This document shows, one piece after another, positions 1 to 64,000 of a stretch of 64,000 bases of DNA (its first letter is position 1; each line of letters starts with the position of its first letter). This DNA is from an uncultured Sulfitobacter sp. (GTDB lineage Bacteria > Pseudomonadota > Alphaproteobacteria > Rhodobacterales > Rhodobacteraceae). The notes beneath the pieces were generated by a model. It did not search any database. It was not told the origin of the DNA and was given only the letters and a program-made list of their open reading frames with translations. The position numbers were made by a program, and so were the translations under genes. The stretch covers positions 1,550,001-1,614,000 of the forward strand of contig NZ_CANMQD010000001.1 in assembly GCF_947499945.1 (NCBI RefSeq), written 5' to 3'.

Positions 1-219
1 TACTTATGGAGTAAATCTTCATTTTGAGCGTGTGGGTAACTCTGTGTGTTATCTTCAGTTAATGAAAGTTACCAAATGGTAAAATTATCCTTATCCACCG
101 TGGGCGAATCTCTGGCTAAGGTGGTGGAAATGACACCTTATCCCCCTCTTGAACCCAAACCCGTTATTGTCGACAAGTTGTTGTTAAGAACATCTTAAGA
201 TTATGCATGAGTTATCCCC
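1..219. other. oriC: Candidate right-hand part of the chromosomal replication origin (oriC), truncated by the window edge
   Basis: Near-consensus DnaA boxes: TTACCCACA (31-39, minus), TTATCCACC (91-99), TTATCCCCC (138-146), TTATCCCCA (212-220). CtrA box TTAAGAACATCTTAA (184-198). CcrM site GAATC (106-110). Lies directly upstream of maf-aroE-coaE-dnaQ-secB, the order found next to Cori in Caulobacter. Confidence 0.65.
184..198. promoter_or_regulatory. Perfect CtrA full-box TTAA-N7-TTAA
   Basis: ttaagaacatcttaa read directly. Confidence 0.6.
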
Positions 220-819
220 ATGAGTGTCCACATCATCCTTGCCTCAGGTTCCAGTATTAGGACCCAGATGCTCAGCCAAGCAGCGGTTCCTCACGAGGTC
301 CAACTGGCGCGGGTGGACGAGGATATGATGAAGGCATCGCTCATCGCAGAGGGTGCCCCGCCTCGCGATATTGCCGATGCTTTGGCAGAAATGAAAGCGT
401 CAAAGGTCAGTGATAAAAACCCCGGTGCTTTGGTGATAGGCTGTGATCAGGTTCTAGAGCATAACGGAACGCTTCTGAGTAAGCCTGAAACACCCCAAGA
501 GGCACTTGCGCAGCTCAAGCGGATGCGCGGAGACCGACATACGCTATTATCCGCTGCCGTGATCTTTGAAGATGGCAAACCGTTGTGGCGACATATTGGT
601 GTTGTGCGTCTACGGATGCGTGATGCGAGTGATGCATATCTCGAAGAATACGTTGAACGTAATTGGGAGAGCATCCGCCACGCCGTAGGCGCTTACAAGC
701 TTGAAGAGGAAGGCGTGCGGCTTTTCTCGCGTATTGAAGGCGATTACTTTAATGTGCTTGGCATGCCCTTGTTGGAAATCCTGAATTACCTCACCCTTCG
801 TGGAGACATTGCCCAATGA
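220..819 (+). CDS. maf: Maf-family nucleoside triphosphate pyrophosphatase
   Basis: N-terminal LASGSSIRTQML and Maf-like CDQVLE..SKP; synteny. Confidence 0.9.
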   Translation: MSVHIILASGSSIRTQMLSQAAVPHEVQLARVDEDMMKASLIAEGAPPRDIADALAEMKASKVSDKNPGALVIGCDQVLEHNGTLLSKPETPQEALAQLKRMRGDRHTLLSAAVIFEDGKPLWRHIGVVRLRMRDASDAYLEEYVERNWESIRHAVGAYKLEEEGVRLFSRIEGDYFNVLGMPLLEILNYLTLRGDIAQ

Positions 820-1652
820 CCGAACTGCCTCGCATCCCTTTGGCTGGTGTTATCGGCGCTCCGATAGCCCATTCAAAATCGCCACAGCTGCACCGTCACT
901 GGCTTAAGACTTATGGAATTGCAGGCCATTATATCCCGATGGAGGTCAGCAATGACAATCTGGAAAATGTGCTCCGCACCCTGCCCCAAATGGGATTTGT
1001 GGGCGTTAACATTACAATTCCACACAAAGAAAAGGTAATGGAAATCGCCGATCTGGTGACGGATCGTGCGATCCTGATTGGTGCTGCAAACACGCTAATT
1101 TTTCGCAAAGATGGAAAGATTCACGCGGATAACACAGATGGCTATGGCTTCATTGAAAATCTGAAAGCGGGTGCACCGCAATGGAACCCACGGTCTGGTC
1201 CGGCTGCTGTCCTTGGTGCGGGCGGCGCTGCGCGGGCAGTTATCTCATCGCTGCTTGAAGCGGGAGTTCCAGAAATCATGCTCTCTAACCGGACAAGGGT
1301 AAGAGCCGATAAGCTTAAACAGGATTTTGGAAGTCGTATTCGTGTCTATGAGTGGGTTCAGGCAGGCAATATGATTGATGATGCCGACCTGTTGGTGAAC
1401 ACAACATCGCTCGGGATGATTGGAAAGTCAGAGCTGCGCGTGCCGCTTGATGGTCTGCGCTCGTCTACAATCGTCACTGACCTCGTCTATGCACCGCTCA
1501 AGACCAAACTCCTCGCCACAGCAGAGGATTATGGCTGTGCCACTGTTGATGGTCTTGGAATGTTGCTGCATCAGGCCGTGCCTGCTTTTGAGCGTTGGTT
1601 TGGTCGCCGTCCCGAAGTGGACCGTGCCACACGCGCAGCGGCATTACGTTGA
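816..1652 (+). CDS. aroE: Shikimate dehydrogenase
   Basis: GVIGAPIAHSKSPQLH, NVTIPHKE, GAGGAARAV. Confidence 0.95.
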   Translation: MTELPRIPLAGVIGAPIAHSKSPQLHRHWLKTYGIAGHYIPMEVSNDNLENVLRTLPQMGFVGVNITIPHKEKVMEIADLVTDRAILIGAANTLIFRKDGKIHADNTDGYGFIENLKAGAPQWNPRSGPAAVLGAGGAARAVISSLLEAGVPEIMLSNRTRVRADKLKQDFGSRIRVYEWVQAGNMIDDADLLVNTTSLGMIGKSELRVPLDGLRSSTIVTDLVYAPLKTKLLATAEDYGCATVDGLGMLLHQAVPAFERWFGRRPEVDRATRAAALR

Positions 1653-2239
1653 TGTTTAAGCTTGGCCTGACAGGCTCCATCGGGATGGGTAAATCCACCA
1701 CCGCGCAGATGTTTGTTGATGAGGGTTGTGCGCTTTGGGATGCAGACGCGGCTGTGCACCGTCTCTATGCAAAAGGCGGTGCAGCTGTTGCTCCATTTGC
1801 CCAAGCTTTTCCTGAAGCAGTTATTGATGGTGCCGTTTCGCGTACTGTACTCAAAGATATCATTGGCCGTGACCAAAATGCGCTCAAGCGGATTGAGGCC
1901 ATCGTTCATCCACTTGTCGGACAGGATCGCGCGGCGTTCCTTGCTAAGACGGATGCTGACATTGTCGTGTTAGATATTCCGCTACTGTTTGAAACGGGTG
2001 GCGATGCTCGTGTGGACGCAACCGCCTGTGTATTTGTGGATGACTCGACACAAGAGGCACGTGTGATGGAGCGGGGTACGATGACGCGTGAGCAGTTCCT
2101 CAGCATCAAGGCAAAGCAACTCCCCGCATCAGAAAAATGTGCTCGCGCTACTTATGTGATCGAGACAGACACACTTGAACACGCTCACGCCCAAGTGCAG
2201 AAAATCGTTGAAACTATTCGGAGCCAGTTAAATGCGTGA
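1652..2239 (+). CDS. coaE: Dephospho-CoA kinase
   Basis: MFKLGLTGSIGMGKSTTAQMF; start moved from 1595 to the ATG at 1652. Confidence 0.93.
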   Translation: MFKLGLTGSIGMGKSTTAQMFVDEGCALWDADAAVHRLYAKGGAAVAPFAQAFPEAVIDGAVSRTVLKDIIGRDQNALKRIEAIVHPLVGQDRAAFLAKTDADIVVLDIPLLFETGGDARVDATACVFVDDSTQEARVMERGTMTREQFLSIKAKQLPASEKCARATYVIETDTLEHAHAQVQKIVETIRSQLNA

Positions 2240-2918
2240 GATCGTCCTTGATACCGAAACTACAGGTTTTGACCCCAAGACAGGCGACCGGATTGTCGAG
2301 ATTGGGGCGGTTGAATTGATGCGGCATGTCGCGACTGGTGTCACATTTCATGAATACATCAATCCAGAGCGAAGCATGCCCGACGACGCCTTCCAGGTGC
2401 ACGGTCTTGGCGATGATTTCCTTCGGGACAAGCCCAAGTTTGCGGCGGTGGGGCAGGCGTTCCTCGACTTTGTGGGCGACAGCAAAATGATCATTCACAA
2501 CGCCGCCTTTGATATGAAGTTTCTGAATTTTGAACTGGCCAAGATAGGCCTGCGACAGCTTCCTTGGGAACAGGCGGTGGATACGCTTGCAATCGCCCGA
2601 AAGAAGTTTCCCGGCTCACCGTCTTCCCTCGACGCGCTTTGTCGGCGCTTTGGCATCAATAACGATGCGCGTACGCTTCACGGTGCCCTGCTCGACAGTG
2701 AAATTCTGGCCGAAGTGTATTTAGAGTTGATTGGCGGTAAGCAGCCTGACTTTGGCCTGTCTACCCGTGCCGCGCCGAAAGTAGGTGAAGTAAGCACCGA
2801 GTGGACACCGCGCCCGCGCCCCACACCCCTGCCCTCACGGCTCACTGAAAAAGAAAACGCCGCCCACGCCGAGTTTGTCGGCAAGTTGGGCGGCGGTGCT
2901 GTTTGGCTAAAAAGCTAA
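2232..2918 (+). CDS. dnaQ: DNA polymerase III epsilon subunit
   Basis: REIVLDTETTGFDPKTGDRIVEIGAVE; HNAAFDMKFL. Confidence 0.95.
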   Translation: MREIVLDTETTGFDPKTGDRIVEIGAVELMRHVATGVTFHEYINPERSMPDDAFQVHGLGDDFLRDKPKFAAVGQAFLDFVGDSKMIIHNAAFDMKFLNFELAKIGLRQLPWEQAVDTLAIARKKFPGSPSSLDALCRRFGINNDARTLHGALLDSEILAEVYLELIGGKQPDFGLSTRAAPKVGEVSTEWTPRPRPTPLPSRLTEKENAAHAEFVGKLGGGAVWLKS

Positions 2919-2923
2919 TCGGA

Positions 2924-3406
2924 TTAAGCGTCGGCGGTGGTCGCAGCTTCTGCTTGACGGCGCTCGATTTCACCACGGTACAGGGCAACAAAATCGATAT
3001 TCTCAAGGTTGAGCGGCGGGAAGCCACCGTCACGTGTCACGTCACTCACGATGCGGCGCAAGAACGGGAAGATCATGCGCGGACATTCAATAAGAAGGAA
3101 CGGGTGCAACTGGTCTTCGGGAACCTGTTGAATGTCAAAGATGCCGACATAGTCAATTTCCAGCGCAAACAGAGTTGTATCCGCGCCTTTTGCCTTTGAT
3201 GTCACGTTGAGCTTGATCGCTGTTTCGTACTGGTTCTCGGCAGTACGTTTTTTCGCATCAAGGTTCACTTGGACCTGTACATCAGGCTGCACATCGGACG
3301 GTGCCCCTTTTTGCGCCATGATATTCTCGAATGACATGTCACGGATGAATTGACCCAAAACGCGCAGTTGTGGGGATGCTGGTTGTGTTGCTTCGGCCTC
3401 GGCCAT
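2924..3406 (-). CDS. secB: Protein-export chaperone SecB
   Basis: YIKD-like FIRDMSFE, LLIECPRMIFPFLRRIVSD..GGFPPL. Confidence 0.95.
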   Translation of the reverse strand: MAEAEATQPASPQLRVLGQFIRDMSFENIMAQKGAPSDVQPDVQVQVNLDAKKRTAENQYETAIKLNVTSKAKGADTTLFALEIDYVGIFDIQQVPEDQLHPFLLIECPRMIFPFLRRIVSDVTRDGGFPPLNLENIDFVALYRGEIERRQAEAATTADA

Positions 3407-3489
3407 ATCGGCTCTCCTCTTTGGAGGTTAAAGTACTCGGAGTGGCTTATCAGATCAGGTTAAAGCGCTCAATCGCTTACTTTTAACAC

Positions 3490-3975
3490 TTAACTTTTGG
3501 TCCAGCCAGAATTCCCTTTTGGTGCGTCATCATCGGGCAATTCGGTAAATTCACCGTCAATCACATCACTTCCACGATTAGATGGCTGGGGGTGCTGTCG
3601 CCCTGCCCCCGGTGTGCCAAAGCTCTGGATGTTGATCCGCGTACGGATTGCTTTGAACACTGCCGTACGAAACGCAGGGATCAATAAGGCAAATCCAACA
3701 GCGTCAGTGAAAAACCCCGGTGTAAGCAAAAGTGCGCCCGAGAATAGTATCATCGCACCGTGCACCAATGGCTCTGTCGGGTCACGCAGATCGCTGAACG
3801 ACGATTGAAGTTGACTCAACGCCAAACGGCCCTGACTGCGCACCAGATATGTACCTGCAATCGCCGTCAGAATGACGATGAGAAGCGTCGGCCACATGCC
3901 AATAAATCCGCCAACTTGAATGAATAGTGCGATCTCGATCACCGGAATGGCGATGAATGCGATTAAAAGCCACAT
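3490..3975 (-). CDS. fxsA: FxsA family membrane protein
   Basis: MWLLIAFIAIPVIEIALFIQVGGFIG..GTYLVRSQG; GGAAG RBS before the ATG at 3975. Confidence 0.8.
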   Translation of the reverse strand: MWLLIAFIAIPVIEIALFIQVGGFIGMWPTLLIVILTAIAGTYLVRSQGRLALSQLQSSFSDLRDPTEPLVHGAMILFSGALLLTPGFFTDAVGFALLIPAFRTAVFKAIRTRINIQSFGTPGAGRQHPQPSNRGSDVIDGEFTELPDDDAPKGNSGWTKS

Positions 3976-4079
3976 GTTATTGCTTCCTTTCATCGGGGCT
4001 AGAGTGGACTTGAGCCCCCTTCGCACCTACATAAGGGGTCAAGAGCATTGTTTCCACGCCTAGCCCTCAAGAGGTCCAT

Positions 4080-4736
4080 ATGAATTCGCCGCTTATCCAG
4101 CTTCTGGTGCTTGCCGCAATCGCGGTTTTTCTCATCCTGAGGCTTAAAAACGTGCTTGGCACGCGAGAGGGCTTTGAAAAGCCACCCCTGCCGATCCCGC
4201 AGGAAAAACGTGGCGGTCCTGCCTTTGAAGTGATCGAAGGTGGCCCCGATCTCGATATTACTGATCATTTTGATGAGGGTACGGCGCAGGCACGTGCATT
4301 GTCCGAGATGAAGCGCATTGAGCCTTCATTCAACGTGACAGACTTTCTTGCTGGAGCGCGCGGTGCCTACGAGATGATCGTGATGGGGTACGAAACGGGT
4401 GAGTTGGACAATATCAAATCCTTCCTGTCCGAGGACATATACGAGAGCTTTGTCGACGGTGTTGCCGCGCGTGAAGACCAAGGGCTGACGATTGAGGCCA
4501 ATTTTATTGGTGTTCGCGAGATGAGCCTTGAGAACGTAACGCTCGATCCTGACACGAAAGAGGCGGAAATGACGCTGAAGTTTGTGGCAGAGTTGACACA
4601 GGCTGTGCGTAATGCCGAAGGCGAGATTGTAGAAGGCAGCATCACCGATGCTAAAAAGCAAAAAGACACGTGGGTATTCTCCCGCCACATGGGCTCGGAT
4701 GATCCGAATTGGTTCTTGGTTTCTACAGACGGGTAA
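4080..4736 (+). CDS. Tim44-like (TimA) domain membrane-anchored protein
   Basis: N-terminal TM; FLAGARGAYEMIVMGYETGELDNIKSFLSEDIYESF; DTWVFSRHMGSDDPNWFLVST. Confidence 0.85.
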   Translation: MNSPLIQLLVLAAIAVFLILRLKNVLGTREGFEKPPLPIPQEKRGGPAFEVIEGGPDLDITDHFDEGTAQARALSEMKRIEPSFNVTDFLAGARGAYEMIVMGYETGELDNIKSFLSEDIYESFVDGVAAREDQGLTIEANFIGVREMSLENVTLDPDTKEAEMTLKFVAELTQAVRNAEGEIVEGSITDAKKQKDTWVFSRHMGSDDPNWFLVSTDG

Positions 4737-5770
4737 AATGCGCAATTCGCATAAGTGCCATTATCGGGGCCTCGCTTTTGGCGGGGCCTTTGGCGTCTGA
4801 GGTGAAATATGATGTGTTGTCTTTTGACCAGCTTGACGGTTGGGCAGAAGATGACCATGCCGCAGCGTTCGAGACATTTCTAAACACTTGTAAAGACATG
4901 AAAGATCCGGATTGGAACGCGGTCTGTGCCTATGCGCAGTCACGCCCCGATCCCCGTGATTTCTTTGAGCTGCTGTTTCGTCCTGTCCTGATGGACGATG
5001 GAAAAGAAGCGCTGTTCACCGGCTATTTTGAGCCCGAACTTGAGGGTTCGCTTACGCGAACAGATCGGTACCGTTTTCCCGTTTATAAAATGCCTGTCGA
5101 AGCGAGACAGAATCGCCCATGGTTTACACGGCAGGAAATTTTGGAAAGCGGTGTGATGGATGGGCGTGAGCTGGTTATCGCCTACGTTGATGATCCGGTT
5201 GAGCTGTTTTTTCTCCAGATCCAAGGGTCGGGTCGAATCCGCCTCCCGAACGGAAACTACGTGCGAGTCGGATATCGCGGCTCTAACGGCCATAATTACC
5301 GCTCCATTGGTCAGGAGCTCGTCCGCCGCGGCGTGTATCAAGCGCATCAGGTCAGCGCCCAAGTAATCAAGAATTGGGTGCGTCGTAATCCGGTTGAGGG
5401 GCAGGACCTCCTTTATCATAATCCGTCCTACGTGTTCTTCCGTGAGGTGAGTAAAGTGCCGAGTGACAAGGGACCGCTTGGTGCGATGAACCGTTCCATC
5501 ACGACAATGCGCACAGTTGCGATTGACCCATCTTTTGTTCGCCTTGGCTCCCCTGTCTGGATTGAGAAAGATGGTAAATCACCGCTGCGTCGGTTGATGA
5601 TCGCTCAAGATACCGGATCAGCAATTAAAGGTGCGCAACGTGCCGACGTTTTCTTTGGCACAGGCGATGAGGCGGGGCGGCAAGCCGGAACAATTCGCGA
5701 CCCGGGTCGGCTAATTGTGCTTATGCCAATTCAGCGTGCCTATGCTCTCCTCCCAGAAAGCGCGATATGA
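4709..5770 (+). CDS. mltA: Membrane-bound lytic murein transglycosylase A
   Basis: FTGYFEPELEGS, FFLQIQGSGRI, YRGSNGHNYRSIGQ, DTGSAIKGAQRADVFFGTGDEAG; exact start uncertain. Confidence 0.88.
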   Translation: MVLGFYRRVKCAIRISAIIGASLLAGPLASEVKYDVLSFDQLDGWAEDDHAAAFETFLNTCKDMKDPDWNAVCAYAQSRPDPRDFFELLFRPVLMDDGKEALFTGYFEPELEGSLTRTDRYRFPVYKMPVEARQNRPWFTRQEILESGVMDGRELVIAYVDDPVELFFLQIQGSGRIRLPNGNYVRVGYRGSNGHNYRSIGQELVRRGVYQAHQVSAQVIKNWVRRNPVEGQDLLYHNPSYVFFREVSKVPSDKGPLGAMNRSITTMRTVAIDPSFVRLGSPVWIEKDGKSPLRRLMIAQDTGSAIKGAQRADVFFGTGDEAGRQAGTIRDPGRLIVLMPIQRAYALLPESAI

Positions 5771-6360
5771 AACGTCGTCGGCTCACGGCTGAAGATCGCG
5801 AACTTTGGGATCGGGTGCGGGCAAATACCGAAAGGATGGAGCGAAGCAGTCTTGAAGTAGAGCGGTTTGATCCCGATGTGAGTCTCCCTGCGCCCGGCCC
5901 GCGAAATCTACGCAAAGCTAAATCTGTTATTCTCGGCAAACCCGTCGGGCCTTCGCGCGGACCTGCGCATAACTTAGCCCCAGCAATTCACGATCATATC
6001 CGCCAAGCGCCCGTGCAGATGGATCAAAAGTCATTTGGCAAACTCAAGCGCGGAAAGCTGCGCCCAGAGGGCAAGATCGACTTGCACGGTATGACCCTCG
6101 ATCGTGCGCATCCTGTGCTAACGGGTTTTGTGATGAATGCTCATGCGCAGGGCAAACGCCTTGTCCTTGTGGTTACGGGTAAGGGGAAACAACGCGATGA
6201 AGGAGGTCCTATCCCCGTTCGCCACGGCGTGTTGCGCCATCAGGTCCCGCACTGGCTGCAAATACAGCCGATGAAATCTGTTGTTCTCCAAGTTGCACAG
6301 GCTCACGTGAGTCATGGTGGCGGGGGAGCTTACTATGTTTATCTAAGGCGTCACAGGTAG
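5767..6360 (+). CDS. Smr/MutS2 C-terminal domain protein
   Basis: GKIDLHGMTLDRAHPVLTGFV, VVTGKGKQ, GVLRHQVPHWL. Confidence 0.88.
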   Translation: MKRRRLTAEDRELWDRVRANTERMERSSLEVERFDPDVSLPAPGPRNLRKAKSVILGKPVGPSRGPAHNLAPAIHDHIRQAPVQMDQKSFGKLKRGKLRPEGKIDLHGMTLDRAHPVLTGFVMNAHAQGKRLVLVVTGKGKQRDEGGPIPVRHGVLRHQVPHWLQIQPMKSVVLQVAQAHVSHGGGGAYYVYLRRHR

Positions 6361-7590
6361 GTCGCGCTGATAGCGCAGGACGCCCAGCCCCGCGAGAAGC
6401 GCTGCACCAAAGTAGAAGAAGGCAATGGGGATCATCTGATCGGGGAAATTAATGCCCCAATCAATCAACAGCCCACTGATGCCTGGCCCAATCGCCGTAC
6501 CAAACACCATAAGTGCCGCCGCTGCCGCCTTGATCGCACCGAGGTTGCGTGTGCCATAGAACACGGCCCAGAACGCAGCCGTCGCAGTGCTCTGCATTCC
6601 TTGCCCAATACCAAAGATGAACATCCCAATTCCGGCAACAAAAAGGGTGTCCGCATAGGCAAGCACCAGAAAGGATACCCCGTAAGGAATGATCTGGAAT
6701 GGCAGAATATACTTCACACCAAAGCGGTCGATCGCCCAGCCCGTGATGAAGATGAAAATGATGCTAGACAGGGTAAAGACGGGCATAAGGGCGACAAATC
6801 CTGCAAGGCTCCAGCCTTTGACCTCTGTCAGGTGGACCTGTTGGAAGAACAGTGCAGTGCCCCATGCCGCAGGACCGAGGATCAGGGGAATGAGGGTATA
6901 GAAAAGTGGATGGCGCAGCATTTGGCCACGGCTCCAATGCACGCCACCCATACCGAGGCTTTGCATATCTTTCGCCATGGATTGCGGTGTACGTTCAAAC
7001 CGCAACAGCCGCTGCATGACGGGGATCAAGGCAATGATACATCCCGCAGCAACAAGCCACAAACCGCGCCAGTCCCATGTTGCCAGAAGTGCTACAAAAG
7101 TGATGGGCAAAATGGCCTGCCCCGCAGCAAACCCCATTGAGGAGAGTGACAATGCCCGCCCGCGCGTTGCAACAAACCAACGCGCCATCGCCACAGCTCC
7201 AAGCTGGGACATCATCCCCTGCCCCATAAGCCGCAGCGCGTATATGACAAAGACCAATAGAACGACACTGCTCACCAGCGCCATGCTGACACAGGCAAGC
7301 GCGAGCAGGATCATTACGGCCAAGGAAAGTTGCCGCACGCGAAAGCGGTCGGTCAGTGCCCCCGCCCAGATCATCGTGATCGCGGAGAGTGTTGTGGCAA
7401 GTGTATAAAGCCCGCCCCACTCTCCATCGCTCAAGCTGAAAGCATTCTTTATCTCACCTGCGAAGAGCGCGATGAAATAGGTCTGCCCGAAGGAGGAAGT
7501 GAACGTCAGCAAAAATCCCGCGAGCAGGAACAGGCGGTTCTCGATAAGGAAGCGGAGATAGCTCATGCGCCATTGATCACTCGGGCGCAT
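6343..7590 (-). CDS. MFS transporter
   Basis: about 12 hydrophobic segments, GALTDRFRVRQL loop motif. Confidence 0.85.
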   Translation of the reverse strand: MRPSDQWRMSYLRFLIENRLFLLAGFLLTFTSSFGQTYFIALFAGEIKNAFSLSDGEWGGLYTLATTLSAITMIWAGALTDRFRVRQLSLAVMILLALACVSMALVSSVVLLVFVIYALRLMGQGMMSQLGAVAMARWFVATRGRALSLSSMGFAAGQAILPITFVALLATWDWRGLWLVAAGCIIALIPVMQRLLRFERTPQSMAKDMQSLGMGGVHWSRGQMLRHPLFYTLIPLILGPAAWGTALFFQQVHLTEVKGWSLAGFVALMPVFTLSSIIFIFITGWAIDRFGVKYILPFQIIPYGVSFLVLAYADTLFVAGIGMFIFGIGQGMQSTATAAFWAVFYGTRNLGAIKAAAAALMVFGTAIGPGISGLLIDWGINFPDQMIPIAFFYFGAALLAGLGVLRYQRDLPVTP

Positions 7591-7605
7591 GAGAATGGGA
7601 AGGGG

Positions 7606-8910
7606 TTAAAGCACGTAACGGCTTAGATCAGTGGATTTCACCAGTTCACCGAGGTTCGTATCGACAAAAGCGGCATCCACCACAATCTTTTCGCCGCTGC
7701 GATCCGGCGCGGTAAAGCTCAGTTCTTCAAACACCCGCTCCATCACCGTGTAGAGCCGCCGCGCACCGATATTCTCGACCGATTGGTTCACGTCTGCCGC
7801 GATCTTGGCCAGCGCCTTTATTCCGTCTTCGGTAAAGCTGACGTTGACCTGCTCGGTTCCCATCAGCGCCGTATATTGAAGGGTCAGTGCATTGTCCGTC
7901 TCTGTCAGAATGCGCACAAAGTCCTCTTCGGTCAGTGCGCGCAACTCGACGCGGATCGGTAGGCGGCCCTGAAGTTCTGGCAGTAGGTCAGAGGGCTTTG
8001 CGATGTGAAACGCACCCGATGCAATGAACAGCACATGGTCGGTTTTGACGGGACCATGCTTGGTGCTTACCGTTGTCCCTTCGATCAAGGGCAACAGATC
8101 GCGCTGCACACCTTCACGGGAAACATCTCCGCCACGTGCATCGGCGCGGGTGCAGACTTTGTCGATTTCGTCAAGGAACACGATACCGTTCTGCTCCACC
8201 GCTTCAATTGCAGCGCGGGTGACTGTTTCATCATCGAGCAGCTTGTCCGCCTCCTCGCCAATCAGCACTTCATAGCTGTCGGAGACCTTCATCCGCTTTT
8301 TCGTCGTGCGACCGCCCATCGCTTTGCCGAACAGATCGCCAATATTCATCATCCCGCCGCCCTGTGGTTGGCCGGGAATCTCCATTGAGGAAAAGGGGTT
8401 GGATGTATCCGCCACTTCAAGCTCGATCATAGTATCGTCAAGCTGCCCGTCATGCAGTTTTTTGCGGAACATTGTGCGCGTTCCTTCGCGGGCGTCCGAC
8501 CCTGCGATGGCGTCAATCACGCGCTCTTCTGCAGCGCTCTGTGCATTCGCTTTCACGTCCTCGCGCATATGCTCGCGCGTCATGACAATTGCGGCGTCCA
8601 GTAGGTCGCGGATGATCTGCTCTACATCACGGCCGACATAGCCGACTTCGGTAAATTTTGTCGCTTCGACCTTGAGGAAGGGTGCACGCGCCAACTTTGC
8701 CAAGCGGCGGCTTATCTCGGTTTTACCGACACCTGTGGGTCCAATCATCAAAATGTTCTTGGGGTAAACTTCGGCTCGAATATCATCCGGCAAATTGCGA
8801 CAACGCCAACGATTGCGCAGGGCCACGGCCACGGCACGCTTGGCGTCAGTCTGGCCGATGATATAGCGGTCAAGTTCGGATACAATCTCGCGGGGGGTCA
8901 GGTCGGTCAT
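7606..8910 (-). CDS. hslU: ATP-dependent protease ATPase subunit HslU
   Basis: [37 protein letters not shown]-like, [16 protein letters not shown]. Confidence 0.97.
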
Positions 8911-9464
8911 GCTTGGATTTTCTCCACGGTCAGGTTGCCGTTGGTATAAACGCAAATGTCAGAGGCGATTTTCATGGCGTCTCGTGCGACAGCTTCGGCA
9001 TCGCGATCACTGTCGATCAACCCACGCGCCGCAGCGAGAGCAAAGTTTCCGCCAGAGCCGATGGCGGCGATATCATGCTCAGGCTCTAGAACATCACCTG
9101 CGCCTGTGATGATCAGCAATTCCTTACCATCCGTCACGATCAACATCGCTTCGAGCTTTTGCAGGTATTTGTCCGTGCGCCAGTCCTTTGCCAAATCAAC
9201 GCTTGCACGCTGTAACTGACCGGGTGTTGCTTCCAGCTTTGCCTCAAGCCGCTCCAACAAGGTAAACGCGTCAGCGGTTGATCCGGCAAATCCTACAACC
9301 ACGTCATAGCCACCGGGTGAAAGGCGGCGGACTTTGCGGGCGGTGCCTTTGATAACGGTCTGACCAAGGCTGACCTGCCCGTCCCCCGCAATCACAACTT
9401 CGCCGCCCTTTTTGACGCCAATGATGGTTGTACCATGCCAACCCGGGAAATCGCTATCTGCCAT
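8907..9464 (-). CDS. hslV: ATP-dependent protease peptidase subunit HslV
   Basis: [39 protein letters not shown]. Confidence 0.97.
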
Positions 9465-9494
9465 AAAGCCTCCGTTTGTTGGTGACTATATGGC

Positions 9495-10463
9495 GTGAGG
9501 AGCGGGATGGAACAAGGGGAGCACTTGTTGCGATCTATACACGGCGCTAGCGTTACGACCATGGACGATGAAACTGTCACATTTTATATGGAACCCGAGT
9601 TGTGCCAAAGTGCGCAAGCGGGCAGGCATAATTTTATCGGTAAGCTGGCCGATACGGTGCGCAGGGGTGGTATGCAGGTCCGTTATGAGCCTTTCGGGAT
9701 GCGCGGTGTGCCAAAAGGCAAAGGCAAGACTATGAGCCACATCAAGACCCCGCCTGATGCGCAGGGTCTCTGCTTTCGACGGGTGTATCATTATCCGTTC
9801 TGGCAGATTGAACAGAGCGCGGAGCGCTGGACGTGGGACGTGGCGCAAAGCGCGTTTGAACCTAATCCAGCTGATGCAAAAGAGGCGGCACGGTTTTACG
9901 GGTTCTGGCAAAATCGCCTGTTCGGGGAGGCCCCCCAAAAGGTGAAGCGCAGCGGTTATATCTATGTCCCCCTCCAAGGGAAGATCCTTGCGCACCGCCC
10001 GTTCCAGATTTGTAGTCCACTTGAAATGGTTGAGCACTGCCTTGCCCAGACAGATATGCAAGTCATCACGACCCTTCATCCGAACGAGCGCTATGAGAAT
10101 GCCGAATTCGCGGCGTTGAAAAATCTGGAACAAACCAATGATCGCCTGACAGTTCAAACAGGTGGGATGGAAGACCTGCTGGTGGGGTGCGATTTTATTG
10201 TGACCCAGAATTCGAGTGTGGCGTTCAATGGGTATTTCTTTGGAAAGCCGTCATTGTTGTTTCGTAAGGCAGATTTCCACCACATCGCCGCACAGGCAGA
10301 CATTGATGATCTTGCGGCTGGTTTTGCAAAAGTTCAACAGATAGCACCCGATTATGCAGCCTACATTCATTGGTTTTGGCAAAAGAACAGCATCAATGCC
10401 GGGCGGCCCGAGGCTGCGGAGATGATTGCAGCACGGCTTAAAAGGTTCGGTTGGCCTGTATAG
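9495..10463 (+). CDS. Putative polysaccharide/capsule-synthesis-like glycan protein (Capsule_synth-like C-terminal half)
   Basis: IYVPLQGKI, LHPNERYEN, CDFIVTQNSSVAFNGYFFGKPSLLF resemble KpsC/KpsS-type proteins; actual start may be downstream (e.g. MDDETVTFY). Confidence 0.5.
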   Translation: MRSGMEQGEHLLRSIHGASVTTMDDETVTFYMEPELCQSAQAGRHNFIGKLADTVRRGGMQVRYEPFGMRGVPKGKGKTMSHIKTPPDAQGLCFRRVYHYPFWQIEQSAERWTWDVAQSAFEPNPADAKEAARFYGFWQNRLFGEAPQKVKRSGYIYVPLQGKILAHRPFQICSPLEMVEHCLAQTDMQVITTLHPNERYENAEFAALKNLEQTNDRLTVQTGGMEDLLVGCDFIVTQNSSVAFNGYFFGKPSLLFRKADFHHIAAQADIDDLAAGFAKVQQIAPDYAAYIHWFWQKNSINAGRPEAAEMIAARLKRFGWPV

Positions 10464-10472
10464 CGCATGAAA

Positions 10473-10500
10473 AAAGGCGCCACAAAACAGGGGCGCCTTT
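10473..10500. terminator. Bidirectional intrinsic terminator between the glycan CDS and trxA
   Basis: AAAGGCGCC...GGCGCCTTT perfect inverted repeat with A/T flanks. Confidence 0.8.
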
Positions 10501-10521
10501 CCAAATTCAGATTTAATGAGC

Positions 10522-10854
10522 TTAGATCGCTTCTTCGATCCAGCTTTTCAGCGCCGCTTTGGGGCGTGCGCCAGCCATATTGGAAACAACTTCGCCGTCC
10601 TTGAAGATAAATAGCGCAGGAATACCGCGCACACCCATCTGTGCGGCAGCGTTCGGGTTGCTGTCTACGTCGACTTTGACGATTTTAACTTTGCCGTCCA
10701 TTTCGGCGGACAGCTCTTCGAGCGAAGGGCCGATCTGCTTACAGGGGCCGCACCATTCTGCCCAGAAATCCACTACTACCGGGATATCCGAGTTTTTTAC
10801 TTCGGCGTCAAATGTGTCGTCTGTTACTGCAACGGTGGCCATAAAGCTCTCCAT
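10522..10854 (-). CDS. trxA: Thioredoxin
   Basis: [22 protein letters not shown]. Confidence 0.97.
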
Positions 10855-10875
10855 GGGTTCGGGTTTGAATGATAC

Positions 10876-13800
10876 CTAAGAAGCTGCGGTGGCTGCGTCA
10901 AGGTGACCTGTGCGCTGCACCGCAGCAGTCACGGTATCGTGCGGTAGGGTCATGAGGGTGCTGGTGTGGGTCCACAAAATCGCAGTTTCGATTCGGTGAT
11001 CAGGATAAATTTGCGCTAAAGCATGAGCATAGGCCCCCATTTGACGCAATAAACCTTCGGGACATGCGTCTGCGCTTTCTGGAACAGTGCGGTTGGTTTT
11101 GAAATCAACGGCCAGCACGCGGTTCTTCTCAACAATGAGCCTGTCAATAATCCCGTAGAGGCGGGTTGTCCCAAGGTTTGCAGTGATGGCAACTTCTGCC
11201 AGCGCGCTGGGCGCGAACACATGAGAGAGGTTCGGAGCTGCCAAAATTTCCAGCGTTTCGTCCCGAGCCATTTTCGCAGTAAGGGGGTCACTAATTTGCA
11301 ATAGCTTATCAGCGACAACACCGCGTTGCATCGGATCAAGGGGGGCCAAATGCTCCAACAAGCTGTGCACTAAGGTCCCATAGGATTTTGCCGCTTCCTC
11401 GTCCATTCCCGCTTCGCCTGCCAAGGCTTTTGCACCACCGAGGTCGGAAGGAGAAACAGCCGCATTTGGCACGGGGGGCGGTGGTGGCATTTTGGAAAAA
11501 ACAGGCTCTAATATAAGCTTTTTGTCAATTCTTGGCTGTACGGTCACGGTAGGAAGTGTATCCCATCCGGCTTCCTCATGACGCAATCCATGTGTAGAAC
11601 CCTCTTTGAACGGCACCGCATTTAGATGCCGTAGAGCGTCGTCTGCCATTTGGTACCAGCTGCCTTCTTTGCCTAGGTCACCTGCCGCAGCAATTATCAG
11701 CCACTTCTCAGCACGAGTCATAGCGACGTAGAACAGGCGGAGCCCTTCTTGTGTTTGCGCCTCTTTCAGCACGTCAATCTGCGCCGCAATGCTTTGCGTC
11801 ATTTCGGCCGCATTGGGTTTCCAGATCGGATAGTCGTTGAGTGTAATGATTTCGCTCTTCACGTCGTTCTTTTTCTGACCCGTGTCAGGCAGGATCACAA
11901 TCGGCGCTTCCAACCCCTTTGCGCCATGCACGGTCATCACACGAATCTGGTCAGAGGCACTGTCGATCTGCCGCTTGATCTCCAGATCATCAGCATGCAT
12001 CCATTCAAGGAAACCTGTAAGACTGGGCACTTCTGTCCGCTCATAGGCAAGCGCCTGACCAAGCAGCGCATCAATACCGTCTTCGGCCTCCATCCCCATG
12101 CGTGCGACTAGATTGCGACGCCCTTCATGGCGGGTGAGGATACGTTCGATCAAGTCGTAAGGGCGTAAGAAATCAACTTGCCCCCGAAGATCGCGCAAAA
12201 TGGCCAAGGTTTCGGGATAGACATCCTTCTGACTGCGCAGCCTTTGCCACAAGTCCTGTTTGATTGGCCGGTAGTGGGCCAAGGTGAACAGGTTTTGCTC
12301 GCTCCATCCGAACAAGGGCGAACGGAGTGCGGTCGCAAGCGAAAGAGCATCATCAGGCGTGGCAAGAAAAGACAGCAACGCACCAATATCGCGCACCGCA
12401 AGTTCGGCCCCAACTTTGAGGCGGTCGGCACCTGCAATGGGCAGGCCAGCAACTTTGCACGCGCGAATAATTTCCGAGAACAGCCCTGTTTTGCGGCCCC
12501 GAACGAGAATCAGGAAATCACCCGCCGTAATGCGCCGGCGGACCAGAGTGCGGTCCTTGGCCTCGTCGGGGATGTAATGCTCCCCCTCGATCAGATATTT
12601 GATCTGCTCGGCGATTTGCTCGGCCAGAACGACCGTATGATGCTGTTCGCTTTTTCGGTCTACTGGATCGGTCCAGTGCGGCTCTTCCTCTTTGGTCTTA
12701 TCCGCCTCAACCACAGGCCAGATATCCACCCGACCGGGCAGAGCATCCTTGAACGCGATATGTGCCATCGTCTGTCCCATGCGCGGATCGGGCAGGGTGT
12801 TGAATGTCCGATCCACCGCCCGCAGCACAGCGGGAGAGGAGCGGAAAGAGTAATCGAGGCTCTGGTTCTGGAACTTCAGATTGGCGGCAAGAAGGCTCGC
12901 CTCGAAGGATGCACGTTTGAGATCAAACTCACGCGGATCAGCTCCTTGGAATGAATAGATCGACTGTTTCTTGTCGCCCACTACAAACAGGGTGCGATCC
13001 ATCTGCTCATCCCGCGCTCCTGCACCAGAGGCAAATTCATCCGCCAGCTTTTCAATCACATCCCATTGGCGGGGCGACGTATCCTGCGCCTCATCCACCA
13101 GAATATGATCAATGCCGCCGTCGATCCGGTACAGGACCCATGCTGCAACTTTTGGATCATTGAGCAAGGCACGCGCACGCAGGATAAGGTCATCGAAATC
13201 GAGCCAGCCGCGCCGCTGTTTTTCAGCCTCGTATCGCGTGATGAAATTCTCGGCAAAGCGATGCAGGGCGCGAGTGCGTGACACATTTTTGGCACGCATT
13301 TGGAGGTCATGCGCGTTGAGCGTGCGGTCAGCCAAATCTTCGAATGCGCTAAGCATCGGGCCGAGGGCGGTCTTGGCATCTTTGGTCGGGAAGCTTTTCC
13401 GCAACTCGAATTTCTGAGTGAGCATTTGTGCCTTGAGCTTGTCCAGATCGGCAATGGTCGGGTTGGAAAAATCAATGGCGCGCAAGGCATCGGCCAGCCG
13501 TGTCATCGTCACAGCTTTTTGAGTTGCAAACACATCAATGGCGTCGGGCATCCAGCGCGCGACTGCCCCGTCCATCACGTCCGATGGCAGGGTGTTTATG
13601 TCAAAGCCTGATGGCAGATCAAACAAGGCATTCAGGTCGGAGGGCAGCGTTGCAAACAATTCCCGCTTACCGGTAATCGACTGGGTCAGCGACGCGAAAC
13701 TCTCGCCAGTATAGTGCGCGGCCAAGTTGGCGACTAAATGCGCATCTGGTCCATCGGCAATCTCGTCAAGGATATCGGCACGCAGCAACTCGGCGGCGCG

Positions 13801-14259
13801 GTCCTCGATCTCTTTGAACTGTGGGCTGACTCCCGCCTCCAGCGGAAAACGGCGGAGCAGAGAGGCACAGAACGAATGGATCGTCTGGATTTTCAAACCG
13901 CCAGGGGTCTCGATGGCCTGAGCAAACAGGGTCCGCGCTTCGCGCAATTTTTCGGGTGCGATGTCTTTGAGCACGCCAAGATCACGCAAACCTTTGCGCA
14001 GATCATCATCCTCCATCATCGCCCATTCGCCCAATCGTTTGAACAGGCGGTTTTGCATCTCGGATGCGGCAGCTTTGGTATAGGTGAGGCACAAAATATG
14101 CTGCGGTTTTACTTCATCGAGCAACAGGCGCGCGACGCGGTCGGTCAATACGCGCGTTTTGCCTGAACCCGCATTCGCGCTCAGCCATGTGGAGGTGTCA
14201 GGCCGTGCAGCCGTGATTTGGGCGCGGGTGGCTTCATCCCAATCGGGCAAGGTGCTCAT
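10876..14259 (-). CDS. addA: Double-strand break repair helicase AddA
   Basis: SANAGSGKTRVLTDRV, VDEAQDTSPRQW, VGDKKQSIYSFQGA, DFKTNR nuclease motif. Confidence 0.95.
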   Translation of the reverse strand: MSTLPDWDEATRAQITAARPDTSTWLSANAGSGKTRVLTDRVARLLLDEVKPQHILCLTYTKAAASEMQNRLFKRLGEWAMMEDDDLRKGLRDLGVLKDIAPEKLREARTLFAQAIETPGGLKIQTIHSFCASLLRRFPLEAGVSPQFKEIEDRAAELLRADILDEIADGPDAHLVANLAAHYTGESFASLTQSITGKRELFATLPSDLNALFDLPSGFDINTLPSDVMDGAVARWMPDAIDVFATQKAVTMTRLADALRAIDFSNPTIADLDKLKAQMLTQKFELRKSFPTKDAKTALGPMLSAFEDLADRTLNAHDLQMRAKNVSRTRALHRFAENFITRYEAEKQRRGWLDFDDLILRARALLNDPKVAAWVLYRIDGGIDHILVDEAQDTSPRQWDVIEKLADEFASGAGARDEQMDRTLFVVGDKKQSIYSFQGADPREFDLKRASFEASLLAANLKFQNQSLDYSFRSSPAVLRAVDRTFNTLPDPRMGQTMAHIAFKDALPGRVDIWPVVEADKTKEEEPHWTDPVDRKSEQHHTVVLAEQIAEQIKYLIEGEHYIPDEAKDRTLVRRRITAGDFLILVRGRKTGLFSEIIRACKVAGLPIAGADRLKVGAELAVRDIGALLSFLATPDDALSLATALRSPLFGWSEQNLFTLAHYRPIKQDLWQRLRSQKDVYPETLAILRDLRGQVDFLRPYDLIERILTRHEGRRNLVARMGMEAEDGIDALLGQALAYERTEVPSLTGFLEWMHADDLEIKRQIDSASDQIRVMTVHGAKGLEAPIVILPDTGQKKNDVKSEIITLNDYPIWKPNAAEMTQSIAAQIDVLKEAQTQEGLRLFYVAMTRAEKWLIIAAAGDLGKEGSWYQMADDALRHLNAVPFKEGSTHGLRHEEAGWDTLPTVTVQPRIDKKLILEPVFSKMPPPPPVPNAAVSPSDLGGAKALAGEAGMDEEAAKSYGTLVHSLLEHLAPLDPMQRGVVADKLLQISDPLTAKMARDETLEILAAPNLSHVFAPSALAEVAITANLGTTRLYGIIDRLIVEKNRVLAVDFKTNRTVPESADACPEGLLRQMGAYAHALAQIYPDHRIETAILWTHTSTLMTLPHDTVTAAVQRTGHLDAATAAS

Positions 14260-17207
14260 GTCAGATCCTCTGGTTGTACGGAATCTGACCCGTCCCATTC
14301 ACCGTATCGTGCGAGGTGATCAAACTCACCTTCAAACACGATTTTTTCCAACATCCGACGGGATGTGAATCCTTGGTCAAGATCAAGATAAGCGGCAATC
14401 AGCGTGCGCAAGTTCTCCAGAATTTCACGTGGTGGTTCGTCTTCTAACGGCGCGCTTACCTCCTTTGGTGGATTGCCAAGGCCGATAAACATAGCGCTTG
14501 ATACGGGGGCAGCACCTACTGCTTTGAACGCGCCTTCTTCTACCATTGCCGCCTCGATCAATAGTTGTTTGTCGAAATGCTTTTGCTGTTTGTCGGTTGG
14601 CGGGACGCCGGTTTTATAATCGTAAATCTGGATTTCGCCGCTCGTGTTCCTGTCAATCCGATCCGCAACACCGCGCAAGGTAAAGCCGAGTTCAGGAATA
14701 TCCAGAACGCCGCGGGCGTCCGCCTCGAAGGCGACGGGCGTCGCGGCGGCAAGGCGCATCGTTTCGCGCTCAATAAACCAGTTAGCGATCCGTGCAATCC
14801 GCGCAAGCCATACAGTACGCGCTGCGGGCCAAGGGACCAAATCGGTCAGCACTTCCTCCGCGATCCGAAGCAGATTGTCGCGTGTAAGGGTTGCGGGATC
14901 GGTGGCCGCGTCCTTCACAAAATATTCCATTACGTTGTGCGTTACGTCACCGCGCAGGAGCGCATCAGCAGACTGAACCAAGGGCCGCAAAGCACGCAGC
15001 CGCAAACTGTGACGGGCATAGATCGCGTAGGGATCGCGGATAAGTGTTTTGATCTCCGTCACCGACAGACTTCGCGGCCGCGCGGCAAGGGGAGGTCGTG
15101 GCGATGGGCGTGGCGCAGATGGAACACGGTCTACCGCCTCTAATGCGCGTGCTTGCCCCAGCCAGTGATCCCCTCGTTTAACCATTGCCGCCCATGCGTC
15201 AACGCCGCCTTGCTTTGGCAACCCTCCCATCAGATTGCCCAGACGGTTCACCCAGCGGGAGGGAACCGTTTCTGCATCCTCCGACCTAATCGAACGGGTG
15301 ATCCAGACCTCTGGCGCACACACTGCTTGTTGGTAGTCATGCGCGGCAAGGCCGACACGCCGCTCCGGCAGTAGGAGGCCCGCATCGCTGCGCATTTTCC
15401 GGTTTAGCCATGGATCGGGGGGCGGTGCTTCGGGCCATGTGCCGTCATTCAGCGCACCAAGGATTACCAGATCGGCACCTTGTACACGTGCCTCCAGTGT
15501 TCCCCAAATCATGATGCCGCTGTAGGGCGCATCGCGGTCACGGACTTCACCCGCAGAAAGCAGTGCGCCGACCAGATCAGTGTAATCAGCCGCTGTGAGC
15601 GTGGTGCCAAAGCCTGACTCGCTCTCCAGCTCTTGCATGACGCGTTGGGCTTCAATGCCTGCTTTCTTCTGCCATAACTCATGCGCAGCATTTGCAGTCG
15701 GACCAGCGGCGAGGTCATTGGCAAGCTTTAGATGCGTTTCGACCCAATAGGACAGAGGGCGCATATTATCATCCTGATGCCCCATCGTTGCCGCACCGAC
15801 CCATGCTGCCCACTTGTGCAAACCTTCATCATCTGGTGCCGCCTTTTCACAGATCGCCTGAAACGCCTCGGCCTCAGGATAAGGGAGGCCGCGCCGACGG
15901 ATCGCCAACTCCGACCGCTGGGTATTAAGGTTATGGAGATTGCGGTCCTCGGCGCTGTTCGTCAGCGGATGTTTCATCAATGTCAGCAGCGCTTCGGCAT
16001 CCAGACGCCGTGACAAAAGGGCGGCAACATGGCGCAAGAAACGACCCGGAGGAGAAAGGTGCAAAGGCGTGCCTGCGCTGTCATCCGGCAAGATGTCCCA
16101 ACGCCCTAGCGCGGCAGTAACGCGGCGGCCCAACATGCGGTCCGGTGTGATAAGCGCGGCTGTTTGCCCGTCTTCAGCTGCCTGCCGCAATCTCATGGCG
16201 ATGGCCAAAGCTTCGGCACGCGGCGTCTCGGCCAGTAGGAGAGTCATATCCCGCGTCGCATGTTCAAGGTCATCAAGCTGTGGCCCTTCAATCCGCCACG
16301 CATCGGTAACGGGGGCAGGGCGCAAGGACAGCGAAATCAGTTTGTTTCGTGCAGGGGCAGGCGGCGCAGAGAGCGCATGCCAGTTCTTAACGTCATTGGG
16401 CGTGCTCCCCAACCCCTTCATCAGACTGTAAAACCTGTATTGCGGATGGTCCTCAGAAATCATCGGATCATCAAGCGCTGCCCAAACATTCGATGGCAGA
16501 TCAAAATCGAAGCCAGGCAGAATAAGCGCCCCTTGCGGTAACTTTGCCACCGCCTCCATCAACATCATCGTAGTCCCGCGAGAGCCGGTTGAGCCGGCGA
16601 TGATCACGGGGTGGGTAGGGGGCTGCTCTGCCCAAAGGTATGCAATCGCACTTACCCTTGCGCGTTGGCGTGCCTCTTTGTCTGGCATGGCTTCGGTGAG
16701 GGAAAGATAGCTTTGTACAATCCCGAGAAAAACCTTTGCGCGCTCCCAATGCCCGGATTGATCGGTCACATCCAGTTCTGCGATTGTGTCGGGAGAAACA
16801 CCTTCGCCCTGCATCTCGTCAATCAACGCAGCAAGGCTGTCTGCCAAATCATAAAGTGACGCGCGTGAGGCGAGGTCAGGCGATTTGTCCAGCAATGCTG
16901 AGATCAGCCCAATCAGCTCCAAACGCCGCCGCAGGGCGGGAACGCCCTGCGGGATGATTACACTTGGCACCAGCGTTTCGAGGTCCGTGAGCAAACGGAT
17001 GCGGGGGAGTAAGGATGCTGGACCGTCTTCAAAGATTGAACGGAGGCGGCGTGCCATGCGCTGTGTGTTTACAAGAACGTCTACACGGGCCAACGCTTCG
17101 GGGGGCTGTCCCTTGAACCGCTCAAGCAGGCCGCTTACCAACGCCCGTGGAAAATCAACACCGGCTGGCAGGCCGAAAACGCGGGGGGAGTCCTGGGGCT
17201 CAAACAT
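14256..17207 (-). CDS. addB: Double-strand break repair protein AddB (alphaproteobacterial type)
   Basis: adjacent to and overlapping addA; C-terminal RecB-like nuclease GVADRIDR..IYDYKTG. Confidence 0.92.
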   Translation of the reverse strand: MFEPQDSPRVFGLPAGVDFPRALVSGLLERFKGQPPEALARVDVLVNTQRMARRLRSIFEDGPASLLPRIRLLTDLETLVPSVIIPQGVPALRRRLELIGLISALLDKSPDLASRASLYDLADSLAALIDEMQGEGVSPDTIAELDVTDQSGHWERAKVFLGIVQSYLSLTEAMPDKEARQRARVSAIAYLWAEQPPTHPVIIAGSTGSRGTTMMLMEAVAKLPQGALILPGFDFDLPSNVWAALDDPMISEDHPQYRFYSLMKGLGSTPNDVKNWHALSAPPAPARNKLISLSLRPAPVTDAWRIEGPQLDDLEHATRDMTLLLAETPRAEALAIAMRLRQAAEDGQTAALITPDRMLGRRVTAALGRWDILPDDSAGTPLHLSPPGRFLRHVAALLSRRLDAEALLTLMKHPLTNSAEDRNLHNLNTQRSELAIRRRGLPYPEAEAFQAICEKAAPDDEGLHKWAAWVGAATMGHQDDNMRPLSYWVETHLKLANDLAAGPTANAAHELWQKKAGIEAQRVMQELESESGFGTTLTAADYTDLVGALLSAGEVRDRDAPYSGIMIWGTLEARVQGADLVILGALNDGTWPEAPPPDPWLNRKMRSDAGLLLPERRVGLAAHDYQQAVCAPEVWITRSIRSEDAETVPSRWVNRLGNLMGGLPKQGGVDAWAAMVKRGDHWLGQARALEAVDRVPSAPRPSPRPPLAARPRSLSVTEIKTLIRDPYAIYARHSLRLRALRPLVQSADALLRGDVTHNVMEYFVKDAATDPATLTRDNLLRIAEEVLTDLVPWPAARTVWLARIARIANWFIERETMRLAAATPVAFEADARGVLDIPELGFTLRGVADRIDRNTSGEIQIYDYKTGVPPTDKQQKHFDKQLLIEAAMVEEGAFKAVGAAPVSSAMFIGLGNPPKEVSAPLEDEPPREILENLRTLIAAYLDLDQGFTSRRMLEKIVFEGEFDHLARYGEWDGSDSVQPEDLT

Positions 17208-17880
17208 CAGTGTTCAATAATCCTTCGGCTGTTTTTATCCCATCGGGATGGCCGACATCGCACCATTTACCTGCGTAGCTCAGGCCGAACATTGTCTTCT
17301 TTTCTAACATCTTATCCCAGACCAGATTGAGTGAAAAAGAGTTCTGGTTAATTTCGGCCAGCAGATCGGTTTTAATGATCTGAACCCCGCCATAGATCAC
17401 TCCTGCACCGCGTGACAGGCGGCCACCAGAGGCGATGGTAAAGTCGCCATTGCCCGAATGCTCAAGCGCACGCTCTGGCGGGACGCCCATTAGCAGCGCG
17501 TCCATCGTTATAGGATCCCACGCATCAAGGAGAAGCCGCAGAGGATTGGGCCCACGCCAGATTGCATCGGTATTCATCGTGATGACAGGACCATCCCCAA
17601 GCAGGGGCAGTGCATTGCGCAGCCCGCCGCCCGTTTCTAAGATATCGGGTGTTTCTAAAATCGTCTGCACACCTAAAGGTTTTAGGTGCGCCAACAAAGA
17701 TTCGGGTCGGTAATGCAGATTTGCTACGATAGTGGGCGGAGTGACTTCTTTTGCCAGACCCAGTGCGTGATCAATCAATGGGCTGCCTGAAACCCGAACC
17801 ATAGGCTTGGGTCGGTCCGCCGTAAGATGCTTCATCCGCGTCCCGAAACCGGCGGCAAATAGCAAAACAGGAAAGCTCAT
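17200..17880 (-). CDS. murU: Nucleotidyltransferase, MurU-like (MurNAc-1-P uridylyltransferase family)
   Basis: VLLFAAGFGTRMKHLTADRPKPMVRVSGSPLIDHAL; adjacent to an AmgK-like kinase. Confidence 0.75.
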   Translation of the reverse strand: MSFPVLLFAAGFGTRMKHLTADRPKPMVRVSGSPLIDHALGLAKEVTPPTIVANLHYRPESLLAHLKPLGVQTILETPDILETGGGLRNALPLLGDGPVITMNTDAIWRGPNPLRLLLDAWDPITMDALLMGVPPERALEHSGNGDFTIASGGRLSRGAGVIYGGVQIIKTDLLAEINQNSFSLNLVWDKMLEKKTMFGLSYAGKWCDVGHPDGIKTAEGLLNTDV

Positions 17881-18887
17881 ATCGCGCATTTCGATCTAAG
17901 TGTGTCGAGGATATCGGCGGTTGGTGCAGGCAAGCTTGTGGTAATATGCTTACTAATTGGCGCGAGCGTAGGATGTGTAAGATTGCGTTCGACGAACTCC
18001 CAAACGCGCGGGATCAGATCAATGTAACGCGGCTTGCCCAGCTCAATACACAGCTTCGCAAACGCGCCAACGATCCGCAAGTTTCGTTGAACACCGAGAA
18101 TGGCATAAGCGGTGCGAAACGCGTCTTCGTCCTGGGGATTTTGCGCCAGATACCGATCAATCATCGCCGCCTCAATCGCAGGTGGTACATCACGACGGGC
18201 GTCTTGGAGGATCGAGACCAGATCATAGGCCGCATGGCCCGACATAGCATCCTGAAAGTCCAGAAGACCCACACGCGCAGCACCGTCACGATTCGGCAAC
18301 CACAGCAAGTTTTCAGCGTGATAATCACGTTGGATTAAAACCTGTCGTGCAGCTTCGAGGGGAGCCAGAAAGTCAGACATCTTCGTCTCGAATTCGGCTT
18401 GTTCCGGAGTATTGCGCTCCCCTGTAATGCCGAACAGGTACCATTCGTACGCGCGCGCCGCGAAACTGGTCATTGTGGCAGTATCATAGGGCGCAAGCGT
18501 TGGCATTGGAGCGGCATGAAGAACAGTGAGAACGTCTACCGATGCTTGATAAAGTGGGAGCTCAAGCGACGGGTCGCGGGCAATGACCTGTTTGAAAAGA
18601 TCATCCCCTAGATCCTCAATTAGTAGAAAGCCGTTTGCAACATCCCGCTGAAGAATTTCCGGCGCACTTAGTTGAATGGTGCGTAAATGATCGGCGATCG
18701 CAATGAAGGGGCGCACGTCCTCACCCTTATCTACAGGCGCATCCATCAAGATCACCGTATCACCATTAGTTCGGGTCAGGCGCTCATACCTGCGATTGGA
18801 GGCATCACCCGCTACCGTTTGTCGTTTGGCATTAGACCAGCCGGCATTTTGGATAAAGTCGGCGAGAAGGGAGGCGCGATCTGTCAT
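17877..18887 (-). CDS. amgK: Aminoglycoside-phosphotransferase-fold sugar kinase, AmgK-like
   Basis: DASNRRYERL, LLIEDLGDDLF, LIQRDYHAENLLWL, GLLDFQDAMSGHAAYDLVSILQDARRDV. Confidence 0.78.
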   Translation of the reverse strand: MTDRASLLADFIQNAGWSNAKRQTVAGDASNRRYERLTRTNGDTVILMDAPVDKGEDVRPFIAIADHLRTIQLSAPEILQRDVANGFLLIEDLGDDLFKQVIARDPSLELPLYQASVDVLTVLHAAPMPTLAPYDTATMTSFAARAYEWYLFGITGERNTPEQAEFETKMSDFLAPLEAARQVLIQRDYHAENLLWLPNRDGAARVGLLDFQDAMSGHAAYDLVSILQDARRDVPPAIEAAMIDRYLAQNPQDEDAFRTAYAILGVQRNLRIVGAFAKLCIELGKPRYIDLIPRVWEFVERNLTHPTLAPISKHITTSLPAPTADILDTLRSKCAI

Positions 18888-19351
18888 GGTATCCAGTCAG
18901 TCAATTTGGCATCCCAACGCGGGTGCGACCATGCTGCGGTCAGGATGCGGTGATCGTCAGCATCGGCTGGTGCGAGTGTGATGTCCAGAGCATCATCCGG
19001 CGTGAGAGAGGTTAGTCGGTCAGGCCATTCGATCAGGCAAATGGCGGCTTCCATAGCATCCAGAAGTCCTAGCTCTTCGATCTCTGTGGCATCGGTCAGA
19101 CGGTAAAGATCTGCATGCCAAATCTCAACGCCAGACGCGGCATCATAGGTTTGAACCAAGGTAAATGTAGGGGAAGGGACATCTTCGGGGCTGGCAAGCA
19201 AAGATTGAATCAGCGCACGTGCGAAATGGGTCTTTCCCGCGCCCACATCACCGTGCAGCAGTACGGTATCACCCGCACCCAAAACAGCACCGAGGCGGCG
19301 TGCGAGTGCGGTGGTTTCATCGGGGTTAGAAAGATGTGTGGTCAACTGCAT
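18884..19351 (-). CDS. tsaE: tRNA threonylcarbamoyladenosine biosynthesis ATPase TsaE
   Basis: LLHGDVGAGKTHFARALIQSL, PSPTFTLVQTYD, IWHADLYRL, LIEWPDRL. Confidence 0.95.
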   Translation of the reverse strand: MQLTTHLSNPDETTALARRLGAVLGAGDTVLLHGDVGAGKTHFARALIQSLLASPEDVPSPTFTLVQTYDAASGVEIWHADLYRLTDATEIEELGLLDAMEAAICLIEWPDRLTSLTPDDALDITLAPADADDHRILTAAWSHPRWDAKLTDWIP

Positions 19352-19392
19352 GAGGGCAAACTAACCACACAGGCAAGCGCATGAAAGAGGCC

Positions 19393-20883
19393 TTAGTCGT
19401 TTGCTTTTCCGATCAATGTTTTATTTGCAGGCAATGAAATGGGATCACGTGAAAACCGGACAACAGTTGCGCCTGATGTAATCGGCACAATTTTACATTG
19501 CATCGGCGTCTGACCCTTGATGCAAACAGGCATTATCCACTCCTCCCGTGCTTCCAAATTCATGACCGCATCCTGTAAATCTTGCCACAAGGGGTTCGGA
19601 GTTGATTTTTCCTTCCAAAGGCGAACGGCGTCCGTGATGGTCACGTCGGCAAAGCTGCTATCGTGCTGAAACCCCCAAAGCAAATCATATGCCTTGTTTG
19701 AAAATGTCAAAATGCCCGTTTGCGAGAACACGGCGAGGGCGTCCTCAAAAGTGTCCACAAGACTTTGACCCAGTTCAAGCTCCGCGCGAAAGTTGCGGGT
19801 TAGCGAAATTTCCGCGCTAATATCTTCCATCAAAAAGGCAATAGCACCATCAGGATGAGGTCGACCAGTCACGCGGTATGTTTGTCCTGTCTCCAAGGTC
19901 CATGTTTCTTCAAACCGGCCCGTTTCTGCTGCACTAATCAAATCTGCCATGCGTTGACGCCAAGTTTTGTAATTCTTCGGCTCTGGCATGCGGCGGTTTT
20001 CACGCATTGCGTCAAAAAATGAATCAATCGTAGGGCGTGGACTAAGAAAAGAAGCGGATAATCCAGTGAGATCAGTCAGTGCTGGATTGAAGAGAGCGAG
20101 TTGCCTGTCCCGATTGAAAATTGCCAAACCAATTGAAAGCTGGGCAAAGGTTTTTGCCAGCGTTTGAACAAAATCGCGCTGGGCCTCTTCGGCGTGGATG
20201 AGAGTTGTCAGCGATGTCGCGTGATATAGCGCTCCTTGCCTAAGTGGTTTTCGGGTGACGTTAAACCACTCGGGCAATTTAGGGCATTCAAGGGTAAGCT
20301 TTACGCGTGTAGTTGTTGTACCTTCTGGCATCTGGGGAATTTCAAATAGATAGCCAGTGGCGACCTCTGCTTCGGGACACGCCCGTTTTTTCAGCGTGGC
20401 ATATGCGGTGTTGTACCAGACAACCGCACCTGTCTCATCAGTTTTCCACGCGGGGAGCGGAAGGTGGTCACTCACTTCGCGCAACACTTCGAGCTCCCTA
20501 ACGTCCGGGCTATCGTGGCCTATTTGTATCGTCCCATGAAAGGTGATGGTTGCAGCATTAGGGTGCCATGATACGCGAATATCTCCTGTAACCCCTTTAA
20601 CGATTGTCTCACCGTCAGTTTGATAAGCAGGGCAACGCGGGAACTCCGGGTAGTCAGGCACAAGGATTTCGTGCAAGTCTTCCCATGTGTGTGCACCAAG
20701 GGCGATTGGAAGGCGCTCTAAAACAGCTTCTGATGCATGCTCAAGAACGCCGTCGCGAAATAGTATCGCCGGAACGTCATGTTCTACCGCCTCGCGCGGC
20801 ATCTCTCCGGGCCGCAAGGCCCACCAAATTCCAAGCGTCACAGTTGGTAAAACTACAACAAAAATAAGAATGAGATCGTTCAA
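19393..20883 (-). CDS. Membrane-anchored multi-PAS protein lacking a kinase domain (DivL-like candidate)
   Basis: N-terminal TM, several PAS-like segments (LSIGLAIFNRDRQLALFNPALTDLTGL; VDTFEDALAVFSQTGILTFSNKAYDLLWGF); no HATPase N/G boxes before the stop. Confidence 0.7.
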   Translation of the reverse strand: MNDLILIFVVVLPTVTLGIWWALRPGEMPREAVEHDVPAILFRDGVLEHASEAVLERLPIALGAHTWEDLHEILVPDYPEFPRCPAYQTDGETIVKGVTGDIRVSWHPNAATITFHGTIQIGHDSPDVRELEVLREVSDHLPLPAWKTDETGAVVWYNTAYATLKKRACPEAEVATGYLFEIPQMPEGTTTTRVKLTLECPKLPEWFNVTRKPLRQGALYHATSLTTLIHAEEAQRDFVQTLAKTFAQLSIGLAIFNRDRQLALFNPALTDLTGLSASFLSPRPTIDSFFDAMRENRRMPEPKNYKTWRQRMADLISAAETGRFEETWTLETGQTYRVTGRPHPDGAIAFLMEDISAEISLTRNFRAELELGQSLVDTFEDALAVFSQTGILTFSNKAYDLLWGFQHDSSFADVTITDAVRLWKEKSTPNPLWQDLQDAVMNLEAREEWIMPVCIKGQTPMQCKIVPITSGATVVRFSRDPISLPANKTLIGKAND

Positions 20884-20961
20884 TAGCTACTCCGCAAGCC
20901 AGATAGGCCTTGTCCGTTATGCAGCAGTTAACCTTTAAAAAGTGTTAATAATGAGACGGGC

Positions 20962-22344
20962 TTACGCTTCAGCAAAGCGTGTGTTCTCTCCATAACCCAG
21001 CGCATTTTCTCCCTCTCGGGCATCGATGGTGCTACGCGGCCAGCTGACCTCGATAACTGCCCCGATTTGCTGGCTGTGATATCCTGCTTCATCCGCTCCG
21101 TTGGCGAAACGCAAGCTTGCTCCAGACCGCTCCAGAAGTGTTTTTGCAATAAAGAGGCCGAGCCCCATCCCTTCGTATTCTGGCCGGGATGTATCCTTTT
21201 TTCGGTTGCGCCGCTGGCCCATGAAGGGATCTCCCAAGCGGCCTAATAACTGCGGGGGAAACCCATCACCATCATCAAGAATACGAGCCGTGATCGTTGT
21301 ATCGGTCCAACGAATATCAATCCAGACAGTAGTTTTTGAAAAATCGACAGCATTTTGTATGAGATTGCGCAGGCCGTGAATAATTTCAGGCATCCGTAAA
21401 ATTGCAGGTTGGGTGCCTGTAGAATTATCAAGACTTATGATGACGTCTTTACCGCGCTCCATATGCGGTTCCGCCGCCGCTTCGATCACAGTAATGAGAG
21501 GGGCCTGACGCAGATGCAGGTCGTCTTTTCCAGCGCGACCCATGTCACGCAAAATATCGCGACAGCGGTCGGTCTGCTCTACAATCAGTTCGGCATCCTC
21601 GCGCAACTCGGGCTGTCCGCGCAGCTCATGCACCAGTTCAGCACTCGCCAGTTTGATCGTCGCGAGAGGTGTGCCCAACTCATGTGCTGCAGCGGCGACA
21701 ACGCCCCCCAGATCGGTCAGTTTCTGCTCCCGCGCTAGTGCCATTTGGGTTGCGGCCAAAGCGTCGGACATCAGATGGATTTCAGAAGTGACACGCCGCG
21801 AATAGGCAGAGGTGAACACAACGGCGATGACGAGAGCAATCCACTGACCAAAGATAAACAACTCGGGTATTTCGAGAACCTGACCTGATAGTGTGCTGAG
21901 TGGGATATAGAAGAAGGCCAATACACTGACGCTGACAATCGCCATCGCACAAAGCACCAATGTGGAGCGCAAGCTCAGCGCTGTAGCGGAGATTGTTACG
22001 GGGCCGAGCAGAAGGAGTGTGAACGGATTATTCAATCCACCCGTCAGGAAGAGCAGGAAGCTTAGTTGAAGTAGATCGAAGATGATCATGGCCATGTTCT
22101 GGCGCTCGGAAAGGCGCTTGTTCTCGGGGAATACAAATCCCGTGACCAGATTAAAAATGACCGAAATGCTAATGGCGAAATAGCACCAGCCAAGTTCAAT
22201 GTTCAGACCGAACATGAGTGGTGTTATTGTGACCGCTACAAACTGACCTGCAATCGCAACCCATCGCAGCAGGATCATGGTCCGAAGCCTGATCCAATTC
22301 GCTCTTTTGCGCTCGCCTATTGGGCGGATCGTGGACTGCGGCAT
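20962..22344 (-). CDS. regB: Redox-responsive sensor histidine kinase RegB/PrrB
   Basis: quinone-binding GGLNNPF, H-box AAAHELGTPLATIKLASAEL, redox Cys context EQTDRCRDILRDMG; start set at MPQSTIRPIGE (22344), not the 706-aa ORF. Confidence 0.93.
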   Translation of the reverse strand: MPQSTIRPIGERKRANWIRLRTMILLRWVAIAGQFVAVTITPLMFGLNIELGWCYFAISISVIFNLVTGFVFPENKRLSERQNMAMIIFDLLQLSFLLFLTGGLNNPFTLLLLGPVTISATALSLRSTLVLCAMAIVSVSVLAFFYIPLSTLSGQVLEIPELFIFGQWIALVIAVVFTSAYSRRVTSEIHLMSDALAATQMALAREQKLTDLGGVVAAAAHELGTPLATIKLASAELVHELRGQPELREDAELIVEQTDRCRDILRDMGRAGKDDLHLRQAPLITVIEAAAEPHMERGKDVIISLDNSTGTQPAILRMPEIIHGLRNLIQNAVDFSKTTVWIDIRWTDTTITARILDDGDGFPPQLLGRLGDPFMGQRRNRKKDTSRPEYEGMGLGLFIAKTLLERSGASLRFANGADEAGYHSQQIGAVIEVSWPRSTIDAREGENALGYGENTRFAEA

Positions 22345-22452
22345 CTGGGCGCTTCTCTCAAATGTGACTTGCAATGAACAGGGTCTAGCGTAGGACTGTG
22401 TCTGTCTATCATCAAGGGCGCGGAATGACGCGCCATCCCAAAGGAGAGTGCT

Positions 22453-23061
22453 ATGATCCGTAATGCCGCAATCGCCGCAGTTGTTGTTGTCGGGGTTGGA
22501 ATTCTGGCGACGGTCTTCTTCACGCGGCAGAATAGTGATGATCAATTTGCCTCTTGTGGTGCTGGCGCTGTAGCGGGCGATTTGGGTGGTCCCTTCACGC
22601 TTGTGAATGGTGATGGTGAAACGGTCACGAACACCGATGTGATTACCGAACCGACGCTGATCTATTTCGGCTATACCTACTGTCCTGACGTTTGTCCGCT
22701 GGATGTGGACCGGAACGCCGCTGCCGTCGAAATCCTTGAAGAGCGTGGCCAGTCTGTGACACCCGTCTTCATTACGATTGATCCCGCGCGGGATACACCC
22801 GAAGTTGTGCGCGACTTTGCCGAAGCGATGCACCCGCGCATGATCGGCCTCACAGGAACGGCGGAACAGATTGCAGAAGCCAGCAAAGCTTACCGCACGT
22901 ATTACAAAGCGCATCCGCCCGTAGATGGCGAATATCTGGTCGATCATTCTACCTTTACCTACCTCGTGACGCCCGAGCAGGGATTTGTTGAATTCTTTCG
23001 CCGCGAACTCACGCCAGAGCAGATGGCAGATAAGATCGGTTGTTTTGTCGATCACATTTGA
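22453..23061 (+). CDS. senC: SCO1/SenC/PrrC copper chaperone-like protein
   Basis: IYFGYTYCPDVCPLD, FITIDPARDTPEVV, VDHSTFTYLVTP. Confidence 0.93.
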   Translation: MIRNAAIAAVVVVGVGILATVFFTRQNSDDQFASCGAGAVAGDLGGPFTLVNGDGETVTNTDVITEPTLIYFGYTYCPDVCPLDVDRNAAAVEILEERGQSVTPVFITIDPARDTPEVVRDFAEAMHPRMIGLTGTAEQIAEASKAYRTYYKAHPPVDGEYLVDHSTFTYLVTPEQGFVEFFRRELTPEQMADKIGCFVDHI

Positions 23062-23128
23062 CCGAAGGCGCGCGCGCTCCATATTCAGGGTAACTTGAAT
23101 TCATTCGACCCTGATAAGGCGCTGCACC

Positions 23129-23683
23129 ATGCCAGAAGAACTTTTGCCCGACCTTGGCCCCGACAAGACTCTGTTGTTGTTGGACGATGACGAACCGTTT
23201 TTGCGGCGCCTCGCAAAGGCGATGGAGCGTCGCGGCTTTGAAGTTGAGATGGCTGGGTCAGTCGCGGCGGGATCTGCGATTGCGACCGCACGCCCGCCGG
23301 CATACGCCGTTTGTGATCTTCGGCTTGAGGATGGTAACGGCCTCGACGTTGTTGAAATTTTGCGCGAAAAACGTCCCGACGCGCGGGTTGTTGTGCTGAC
23401 AGGGTATGGCGCGATCGCGACGGCAGTTGCTGCTGTGAAAATTGGTGCGACGGATTATCTGTCGAAACCTGCGGATGCGACGGATATTACCAACGCGCTG
23501 CTGGCTACGGGTGACAACCTACCCCCACCACCAGAAAACCCCATGAGTGCGGACCGCGTGCGGTGGGAGCACATTCAGCGAGTGTACGAGTTGTGTGATC
23601 GCAATGTATCTGAGACTGCGCGGCGTTTGAACATGCACCGCCGCACGTTGCAGCGGATATTGGCAAAGCGCAGCCCGCGTTAA
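23129..23683 (+). CDS. regA: Response regulator RegA/PrrA
   Basis: receiver DDDEPFLRRLAKAM, CDLRLEDGNGLDVV; Fis-type HTH NVSETARRLNMHRRTLQRILAKR. Confidence 0.95.
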   Translation: MPEELLPDLGPDKTLLLLDDDEPFLRRLAKAMERRGFEVEMAGSVAAGSAIATARPPAYAVCDLRLEDGNGLDVVEILREKRPDARVVVLTGYGAIATAVAAVKIGATDYLSKPADATDITNALLATGDNLPPPPENPMSADRVRWEHIQRVYELCDRNVSETARRLNMHRRTLQRILAKRSPR

Positions 23684-23704
23684 CCGCCGCCCTAATGGGA
23701 CGCT

Positions 23705-24190
23705 TTAGATATCGTAGCGTTTGAGGCGTTTATCGACCAGCGTCCCATCGGACAGTTTATAGTCTTCAATCACTCGGTAGTCGCGAAAGCCACGGCTTTG
23801 ATAATATGTTAAACCGCCTTCGTTGTCGGCGCGAATATTGGCATTGATCCAGACGTATCCCAGCGATTTTGCTGCCTTTGCCGTCGCACCAAAAAGCGCT
23901 GACCCGATCCCAAGCCCTGTTTGACCCACTTGCACAAATGTCGCGATATCTACTGCTTCGGGAGGTAGTTGCTCATTGGGTTTGATCCATTGAAACCCGA
24001 CGACCTGCTCGGTGCTATCGAGTGCAACGTGCCACGCAGCACCATCGGGAGGCGTCTCCATCCATTCGGCAATGTCCTGTGCAGTAACAGGGCGCACCAA
24101 TGCTGTAGTGCCGCCAATCGTAATAATTTCATTGAGCAATCGAGCCATTGATCCGGCATCCAAAGGCATTGCAGGGCGTACATGGATCAT
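23705..24190 (-). CDS. GNAT family N-acetyltransferase
   Basis: VGQTGLGIGSALFGATAKAAKSLGYVWINANIRADNEGGLTYYQSRGF. Confidence 0.88.
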   Translation of the reverse strand: MIHVRPAMPLDAGSMARLLNEIITIGGTTALVRPVTAQDIAEWMETPPDGAAWHVALDSTEQVVGFQWIKPNEQLPPEAVDIATFVQVGQTGLGIGSALFGATAKAAKSLGYVWINANIRADNEGGLTYYQSRGFRDYRVIEDYKLSDGTLVDKRLKRYDI

Positions 24191-24783
24191 GGCAATTGCT
24201 CCAACAGTTCTGCGTGGCGTGCTGTGAAGTCCGCACGTACTTCGACGGGTGGGCGCAATGTGATCTCAAGCCCTTCCTTCAACGCGGGATCAGGTTTGCC
24301 AAAAAACTTGTCGGCCTCTTCAGCGTCAAAACCGGCGATCTGCACGGCTTCCATCCATGCGCTCACGCGGTCCGCCTTTTTTATCTGCTTCTTGATGGAT
24401 GCGGGTACCTTTGCCGGTAGGCCAAAGCGGATGTGAACAGCCGCCTCCAGCCGCTCGTCCAGCGCACCGTATCCGGGACCAACAGCAGCTTTCACGGGGG
24501 AAATCATATCACCAATTACATATTCAGGCGCATCATGAAGGAGAGCGGCAAGCCGCCATTTTGCTGGTGCATTTGGCGAAATGCGGCCAAAGATAGTCTC
24601 AACCAGCAGTGAGTGCTCAGCCACCGAATACGCGAAATTACCGTAGGTTTGCCCGTTCCACCGCGCCACAAACGCAAGGCCATGCGCGATATCCTCAATC
24701 TCGATATCCACAGGGGTCGGGTCCAACAGATCAAGCCTGCGACCCGATAACATCCGCTGCCATGCGCGTGGTTGTGGTGCCAT
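24187..24783 (-). CDS. HD-domain (YfbR-like) phosphohydrolase
   Basis: YSVAEHSLLV, LLHDAPEYVIGDMISPVK. Confidence 0.85.
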   Translation of the reverse strand: MAPQPRAWQRMLSGRRLDLLDPTPVDIEIEDIAHGLAFVARWNGQTYGNFAYSVAEHSLLVETIFGRISPNAPAKWRLAALLHDAPEYVIGDMISPVKAAVGPGYGALDERLEAAVHIRFGLPAKVPASIKKQIKKADRVSAWMEAVQIAGFDAEEADKFFGKPDPALKEGLEITLRPPVEVRADFTARHAELLEQLP

Positions 24784-24881
24784 GTTTTCCTCCGTGCTGC
24801 GGTGATCTGGCTCTTATTCTTGTAAAGAGATCGGGAACGTTTTGCAGGTATGCTGGTTGATTCTGCAACAAGGAGAAGAAG

Positions 24882-25187
24882 ATGAAAACCGCATTAACAG
24901 CAATTACGACCGCCCTAGTGATGACAACTTCAGTTGCCGCTCAAGATGTTTGTATGAGTGCGCTGGAAATGCAGTCTTCGCTAATCGATTGGTATGGCGA
25001 AAAGCCTGTGTCGGGACCGTCACAAGACGACACGCGCTTATGGGTTTCCGATGCAACAGGGTCTTGGACTCTTGTACGGACACAGTCTGGCGGCATTGCA
25101 TGTGTTGAGGCGCAGGGCCGCAACTGGACCGCCGGTATGGACGCCGAAGAAGTCATTGCCTCTATTCAAGCTCGCACCGACAGTTGA
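24882..25187 (+). CDS. Small secreted hypothetical protein
   Basis: Sec signal peptide MKTALTAITTALVMTTSVAAQD; RBS aaggagaagaag. Confidence 0.65.
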   Translation: MKTALTAITTALVMTTSVAAQDVCMSALEMQSSLIDWYGEKPVSGPSQDDTRLWVSDATGSWTLVRTQSGGIACVEAQGRNWTAGMDAEEVIASIQARTDS

Positions 25188-25272
25188 TCACTATCGTGAA
25201 GCCATTAAGTCACGTTGATTGAACAGTCATGCAATGTTATGGCCGCATCAACAGATTTGAAGGAGCGCCACG

Positions 25273-26664
25273 ATGGCCAATGACTATATCGTAAAAGACA
25301 TCAACCTTGCGGAATATGGCCGTAAAGAGCTTGATATTGCGGAGACGGAAATGCCGGGCCTGATGGCGCTTCGTGCTGAATATGGCGAAGCAAAACCGTT
25401 GAAAGGTGCGCGGATAGTCGGCTCTTTGCACATGACAATTCAGACTGCAGTTTTGATTGAAACTCTGGTAGAGCTAGGTGCCGATGTACGTTGGGCTTCA
25501 TGCAATATCTTCTCAACTCAGGACCATGCTGCGGCTGCAATTGCTGCGGGTGGAACACCTGTATTTGCAATCAAGGGTCAGTCATTGGAAGAGCATTGGG
25601 ATTATCTCGATAAATCCTTCATGTTCCCTGAGGGGCCGAATTTGATCCTTGATGATGGTGGCGACGCCACGCTCTATATTTTGATGGGTGCGCGGGTCGA
25701 GAACGGCGAGACCGAATTGCTCGATGTGCCAACATCCGAAGAAGAAGTGGCAGTATTCGCCCAGATTAAAAAGCGTATGGCAGCGAGCCCCGGTTGGTTC
25801 ACCAAAATGCGTGATCAGATCGTTGGCGTTTCTGAGGAGACGACAACAGGCGTTCACCGCCTTTATGAGTTGTTCAAAAACAATCAGCTGCCGTTCCCAG
25901 CGATCAACGTGAACGACTCTGTGACCAAGTCTAAGTTTGACAACAAATATGGCTGTAAAGAAAGTCTCGTCGACGGTATCCGCCGCGCCACGGACACCAT
26001 GATGGCGGGTAAAGTTGCTGTTGTGCTGGGTTACGGCGATGTGGGCAAAGGCTCTGCCGCGTCCCTTGCTGGTGCTGGTGCGCGCGTTAAGGTTACCGAG
26101 GTTGACCCAATCTGTGCGTTGCAGGCTGCGATGGATGGTTTCGAAGTTGTGCTGATCGAAGATGTGGTGGGCACTGCCGATATTTTTATTACCACCACAG
26201 GTAACAAAGACGTAATCCGAATCGAGCACATGCGCGAGATGAAGGACATGGCGATCGTCGGGAACATCGGTCACTTCGACAACGAAATTCAGGTCGCTGC
26301 CCTCAAGAACCATAAGTGGACCAACATCAAAGAACAGGTCGACATGATCGAGATGCCGTCAGGCAGCCGCTTGATCCTCCTTTCCGAGGGTCGTTTGCTG
26401 AACCTTGGTAATGCAACTGGTCACCCGTCCTTTGTGATGTCCGCGTCCTTTACCAATCAGGTTCTGGCGCAGATGGAACTGTGGATTCGCGGCGACCAGT
26501 ATAAGAACGAAGTGTACATCCTGCCCAAGCATCTGGACGAGAAAGTAGCACGCCTGCACCTTGACCGCATCGGTGTGAAACTGTCCAAACTTGATCCAGA
26601 ACAGGCCGCATATATCGGCGTCTCGCCTGATGGTCCGTTCAAGCCAGAGCATTACCGCTACTAA
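25273..26664 (+). CDS. ahcY: Adenosylhomocysteinase
   Basis: [42 protein letters not shown]-terminal KPEHYRY. Confidence 0.97.
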
Positions 26665-26670
26665 CTGCTC

Positions 26671-27411
26671 GTGGACGAAAACAATACATACAAGCATCGC
26701 CCCGTTTTGCACTGGGCGGTGCTTTTTCTTTTTATTATAGGCGGTATCGGTTTTGGTGGCTGGCAGGCGATGGTGCATCCTGAAACGCCCCTTGCACCAG
26801 AATGGAACCCGACCCGCCCGCTGGTTGTCACCGAGCCGTTAACCCGCCTGACCCAGTGGAAATTGCGCCGTGCGCTTGTCAACGACCAAGCGTGCTTGGC
26901 AGCTTTGGCAACAGGTGCGCGTGCACAAAGCAAGCCCGATTTGGTGGACAGCCCGCAATGTCGGATCTCACCGCAAGTCATGCTGAGCAACGTGGCGGGA
27001 ACCGATTTGAAGCCAGTCAATACACGCTGTCAAACCGCGCTTCGTCTGGCGATGTGGACGCAACACAGCTTGCAACCAGCAGCGCAGGAAATATTCGGCC
27101 AGACCCTCGCGCGGATAGAGCATTTTTCAAGTTATTCCTGCCGTGCGATGCGAACAGCGACGGGCAGTACAGGCCGAATGAGCACCCATTCGACAGCCGA
27201 TGCAATAGATATCAGTGGCTTCAAGCTTGCGGACGGAACCTCCGTCGATCTGCTGCGTGATTGGGATGATGAGGGGAGCAAAGCACTCTTTCTACGCCGT
27301 GCGAATGAAACGGCTTGTGATTGGTTTCGCCTCACACTTGGTCCTGAATATAACCGTCTCCATGCTGATCACTTCCATCTTCAGCATACGGGTTTCGGTT
27401 TATGTAGATAG
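26671..27411 (+). CDS. Extensin-like C-terminal domain protein
   Basis: SYSCRAM..STHSTADAIDISGFKLADGTSV; LGPEYNRLHADHFHLQ. Confidence 0.82.
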   Translation: MDENNTYKHRPVLHWAVLFLFIIGGIGFGGWQAMVHPETPLAPEWNPTRPLVVTEPLTRLTQWKLRRALVNDQACLAALATGARAQSKPDLVDSPQCRISPQVMLSNVAGTDLKPVNTRCQTALRLAMWTQHSLQPAAQEIFGQTLARIEHFSSYSCRAMRTATGSTGRMSTHSTADAIDISGFKLADGTSVDLLRDWDDEGSKALFLRRANETACDWFRLTLGPEYNRLHADHFHLQHTGFGLCR

Positions 27412-27522
27412 CAATGGGGAAATCACGCTTCATAATTTCCTTTTGCCCCTTGGGTGAATTAGTTTAGGCTTTTGTGAAATGTCAGCAACTAAGCTGGCAC
27501 AGTCCAGCAAGGGAGTATTACA

Positions 27523-27864
27523 ATGGGTAAACGGGACGAGTGGATCGCGAAATACGCGGAAGATCTCAAAGGCAAATGCGGCATGGAGCCTGATATGGCT
27601 CTGCTGACAAAAGTCACAATCGGCTGTGGTCCATCAATCTATAATGCTGACGCCTCTACAGTAGCAGGCAGCCAGCCAGCCGAGCTTGAAACGGTTAAAA
27701 ACAACTTCCTCATCAAAAAGCTGGGCCTGCCAGACGGTCCAAACTTGATGGAAGCAATCAACAAAGTGATCGAAGTGTACGGCAAGTCCGAGCGCAACAA
27801 ATACCGTGCCGTTGTCTACTACATGCTGACAAAGCACTTCGGCAAAGAGTCGGTTTATAGCTAA
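27523..27864 (+). CDS. DUF2853 family protein
   Basis: GKRDEWIAKYAEDLKGKCG..., ~113 aa, RBS aagggag. Confidence 0.75.
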   Translation: MGKRDEWIAKYAEDLKGKCGMEPDMALLTKVTIGCGPSIYNADASTVAGSQPAELETVKNNFLIKKLGLPDGPNLMEAINKVIEVYGKSERNKYRAVVYYMLTKHFGKESVYS

Positions 27865-27886
27865 GCCTGAATAGGTTTCTGTTAGT

Positions 27887-27920
27887 AAACGCCCGCTTGG
27901 TTAAGCGGGCGTTTCTTTTT
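27887..27920 (+). terminator. Intrinsic terminator of the DUF2853 gene
   Basis: AAACGCCCGCTT-ggtt-AAGCGGGCGTTT followed by cttttttg. Confidence 0.88.
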
Positions 27921-27959
27921 TGAATGCAATGCAAATCATTGAATTCTTGCGAAATTATG

Positions 27960-28083
27960 CTGGTATGGGTATCGATACTACATCGGTCAGTACGGCCAGA
28001 ACATATTTCGAATACGTGTGCCGGGGTTTAGGGAGCGCACGGGGTGAGAAGGGTTCTGGCGAGGTGCTGGAACCCTTTTTCGT
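27960..28083 (+). ncRNA. Candidate orphan small RNA ending at a second rho-independent terminator
   Basis: Hairpin AAGGGTTC..13 nt..GAACCCTT (28049-28077) followed by tttcgttt on plus; no ORF; the upstream gene already has its own terminator at 27887-27920. Confidence 0.4.
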
Positions 28084-28098
28084 TTAATCGCTATATTA

Positions 28099-28518
28099 TT
28101 ACGGGTCGGTTTGACCTAAGGTACAGATAATCTTCCATTCCGTTTCTGTGACAGGCTGCACAGATAGGCGCGAACTGCGCACCAGCGCCATATCGGCGAG
28201 CCGCTCATCCGCTTTTACCATATCCAGTGTCACAGGTTTCGCAAACGGGCGCACTGCACGGATATTAACGCACTCCCAGCGCGGATCATCTGTTGTGCTG
28301 TCGGGGTGGGCTGCGACGCAAACCTCTACGATACCAACGACAGCCTTCTCTTTTTGGGAATGATAGAAGAACCCCAGATCGCCAACCGCCATATCCCGCA
28401 TGAAATTGCGTGCCTGATAGTTGCGCACGCCGTCCCATTCCTCACCGACGTCGCCCTTTGCGACCTGATCGTCCCATCCCCAGACGGAAGGTTCGGATTT
28501 GAACAGCCAATAGGCCAT
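28099..28518 (-). CDS. EVE domain protein
   Basis: MAYWLFKSEPSVWGWDDQ..WDGVRNYQARNFMRDM..GDLGFFYHS. Confidence 0.93.
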   Translation of the reverse strand: MAYWLFKSEPSVWGWDDQVAKGDVGEEWDGVRNYQARNFMRDMAVGDLGFFYHSQKEKAVVGIVEVCVAAHPDSTTDDPRWECVNIRAVRPFAKPVTLDMVKADERLADMALVRSSRLSVQPVTETEWKIICTLGQTDP

Positions 28519-28790
28519 CAGCCGATCACCTTTTTCCATTCGGTGAGGGTGACACTGCTGAACAGGCCCGCCTTTGCATAGGGATCATTCGCGGCCCAAG
28601 CTTCGGCGGTCGCCATATCAGGTACATCCAGCACAATCATTGAGCCACACATGCCGCCATCCGCATCAATAAGCGGGCCGGCCAGATGCACGTGGTCGGT
28701 GCTTTTCAAATACTCCACATGCGCTGGGCGGTTTTCCATCCGCACTTCAAGTGCGCCTGCCTTGTCATGGGCCATCAAGCATACAAGCAT
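28518..28790 (-). CDS. YciI family protein
   Basis: RPAHVEYLKS, AGPLIDADGGMCGSMIVLD, NDPYAKAGLF. Confidence 0.9.
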   Translation of the reverse strand: MLVCLMAHDKAGALEVRMENRPAHVEYLKSTDHVHLAGPLIDADGGMCGSMIVLDVPDMATAEAWAANDPYAKAGLFSSVTLTEWKKVIG

Positions 28791-28791
28791 A

Positions 28792-29745
28792 TCATTCTTC
28801 CTTCAAAGGTCTGGTAAGCAGGCTGTGGACAGCCGTTTTCACATCTAACGATTTATCAAGCAGACCAGCAACGGCCATTGTAATGGGCATGTCCAATCCG
28901 GCATCTTGTGCAATCTTTGCAACGGCACGGGCAGTTGCTGCGCCCTCAACAGTGGTGCCAGCATCAAAGGGTTCACCCCGTCCAAGGCTGAGGCCGAGCC
29001 GATAGTTGCGCGATCCTTCCGAGGTGCAGGTCAACGTGAGATCGCCAAAGCCTGACAGTCCAGCAAGTGTGTCCGGATCAGCCCCGCGATAGGCCGCCAT
29101 TCGCTGCATCTCCGCATAACCACGTGTCATCAACGCGGCACGCGCACTTTCTCCCATACCTGCCCCCATGGCCGTGCCGCAGGCAATCGCTACAACGTTC
29201 TTGAGCGCTCCGCCCAGTTCTGCGCCGATGGTATCCGTCGTTCGATACAGGCGCAGCGACGGTGTGGTTAGTTCAGCCTGTAACCGCTGGGCTACGGCAT
29301 CATCCGCCACAGCCAGCGTAAGCGCGGTAGGCAACCCGCGTGCGATGTCAGCAGCAAAGCTGGGCCCCGTCAGGATCGCTGCTTGGGCGGTGGGGACCTC
29401 TTCGGTGATGATCTGAACGGGGCCAGCACCACTGCTTAGCTCGATTCCTTTGCAGCAGGCGACTAGTGACTTGCCAGCCAAAGCCTCTGAGTGCGCGCGG
29501 ATAAAGTCCCGCAATTTTTGCATTGGAAGGGCAAGTAGCACGGTTTTTGCGACCAGTGCTTCGTCCAAATCTCCGGTGACGGTAAGTGAATTGGGAAATG
29601 GGCAGTTAGGGAGCCGTGCTTTGTTTTCTCGCGCAGTTTGCATGTTGGCCGGATTTCTGGCCCAAAGGGTAACAGGCCCTTTGGTTGCCAAAGTGATTGC
29701 CAACGCGGTGCCGAATGCGCCGCCGCCCAATACGGAAATGGTCAT
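28792..29745 (-). CDS. gpsA: NAD(P)H-dependent glycerol-3-phosphate dehydrogenase
   Basis: [47 protein letters not shown]. Confidence 0.96.
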
Positions 29746-30827
29746 GCTTTCGCTCCCTTTTTACCGCTCCCCAACATGGCGGGTGCAGTTTGATCCAGAG
29801 GCCAGCGGGGCCGCGCAGACAGACCCATACCGTCAGGGTCCCGAGTTGTCATCTGCTCCAATGCTGCATAGGCGATCATCGCCGCATTATCGGTGCAAAG
29901 AGCTAAGGGTGGCGCTATGAAATCGGCACCAAATTCGGCTGCGGAGGTTTCCAGTCCGCTTCGAATTGCCATATTTGCGGCAACCCCGCCTGCGACGCAA
30001 ATACTCGGCGTATCTGTGAGCTGCACATAAAGCTCGAGTGCGCGGCGTGTTTTTTCTGCCAGAACATCAACAACTGCTGCTTGGAATCCTGCGGCGAGAT
30101 CGGCCTGATCTTGTGCCGCAAGCGTGCTTTCTTGGACCAGACTATCGCGCTGACGCAGCACAGCAGTTTTCAGGCCAGAAAAAGACATATCGCACCCGTC
30201 ACGGTCCAGCAACGGGCGCGGCAGTTTGAAACGCCTAGGATCACCTTGTTTTGCACGCTCTTCAATCGCCGGGCCACCTGGCTGGGGCAGTGAGATAAGT
30301 CGCGCCACTTTGTCAAAGGCTTCGCCGGGGGCATCGTCGATGGTACCGCCGAGGCGTTGAAATTGATCTGGCCCCGCCACGATAAGAAATTGACAGTGCC
30401 CACCAGAGACAAGCAACATTAGATAGGGATACGGCACGTTATCAGTAAGACGAGGTGTGAGCGCATGACCCGCAAGATGATTAATGCCATAAAGCGGTAA
30501 GCCCTGCGCCAGCGCGATTCCCTTGGCACACATCACACCCGACACAACGCCGCCGATTAGACCCGGACCTGCGGTAACGGCCACCGCGTCAATATTATCC
30601 AAACTTACATGAGCTTCGTTCAAAGCTTGCAGAACGCACAGATCAAGTTTTTCCGCATGCGCCCGCGCCGCGATCTCTGGCACGACCCCGCCAAAATTGG
30701 CGTGTAGTTCGGTTTGTCCCAGCACGACTGATGACAACACTTGGGTGTCACCAATCTGCCCGCGCAGCACAGCAGCAGCGGTATCATCACAGCTGCTTTC
30801 AATGCCAAGAATCGTGAGGGAGGTCAT
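29742..30827 (-). CDS. tsaD: tRNA threonylcarbamoyltransferase TsaD
   Basis: [38 protein letters not shown]. Confidence 0.96.
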
Positions 30828-30914
30828 ATGCTGGCCTGTTTTCATTGCGAAGGGGACCCTGCGCAGGTAACACCTAGGCGTCCGGCAAACAATCCTGAGA
30901 GCGTTATTCGACTG

Positions 30915-31616
30915 ATGTCATTGCCCACCCTCCTGCTTACACGGCCCCGAGGCGCCTCTTGTGGGTTTGTCGCGGCGCTTGAGCCAGCAGCGCGTAAAGC
31001 GGTCCAGGTTTTGATTGCGCCCCTGATGGAAATAACCAGCGTGGGGGCGAAGCCTGTTCCTGAGGAAATACAGGGTGCTATTTTCACGTCGGCGAATGGC
31101 GTTGATTTTGGGCCTGAAGGGCAGGGGCGACTTGCCTTTTGTGTAGGTGCTCGAACCACTGCCGAAGCGCGTAGGCGGGGATGGGATGCAGAGCAAGCGG
31201 GCAGGACAGCGATCGAATTGATAGCAGCCCTTCGGAAAGTCCGGCCCTCAATTGGATTGGTCCATTTGAGTGGTGAGCATACGATCGGCGACATCGCTGA
31301 TACTCTGACTGCCGATGGAATTGAAACGGTGCATGTCCCGATCTATCAGCAAAACCTGTTGCCGCTGGAACCTGCTGCGCGGCAAGCGCTTGCGGGTCCA
31401 TGTATTATACCTGTTTTTTCCCACCGTACGGCCAAGCAATTGCGTGCTGAGGCGTCTGGTCTGCTTGAATTCGCGCACATAATCGCGCTGAGCGATTCTA
31501 TAGCAGCCCCATTTGAGGGAGAAAAACTTGCAAGCTGCGTCATATTACCGTCACCGCAGACTATATATATGCGCAAAGCGGTTGAAACCCTGTGCTTGAA
31601 CCTCAGCTTAGCTTGA
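30915..31616 (+). CDS. hemD: Uroporphyrinogen-III synthase
   Basis: [49 protein letters not shown]; start moved to 30915. Confidence 0.8.
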
Positions 31617-31680
31617 GGGCCTTGAGGATGCGCGATAGACTTGTATCGTTGTCCAAGGTCTGAGGACATGAATCGAAAAG

Positions 31681-32925
31681 GTGTGTGTTGTGGCGTCATC
31701 GAAGAAAACTGGCTCTCCCCGTAAGAAAACAGGGAAGAGTGAGGCAATCGAAAGCAAGGTCGAAGATGCTGTTATAGTGGAGGCTGAAACCTCCACTGAC
31801 GCAACGTCAGTAGAAGTAAGTGATCAGCCTGATAAAGCAGAAAAATCTGAGGCAGAAGCGGCCACTGTTGCGGATGCGGCAGATCCCGATGTGCAGACCG
31901 TCGAGGAGATAGCCTTACAGCCGACAGAAGACGCGAAAGAAGCTGATGCGACGGAGCAAGAAATTTCACCAATGCCAGAAGGTGTTGCACCCGCACCAGA
32001 GGCCGAGAAGAAGAGCGTTTTCCTTCCTCTCGTTTTGGGCGGTATCGTCGCTGGCGCTATCGGATTCATGGCGTCCGAATATGAAGTTTTTGGTCAGGCT
32101 GACAGCGACATCACAACAAAACTGCGTAGTGACCTGAACACGCAGCAAGAGCGCATTGCAGCACTTGAGACAGCAGAGCCACCTGCCGTCGATATCCCGA
32201 CAGTGGACCTGTCGCCCATTGAGACGGAGTTGGCAGAAATCCAAGACCGGCTCGCAGCCCTCGAAGAACGTCCCGTTGTGTCTGTTCCCGAAGGCGTGGA
32301 TGCTGAAGCAATTGCCGCATATACTGCCGAACTTGAGGCGCTAAAAGCGTCAGCAGAAACACAGCGCAGCGAGATTGAAGCGCTTTTGAATAATGCCAAA
32401 AGCGTCGAGGAAGCTACCGCAGATGCGGCAAAAGCTGCCAGCGCACAAACCGCGATCGCAAAGATCGTATCCGCGATTGATGCGGGCCGGCCGTATTCTG
32501 ACGCGATTGCTACACTCAACGACCTTGATCTGGGTGAGATTGATCCCGCTCTTGCCGCCTCTGCCGACAGCGGCGTTGCGACGTTAAGCGTGCTACAAAG
32601 CGAGTTCCCTGCCGAGGCGCGGACTGCCCTCGCGGCGGCTCGTGCGACTGGTTCCGGTGACGGTCAGCAAGGGTTGGGCGGTTTTCTAAAGCGCTCCCTT
32701 GGTGCGCGCTCGGTCGCACCGAAAGAGGGCAATGATCCTGATGCAGTTTTGTCTCGCGCAGAAGCAGCAATCAAAAGAGGTGATCTTGCGACCACATTGA
32801 CTGAACTAGATACCCTGCCCGAAGAAGCGCAGGCCGCGATTGCGGACTGGCGTGCGGCGGCTGATGCTCGCATTGCCGCCCGCAACGCAGCCGATGCTTT
32901 GGCACAACGCCTGACGGCAGACTAA
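31681..32925 (+). CDS. Mitofilin/Mic60-like inner-membrane protein
   Basis: acidic N-term, single TM FLPLVLGGIVAGAIGFMA, coiled coil, C-terminal domain GVATLSVLQSEFPAEARTALAAAR; adjacent to hemY; start codon (GTG) uncertain. Confidence 0.82.
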   Translation: MCVVASSKKTGSPRKKTGKSEAIESKVEDAVIVEAETSTDATSVEVSDQPDKAEKSEAEAATVADAADPDVQTVEEIALQPTEDAKEADATEQEISPMPEGVAPAPEAEKKSVFLPLVLGGIVAGAIGFMASEYEVFGQADSDITTKLRSDLNTQQERIAALETAEPPAVDIPTVDLSPIETELAEIQDRLAALEERPVVSVPEGVDAEAIAAYTAELEALKASAETQRSEIEALLNNAKSVEEATADAAKAASAQTAIAKIVSAIDAGRPYSDAIATLNDLDLGEIDPALAASADSGVATLSVLQSEFPAEARTALAAARATGSGDGQQGLGGFLKRSLGARSVAPKEGNDPDAVLSRAEAAIKRGDLATTLTELDTLPEEAQAAIADWRAAADARIAARNAADALAQRLTAD

Positions 32926-32935
32926 GGAAAACAAT

Positions 32936-34420
32936 ATGCTCTGGTCCCTGATTAAAATCATCTTTTTCTTCTGTGTCGTTGCCGCGCTTGCGTGGGGGGC
33001 AAACCTTTTGCTTCAGGCCGATGGCGGTCTGCAATTCAGCGGCTTTGGGTTGGAGCTGAACCCCGGTCCGTTACAGTCAGTCATCCTGCTGATTCTGTTG
33101 GTGTTTGTGGTTTGGCTGTTCCTCAAGGTGATGTCTCTCTTGATTGCCGTTTTTAAGTTCCTCAACGGTGACGAGACAGCGCTTTCGCGTTACTTTGATC
33201 GCAACCGCGAGCGCAAAGGTTTTGACGCTTTGTCCGAAGGTATGCTGGCGCTTGCCAGTGGTGAAGGGACAGTCGCACTGGCGAAGGCGGCTAAGGCCGA
33301 GAAATATCTCAAAAAACCCGCTCTTACAAATCTGCTCACGGCGCAAGCTGCTGAGATGGCAGGTGATACGCGCAAAGCCGAAGAAACCTACCGCAAACTG
33401 GTCGAGAACGAGCAAACCCGTTTTGTTGGAGTGCGCGGTATTCTGAAACAAAAGCTTGCTGCGGGTGATACCGAGACTGCATTGCAGTTGGCCGAAAAGG
33501 CATTCGCGCTCAAGCCAAAGCATGAGGATACAGGTGATATTCTATTGCGTCTTCAGGCCGAGAAAGAAGACTGGACGGGCGCACGCAAAACGCTGAGCGC
33601 AAAGCTGCGCAATGGTCAACTGCCCCGTGACGTTCACAAGCGTCGCGATGCAGTACTTGCGTTGTCCGAAGCAAAAGACATTTTGGACGACGATAAGTCC
33701 ATAGAAGCACGTGAGGCTGCGATTGAAGCAAATCGCTTGTCACCTGACCTGATCCCTGCGGCAGTCATGGCAGCCAAAGGCTACATTTCACAAAACAAGC
33801 CACGCTATGCCACGCGTGTTCTGAAAAAAGCATGGGAAGCACGGCCACACCCCGACCTCGCCGCAGCCTTTGCCGCAATTGTGCCGGATGAAACGCCAAC
33901 TGCACGGATTAAACGTTTCGCCACCCTAACCAAGGTGAACCCGCAGCACCCTGAGACAAAGATGCTACTCTCCGAGTTGCACATCGCAAATGAGGATTTC
34001 CCCGAAGCGCGTCGTGCGCTGGGCAATCTGGTCGAGACTGATCCAGATGCGCGGTCTGTTACCCTTATGGCTGTGATTGAGCGCGGCGAAGGAGCGACTG
34101 ATACAGTTGTAAAAGGCTGGCTTGCCCGCGCGATTTCTGTGCCACGTGGTCCGCAATGGATCTGCGAAAGCTGCCAGCACATCCACAATGAGTGGAAGCC
34201 GATTTGCGAAAACTGTTCCAGCTTTGACACGCTTGAATGGAAACGTCCGCCTCTCTCAGAGGTTGCCTCCCCGACGGGGGTTCAGATGCTGCCATTGATC
34301 GTCGGCGCGCTTGAGGATAACTCAATCGCTGACGATGTTATTCCAGCTGATGAGAGTAGCACGATTGAAGATGCTGAGATCATCGAGGCAAAGATCGAAG
34401 CAGATGAAGAAAAAGATTAG
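32936..34420 (+). CDS. hemY: HemY-like TPR protein with C-terminal CxxC...CxxC ribbon
   Basis: two N-terminal TMs, TPR region, WICESCQHIHNEWKPICENCSSFDTLEW. Confidence 0.85.
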   Translation: MLWSLIKIIFFFCVVAALAWGANLLLQADGGLQFSGFGLELNPGPLQSVILLILLVFVVWLFLKVMSLLIAVFKFLNGDETALSRYFDRNRERKGFDALSEGMLALASGEGTVALAKAAKAEKYLKKPALTNLLTAQAAEMAGDTRKAEETYRKLVENEQTRFVGVRGILKQKLAAGDTETALQLAEKAFALKPKHEDTGDILLRLQAEKEDWTGARKTLSAKLRNGQLPRDVHKRRDAVLALSEAKDILDDDKSIEAREAAIEANRLSPDLIPAAVMAAKGYISQNKPRYATRVLKKAWEARPHPDLAAAFAAIVPDETPTARIKRFATLTKVNPQHPETKMLLSELHIANEDFPEARRALGNLVETDPDARSVTLMAVIERGEGATDTVVKGWLARAISVPRGPQWICESCQHIHNEWKPICENCSSFDTLEWKRPPLSEVASPTGVQMLPLIVGALEDNSIADDVIPADESSTIEDAEIIEAKIEADEEKD

Positions 34421-34472
34421 GACGCGAAGTAGTTAGCGCATGCTGGCTAGGCGGTCCTTTGTAGGGCGCGAT

Positions 34473-36704
34473 ATGTCTGATACCTTTACAATTCGTGTAC
34501 AAAATATGTCGTGCGGTGCATGTGCCGCACGTGCGCAAAAGGCATTGGATGGCGTCGATGGGATTGAGGGCGCTGCAGTCAATTTTGCCGACGAATCTGC
34601 ACGCTTTACGGTGGATTCTGCCAAGGCACTCAAGGACGTTTTCGCAGCGCTTGAAAAAGCAGGCTACCCTGGTGCGCTGAAAGAGGACGAAGACGCAGCG
34701 GCACGGCGTGAGGAAAAAGAGAACGACGTTATCGCCTTGCGCCGCGCAACATTGATTGCTGCCGCACTTGCCCTGCCTGTTTTCATTCTTGAAATGGGCA
34801 GCCACCTCTTTCCCGCGATGCATCATGCAATCCACAACAGCATCGGGACTGAAACATCGTGGCAGCTTCAATCGGTGCTGACCACAATCCTGATGTTTGG
34901 CCCGGGTTTGCGGTTTTTCCGCCGGGGTATTCCTGCGCTCTTCAAGGGTGCGCCGGACATGAACAGTCTTGTCGCATTGGGCACAGGCGCTGCTTATCTC
35001 TACTCCGTTTTTGTTTTAGCAGCGCCCGAGCTGCTGCCAGAGCAATCGCGTGCGGTCTATTTTGAATCCGCGTGTGTGATCATAGTGCTGATCCTCTTGG
35101 GTCGTTGGCTTGAGGCGCGGGCAAAGAACCGCACAGGCGCCGCGATTGAACGCCTGATCGGGTTGCGCCCCGATCTGGTCCGTGTCGAGGTTGAAGGGGA
35201 GTGGGTTGAACGCCCCCTTGCCGAACTTGTCTCGGGCCAAACATTCATGGTCCGCGCGGGAGAACGTATTGCCGCAGACGGTGAGGTGGTCAGCGGCCAC
35301 AGCGATGTGGATCAAAGCATGCTCACTGGTGAACCGATGCCTGTGTCAAAGACCGTTGGCGATGGGGTGACGGGCAGCACGATTAATACGGATGGAACCC
35401 TGATTTGCCGTGCTACGGCGATGGGCAGCGACAGCAAGCTTGCCCAGATTATTGCTCTTGTCGAAACTGCCCAAGGGGCGCGGCTGCCCATTCAAGCGTT
35501 GGTCGATCAGATTACCTTGAGGTTTGTGCCTGCTGTTCTCGTCGTTGCTGCCCTGACAATGCTGGTGTGGGGGCTGGTTGGGCCAGAGCCTAAGCTGCCA
35601 TTTATGCTGGTGGTTGGTGTTTCGGTTCTTATTATCGCATGCCCTTGCGCCATGGGGCTTGCGACGCCCACGTCTATTATGATCGGGACAGGACGTGCTG
35701 CTGAACTGGGTGTGTTGTTCCGCACGGGAACGGCATTGCAACATCTTCAGGGTGCAACGCTGGTTGCGTTTGACAAGACGGGAACCCTCACTGAAGGGCG
35801 ACCAACGCTCGTTGATATCATTCCTGCTCAGGGGAGTGATCGTGATGATGCCTTGACGATGATAGCTGCTGTTGAAGCGTCATCGCAACATCCTGCCGCA
35901 CGCGCTATTCTTGAAGCGGCGGAGGGGCTTTCCCTTCCTGAAGCCATGAATACCGAAGCGGTGGCAGGTCGCGGCGTCAGCGGCCAAGTCAACGGTGCGC
36001 AGCTTTATGTCGGCAAGCATGGTTGGATATCCGGTTTGGATGTTGATCTCAGCAGCTTTGACAAAGCGCGTGCAGCGGCGGAAGTAAAAGGGCAGACCGT
36101 CTTCTTTGCTGCCAAAGATGGTGCGCCGCTTGCGATGTTGGTGATTTCGGACAAGATCAAGTCCGGTGCTAAGACGGCGATTGAAGCGCTGCAAAAGCGC
36201 GGTGTCCGTGTCGCGGTGATCAGCGGTGATGGGCAGGCAGCTGTTGACCACCTTGCAGCGGAGTTGGGCATTGATGCGGTTGTTGCCGATGTCCTGCCAG
36301 AGGGTAAAATTGCCGCTCTCGATAGCTTGCGCAGAGGTGGTGATGTTATCGCCTTCGTGGGTGATGGTATCAATGATGCCCCTGCTTTGGCACATGCAGA
36401 TATCGGAATCGCGGTTGGCACAGGTACAGACGTGGCGATGGATGCTGCTGATGTTGTGCTGATGGGGGGCGATCCTGCTGGCGTTGCTGTCGCGGTAAGT
36501 GCCTCACAAAAAACGATGCGGAACATCCGTCAAAACCTCGTCTGGGCCTTTGGCTATAACGTGGCGCTTATCCCCGTTGCGGCAGGGGTGCTCTATCCGT
36601 TTTTCGGTATTTTGCTGTCGCCTGCATTGGCTGCGGGTGCGATGGGTCTTTCCTCGCTCTTTGTCCTGACCAACGCGCTTCGCCTACGCAAAATGGTAGC
36701 TTAA
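34473..36704 (+). CDS. copA: P1B-type Cu+ transporting ATPase
   Basis: HMA motif [14 protein letters not shown] in [28 protein letters not shown] near the C-terminus. Confidence 0.93.
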
Positions 36705-36707
36705 CAT

Positions 36708-36748
36708 AAAACGCCGCCGCGTGGATTTGACCCCTGCGGCGGCGTTTT
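36708..36748. terminator. Bidirectional terminator between convergent copA and gyrB
   Basis: AAAACGCCGCCGC...GCGGCGGCGTTTT perfect 13-bp inverted repeat. Confidence 0.9.
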
Positions 36749-36770
36749 CAACTCTAGCTGACGAATAGCG

Positions 36771-39281
<2,511 letters not shown>

Positions 39282-40379
39282 TCATGTCAGTGTACTGACC
39301 GTTGAAACACCTTCTTCATCTGTCACCAGAATGGTCTGAGCACGCGAGCCCATCGCTTCAAAAAGGCCGTCTTCGGTGCCCGTCATCCATGCCTGTGCAC
39401 CCAGTGCAACAATTTCGTCATAGAGCGCTGCACGACGGTCGGCATCAAGGTGTGCAGCGACTTCATCCAGCAACAGCAGCGGCGGAGCGCCAAAATCACT
39501 GGCCAGCGCACGAGCATTCGCAAGGATGAGAGAGACCAACAGCGCCTTCTGCTCTCCCGTTGAGCAGTCCCGCGCCGCAACACCTTTTGCAGCATATGTG
39601 CCAAATAAATCAGCACGGTGCGGTCCAATTAGCGTCCGTCCAGCCTTGAGATCACGCATACGTCCGTCAGCCAGCGCCGAACGCATTGTATCCACATCGT
39701 CAGGCATCTCGCATTCCAGCGTGAGTGTCGCAGTTGGAAAAGCGGTCTCTGCCGCCTCCTGCGCATCTGCTAGTGCTTTGAGGGCATGCAGGCGGTTATG
39801 ATGAATTGCCACTGCGGTCTCAGCCATGCGCGCCTCAAGTGCGCCATACCATGAAGGTTCACGTACCATGTCTTTGAGAAGGCGATTCCGCTCTCGCATG
39901 GCCTTTTCATAGGCAAGCGAAATTTCGGCATGATCAGGGAGAAAGCTTAGCGTGATACGGTCGAGAAACCGGCGCCGCCCTTCTGCACCTTCAATCCAAA
40001 GGCGGTCCATTGATGGAATAAGCCACAGAACGCGCGCAATACGCCCTAGCGCCGTCTGTGGCGCAGGCTTGCCATCAATACGCACCTGCCGTGCGGCACC
40101 CTTCTCAGAGACGATTTCAATTTCGCTGACGCCTAAGGGGCCGTGTAGCAAAGCCGTAATTTTCCATCCAACGGCTTCGGGGCGGCGGGTCATGTCCTCA
40201 GCGCTTGCACGGCGCAGACCACGACCTGGGGAGAGGAGCGAGATCGCTTCGAGTATATTCGTCTTGCCCGCACCATTGTTGCCATGGATTGCAACAGGTT
40301 GTGCGCCCACTTCGATTACGGCCCGCTTATGCGATCGGAAGTGTGAAAGCGTCAATTTAGAAAGATAGAGGCCAGCCAT
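39282..40379 (-). CDS. recF: DNA replication/repair protein RecF
   Basis: LTLSHFRSHKRAVIEVG, GNNGAGKTNILEAISLLSPGRGLR. Confidence 0.95.
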   Translation of the reverse strand: MAGLYLSKLTLSHFRSHKRAVIEVGAQPVAIHGNNGAGKTNILEAISLLSPGRGLRRASAEDMTRRPEAVGWKITALLHGPLGVSEIEIVSEKGAARQVRIDGKPAPQTALGRIARVLWLIPSMDRLWIEGAEGRRRFLDRITLSFLPDHAEISLAYEKAMRERNRLLKDMVREPSWYGALEARMAETAVAIHHNRLHALKALADAQEAAETAFPTATLTLECEMPDDVDTMRSALADGRMRDLKAGRTLIGPHRADLFGTYAAKGVAARDCSTGEQKALLVSLILANARALASDFGAPPLLLLDEVAAHLDADRRAALYDEIVALGAQAWMTGTEDGLFEAMGSRAQTILVTDEEGVSTVSTLT

Positions 40380-40436
40380 CAGAGGTCGGTTTCTTCAAAA
40401 GAAAGCGCACGAAATTTTTCAACAATTCCGCACCCC

Positions 40437-41555
40437 TTATACACGCATTGGCATCACAACATAGACGGCGGAGGTGTCGTTGCCCTCACGCATCAGTGTA
40501 GGATCACCAGAGGAGTTAAACATGAACACAGCATTCTCACGGTCCACCTGAGAGGCGATCTCCAGCAGGTATTTCGCGTTGAAACCAATTTCCAAACGCT
40601 CGTCGGAATAAGCTACAGCCAATTCTTCTTCTGCAGCGCCGCTGTCCGGTGCATTTACGGAAAGGATCAAGCGGTCCTCATCAAGTTGCAACTTTACGGC
40701 ACGCGACCGCTCGGAACTTACAGTCGCCACACGGTCAACAGCGCGGGCAAAATCGGCAGCATCTACTTCAAGTTTGCGAGTGTTCCCCTGCGGAATAACA
40801 CGTGTATAATCGGGGAACGTTCCATCAATCACCTTTGATGTCAGGGTGATCAGCGGCGTGGCAAAGCGCACTTTTGTCTCGGACACTGATACGGCAATTT
40901 CCATGTCATCATCGTCTAGCAGCTTGCGCAATTCACCAACAGTCTTACGCGGTATAATCACACCGGGCATATCTGAAGCATCGGCGGGCATATCGGCGTC
41001 GATCCGGGCAAGCCGGTGGCCATCAGTGGCCACGCAGCGCAGCTTTTTGCCGCCGTCACCTTCGGCGATGTGCATGTACACACCGTTGAGATAGTAACGG
41101 GTTTCTTCCGTGGAAATCGCGAATTTTGACTTATCAAACAGGCGGCGCAGGACTGCGGCGTTGGCAGAGAAGTTCGACGCATACTCCGACGTCGCCATCA
41201 CGGGAAAATCTTCCTTGGGCAGCGTCGCGAGGGAAAAGTTCGAGCGACCCGCTTCAACGGTCAAACGACCAGCGGCATTGTCGGCTGTTAGAGAGACGAG
41301 CGCACCATCCGGCAACTTGCGAACAATCTCGTGCAGTGTTGTCGCGGCAACTGTCGTGGCGCCTGCGCGCTCGACTTGGGCTGGGGCCTTATCGACGACT
41401 TCGATGTCGAGGTCGGTTGCACGGAAGGAGACATCGCTGCCTTCAGCTTCGATCAGGACGTTCGCAAGGATCGGGATTGTATTGCGGCGCTCAACCACGG
41501 ACTGTGCCTGGCTGACGGCTTTGAGCAACGCGGCGCGTTCGATGCTGAATTTCAT
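40437..41555 (-). CDS. dnaN: DNA polymerase III beta sliding clamp
   Basis: MKFSIERAALLKAVSQAQSVVERRNTIPILANVLIEA; C-terminal VYVVMPMRV. Confidence 0.97.
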   Translation of the reverse strand: MKFSIERAALLKAVSQAQSVVERRNTIPILANVLIEAEGSDVSFRATDLDIEVVDKAPAQVERAGATTVAATTLHEIVRKLPDGALVSLTADNAAGRLTVEAGRSNFSLATLPKEDFPVMATSEYASNFSANAAVLRRLFDKSKFAISTEETRYYLNGVYMHIAEGDGGKKLRCVATDGHRLARIDADMPADASDMPGVIIPRKTVGELRKLLDDDDMEIAVSVSETKVRFATPLITLTSKVIDGTFPDYTRVIPQGNTRKLEVDAADFARAVDRVATVSSERSRAVKLQLDEDRLILSVNAPDSGAAEEELAVAYSDERLEIGFNAKYLLEIASQVDRENAVFMFNSSGDPTLMREGNDTSAVYVVMPMRV

Positions 41556-41639
41556 ATGCCTAATCTCCACTGCACAGGGTTGGGAAAATTAACGTACCCG
41601 CTTTGTGCCTGATCACAAGACTTAACGGTGTTGAAACGT

Positions 41640-41665
41640 AAAAGGCGACCCTGTGGAGGGCCGCC
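41640..41665 (-). terminator. Intrinsic terminator downstream of dnaA
   Basis: minus strand GGCGGCCCT-CCAC-AGGGTCGCC (one G.U) followed by TTTT. Confidence 0.7.
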
Positions 41666-41693
41666 CTGTGGCATCGCTGCATCGCACTGAGTA

Positions 41694-43082
41694 CTATGCC
41701 TCGAGCGAGCGGCGCAAAAGCTCTAGATCTTCTGCGATTTGGCCGTCTGATACCTTCAGTTCTTCGATCCGCTTCACACCATGCATAACTGTCGTGTGAT
41801 CACGACCGCCAAAGCGACGGCCAATTTCAGGCAGCGAGCGGCTTGTCATATGCTTGCACAAATACATGGCGACCTGACGGGGCCGCGCATAGCTGCGCAA
41901 ACGTTTGGGGCCGATCATGTCAGAGAGGCGGATGTTATAGTGGTCGGATACTTTGCGCTGTATCTCCTCTACTGTGATTTTACGCTCCGAAGCACGCAGG
42001 ACATCGGCAAGGCAATCCTGCGTTAGTTCCATATCGATTCGACGACCGACGAGCGAAGCAAAGGCAAACAGACGCGTCAATGCTCCCTCAAGAACACGCA
42101 CATTTGTCGAGATACGATGGGCAAGGAACGCAAGGATATCATCGTCCATCTCAAGCTCGGGGTAAGAGGCGCGGTGCACATCTACTTTTGTCTGCAGGAT
42201 GCCGAGGCGCAGCTCATAATCAGTGGGATGAAGATCAACCACCAGACCGCATTGTAACCGTGACTTCACGCGGTCCTCGAGATCTTTGATATCCTGCGGT
42301 GCACGGTCAGCTGAAATGATAATCTGCTTGTTTTGGTCCACCAGCGCGTTGAACGTATGAAAGAACTCTTCTTGCGTACTGTCCTTACCTGCGATGAACT
42401 GAACATCGTCTACCATCAATACGTCAACTGTGCGGAAGATTTCCTTAAAGTCCATCATTTTGCGATCACGCAGTGCTTGAACAAAGCGGTACATGAATTG
42501 CTCGGCTGACAAATAGAGCACGTTCAGTTCCGGTCTGCGTGCCTGTAGCTCTTGGGCGATGGCATGCATGAGATGCGTTTTACCCAGACCAACACCACCG
42601 TAAAGAAACAGCGGATTGAAGGTTACAGGACCACCCTCGGCGACACGGCGGGCGGCGGCATGCGCAAGCTCGTTCGGCTTACCGACAACAAAAGTGTCAA
42701 ACGAGAAACGCCTTTCCAGCGGCGCGGTATAAACCGAAGATGTATTCACAGGCTTGGGAGCTGCTGCGCGAGCTGGGGTGATCGCATCGGTCTGGCGGGT
42801 AACAAGGTCTGGCTTAGCGCTTGCGACTTCAAAATTCAGACGCGTTACGTCGGCGTCAAAGCCCTTCATCTCATGCAAGATAAGATCAGAGAAGTTTTGT
42901 GAGACGTAATTACCGAAAAAGTTGGTTGGCACGCTCAGCGTTGCAATGCCGTCCAATGTCTGACCCAACATGAGTGGATCAATCCAAGTGGTAAAGTTGT
43001 TTTGCCCGACTGTCTTAAGCAGCCGTTGCTTAACATTGGCCCATTCTTCGCGTGTCATACTTTTACTACCACCATCAATCAT
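41694..43082 (-). CDS. dnaA: Chromosomal replication initiator DnaA
   Basis: FDTFVVGKPNELAHAAA, NPLFLYGGVGLGKTHLMHAI, VDDVQFIAGKDSTQEEFFHTFN, GGRDHTTVMHGVKRIE; start set at MIDGGSKSMTREEW after a GGGGG RBS, alternative start at 43058. Confidence 0.96.
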   Translation of the reverse strand: MIDGGSKSMTREEWANVKQRLLKTVGQNNFTTWIDPLMLGQTLDGIATLSVPTNFFGNYVSQNFSDLILHEMKGFDADVTRLNFEVASAKPDLVTRQTDAITPARAAAPKPVNTSSVYTAPLERRFSFDTFVVGKPNELAHAAARRVAEGGPVTFNPLFLYGGVGLGKTHLMHAIAQELQARRPELNVLYLSAEQFMYRFVQALRDRKMMDFKEIFRTVDVLMVDDVQFIAGKDSTQEEFFHTFNALVDQNKQIIISADRAPQDIKDLEDRVKSRLQCGLVVDLHPTDYELRLGILQTKVDVHRASYPELEMDDDILAFLAHRISTNVRVLEGALTRLFAFASLVGRRIDMELTQDCLADVLRASERKITVEEIQRKVSDHYNIRLSDMIGPKRLRSYARPRQVAMYLCKHMTSRSLPEIGRRFGGRDHTTVMHGVKRIEELKVSDGQIAEDLELLRRSLEA

Positions 43083-43379
43083 GCTGCCCCCTGCAGCAAA
43101 GTCCCGATCAGCCACACGAACAAACACAGGCCGTTCCGGTCCCATCGGAAAACCGGCCCAATCCGTCGGACTGTTATTCTTTTGCGAACGCACTTTTTGG
43201 CACAAATGTACCGCCAAAGAACGAGCGACATCGTTATATAATCGTGACAGGCAATACTGCTGGCAGCAGAACTTGCAGCTCATCTCAATGGCGTTTTGTG
43301 CCATTGGAAGAGACCTTCAAATCAAGCACCACCTCTAGCAAAATGGTTCTCGATGATCGGGTCTGTCCCCCTGCGATGT

Positions 43380-43463
43380 GAATCGCTCACCCTTCGTAGC
43401 AAGGTCGGACAGCGCGTTTCAACACATCTTACTTGTTGACTCTGTGTTTGCTGAAAAAGAATC
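43380..43463. promoter_or_regulatory. Cluster of three GANTC (CcrM) sites upstream of dnaA
   Basis: GAATC 43380-43384, GACTC 43438-43442, GAATC 43459-43463. Confidence 0.6.
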
Positions 43464-43488
43464 TCACGACCCTCTGAAAGGGGTCCTG

Positions 43489-43524
43489 AAAACAACACAG
43501 GCGCCACCATTGGTGACGCCTGTG
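43489..43524 (-). terminator. rpsT intrinsic terminator
   Basis: minus strand CACAGGCGTCACC-AAT-GGTGGCGCCTGTG followed by TTGTTTTC. Confidence 0.85.
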
Positions 43525-43548
43525 CGAAGTCTCTGAACAGGTAGTTGA

Positions 43549-43812
43549 TTAAGCGATTGCTTTAACCCGTGCGGCCAGACGCGACATTTTACGTGAGGCT
43601 GTGTTCTTGTGGTAAACGCCTTTTGTAACACCGCGCATCAGCTCTGGCTGTGCCGCTTTGAGTGCTGCAACGGCGTCATCTTTTACGCCAGATTCGATTG
43701 CTTCTTCGACCTTGCGGATGAATGTGCGGATACGTGAGCGACGTGCTTTGTTGATCGCAAAACGCTTCTCGTTCTGACGTGCGCGTTTCTTTGCTTGTGG
43801 TGTATTGGCCAT
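43549..43812 (-). CDS. rpsT: 30S ribosomal protein S20
   Basis: [39 protein letters not shown]. Confidence 0.97.
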
Positions 43813-43985
43813 GAGGATCGTCCTATCAATTTATTCGTGTCAAAGCGTGCAAACTCTCCCGAGGGGGAAGGACACCGATAGGTGATTCTAGCCTGAGCGG
43901 GCTGCACGCGCATGTATGTGGTGGCCTATAACGGTGTTTGGTCAGTGTTGTAAAGGTCGCTGTGCCAGCTGACGTTAACAAGGCA

Positions 43986-44861
43986 TCAATCAGCCTCGGT
44001 CTTTCCTCCCCCAGAGAGAGGCAATGGCTCTTTGAAAGTCAACGTACGGTAGGGGAACGGAATTTCTATCCCAGCATCATCAAGTGCTCGTTTTACCTTT
44101 GATACTACTTCATCGCGAGATTTTCGAATTTCCAGAGGAGTGGATCCGGTCCACCAGGTCACTTCGAAATTGATGGACGACGATGCGAATTCCTGGGCAA
44201 AAATTTGCACAGGTTTTTCGTCTGTTTCCACGGTTTCGCATGATTTCACCGCATCAGCGATTACTGTTCGGGCTTCATCAACATCAACGTCATACGCAAC
44301 ACCACAAATAACGGTCACCCGCCTTTGATCTTTATCGGTTCGCACCGTCACTGCGTTTTTGAAAAGAATTGAATTTGGTATGATAACGAGTTGTCCGTCG
44401 GTCTGCCTTATGTGGCTTTCACGAATAGCGATATGCGTCACTTGTCCTTCGATCCCCTCACACTCGATATGATCCCCAATTCGCATTTCGCGGCGAAAGA
44501 GAATGATAATACCAGCCAGAAAATTCTCGAACACGTCCTTGAAGGCAAAACCAATCGCCACTGAACCAATACCTAAACCGGCAAGCATGCTTGACGGTGT
44601 TAACCCTGGGAAAAGGATGATCGCGGCAATCATAATCCCCGCCATCCATACAATGATCGAACTGATTAAAGTGAACAGTTCTTTTAGGCTTTGCCTAAGA
44701 TTGCTGCGCTTCAAAACGCGTCTGATGATTGTCGAGACTAGTTTGTTCAGCAGCCACGTGGCCAGTAACACCACCAATGCAACAACGAGTTGCGGCACAA
44801 GCTCAATTGCACCTGTTGCCATAACATGTAGTTGTTCAATCAGAATGTTTACTGGTTCCAA
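43986..44861 (-). CDS. Small-conductance mechanosensitive channel (MscS family)
   Basis: AGLGIGSVAIGFAFKDVFENFLAGIIILFRREMRIGD. Confidence 0.93.
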   Translation of the reverse strand: MEPVNILIEQLHVMATGAIELVPQLVVALVVLLATWLLNKLVSTIIRRVLKRSNLRQSLKELFTLISSIIVWMAGIMIAAIILFPGLTPSSMLAGLGIGSVAIGFAFKDVFENFLAGIIILFRREMRIGDHIECEGIEGQVTHIAIRESHIRQTDGQLVIIPNSILFKNAVTVRTDKDQRRVTVICGVAYDVDVDEARTVIADAVKSCETVETDEKPVQIFAQEFASSSINFEVTWWTGSTPLEIRKSRDEVVSKVKRALDDAGIEIPFPYRTLTFKEPLPLSGGGKTEAD

Positions 44862-44981
44862 GGCTGTCTACTCCAACAAATTCCATTGGAGAGACAACAG
44901 TACCAGCATGTCAAAGGTTCCGTTTAACGAGAAACTAAAAGCACTTGTTCAAAATGGCAGTAGCTTCTTTAGGAGTTACCG

Positions 44982-45758
44982 CTACCTGTCACGGAACTGT
45001 GTTTCACGCTTCTCCAGAAATGCACTCATGCCTTCTTCCTGATCTTCGGTGGCGAACAGCGCGTGAAACATGCGGCGTTCAAACAACAGACCCTCCCGCA
45101 GCGGCACTTCATAAGCGCGGTTTACGGCCTCTTTTACGACCATAGCGGAAATCATGGATTTCTCGGCGATCTTGTGTGCAGCGCCGAGCGCCTCCTCCAT
45201 CAGTTTCTTCACAGGCACGACACGCGAGGCGAGGCCGGAGCGCTCTGCCTCATCCGCGTCCATAAAGCGACCTGTGAGGTTCATATCCATTGCTTTGGAT
45301 TTGCCGACGATTCGCGTCAGGCGCTGTGTCCCGCCAATACCGGCAACCACACCAAGGTTGATCTCGGGCTGACCGAATTTCGCTGTCTCTGAGCAGATGA
45401 TGAAATCACACATCATGGCAAGTTCACAGCCACCGCCCAGCGCATAGCCGGATACGGCCGCGATGATCGGCTTGCGCACACGCATGATCTGATCTGTTTC
45501 GGGGGTGAAAAGGTCACCCGCAAACACATCCACAAAGGATTTATCTTTCATCATCGCGATGTCAGCACCGGCGGCGAATGCCTTTTCCGAGCCGGTGATG
45601 ACGATGCAGCGCACTTTCTCGTTTTCCTGACAGCCTTTGAGGCAATCGGCCAACTCGCTCATCAGTTGATCATTGAGCGCATTGAGCGCGTCAGGACGGT
45701 TCAACGTTACCAAAGCGACATGATTATCGACGTCCAGAATGATCGTTTCATAAGCCAT
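44982..45758 (-). CDS. Enoyl-CoA hydratase
   Basis: AFAAGADIAMM, GYALGGGCELAMMCDFIICSE, FGQPEINLGVVAGIGGTQRL. Confidence 0.93.
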   Translation of the reverse strand: MAYETIILDVDNHVALVTLNRPDALNALNDQLMSELADCLKGCQENEKVRCIVITGSEKAFAAGADIAMMKDKSFVDVFAGDLFTPETDQIMRVRKPIIAAVSGYALGGGCELAMMCDFIICSETAKFGQPEINLGVVAGIGGTQRLTRIVGKSKAMDMNLTGRFMDADEAERSGLASRVVPVKKLMEEALGAAHKIAEKSMISAMVVKEAVNRAYEVPLREGLLFERRMFHALFATEDQEEGMSAFLEKRETQFRDR

Positions 45759-45820
45759 ATGTGCGGCCCTTTGCTGTTGTTCAGACGTGCTTGCATACCA
45801 TGGCGGTTGGGTGGATCAAG

Positions 45821-46672
45821 CTATCTTTGACATTGTGGACAATAGAAAGAGGAGCGACCCGATTGTACAATTCGGGCAATGGTCGCATCGCATCCTTGTG
45901 CTTTGCACGGCGCACCTTCCCTACCGTAAACATCGAAGGAATGCTGAAAATATCCAAGCTCTCCATCAGCTTGACGGAAATCGCGCAGGGAGGACCCACC
46001 TGCTTCAATTGCTTCGCCCAGTACCTCTCGGATGATGGGAACCAGTGCTGCAACCCGCACTGCGGCAATCCGCCCCGCTTTTCGCGCTGGGTTAATTCCT
46101 GCCCGAAAAAGTGTCTCGCAGACGTAGATATTGCCTAAACCAGCCACAATACGCTGATCTAACAGAGCTGACTTCACTGGCGTATTGCGGCCTTTAAAGG
46201 CCGCAACCAGAATCGCTTCATGAAAATCATTGCTCAGCGGCTCTGGTCCCAGCAAAGCGAGCAGCTTGTGTTCTGCTTCACGGGCCGTCTCCATTAGGTC
46301 CATCGCCCCAAAGCGGCGCGGGTCGTTGAAAGTAATCCGTGCGCCGTTCTCCATATGAAACACCACATGGTCATGTTTTTCCGCGGCAGGATGCTTATGG
46401 ACAAATTGCCCAAGAGGGTCACCCGAAATGAGCATGCGCCCGGACATCCCAAGATGGATGAGCAGGGTTTCACCCGAACTCAAATCGGCTAGCACATATT
46501 TGGATCGCCGCCGTAGTCTCTCCACCCGCTGCCCTGTTATCCGCTCCGCCATCCGCTCTGGGAATGGCCAGCGCAGGTCAGGTCGGTTCACATCCGCATG
46601 CGCAATCACCACACCTTCAATCACGGGAGCAAGACCGCGACGGACCGTTTCAACTTCGGGTAATTCGGGCAT
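45821..46672 (-). CDS. mutM: Formamidopyrimidine-DNA glycosylase
   Basis: [35 protein letters not shown]-terminal zinc finger [28 protein letters not shown]. Confidence 0.97.
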
Positions 46673-46753
46673 GACTGCTCCTGCGTCAAATGGTGGTTTG
46701 CACCTGCCTACCTGAGGCTATATCCCCAACGCAACAAGATCAGGACCTATACC

Positions 46754-47497
46754 ATGACCGACAAAACAACACATTTCGGCGCCCAGACAATTCCCGAAGA
46801 GGAAAAGGCGGGCAAGGTCCGCGCACTCTTCTCAGACGTGGCCAATAAATACGACGTTATGAACGATGTCATGAGTATGGGGATCCACCGCATCTGGAAA
46901 GAGGCGATGATGGACTGGCTCGCCCCGCGTCCGGGTCAAAAGCTGCTCGATGTTGCGGGCGGGACGGGCGATGTCTCGTTCAAATTTCTTAAGCGTGCAG
47001 GCCAAGGTCATGCGACGGTCTGTGACCTTACCGAAGGGATGTTGATCGAGGGCCGCAAACGTGCCGAAGCCGAGGCAATGCAAGACAGCCTCGATTGGGT
47101 TGTCGGCGATGCGATGGACCTGCCATTTGAGGACAACACGTTTGACGTCTATACGATCTCCTTTGGCATCCGGAACGTGACCCGCCCGCAGGAAGCGCTC
47201 AATGAGGCATACCGCGTTCTTAAGCCCGGTGGCCGCATCATGGTGCTGGAATTCTCGCAACTTCCCAACCCGATGATGCAAAAAGCCTATGATCTCTATA
47301 GCTTCAATGTGATCCCGCGCATGGGCCAGATGATCGCCAATGACCGCGATAGTTATCAGTACCTTGTGGAATCAATCCGCAACTTTCCTGATCAGGATAC
47401 ATTCCTTGGTATGGTGCGCAGCGCGGGGTTCGAGAACGCAAAATATCGTAACATGACCATGGGCATCGCGGCACTTCATTCCGGCTGGAAAATCTAG
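46754..47497 (+). CDS. ubiE: Ubiquinone/menaquinone biosynthesis methyltransferase UbiE
   Basis: [68 protein letters not shown]. Confidence 0.97.
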
Positions 47498-47498
47498 C

Positions 47499-49031
47499 AT
47501 GCGCGGGCCTCATAATATTTGGCGCCTGATCCGCACGGGCGCCACGCTGGAACGTACCGGCGCGATGAATTTCGTGCTCGACGCATTTGAGGCACCAAAG
47601 GCTGTGCGCCTTGTGGCGCGCGCGCTGGCGATCCCGTTCAAGCCTCTGGGCTATAAGGGCGATCCGGCGCTTCAACCAGCCACCCGCGCCCTCACGGCGC
47701 TGGGCCCTGCCTATATCAAATTTGGACAGATACTCTCAACACGCCCCGATGTGGTTGGTGATGAGATGGCGCTACAACTGCGCGTGTTGCAGGATCAGCT
47801 GCCGGCCTTCCCTGTAGAGGTGGCAAAAGCAGCGGTTGAAAAGGAGCTTGGCCAGCCTGTCGACGAGATATTCTTGGAATTCAGCGAACCAGTAGCAGCC
47901 GCTTCTATCGCGCAAGTACACAAAGCCCGATTGCGTTCTACGGGTGAAGACGTCGCCGTAAAAGTTCTGCGTCCAGGTATTGAAAAAGCATTCCAGAAGG
48001 ATGTGGATGCCTTCTATCTCGCAGCGCGGATGGTTGAGTTATTCTCCCCCGGTTCCCGCCGGCTACGTCCGATGGATGTAATTGAGCATTTCGACGGCGT
48101 TGTGCGCGGTGAGCTTGACCTGCGGCTTGAATCCTCCTCGGCCTCTGAATATGCGGCCAATACAAAAGACGATGCTGGCTTCCAGTTGCCCGAGATCAAG
48201 TGGGATTATTCTGCTCGTCGCGTTATGACACTTGGCTGGGCCGAGGGTGTCCCGATGGGCGATAACGCAGCCATTGATGCGGCTGGCCATGACCGCGTCG
48301 AGATGTCAGAGCGAATCTTGGCTCTATTCCTGCAACATGCGCTGCGCGATGGTTTCTTCCATGGTGACATGCATCAGGGGAACCTGAAAGTCGCGGCAAA
48401 TGGTGATATCATCGCCTTTGATTTCGGGATCATGGGCCATATCGACGAATATACTCGCCGCGTCTACGCCGAGATACTCTATGGCTTCATCCGTAAGGAT
48501 TATAAGCGCGTGGCGGAGGTGCATTTCGAGGCGGGATATGTGCCTGCCGATAAAGATGTCGATGAATTCGCCCGTGCACTGCGTGCAGTGGGGGAGCCGA
48601 TCTTTGGCATGGATGCCGACCGTATCTCTATGGCGCGGCTGCTGGCCTATCTGTTTGAAGTGACAGAGCGTTTCGGCATGGAAACCCGTACCGAGCTTAT
48701 CCTGCTCCAGCGCACCATGGTTGTGGTCGAAGGGGTGGCCCGCTCGCTCAATCCGCAGATGAACATCTGGCAGGTAGCAGCCCCGATTGTGACGGATTAC
48801 ATCACTAAATCCATTGGTCCCAAGGCAATCATAACCGACCTCACCAAGACGGCGCGTGTCCTGTCGCGCTTTGGTCCGCGACTTCCTGCACTTGTCGAGG
48901 CGGCGTTGATCCGTCAGGCGGATGCGTTGCCGCCACCGCCCAAGCCGTTCAAGCGTTATCTTGTCTTGTCAGCTCTCGTGGGTGCTGGGGTGGCAACTGG
49001 TATAATCGCAATGATCAACGCACTGACCTGA
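47499..49031 (+). CDS. ubiB: Ubiquinone biosynthesis protein UbiB
   Basis: ALGPAYIKFGQILSTRPDVV, AAASIAQVHKA, DGFFHGDMHQGNL, DFGIMGHID. Confidence 0.96.
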   Translation: MRGPHNIWRLIRTGATLERTGAMNFVLDAFEAPKAVRLVARALAIPFKPLGYKGDPALQPATRALTALGPAYIKFGQILSTRPDVVGDEMALQLRVLQDQLPAFPVEVAKAAVEKELGQPVDEIFLEFSEPVAAASIAQVHKARLRSTGEDVAVKVLRPGIEKAFQKDVDAFYLAARMVELFSPGSRRLRPMDVIEHFDGVVRGELDLRLESSSASEYAANTKDDAGFQLPEIKWDYSARRVMTLGWAEGVPMGDNAAIDAAGHDRVEMSERILALFLQHALRDGFFHGDMHQGNLKVAANGDIIAFDFGIMGHIDEYTRRVYAEILYGFIRKDYKRVAEVHFEAGYVPADKDVDEFARALRAVGEPIFGMDADRISMARLLAYLFEVTERFGMETRTELILLQRTMVVVEGVARSLNPQMNIWQVAAPIVTDYITKSIGPKAIITDLTKTARVLSRFGPRLPALVEAALIRQADALPPPPKPFKRYLVLSALVGAGVATGIIAMINALT

Positions 49032-49085
49032 CCTCTAGGCTTTTGGGCTTGATGGGCGCAGAGTATTCCGCGCCCATCGCCATCG

Positions 49086-50264
49086 TCAGAGCATTTCAAT
49101 CGCCAGTGCAATACCCTGACCACCACCGATACACATGGTGATCAATCCGCGCTTGCCGCCGGTGCGCTGCAATTCGTGCAGGGCCTTAACCGTGATAATT
49201 GCACCTGTTGCACCGACGGGATGGCCCAGCGCTATCGCACCGCCATTGGGGTTTACCCGCGCCGGATCAAAACCAAGCGCTTTACTCACGGCCAATGCCT
49301 GCGATGCGAAGGCTTCGTTGCTCTCGATTACGTCAAAATCATTCGGCCCCAATCCTGTCTTCTCAAATAGCTTGGTGACGGCGGGAATAGGTCCGATGCC
49401 CATAACCTCGGGGCGCACACCTGCGTGGGCATAGCCGATGATACGCGCCAAGGGGCGCAGCCCGTTATCTTTAGCAACCGAAGTGCGAGCAAGAACAAGC
49501 GCCGCCGCCCCATCGTTAATCCCTGACGCATTGCCTGCTGTGACAGAGCCGTCTTTCTGGAACACGGCCCGTAAACCAGCCAGCTTTTCCAGCGTGGTAG
49601 CTTTTGGATGTTCATCCACTTCAAAGGCCACAGTCTCGCGACCCTTTCGCACTTGGACAGGCACGATCTGTTCCTTGAAATAGCCCGCCTCAATCGCCGC
49701 GGCCGCGCGCTCTTGCGACAGCATGGCAAAGGCGTCTTGTTCTTGACGATTCACGTCATGCTCACCCGCAACATTCTCTGCGGTGATGCCCATGTGTCCC
49801 GTTCCGAACGGGCAGTTTAACGTACCCAGCAGCATATCAAGGGAGGCCACATCGCCCATCTTTTGACCCCAGCGTGCAGCAGGCAAGATATAGGGTGCGC
49901 GGCTCATGCTTTCTGCGCCGCCAGCCAGTGCGAAATCCGCATCGCCCAGCATCAGTGACTGCACGGCAGATACAATCGCCTGCACACCAGAACCGCAGAG
50001 GCGGTTCACGTTCATCGCGGGTACGACATCAGGCACGCCAGCTTCCATTGCGGCAACACGGCTGAGGTACATATCCCGTGGCTCGGTGTTGATGACATTG
50101 CCGAATACCACATGCCCGATCTGGCCGCCCTCAACGCCCGCGCGGTCAAGCGCTGCCTTGGCAACAGTTGCGCCCAGCGTTGTGGCGGGTGTACCCGCAA
50201 GCGCGCCACCGAATGTTCCGATCGCAGTGCGCGCACCGCTTAGAATGACGATATCATCTGACAT
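49086..50264 (-). CDS. Acetyl-CoA acyltransferase (thiolase)
   Basis: NVNRLCGSGVQAIVSA, NPNGGAIALGHPVGATGA, ITMCIGGGQGIALAIE. Confidence 0.95.
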   Translation of the reverse strand: MSDDIVILSGARTAIGTFGGALAGTPATTLGATVAKAALDRAGVEGGQIGHVVFGNVINTEPRDMYLSRVAAMEAGVPDVVPAMNVNRLCGSGVQAIVSAVQSLMLGDADFALAGGAESMSRAPYILPAARWGQKMGDVASLDMLLGTLNCPFGTGHMGITAENVAGEHDVNRQEQDAFAMLSQERAAAAIEAGYFKEQIVPVQVRKGRETVAFEVDEHPKATTLEKLAGLRAVFQKDGSVTAGNASGINDGAAALVLARTSVAKDNGLRPLARIIGYAHAGVRPEVMGIGPIPAVTKLFEKTGLGPNDFDVIESNEAFASQALAVSKALGFDPARVNPNGGAIALGHPVGATGAIITVKALHELQRTGGKRGLITMCIGGGQGIALAIEML

Positions 50265-50320
50265 ATTTTCTCTCCCTGATATGTTAGCTGTATCCTAGAA
50301 ATCAGCCTGCCGCTTGTCAG

Positions 50321-51064
50321 CTAGGACGTTCCGTCAGTGGGGTGCAATTGAATGCGCCCTTGATCGGTCAAGCTCCAGCATTTTCGCCCTTCAAAGACTA
50401 CAGCCGCCAATGGTCGCCCGTATCCTGCGCCCGCATCTATGTTTACGCGGTTGCCATAGTGGGTTGCTGTGTCAACTGGAGTGTGGCCATGCACGATAAG
50501 CTTGCCGTGATCGCGGGTATCCACATGGAACTCTTTGCGAATCCACAGCAGATCATGCTCCGACTGCTGATCCAGCGGCACACCGGATTGGATGCCTGCA
50601 TGGGCAAAGAATAGATCATCATTCTCAAAGCTAAGCGCGAGACTGTCGAGGAAATCGACATGGCGCTGCGGCACGGCCTTCTTGGCCAAGCCATGCACAT
50701 CGGTTTGGCGATCCGTCTGGGTCATCTTGATTCCGTAGGAGGCGAGTGTCGTATCGCCCCCCAACCGTTCGTGCAGCCAATACAAATAAACGGGCAGATA
50801 GGCATCATGGAGAGGATAGTCGCGCATAAACCAGCTGAACATGCGGTCATGGTTACCCTTGAGGCAGTGCCAGCTTTTGCCTGCTTCCAAACCGTCGATC
50901 AGAGTATCAAGAACATCTGAGGACGCGGGGCCGCGATCGGTATAGTCGCCGATAAACACGATCTCCGCCTCTGGCCCACCGTCTGCCTCGATCAAGTGCA
51001 GCACGCGCAAAAGCTCGGTGTGCTGCCCGTGAATATCGCCAACAGCATAGATCGGTTTGGTCAT
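50321..51064 (-). CDS. Serine/threonine-type metallophosphoesterase
   Basis: YAVGDIHGQHTELLRVL, FIGDYTDRGPASSDVLD, LKGNHDRMF, VHGHTPV. Confidence 0.92.
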   Translation of the reverse strand: MTKPIYAVGDIHGQHTELLRVLHLIEADGGPEAEIVFIGDYTDRGPASSDVLDTLIDGLEAGKSWHCLKGNHDRMFSWFMRDYPLHDAYLPVYLYWLHERLGGDTTLASYGIKMTQTDRQTDVHGLAKKAVPQRHVDFLDSLALSFENDDLFFAHAGIQSGVPLDQQSEHDLLWIRKEFHVDTRDHGKLIVHGHTPVDTATHYGNRVNIDAGAGYGRPLAAVVFEGRKCWSLTDQGRIQLHPTDGTS

Positions 51065-51078
51065 AGTTCCTCCAATGC

Positions 51079-51111
51079 AAAAGGCGCGACCCCATAAGAG
51101 CCGCGCCTTTT
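51079..51111 (-). terminator. serA terminator
   Basis: AAAAGGCGCG...CGCGCCTTTT inverted repeat. Confidence 0.85.
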
Positions 51112-51130
51112 AGTCAATTTGAAGATAGCT

Positions 51131-52726
51131 TTAGTTGACGTCGAATTCCAGCAGCTTGATCTGGGTGAACAAACCTGTCTCGTGCAGCTTTTTCACAACA
51201 GGGGCCGGAACAGGCTCGTCCACATACAAAAGCGCAATCGCCTCACCCTTCACTGCCGCACGGCCAAGGGTAAAGTTTGCGATGTTTACACCGTTCTCGC
51301 CCATCGTCTGACCCAATGTACCGATGATGCCTGGCACGTCCTCGTTGGTGGTATAAACCATGTGACGGCCCACCTCGGCATCAATCTGGATGCCTTTGAT
51401 CTGAATAAACCGTGGCTTACCGTCAGAGAATACCGTGCCTGCGATAGAGCGCTCGCGCTTGTCGGTCACAACGGTAACTTTGATGTAACCTTCAAAGGCG
51501 CCTGATTTATCCTGATTGGTGGTCGAAATCTGGATGCCTTTTTCTCTGGCAACAACAGGCGCGGACACCATGTTCACGTCAGGGTTTGCACGTTTCATGA
51601 TCCCAGCCACTACGCCACAGTTCAGCGCATCGAGGTTCATCTCGGAGACAACACCGTCATAGAGAATGTTGATTGCCTTGATCGGCTCATCCGTGAGCTG
51701 ACCAATGAACGACCCAAGGTGACCCGAAAGCTTCAGCCACGGACCCATAACCTGCGCCTCTTCGGCAGTGACGGACGGCATGTTGAGCGCGTTGCTCACC
51801 GCACCTGTCAGCAGATAGTCGGCCATTTGCTCAGCCACTTGCAGGGCCACGTTTTCCTGCGCTTCGGTTGTTGCGGCACCAAGGTGCGGTGTGCAGACAA
51901 CATTGGGCAGGTTGAACAATGGGTTCTCGGTGGCAGGCTCGACTTTGAATACGTCAAATGCCGCACCTGCCACATGGCCGGACTTCAGCAAATCGGCCAG
52001 CGCCTCTTCGTCAACCAGACCGCCGCGCGCACAGTTGATGATGCGCACGCCCTTTTTGGTCTTCTCAAGATTCTCACGGCTCAGGATATTGGCCGTCTGA
52101 TCGGTGAATGGAACGTGCAGCGTGATGAAATCAGCGCGTTTCAGCAGCTCTTCCAGTTCGACCTTTTCCACGCCCATCTTGGCGGCTTTTTCCTCACCGA
52201 GGAAGGGGTCATATGCCACAACCTTCATCTTAAGCCCACGCGCACGGTCGCACACGATACCACCGATGTTACCCGCGCCAATCACGCCAAGTGTTTTGCC
52301 CGTCAGCTCGACACCCATGAATTTGGACTTTTCCCATTTACCGGCGTGGGTGGAGGCGGAGGCCTCAGGGATTTGACGCGCCACAGCGAACATCATCGCA
52401 ATGGCGTGCTCGGCCGTTGTGATCATGTTGCCAAAAGGCGTGTTCATGACGATCACACCCTGTTTGGAGGCGGCGTCTTTATCGATGTTGTCGGTGCCGA
52501 TACCAGCACGGCCAATGACCTTGAGGTTCGGCGCAGCGGCGAGGATTTTATCGGTTACTTTGGTTGCGGAACGGATTGCGAGGCCGTCGTAGTTACCAAT
52601 GATCTCGGCAAGCTTGTCTTTGTCCTTGCCCAGCTGGGGTTGGAAATCGACATCAATGCCGCGGTCTTTGAAGATTTGGACGGCGGCTTCGCTCAGGCTG
52701 TCGGAAATGAGTACTTTGGGGGCCAT
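51131..52726 (-). CDS. serA: D-3-phosphoglycerate dehydrogenase
   Basis: MAPKVLISDSLSEAAVQIFKDRGIDVDFQP..VIGRAGIGTDNIDKDAASKQGVIVMNTPFGN; ACT domain at the C-terminus; start set to 52726. Confidence 0.97.
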   Translation of the reverse strand: MAPKVLISDSLSEAAVQIFKDRGIDVDFQPQLGKDKDKLAEIIGNYDGLAIRSATKVTDKILAAAPNLKVIGRAGIGTDNIDKDAASKQGVIVMNTPFGNMITTAEHAIAMMFAVARQIPEASASTHAGKWEKSKFMGVELTGKTLGVIGAGNIGGIVCDRARGLKMKVVAYDPFLGEEKAAKMGVEKVELEELLKRADFITLHVPFTDQTANILSRENLEKTKKGVRIINCARGGLVDEEALADLLKSGHVAGAAFDVFKVEPATENPLFNLPNVVCTPHLGAATTEAQENVALQVAEQMADYLLTGAVSNALNMPSVTAEEAQVMGPWLKLSGHLGSFIGQLTDEPIKAINILYDGVVSEMNLDALNCGVVAGIMKRANPDVNMVSAPVVAREKGIQISTTNQDKSGAFEGYIKVTVVTDKRERSIAGTVFSDGKPRFIQIKGIQIDAEVGRHMVYTTNEDVPGIIGTLGQTMGENGVNIANFTLGRAAVKGEAIALLYVDEPVPAPVVKKLHETGLFTQIKLLEFDVN

Positions 52727-52784
52727 GATATGGTCCTTTAACTTGAGAATGGGGGAAGGCGCGGGGGTTATCCCCCGCGCGGAA

Positions 52785-53924
52785 TTATGCGTTAAGCTCT
52801 GCGTTGAACGCGTAGTCGAGCCACGGCAACATCGCTTCGATGTCCGACGTCTCGACCGTGGCACCACACCAAATGCGCAGACCTGCGGGCGCGTCGCGGT
52901 AGGCACCGATGTCGAGCGCCACGTCCTCATCCGCCAGCCGCTTTGCAACAGCTTTGGCAAATGCGGCACCATCGGTAATGCGGTCGTCCGTGAACTTGAG
53001 ACAAACAGATGTATTCGAGCGTGTCTCGGGATCAACTGCAAGGAAGTCGATCCAGTCATGGGCCTCGACAAAAGCAGTGATTGCTGCCGTATTCGCATCG
53101 GCACGCGCGATCATGCCTTTCAGGCCACCAACGGATTTTGCCCACTCAAGCGCAAAAAGATAATCCTCGACGCAGAGCATGGAGGGTGTGTTGATTGTCT
53201 CGCCTTTAAAGATACCCTCGATCAATTTGCCACCTTTGGTCAGGCGGAAAATTTTGGGCAGTGGCCATGCAGGGGTGTAAGTCTCCAGCCGCTCAACCGC
53301 GCGAGGGGACAGGATGATCATACCGTGGGCCGCTTCACCACCCAACACTTTTTGCCAGCTGAATGTCGTGACGTCCAAACGGTCCCACGGCAGGTCCATC
53401 GCGAAGGCGGCAGATGTTGCATCGCAAAGCGTCAGACCCGCGCGATCCGCAGGAATATCAAACGAGGCAGGAACGCGGACACCTGATGTCGTGCCGTTGT
53501 AGGTGAAGCAAACGTCGTTGTCGAAATTCACACCATTCAGATCAACGATCTCACCATAGGCGGCGGTTTTTTCAGTCGCATCAATCTTGAGCTGCTTGAG
53601 GGCATCAGTAACCCAGCCAGAGCCAAAACTTTCCCATGCGAGCATTTCGACATGACGCTCACCCAGCAGATTCCACATCGCCATCTCGTAAGCGCCAGTG
53701 TCAGAGGCGGGAACAATACCGATCTTGTAGTCAGCAGGTATGCCAAGGATTTCGCGGGTGGTCTCTATCGCTTCCAGCAGCTTTGCCTTGCCCGGAGCGG
53801 CACGGTGGCTGCGGCCCAACGGCGCGTCAGACAACTTTGCCAGATCAAATGTGGGGGGCTTGGCGCAGGGGCCAGAAGAAAAACGCGGATTAGCCGGCCG
53901 CGTAGCCGGAGCAGTAATAGCCAT
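52785..53924 (-). CDS. serC: Phosphoserine aminotransferase
   Basis: [52 protein letters not shown]; start set to 53924. Confidence 0.96.
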
Positions 53925-53930
53925 TGATGC

Positions 53931-53990
53931 TACCCTCTCAGATAAAATGCCCTTCGTTGGGGAAGGGTGTCCCACGGATGCGTGTACGGG
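53931..53990 (-). ncRNA. Two-hairpin leader of serC; candidate serC RNA motif
   Basis: minus strand CACG-CATC-CGTG then GGACA then CCCTTC-CCCAAC-GAAGGG just upstream of the serC RBS/ATG; matches my recollection of the alphaproteobacterial serC leader motif. Confidence 0.55.
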
Positions 53991-54082
53991 CCATTCCGTT
54001 CTGGCACAAGCGGGGAAATAGGGCTAAACCGCCGCTCGGTCGCCTTTTTGCGACGCCCCTGACGCTGATCGGAAACTTGGAT

Positions 54083-54958
54083 ATGTTTACCGCCATTCTC
54101 TTGTGTGCACCCGACACGCGCAATCTGGAACCATCCCTTGTGGAATCACTACGCAATGCATGGGGTGGGGGTGATGCGATCTGGCTTAAGCCTGATGAGG
54201 CGGCGGAATTTGCGCTGGGCGTAATGCCTGACAACTTTGACGAGGTGTGGAGCAGCTGCCAGGCCATGAGCGTTGACCTGGTTATTGTGCCCACCGAAGG
54301 GCGGCGAAAGAAGATGCTGCTCGCCGATATGGATAGCACCATGATCGAGCAGGAGTGTATCGACGAGTTAGCTGATGAGGCCGGTGTCGGTGCGCGGGTC
54401 AAAGACATCACAGCACGCGCCATGAATGGCGAGCTAGATTTTGATGGTGCACTTCGTGAACGCGTCGGGCTGCTCAAAGGATTGCCTGAGACTGTCATTG
54501 CCAAAGTTCTGGCAGAGCGGATTACGTTGATGGGCGGTGGCAAAACGCTTCTTGCGACGATGAAGGCGCAGGGTGCGTATGCGGCTCTGGTTTCTGGCGG
54601 ATTCACGGCTTTTACATCGCAAGTGGCAGGTGAGTTGGGCTTTGACGAGAGCCGCGCGAACACGCTCTTGGTGACGGATGGGATGCTCACAGGGGAGGTT
54701 GGCATGCCGATCCTTGGCAAGCAGGCGAAGGTGGATGCGCTGGAGGACATCACTGCGCGCCTTGGGATTGTCGATGCGGATGTGCTTGCGGTAGGTGACG
54801 GCGCCAACGATCTGGGTATGCTTACCCGTGCGGGGATGGGTGTTGCTCTGCACGCCAAGCCGTCAGTCGCCGCACAGTGTAATGTGCGCGTCAATTTCGG
54901 CGATTTGACTGCGCTCTTGTATGTGCAGGGCTACGCGCAGAGCGATTTCGTAACCTAG
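54083..54958 (+). CDS. serB: Phosphoserine phosphatase
   Basis: LLADMDSTMIEQECIDELADEAGVG, ALVSGGFTAFTS, AVGDGANDLGML; start set to 54083. Confidence 0.95.
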   Translation: MFTAILLCAPDTRNLEPSLVESLRNAWGGGDAIWLKPDEAAEFALGVMPDNFDEVWSSCQAMSVDLVIVPTEGRRKKMLLADMDSTMIEQECIDELADEAGVGARVKDITARAMNGELDFDGALRERVGLLKGLPETVIAKVLAERITLMGGGKTLLATMKAQGAYAALVSGGFTAFTSQVAGELGFDESRANTLLVTDGMLTGEVGMPILGKQAKVDALEDITARLGIVDADVLAVGDGANDLGMLTRAGMGVALHAKPSVAAQCNVRVNFGDLTALLYVQGYAQSDFVT

Positions 54959-54977
54959 AATTGCCCTGCGCGACTGA

Positions 54978-55961
54978 TTATCCGATCAAGTCAGCCGCAG
55001 GTTTCAAAATACCTGTAGTCAAACCATCCCAGTTTTTTATGGGTTTGTTGATTCTATTCAGCGTGGCGGGGTGATTGGCATCTAAAACCCCAAGACGTAC
55101 GAGCAGCGCAGCAATCGCCGCTTCCGCCGCACGCGTGGTGCCACAAGCCGCTTTGAGCGCGATGCCAAGCCCGCGTTCTGGAATTATTGCGATGAAGAAG
55201 CCCTCGGCACCTGTTTTGAGCGCCACCTTGCCATCACAAGCCCGCATGAGTTCGGTGCAGGCACGCCCCTCACCCGCGACAAGGTCCGGATGTAGACGCA
55301 TTGCCTCATGCAAGCGGGCTTCTGCGCTGCCTTCGGATGCTGCAGCGAAATGCGCCATGGCGCGTGCCATACCGTGAAGGGATGTGGCGTGATTCGGAGC
55401 GGAGCAACCGTCGATACCAAAACCGGGGCTGGTTTCGCCCGTCACTTCCTCAAACGCCTCAAGGCAGGCACGCTGAACAGGGTGGTCGAGTGCGACATAA
55501 TCGGCCCCGCCGCCAAGGTACTTGGACAGAGTCAGAAATCCTGCATGCTTGCCAGAACAATTGTTGTGGATGCGGCAGGGCTTCTCATGGGCGCGAATTT
55601 GCGCTTCCATCACTTCACGGTCCCGCGATTCCTCGGTTCCGCAGCGAAAATCATCATCGCTCAGGCCCAGATCCTTTATCCATGCTCCGACGCCATCAAG
55701 GTGGATTTGCGCCCCTTGGTGAGACGCGCAAGAGAGTGCAAGCTGGCGTGTGCTAAGGCCGAATGCATCCGCTGCACCAGAGCGCACCAAGGGTAGCGCC
55801 TGAATCATCTTTGAAGAACTGCGTGCCAGCACAACAGCGTCCGGATCACCCCAAGCCTCTACTATTTGCCCAGAAGCGTCACAGATGACGGCATGGCCTG
55901 AATGGACGCTTTCCAAAAACTGGCCACGCCAGATTTCTGCGAAGGGGGCGGGAGCGATCAT
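54978..55961 (-). CDS. Asparaginase (thermolabile/AnsA-II like, COG4448-type)
   Basis: RGQFLESVHSGHAVICD, CASHQGAQIHLDGV, HNNCSGKHAGFLTL, GIDGCSAPNHATSL. Confidence 0.88.
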   Translation of the reverse strand: MIAPAPFAEIWRGQFLESVHSGHAVICDASGQIVEAWGDPDAVVLARSSSKMIQALPLVRSGAADAFGLSTRQLALSCASHQGAQIHLDGVGAWIKDLGLSDDDFRCGTEESRDREVMEAQIRAHEKPCRIHNNCSGKHAGFLTLSKYLGGGADYVALDHPVQRACLEAFEEVTGETSPGFGIDGCSAPNHATSLHGMARAMAHFAAASEGSAEARLHEAMRLHPDLVAGEGRACTELMRACDGKVALKTGAEGFFIAIIPERGLGIALKAACGTTRAAEAAIAALLVRLGVLDANHPATLNRINKPIKNWDGLTTGILKPAADLIG

Positions 55962-56154
55962 AGTTGGGTCCTTTTTGCAGCGAATATGGGCGAAAACCTG
56001 CCAATGCGGGGTTTCACCACTCGCGTCTTTCGCGTTATGGTGTTTGTTGTCGGTAAGAGCGTAAACCATTGTGAACGAATGGCCCATTCAAAAGCGGCCA
56101 CGACAAGGTTTTGGATACACGTTGAGGCAATGAGACGGCTGGAGAGTTAGAAGA

Positions 56155-56685
56155 ATGGCATTTTTGAAAACGGGTGTAGTGGCAGCACTGATGGCAAGCC
56201 TGATTGCGGGCAGCGCATGGGCGCAAAGCCAGAGCACCAACCGCGTAGCGGCAAAGACAGACTGGAGCGTGTTTGTAGAGGATAACCCAACTGAATGTTG
56301 GAGTGTCTCCACGCCCAAAGAGACCGTAAACTCACGCGATGGTCGTGTCGTTGCGGTGAACCGTGGGCAGACATTGCTGATGGTGTTCTACCGCCCCAGC
56401 GCGGGTGCAAACGGTCAGGTCGCCTTTACCGGCGGCTATCCTTTTGCCAGCGGGTCTACTGTACGCATGGATATTTCCGGTAACTCCTTCGAGTTGTTTA
56501 CCGAAGGGGAGTGGGCATGGCCTGCGACTACATCAGACGATGCAAAGATCATCGCAGCCATGAAGCGTGGCGCGGATGCAAAGCTGACGGGCCGTTCTGG
56601 TCGGGGCACCCAGACAGAAGATACGTTCTCATTGCTTGGCTTTACTGCCGCTGTTGAGGATGCGGGCAAACGCTGCGGCGGGTGA
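56155..56685 (+). CDS. Invasion-associated locus B (IalB)-like secreted protein
   Basis: signal peptide; DWSVFVEDNPTECWSVSTPKE; GYPFASGSTVRMDI. Confidence 0.8.
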   Translation: MAFLKTGVVAALMASLIAGSAWAQSQSTNRVAAKTDWSVFVEDNPTECWSVSTPKETVNSRDGRVVAVNRGQTLLMVFYRPSAGANGQVAFTGGYPFASGSTVRMDISGNSFELFTEGEWAWPATTSDDAKIIAAMKRGADAKLTGRSGRGTQTEDTFSLLGFTAAVEDAGKRCGG

Positions 56686-56791
56686 TCCTTTGCGAAACAA
56701 ATAGTGCGGCTCTGCCTCTTGGGGCGGGGCCGTTTTCATTTTCGGCACCAAGCGCCTATATACTGCGCAACACCTTATAGGAATCGCTCTC

Positions 56792-57961
56792 ATGTCCGCT
56801 CCCATTACCCAAGACGTCCATACCATGCCGCGCAAATTGCCCGAGGGGCCTGCGAACCTTGTGGGGATGACCCGTGAGGGAATGCGCGATGCTTTGATTG
56901 CAATTGGCACGCCAGAGAAGCAGGCCAAGATGCGGGTCGGTCAGATTTGGCAGTGGATCTATAACTGGGGTGTTCGTGATTTTGACGCGATGACCAACCT
57001 GAGCAAATCCTTTCGTGCCGATCTGGCCGCGCATTTTGTGGTCGAAGTGCCCGAAGTTGTGACCAAGCAGGTGAGCGAAGACGGCACACGCAAATATCTG
57101 GTGCGGATCGCAGGTGGTCATGAGGTTGAGGTCGTCTATATCCCCGAAGCGAACCGAGGCACGCTCTGTGTGAGTTCGCAGGTGGGTTGCACGCTGACCT
57201 GTTCATTTTGCCACACAGGCACCCAAAAGCTGGTGCGCAATCTAACAGCAGGTGAAATCATCGGGCAGGTAATGATTGCACGCGATGATCTGGATGAGTG
57301 GCCGAAAAGCGGAACGCGCACCGAGGACGCGCGCCTGCTGTCCAATATCGTGCTGATGGGTATGGGAGAGCCGCTTTATAACTTCGAGAACGTGCGTGAT
57401 GCGATGAAGATTGCGATGGATCCCGAGGGTATTCAACTGTCGCGCCGTCGGATCACGCTCAGCACATCAGGTGTGGTTCCAGAGATTGCGCGCACGGCGC
57501 AAGAGATCGGTTGCATGCTTGCTGTTTCTTTTCACGCAACAACGGATGAGGTGCGCGACACGCTGGTTCCGATTAACAAAAAGTGGAATATCGAAACGCT
57601 TCTGGACGCGCTGCGTGACTATCCCAAGGTATCTAACTCCGAGCGGATCACCTTTGAATATGTCATGCTGCACGGGATTAACGATAGCGACGAGGATGCC
57701 CACCGCCTGATGAAATTGATCGAGGGTATTCCTGCGAAGATCAACCTGATCCCCTTTAACGAATGGCCCGGTGCACCATACAAGCGGTCGAGCAATAACC
57801 GTATTCGTGCATTCTCGGACATTGTGCATAAAGCGGGATATGCCTCCCCCGTGCGCAAACCGCGCGGTGAGGATATCATGGCCGCCTGTGGTCAGCTGAA
57901 GTCAGAGACAGAGCGTGCGCGTAAATCCAAGCGCCAGATCGAGGCGGAAACGCGTAGCTAA
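56792..57961 (+). CDS. rlmN: Dual-specificity 23S rRNA/tRNA adenine-C2 methyltransferase RlmN
   Basis: [40 protein letters not shown]. Confidence 0.97.
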
Positions 57962-58133
57962 GATACTGTTTTAGGAAGGAAAATACCTTTAAAAAGCTGC
58001 GGGTTTGATAAAAATGCACAGCTGCTCAACCTTTGAGGGTACAAAAACCTCTGTTCCGCCACAATCGGAGCCGAATCTTGCCATTGTGACTCCGCAGATT
58101 GTTTCCTGAGATGACTTAATCAGGAGAACGACA

Positions 58134-58349
58134 ATGTCGATTATTATCAAACAAGACGCATTTGTTACCGATGAGGTAATGCAGATTGTAGCACGCGAAC
58201 GCGCAGTGGCTCTTTCAGCCCGCGAATGGAAGCATCGCCTTGCAGGCTATGGCTATTCCATTCGCGATACCGAAGACGGAAAGCATGTTTTGGAAACACT
58301 GCCTCACCACGTTGCGCTATGTGAGCTACCAGACGAGCTGTTTCATTAA
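58134..58349 (+). CDS. Small hypothetical protein (71 aa)
   Basis: good RBS (caggagaacgacaATG), no overlap with neighbours. Confidence 0.6.
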   Translation: MSIIIKQDAFVTDEVMQIVARERAVALSAREWKHRLAGYGYSIRDTEDGKHVLETLPHHVALCELPDELFH

Positions 58350-58363
58350 ACTTTGCTGATTGT

Positions 58364-59206
58364 TTACCGACCGGGAACACTCTCGCGTGCCGACGGCTCG
58401 CCCCAGTTCTCGATCAGGTCCATCGCTTCCTGAGCTGTTTCAACAAAACGGAACAGGTTGAGGTCTTCGGCAGAGATTGTTCCCGCATCGGCAAGCGCGT
58501 CCCAATTGATGATGCTTTCCCAAAAGGCGCGACCGAACAGCAGAAACGGCACCCGCTCCATCCGGCCTGTCTGGATCAGCGTCAGCGCCTCAAACGTTTC
58601 GTCCATGGTGCCAAAGCCACCAGGGAACACACAGATCGCTTTTGCCCGCATGAGGAAGTGCATCTTTCTGATCGCGAAATAGTGGAAGTTGAAGCACAGC
58701 TCAGGTGAAACATATTCGTTCGGCGCTTGCTCGAACGGCAATACGATGTTCAGTCCGATCGACTTGCCGCCTGCGTCGAGCGCCCCACGATTGCCTGCTT
58801 CCATCACGCCTGGTCCGCCGCCGGTCACGATGATGTCTTCATGCCCGCCACCTTCCATGGACTTTACGGTCATCAAGCGTGCAAATTCGCGTGCTTCATC
58901 GTAAAAACGCGACAAATCAGCCAGCGTTTTTGTCCTCGCACTGTCTTTTTTTGCAGGCTCTGGAATCCGTGCACCGCCAAAAAGAACAATGGTCGACTCA
59001 ACGCCATATTCATTCATCATCACGCCTGCTTTGAGCAGTTCAAGTTGGAACCGGACGGGGCGCATATCGTCGCGGCACATAAAATCGAAATCGTTGAAGG
59101 CAAGCTTGTAGGCCGGCGCTTGGGATTGCGGTGTGACGGGTACGCCGTCTGCTGCGGTGCGGTCTGTGCTGGCGTTACGCAATGGGTGCTGGTGTTTTGT
59201 GCTCAT
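58364..59206 (-). CDS. LOG family (TIGR00730-type) Rossmann-fold protein
   Basis: IVTGGGPGVMEAGNRGA, CVFPGGFGTMDETFEALTLIQTGR; start set to 59206. Confidence 0.9.
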   Translation of the reverse strand: MSTKHQHPLRNASTDRTAADGVPVTPQSQAPAYKLAFNDFDFMCRDDMRPVRFQLELLKAGVMMNEYGVESTIVLFGGARIPEPAKKDSARTKTLADLSRFYDEAREFARLMTVKSMEGGGHEDIIVTGGGPGVMEAGNRGALDAGGKSIGLNIVLPFEQAPNEYVSPELCFNFHYFAIRKMHFLMRAKAICVFPGGFGTMDETFEALTLIQTGRMERVPFLLFGRAFWESIINWDALADAGTISAEDLNLFRFVETAQEAMDLIENWGEPSARESVPGR

Positions 59207-59385
59207 GTCTGTCCTCAATATTCGACTATTTTGTGCAACATGCACCCGATTGCGCGGATTGACTATGCGATTATGTCTGGAGTGGCGTACCGCCACGACA
59301 ACTACAGCGCAGCGGTTAGGATTGCGCGATGCGCTTTGCCCGCGTATATCGCCCCCTAACAATCTCAATTAATCGGAGTTCCGCC

Positions 59386-60213
59386 ATGTCGAATGCCCAG
59401 CTTGAAACAGCCATTGAGGCCGCGTGGGATGCCCGCGATACAATTACCCCCGAGACAAAAGGCGAAACCCGCGATGCGATTGAGGCCACACTGGCCGCGC
59501 TCGATTCCGGTACGCTCCGCGTTGCAGAGCGTCAGGGAAATGGCGACTGGCATGTAAACCAATGGGCAAAGAAAGCCGTTCTTCTGGGATTCCGTATTCA
59601 GGATATGGGCGAGCAGTCTGGTGGTCCGCAAGGCTCCAACTGGTGGGACAAGGTCGACAGCAAATTCAAAGGTTGGGGTCCGGCAGAATGGAAAGCTGCG
59701 GGTTTCCGCGCTGTTCCTGGCTCTATTGTGCGCAAGTCGGCGTTTATTGCACCTGGTGCGGTGCTGATGCCGTCGTTTGTGAACCTCGGCGCCAATGTTG
59801 GCGAAGGCACGATGGTCGATACATGGGCCTCAGTTGGTTCCTGTGCACAGATCGGCAAAAACGTGCACCTCTCGGGTGGCGTTGGCATTGGTGGTGTGTT
59901 GGAGCCGATGCAAGCAGGCCCGACAATCATTGAGGATAACTGCTTTATCGGAGCGCGCTCCGAAGTGGTCGAGGGCTGTATCGTACGTGAAGGCTCCGTG
60001 CTTGGCATGGGCGTGTATATCGGCCAGTCGACCAAGATCCTCGACCGCGAAACGGGCGAAGTGATGTACGGCGAAGTGCCGTCAGGCTCGGTTGTGGTTG
60101 CAGGCTCCATGCCATCCAAGAACGGCGTGAACCTTTACTGCGTTGTGATTGTAAAGCGCGTGGACGAGAAGACCCGCTCAAAAACTTCCATCAACGAATT
60201 GCTGCGCGACTGA
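59386..60213 (+). CDS. dapD: Tetrahydrodipicolinate N-succinyltransferase
   Basis: left-handed beta-helix repeats; [43 protein letters not shown]; start set to 59386. Confidence 0.96.
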
Positions 60214-60569
60214 TGCGACTCTTCCTGCTCATGCTTTTGCTGTCTGTAACGGCGGCTACAGCATGGGCGGGTCCCTATGATGGCCGGTACAGACCCGACC
60301 ATTCAAGCGGGGATAGTTGGGATTGTAAGCGGGTTGGAAAAGATGGCGGCGCGATTTTGCTGACGTCCAACATCTTCTTTGCTGTTGGCAGCAGGTGCAA
60401 CCTGCGCGACCCCGTCAGGGTGAGCGGCATGGATGCGACACTGTATAGTGCGATCTGTCGTGCGGATGGGACGCCATGGGAGCGCCGCATAATGATCATG
60501 AAAACCGAAAATGGTATTGCTGTGATCCAAAGCGGTGCGCGGGTCAGTATGCTTCGCAAGTGCGAGTAG
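60213..60569 (+). CDS. Small secreted hypothetical protein
   Basis: signal peptide [20 protein letters not shown]; Cys-containing; start overlaps dapD stop. Confidence 0.65.
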   Translation: MRLFLLMLLLSVTAATAWAGPYDGRYRPDHSSGDSWDCKRVGKDGGAILLTSNIFFAVGSRCNLRDPVRVSGMDATLYSAICRADGTPWERRIMIMKTENGIAVIQSGARVSMLRKCE

Positions 60570-60616
60570 GCTTTTCAAACCACCGTTGACCGTCTAGGTC
60601 TGCACTCCATCTGCGT

Positions 60617-60970
60617 TTGAGGGACAGGCCAATGACCGACGAAAAGAAACCCAAAAAAGTATCACGCCAACAGGTCTATACCTTGCTGGTAGAAATCGGC
60701 CGAAAGGCAGGTGACGGGCTGCCCGACAAGGCGACGGGTGCTGCGCTCATGTGCTTTGCCTCTGGCATTGATGAGGCCGAAGCTGTTCGTGAAACCGTAG
60801 CAATTCTCAAGCAGGCAGAAACTGCTCCGCTTGATGTGACAGGCTATGGCACGCTGGCCGAGCGGGAGGCCGAAGGCGACGAGATCGACGACGAAGAGCG
60901 CGCCCTTATGATGCGTGCCCTCGACGAGAACTCGGTTATTATCGCCCAGATGACGCCGTTTTTTGATTAG
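60617..60970 (+). CDS. Small hypothetical protein
   Basis: single uninterrupted ORF between dapD block and Hint genes; actual start probably MTDEKKPKK. Confidence 0.6.
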   Translation: MRDRPMTDEKKPKKVSRQQVYTLLVEIGRKAGDGLPDKATGAALMCFASGIDEAEAVRETVAILKQAETAPLDVTGYGTLAEREAEGDEIDDEERALMMRALDENSVIIAQMTPFFD

Positions 60971-62061
60971 GCCGCGCGGCGACGCGCGAGATGAATTGCT
61001 TCATACCATTTGAGCACTTTATGTGACGGTGCCTTGTGTTCTGGCAGGTCATTGCGGTCCACGCCAAACATTACGCTTGAGGCCAATTGATGACTGTCAC
61101 GCCGAATACGCCCGATATAGAGACTTTCCAACGGCGCACCTCCCGCGAGAATCGGTTCGTGATTGGGTAGGATAAGCTGGGTGTAGGTCACGAGATGGCC
61201 GCACGGCTCTGTCCGCGCGGCAAATCCGTTGACCAAATGGCGCGCGGGGGTCAGCACACTCTCACAGGCGAAAAGATACTCAACTTCTGGCCCGTCAATC
61301 ACCACATGCTGCTCTGGTGAAATGATGATGTCGTCCTGTAATCCGAAGTAGGGCGCGCGCATGCGGATCGGGGCATAGCTGCCGCGTGCAGGCACGCTAC
61401 GTGAAACGGTTTGGAGAACAGGCACAACGTCACCGTTCATGGTATAAACAGTATCTCCACGCTTAAGCGTTCCTGCATTGCGGTAGCCCCATGGTGTCGC
61501 AATTGGCGTGTCAGGGGACAATGTCGGACCGGGGCCAATCGGCTCAATCTCGTTTGAGAGGGCGGCAAAGACCATGTCAGGCGCATAATCCTGTTGCCCG
61601 CGCCCCAGCATAAGATCTCGCAGATCATCAAGGGTCAGCGGGAGCGGGTTTTCCACAGCCACACTCGTCACTGTCGTCTCGCCCGCCTGCTCCAATGTGA
61701 GGCGGCCCCAGTTGTATTTCGTGTCCCACGCATAGGTCAGGCGCAGGATTTCAGCGCGGCCTGCATTTTTATGAGCAATCGCGGCATGGGCAATTTTCTC
61801 CCCCTGCACATGGACCATCGCGACACCACCACCGGGTATTGCTTGAAACACTAGGCTACGGTGGGTTGGATGCGGATTGGTGTAGCCGAACAGCACTTGT
61901 GGTTTGCTGTCCTCAGAGACCTGAGCCTCGAACATAATACTGCCGCGCGTCAGCTCTTCAGTCGGTTTATCGATCATAATTGGCATGGCGCGTTTTTCGT
62001 GGCCAAGGCCGCGCAGGGACAGACGGCGGTCAGTGTGATCGGTAATTGCAAGCCAAGTCAT
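60967..62061 (-). CDS. Hint-domain protein with apparent loss of the catalytic Cys
   Basis: GPTLSPDTPIATPWGYRNAGTLKRGDTVYTMNGDVVPV..IIISPEQHVVI aligns with the Hint core of the upstream gene, Thr where Cys1 is expected. Confidence 0.7.
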   Translation of the reverse strand: MTWLAITDHTDRRLSLRGLGHEKRAMPIMIDKPTEELTRGSIMFEAQVSEDSKPQVLFGYTNPHPTHRSLVFQAIPGGGVAMVHVQGEKIAHAAIAHKNAGRAEILRLTYAWDTKYNWGRLTLEQAGETTVTSVAVENPLPLTLDDLRDLMLGRGQQDYAPDMVFAALSNEIEPIGPGPTLSPDTPIATPWGYRNAGTLKRGDTVYTMNGDVVPVLQTVSRSVPARGSYAPIRMRAPYFGLQDDIIISPEQHVVIDGPEVEYLFACESVLTPARHLVNGFAARTEPCGHLVTYTQLILPNHEPILAGGAPLESLYIGRIRRDSHQLASSVMFGVDRNDLPEHKAPSHKVLKWYEAIHLARRRAA

Positions 62062-63783
62062 TTAAGCCACCTTTGCGGCGCGCAATAGCCCCGCCTCATA
62101 TCGTTTCAGTGTACGGCGTGCGGCAGTGGGATAGCCTGCACCAGTTTCAGGGTCTAGCTCGGGGAAAATGCTATAGATTTCCTCAACCACTTCGGCCTCA
62201 AAACTTGCTGCGGTTTGTGGTCCTGGTAGAAAACTTTCAGTCTCTAATCCTTCGGAAAACACAACTTGATGGCGATCAAACAGGAGATGGACATAGGTCA
62301 CGTGACCGCCCTCGCGCCGCGTGATCGAGTGATCGTTAATCAGATCTCGCGCAGCGACCAAAACTTCGGCCTCACCAAAGAGAAGCTCAGCCAGAATATC
62401 CTTGATCAACACACGGTGAAGGGGAGAGACCAGCAGGTCGCGATGCTGGCCTAATGTGTTTGCGCGAATGTGGATGGGGGCAAAATTACCCGTTGCGGTC
62501 ACCTGCCGCGATCCAATCCATCGCAGTGGTTGTGCACCGTCGTCTTTTGTCATCACCAGATCACCGGGTTTCAATTGTTCCGCGCGGCGATCCCCGTCTG
62601 GTGTCGCGATCAGCGTGCCCGCCACAAAGCATGGCACCGAGGTTGCGTTAACAAAACCTACGTCCGTGTCGGTGCCATTGTCGATCGTGTAGGTAAAGTT
62701 GAAATCTTCTACGTCGCCGTCGCCGACCACGCTAAAGGTGCCATCGGCATTCAGGGTTACTTGCTGCCCCGTTGGCAGGGTAATTGCTGTTCCCACCGTC
62801 GCAGGCTGACCGTTGATGTGTGTAATGGTCATCGTGCTGCCTGCGGGGCCGTTGTTAATGTCGTTGCCCAACACATCCAAGGTAGTGGTCCCGTCAGGAT
62901 AAACGTTCACGTCGTCGGACACTGCGACAAGCTGTGTCTGCACAGAGTTACCTGCGATCAGCACGTTAGAATCGTATTGGCTGTCGCCCACATCGGCGAT
63001 GGCGATCCGTATCGAGTTTGTCTCACCCGCATTTACGACCATCGTGAGGGTCAGCGTGATCGTAAAGCCGTCCATCTCCGTATTGTAGTCGTCGTTGGTA
63101 TTGTCGTTGTACATGTTGATGTTGTTAGTGGTCGAGATATTGAACGGATCGGTCTCGCCATCACCTACGTCATGCTCGACTAAGGTGCCGTTGATCCATA
63201 CACCAAAGAAGTCTTGATAGATGGAATTTGCAAATTCTGGGTATTCTTCTGAACTGAACACGAATTGCATCGTGAGAACGTCAGTGTCTGGAATGAAGTC
63301 AACATCCAAAGTAGCGGCGTCATACGTCCTGCCGCCAGCGGCCGAATTATACTGACTGAAATTATCGGTGCCCGAAGTATTCGTCGATGTGTTCGTGGAT
63401 TGGTTCGGATCTGCGCCGCCGGTATTGCCGCTTCCGCCGTTTCCATTTCCGTTTCCGTTATTTCCGTTCCCGTTGCCGCCACCGTTCCCGACGCCGTTTG
63501 CGTTTCCGTTGTTTCCGTTTCCATTTCCGCTACCGGTCCCGCTAGTGGTCGCGTCGTTGGTAAAGTCCTCGGCTTCTCCCGTGGACATGATAATACCAGT
63601 TGGTCCGGGGACTACGCCGGGCGATGTCGTATCACCGCCGCTGTAGATGCCTGCACTATCGATATCGCCGTAGTAGGTGGCACCCGTTACGGTCACACCG
63701 TTGCCGAAAATCTCCTGCGCCATCTCAATCGCAGTCGTCCCCTCGCGCACGGTTTCGATATCAAGCTCGGATGCTACTGCCAT
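62062..63783 (-). CDS. Choice-of-anchor-L domain plus Hint-domain protein with Gly/Asn-rich linker
   Basis: VFSSEEYPEF..FGVWINGT..IADVGDSQYDSNVLIAGNS (choice-of-anchor L); VPCFVAGTLIATPDGDRRAEQLKPGDLVMTKDDGAQPLRWIG (Hint). Confidence 0.88.
   Translation of the reverse strand: MAVASELDIETVREGTTAIEMAQEIFGNGVTVTGATYYGDIDSAGIYSGGDTTSPGVVPGPTGIIMSTGEAEDFTNDATTSGTGSGNGNGNNGNANGVGNGGGNGNGNNGNGNGNGGSGNTGGADPNQSTNTSTNTSGTDNFSQYNSAAGGRTYDAATLDVDFIPDTDVLTMQFVFSSEEYPEFANSIYQDFFGVWINGTLVEHDVGDGETDPFNISTTNNINMYNDNTNDDYNTEMDGFTITLTLTMVVNAGETNSIRIAIADVGDSQYDSNVLIAGNSVQTQLVAVSDDVNVYPDGTTTLDVLGNDINNGPAGSTMTITHINGQPATVGTAITLPTGQQVTLNADGTFSVVGDGDVEDFNFTYTIDNGTDTDVGFVNATSVPCFVAGTLIATPDGDRRAEQLKPGDLVMTKDDGAQPLRWIGSRQVTATGNFAPIHIRANTLGQHRDLLVSPLHRVLIKDILAELLFGEAEVLVAARDLINDHSITRREGGHVTYVHLLFDRHQVVFSEGLETESFLPGPQTAASFEAEVVEEIYSIFPELDPETGAGYPTAARRTLKRYEAGLLRAAKVA
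63428..63540. repeat. Imperfect hexameric/low-complexity (GN)n-coding tract
   Basis: repeated ccgttt/ccattt/ccgttg units encoding SGNGNGNNGNANGVGNGGGNGNGNNGNGNGNGG. Confidence 0.85.
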
Positions 63784-64000
63784 GTCTCTGCCTCAAACCT
63801 TCTTATGAGACAGCACACGCACGCAGATTGGACAGGGGGATTCCCCCACATTCCAGATTTGTCTGTGTTCAGACGATTCCGCCCCTGTTTTCAGGTGTTG
63901 GAACTGCTTAGGCCCTGCCTCGGGTCAATTATTATACTACCAAGCTACCACAATTTTGACATAAATGAAGTGGGATTTTGCATGGTTGCGAGGGCTGGCG

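Follow-up and report, generated by a model that had tools for sequence, protein, structure and literature searches.

A CtrA-type box at the maf end of the predicted replication origin of a Sulfitobacter genome, and its clade-limited recurrence

In the Rhodobacterales, CtrA is commonly regarded as a regulator chiefly of motility, quorum sensing and gene transfer agents. The Caulobacter origin lies in the same type of gene neighbourhood as the locus described here, and the question raised by this locus is whether CtrA may act at the replication origin of a Sulfitobacter. The original prediction had placed the edge of an origin in the first 220 bases of the sequence, with a canonical CtrA site inside it, and had read this site as a sign that CtrA and replication are still coupled. 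We analysed the window, that is, the whole stretch of 64,000 nucleotides (G000:C1:1550001-1614000), which belongs to a draft genome, G000, of 4.15 Mb in 24 contigs, assigned to Sulfitobacter by its relatives. Positions are those of the window, with negative values to the left of its first base.

Gene neighbourhood and location of the origin

The full origin corresponds to the 405-bp gap between the divergent genes hemJ and maf, which is 64% AT and extends from -185 to 219 (G000:C1:1549815-1550219); thus, the window holds just over half of it, on the maf side. The features considered here are the following (the names of aroE, coaE and dnaQ come from their sequences):

1-219: maf-side half of oriC, on the basis of the hemJ-maf gap and of the cumulative GC-skew minimum
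31-39, minus strand: DnaA box TGTGGGTAA, one mismatch
85-99, plus strand: conserved DnaA double element TTATCCTTATCCACC, containing the box TTATCCACC at 91-99, one mismatch
106-110: GAATC, a CcrM-type GANTC site, not above chance
138-146, plus strand: weak DnaA-like 9-mer TTATCCCCC, two mismatches, weakly conserved
176-198: 11-bp direct-repeat element associated with the origin (genus consensus AxAAgTCCYTAAgAAnTCCTTAA), present in G000 in degenerate form
184-198: perfect CtrA-type box TTAA-N7-TTAA, TTAAGAACATCTTAA, recurring at -36/-37 from maf
212-220, plus strand: DnaA box TTATCCCCA, one mismatch, overlapping the maf start codon
220-819, plus strand: maf, of the nucleotide pyrophosphatase/septum inhibitor family, which flanks oriC on the right
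816-2918, plus strand: aroE (816-1652), coaE (about 1652-2239) and dnaQ (2232-2918)
41694-43304, minus strand: dnaA, 42 kb from oriC, with dnaN, recF and gyrB downstream

The gene order maf-aroE-coaE-dnaQ and then secB, as originally described, is present, with secB on the opposite strand. Leftward of the window, all on the minus strand and again named from their sequences, we found hemJ and rho, then mnmE, mnmG, rsmG, parA and parB. Of the predicted left flank, hemE/rho, only rho is in place, while hemE is located on contig C10 and its position is occupied by hemJ. Two perfect parS palindromes, TGTTTCACGTGAAACA, were observed at distances of about 5.3 and 3.4 kb leftward of the window (L002:14733 and L002:16626), close to where rsmG and mnmG begin and adjoining parAB.

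GC skew, sampled in 20-kb stretches of contig C1, was negative in all the samples to the left of 1.55 Mb and positive in all those to the right. The original proposal had pointed to the cumulative skew as a check and, in the portion of contig C1 sampled, the minimum of a 120-kb stretch fell at C1:1550001, exactly on the first base of the window. The DnaA-like 9-mers first noticed at 31-39 (minus strand), 91-99, 138-146 and 212-220 were all recovered and, together with two further boxes just left of the window, they bring to five the DnaA boxes with no more than one mismatch found within 320 bp (-101, -87, 31, 91 and 212), the densest such cluster across the ~1.3 Mb of sequence scanned. Four of these boxes lie wholly inside the 405 bp, against 0.17 expected, a number equalled in 0 of the 2000 dinucleotide shuffles of the gap on which our chance estimates are based; the fifth overlaps the maf start and is hence outside this count. 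An AT-rich run is present at about -45 to +10, and the order rho-hemJ/gap/maf, with a gap of 400-410 bp, is common to nearly all of the ~100 Rhodobacterales loci compared.

The alignment of 97 Rhodobacterales origins revealed four standout blocks, at about -150 to -118, -104 to -92, 85-103 and 206-222, and the double element at 85-99 is among the best-kept stretches. The DnaA box at 212-220 has no more than one mismatch in 59 of the 60 Sulfitobacter genomes and in 56 of 67 other loci, and its core columns change 0-2 times in the tree of origins. Nearly all the Rhodobacterales examined have the maf start codon inside this box (window 212-222), so that the same bases serve both an origin site and the start of maf translation. 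The block at -150 to -118, AATAATAAAGAAA...AAAGATGATGATG (L003:9850-9882), is also among the best kept of the alignment, with the G000 copy partly diverged; inspected by eye for a DnaA-trio or an IHF site, it gave no canonical match.

Two other candidates were evaluated and rejected. An origin near dnaA, ~42 kb into the window, where the dnaA-dnaN-recF-gyrB cluster spans 36771-43304 on the minus strand, was discarded because there the GC skew is less extreme and the scan for clustered DnaA boxes found none. The GAATC predicted at 106-110 is present; however, the 405-bp gap holds 2 GANTC sites against 1.6 expected (P = 0.50), and with no excess over chance GANTC was dismissed as an origin signal. 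A plasmid search with the first 2 kb of the window gave no relevant match. Judged from its sequence, the hemJ-maf gap is almost certainly the chromosomal oriC, and the origin proposed at first is borne out by the GC skew, the DnaA-box cluster, parS/parAB, and family-wide synteny and footprints.

A CtrA-type box that recurs and is lost among relatives

The perfect TTAA-N7-TTAA predicted at 184-198 is present as TTAAGAACATCTTAA, one of 34 perfect sites in the whole 4.15-Mb genome, and the probability of such a site in the 405-bp gap was 0.047 by dinucleotide shuffles. The second, degenerate box proposed at 59-73, TTAATGAAAGTTACC, was rejected as a CtrA box, since its second half is mismatched at three of four bases. 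A better degenerate site, TTAACAAGATACTAA, with one mismatch, lies at -41, left of the window, and showed no recurrence among relatives.

At -36/-37 from maf, 18 of the 60 Sulfitobacter genomes carry a perfect box and 12 more a box with one mismatch, that is, 30/60 with no more than one mismatch in counts uncorrected for relatedness, and elsewhere in the origins of these 60 genomes no place has more than two perfect boxes. Among TTAA pairs, the N7 spacing gave 21 matches against 0-4 for spacings of 4-6 and 8-11. When loci were arranged on a Maf+HemJ tree, the box was found in 24 of the 40 rows of the Sulfitobacter-Roseobacter clade, against 3 of 58 outside it. A strict search of 397 genomes of the family returned ten with any TTAA pair before TTATCCMCATG at maf-like starts; they gave 11 matches, of which 6 had the N7 spacing.

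The original prediction had been tied to the conservation of 184-198 in close relatives, and this holds only in part: the box keeps a fixed place across the Sulfitobacter-Roseobacter clade, but it is absent in most other Rhodobacterales and is lost in G010, whose Maf is the most similar of all (91%) and whose origin reads TCGAGAACATCTTGG there, with both TTAA halves gone and an identical spacer. Among the other near relatives, L067, L068 and L069 are likewise devoid of it. On the tree of origins, the eight TTAA columns change 10 times each on average by parsimony, compared with 13.4 times over the entire gap, which puts the box only at rank 115 among the 391 placements possible. Given this mild conservation, the close relatives lacking the box, and the probability of about 5% that a gap of this kind holds a perfect box by chance, it could be argued that 184-198 in G000 has no function and is either decaying or a product of chance in AT-rich origin DNA. 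We consider this distinctly unlikely, as chance would not be expected to keep the box at one fixed place in half of the genus, and in Roseobacter too.

The best-kept feature of the site is not the TTAA pair itself. The C preceding each TTAA, at 183 (50/60) and 194 (58/60), is part of a TCCYTAA half-site repeated at 11 bp, and the first T of either TTAA is less conserved than this C and is often C itself. Before the second TTAA, C is found in 58 of the 60 origin copies, against 7 of the 33 other boxes of G000, and the pattern TCCYTAANNNNTYCYTAA gave 17 matches in the 60 Sulfitobacter genomes, 12 of them at the origin site. Since C is less frequent in the other boxes and 12/17 matches fall at this one spot, the element is origin-associated, and a generic CtrA-regulon motif was ruled out, the pattern being nearly confined to the origin in the 60 genomes. 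By its sequence, the G000 copy is one of the less typical forms of the repeat. Three TTAA at 11-bp steps, TTAAGGAAGGGTTAAGACTTCCTTAA, were also observed at G000:C2:595364-595389 (L219:3365-3390), 54 bp ahead of an open frame of 624 aa, and a similar triple array is present at the origin of G034 (L087).

Candidate binders and the possible role of the box

Both regulators evoked by these motifs are encoded in the genome: CtrA at C4:45569, 72% identical to Caulobacter CtrA and with a matching winged-helix DNA-binding region, and CcrM at C1:1749392, 74% identical to its query. Another TTAA-N7-TTAA (G000:C4:182579-182593, L225:2080) lies 30 bp upstream of a CckA-like PAS-HisKA-HATPase-REC hybrid kinase, a position which, on sequence grounds, is consistent with a feedback of CtrA on its own kinase, and a further one precedes a LuxR-type autoinducer regulator by 191 bp. 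Genes of the cckA and luxR type are among the kinds of CtrA target predicted in Dinoroseobacter (PMC4046655), and the two G000 boxes fit those predictions.

On this basis, the sequence of events that we favour is one in which DnaA would bind the box cluster at -101, -87, 31, 91 and 212 and unwind the AT-rich stretch at about -45 to +10; phosphorylated CtrA would occupy the 11-bp-spaced repeat at 184-198, beside the DnaA box that covers the start of maf, and might in this way lower the loading of DnaA at the latter and, possibly, initiation. We assign a probability of about 0.45 to a CtrA step at 184-198 in the origin. The coupling of CtrA to replication originally suggested is favoured by the fixed place of the box and by the presence of CtrA and CcrM; on the other hand, the box is confined to one clade and lost in G010, its TTAA columns are unremarkable in their conservation, and its motif is unlike that of the other boxes of G000. 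Evidence from related organisms also points in both directions: CtrA was bound near the origin in Hyphomonas by ChIP-seq (PMC7200025), whereas in Ruegeria KLH11 ctrA is dispensable and was judged probably without a role in cell-cycle control (PMC3692519).

The box could instead be a CtrA site serving the maf promoter only, as activator or repressor, and lying in the origin because maf borders it. Its 36 bp to the maf start are within the range of the other G000 boxes upstream of genes (30, 38, 39, 47, 53 and 63 bp), and the spacing to maf is fixed at 36/37; however, with a DnaA box overlapping the maf start, the distances to maf and to that box are inseparable, and in most genera maf is found there while the box is missing. 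We regard this explanation as unlikely.

To an equally small extent we credit the possibility that TCCYTAA-N4-TCCYTAA is an ori-restricted repeat whose reader is a different regulator of the OmpR family, or DnaA itself through weak sites, with TTAA-N7-TTAA being incidental. Direct repeats at 11 bp suit OmpR-family regulators generally, the C at 183 and 194 outlasts the first T of each TTAA, and the pattern matches concentrate at the origin. The half-spacing, however, is that of CtrA, N7 is the one spacing at which TTAA pairs stand out, and this explanation is so far without a candidate regulator: CenR was rejected because its Rhodobacter motif, TGA-N8-TGA, differs (PMC9275681).

Returning to CtrA, a broader proposal, which we put forward as doubtful, is that the repeat may be a CtrA-class origin brake fixed in the Sulfitobacter-Roseobacter ancestor at the maf end of oriC and now being lost lineage by lineage. 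Such a brake would represent a partial survival in an order whose CtrA is regarded as no longer tied to the control of replication and, if CtrA acts at the G000 origin, the common view of its role in Rhodobacterales would have to admit an exception specific to this lineage. Near relatives that differ naturally in the box, present in G000 and G046 and absent in G010, offer ready pairs for probing a single origin site. Whatever the binder, the family-wide footprints, including the DnaA box over the maf start codon, provide a firm map of the Rhodobacterales oriC.

Comparison with known systems

The open-access literature searched, with subscription journals mostly outside its scope, contained no report of CtrA sites in origins of Sulfitobacter or Roseobacter, and this silence is weak evidence of novelty. 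Origins of 101 Rhodobacteraceae genomes were called with Ori-Finder by Kopejtka 2019 (PMC6699656), and that paper shares with the present work the skew minimum, the DnaA boxes and the closeness to parAB as criteria; it makes no mention of CtrA and, in the parts consulted, gives no treatment of hemJ-maf footprints.

The CtrA regulon of Dinoroseobacter shibae resembles what is seen in G000 in that cckA and a luxR gene are preceded by CtrA-type boxes; ctrA mutants are altered in replication and CtrA is needed for normal replication heterogeneity, but in the parts of the study consulted CtrA binding at the origin is not among the reported results (PMC4046655). In Hyphomonas neptunium, the ChIP-seq site of CtrA adjoins the origin, whereas the G000 site is predicted from sequence; the former bacterium is stalked and budding, and its CtrA network has been studied by experiment (PMC7200025). 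Finally, as in the Cori of Caulobacter crescentus, G000 has DnaA boxes in an AT-rich gap, a TTAA-N7-TTAA inside the origin, and genes for both CtrA and CcrM. Cori, however, lies between hemE and COG1806 and has five CtrA sites (PMC1914354), whereas the G000 origin is flanked by hemJ and maf, has one perfect CtrA-type site and lies 42 kb from dnaA.
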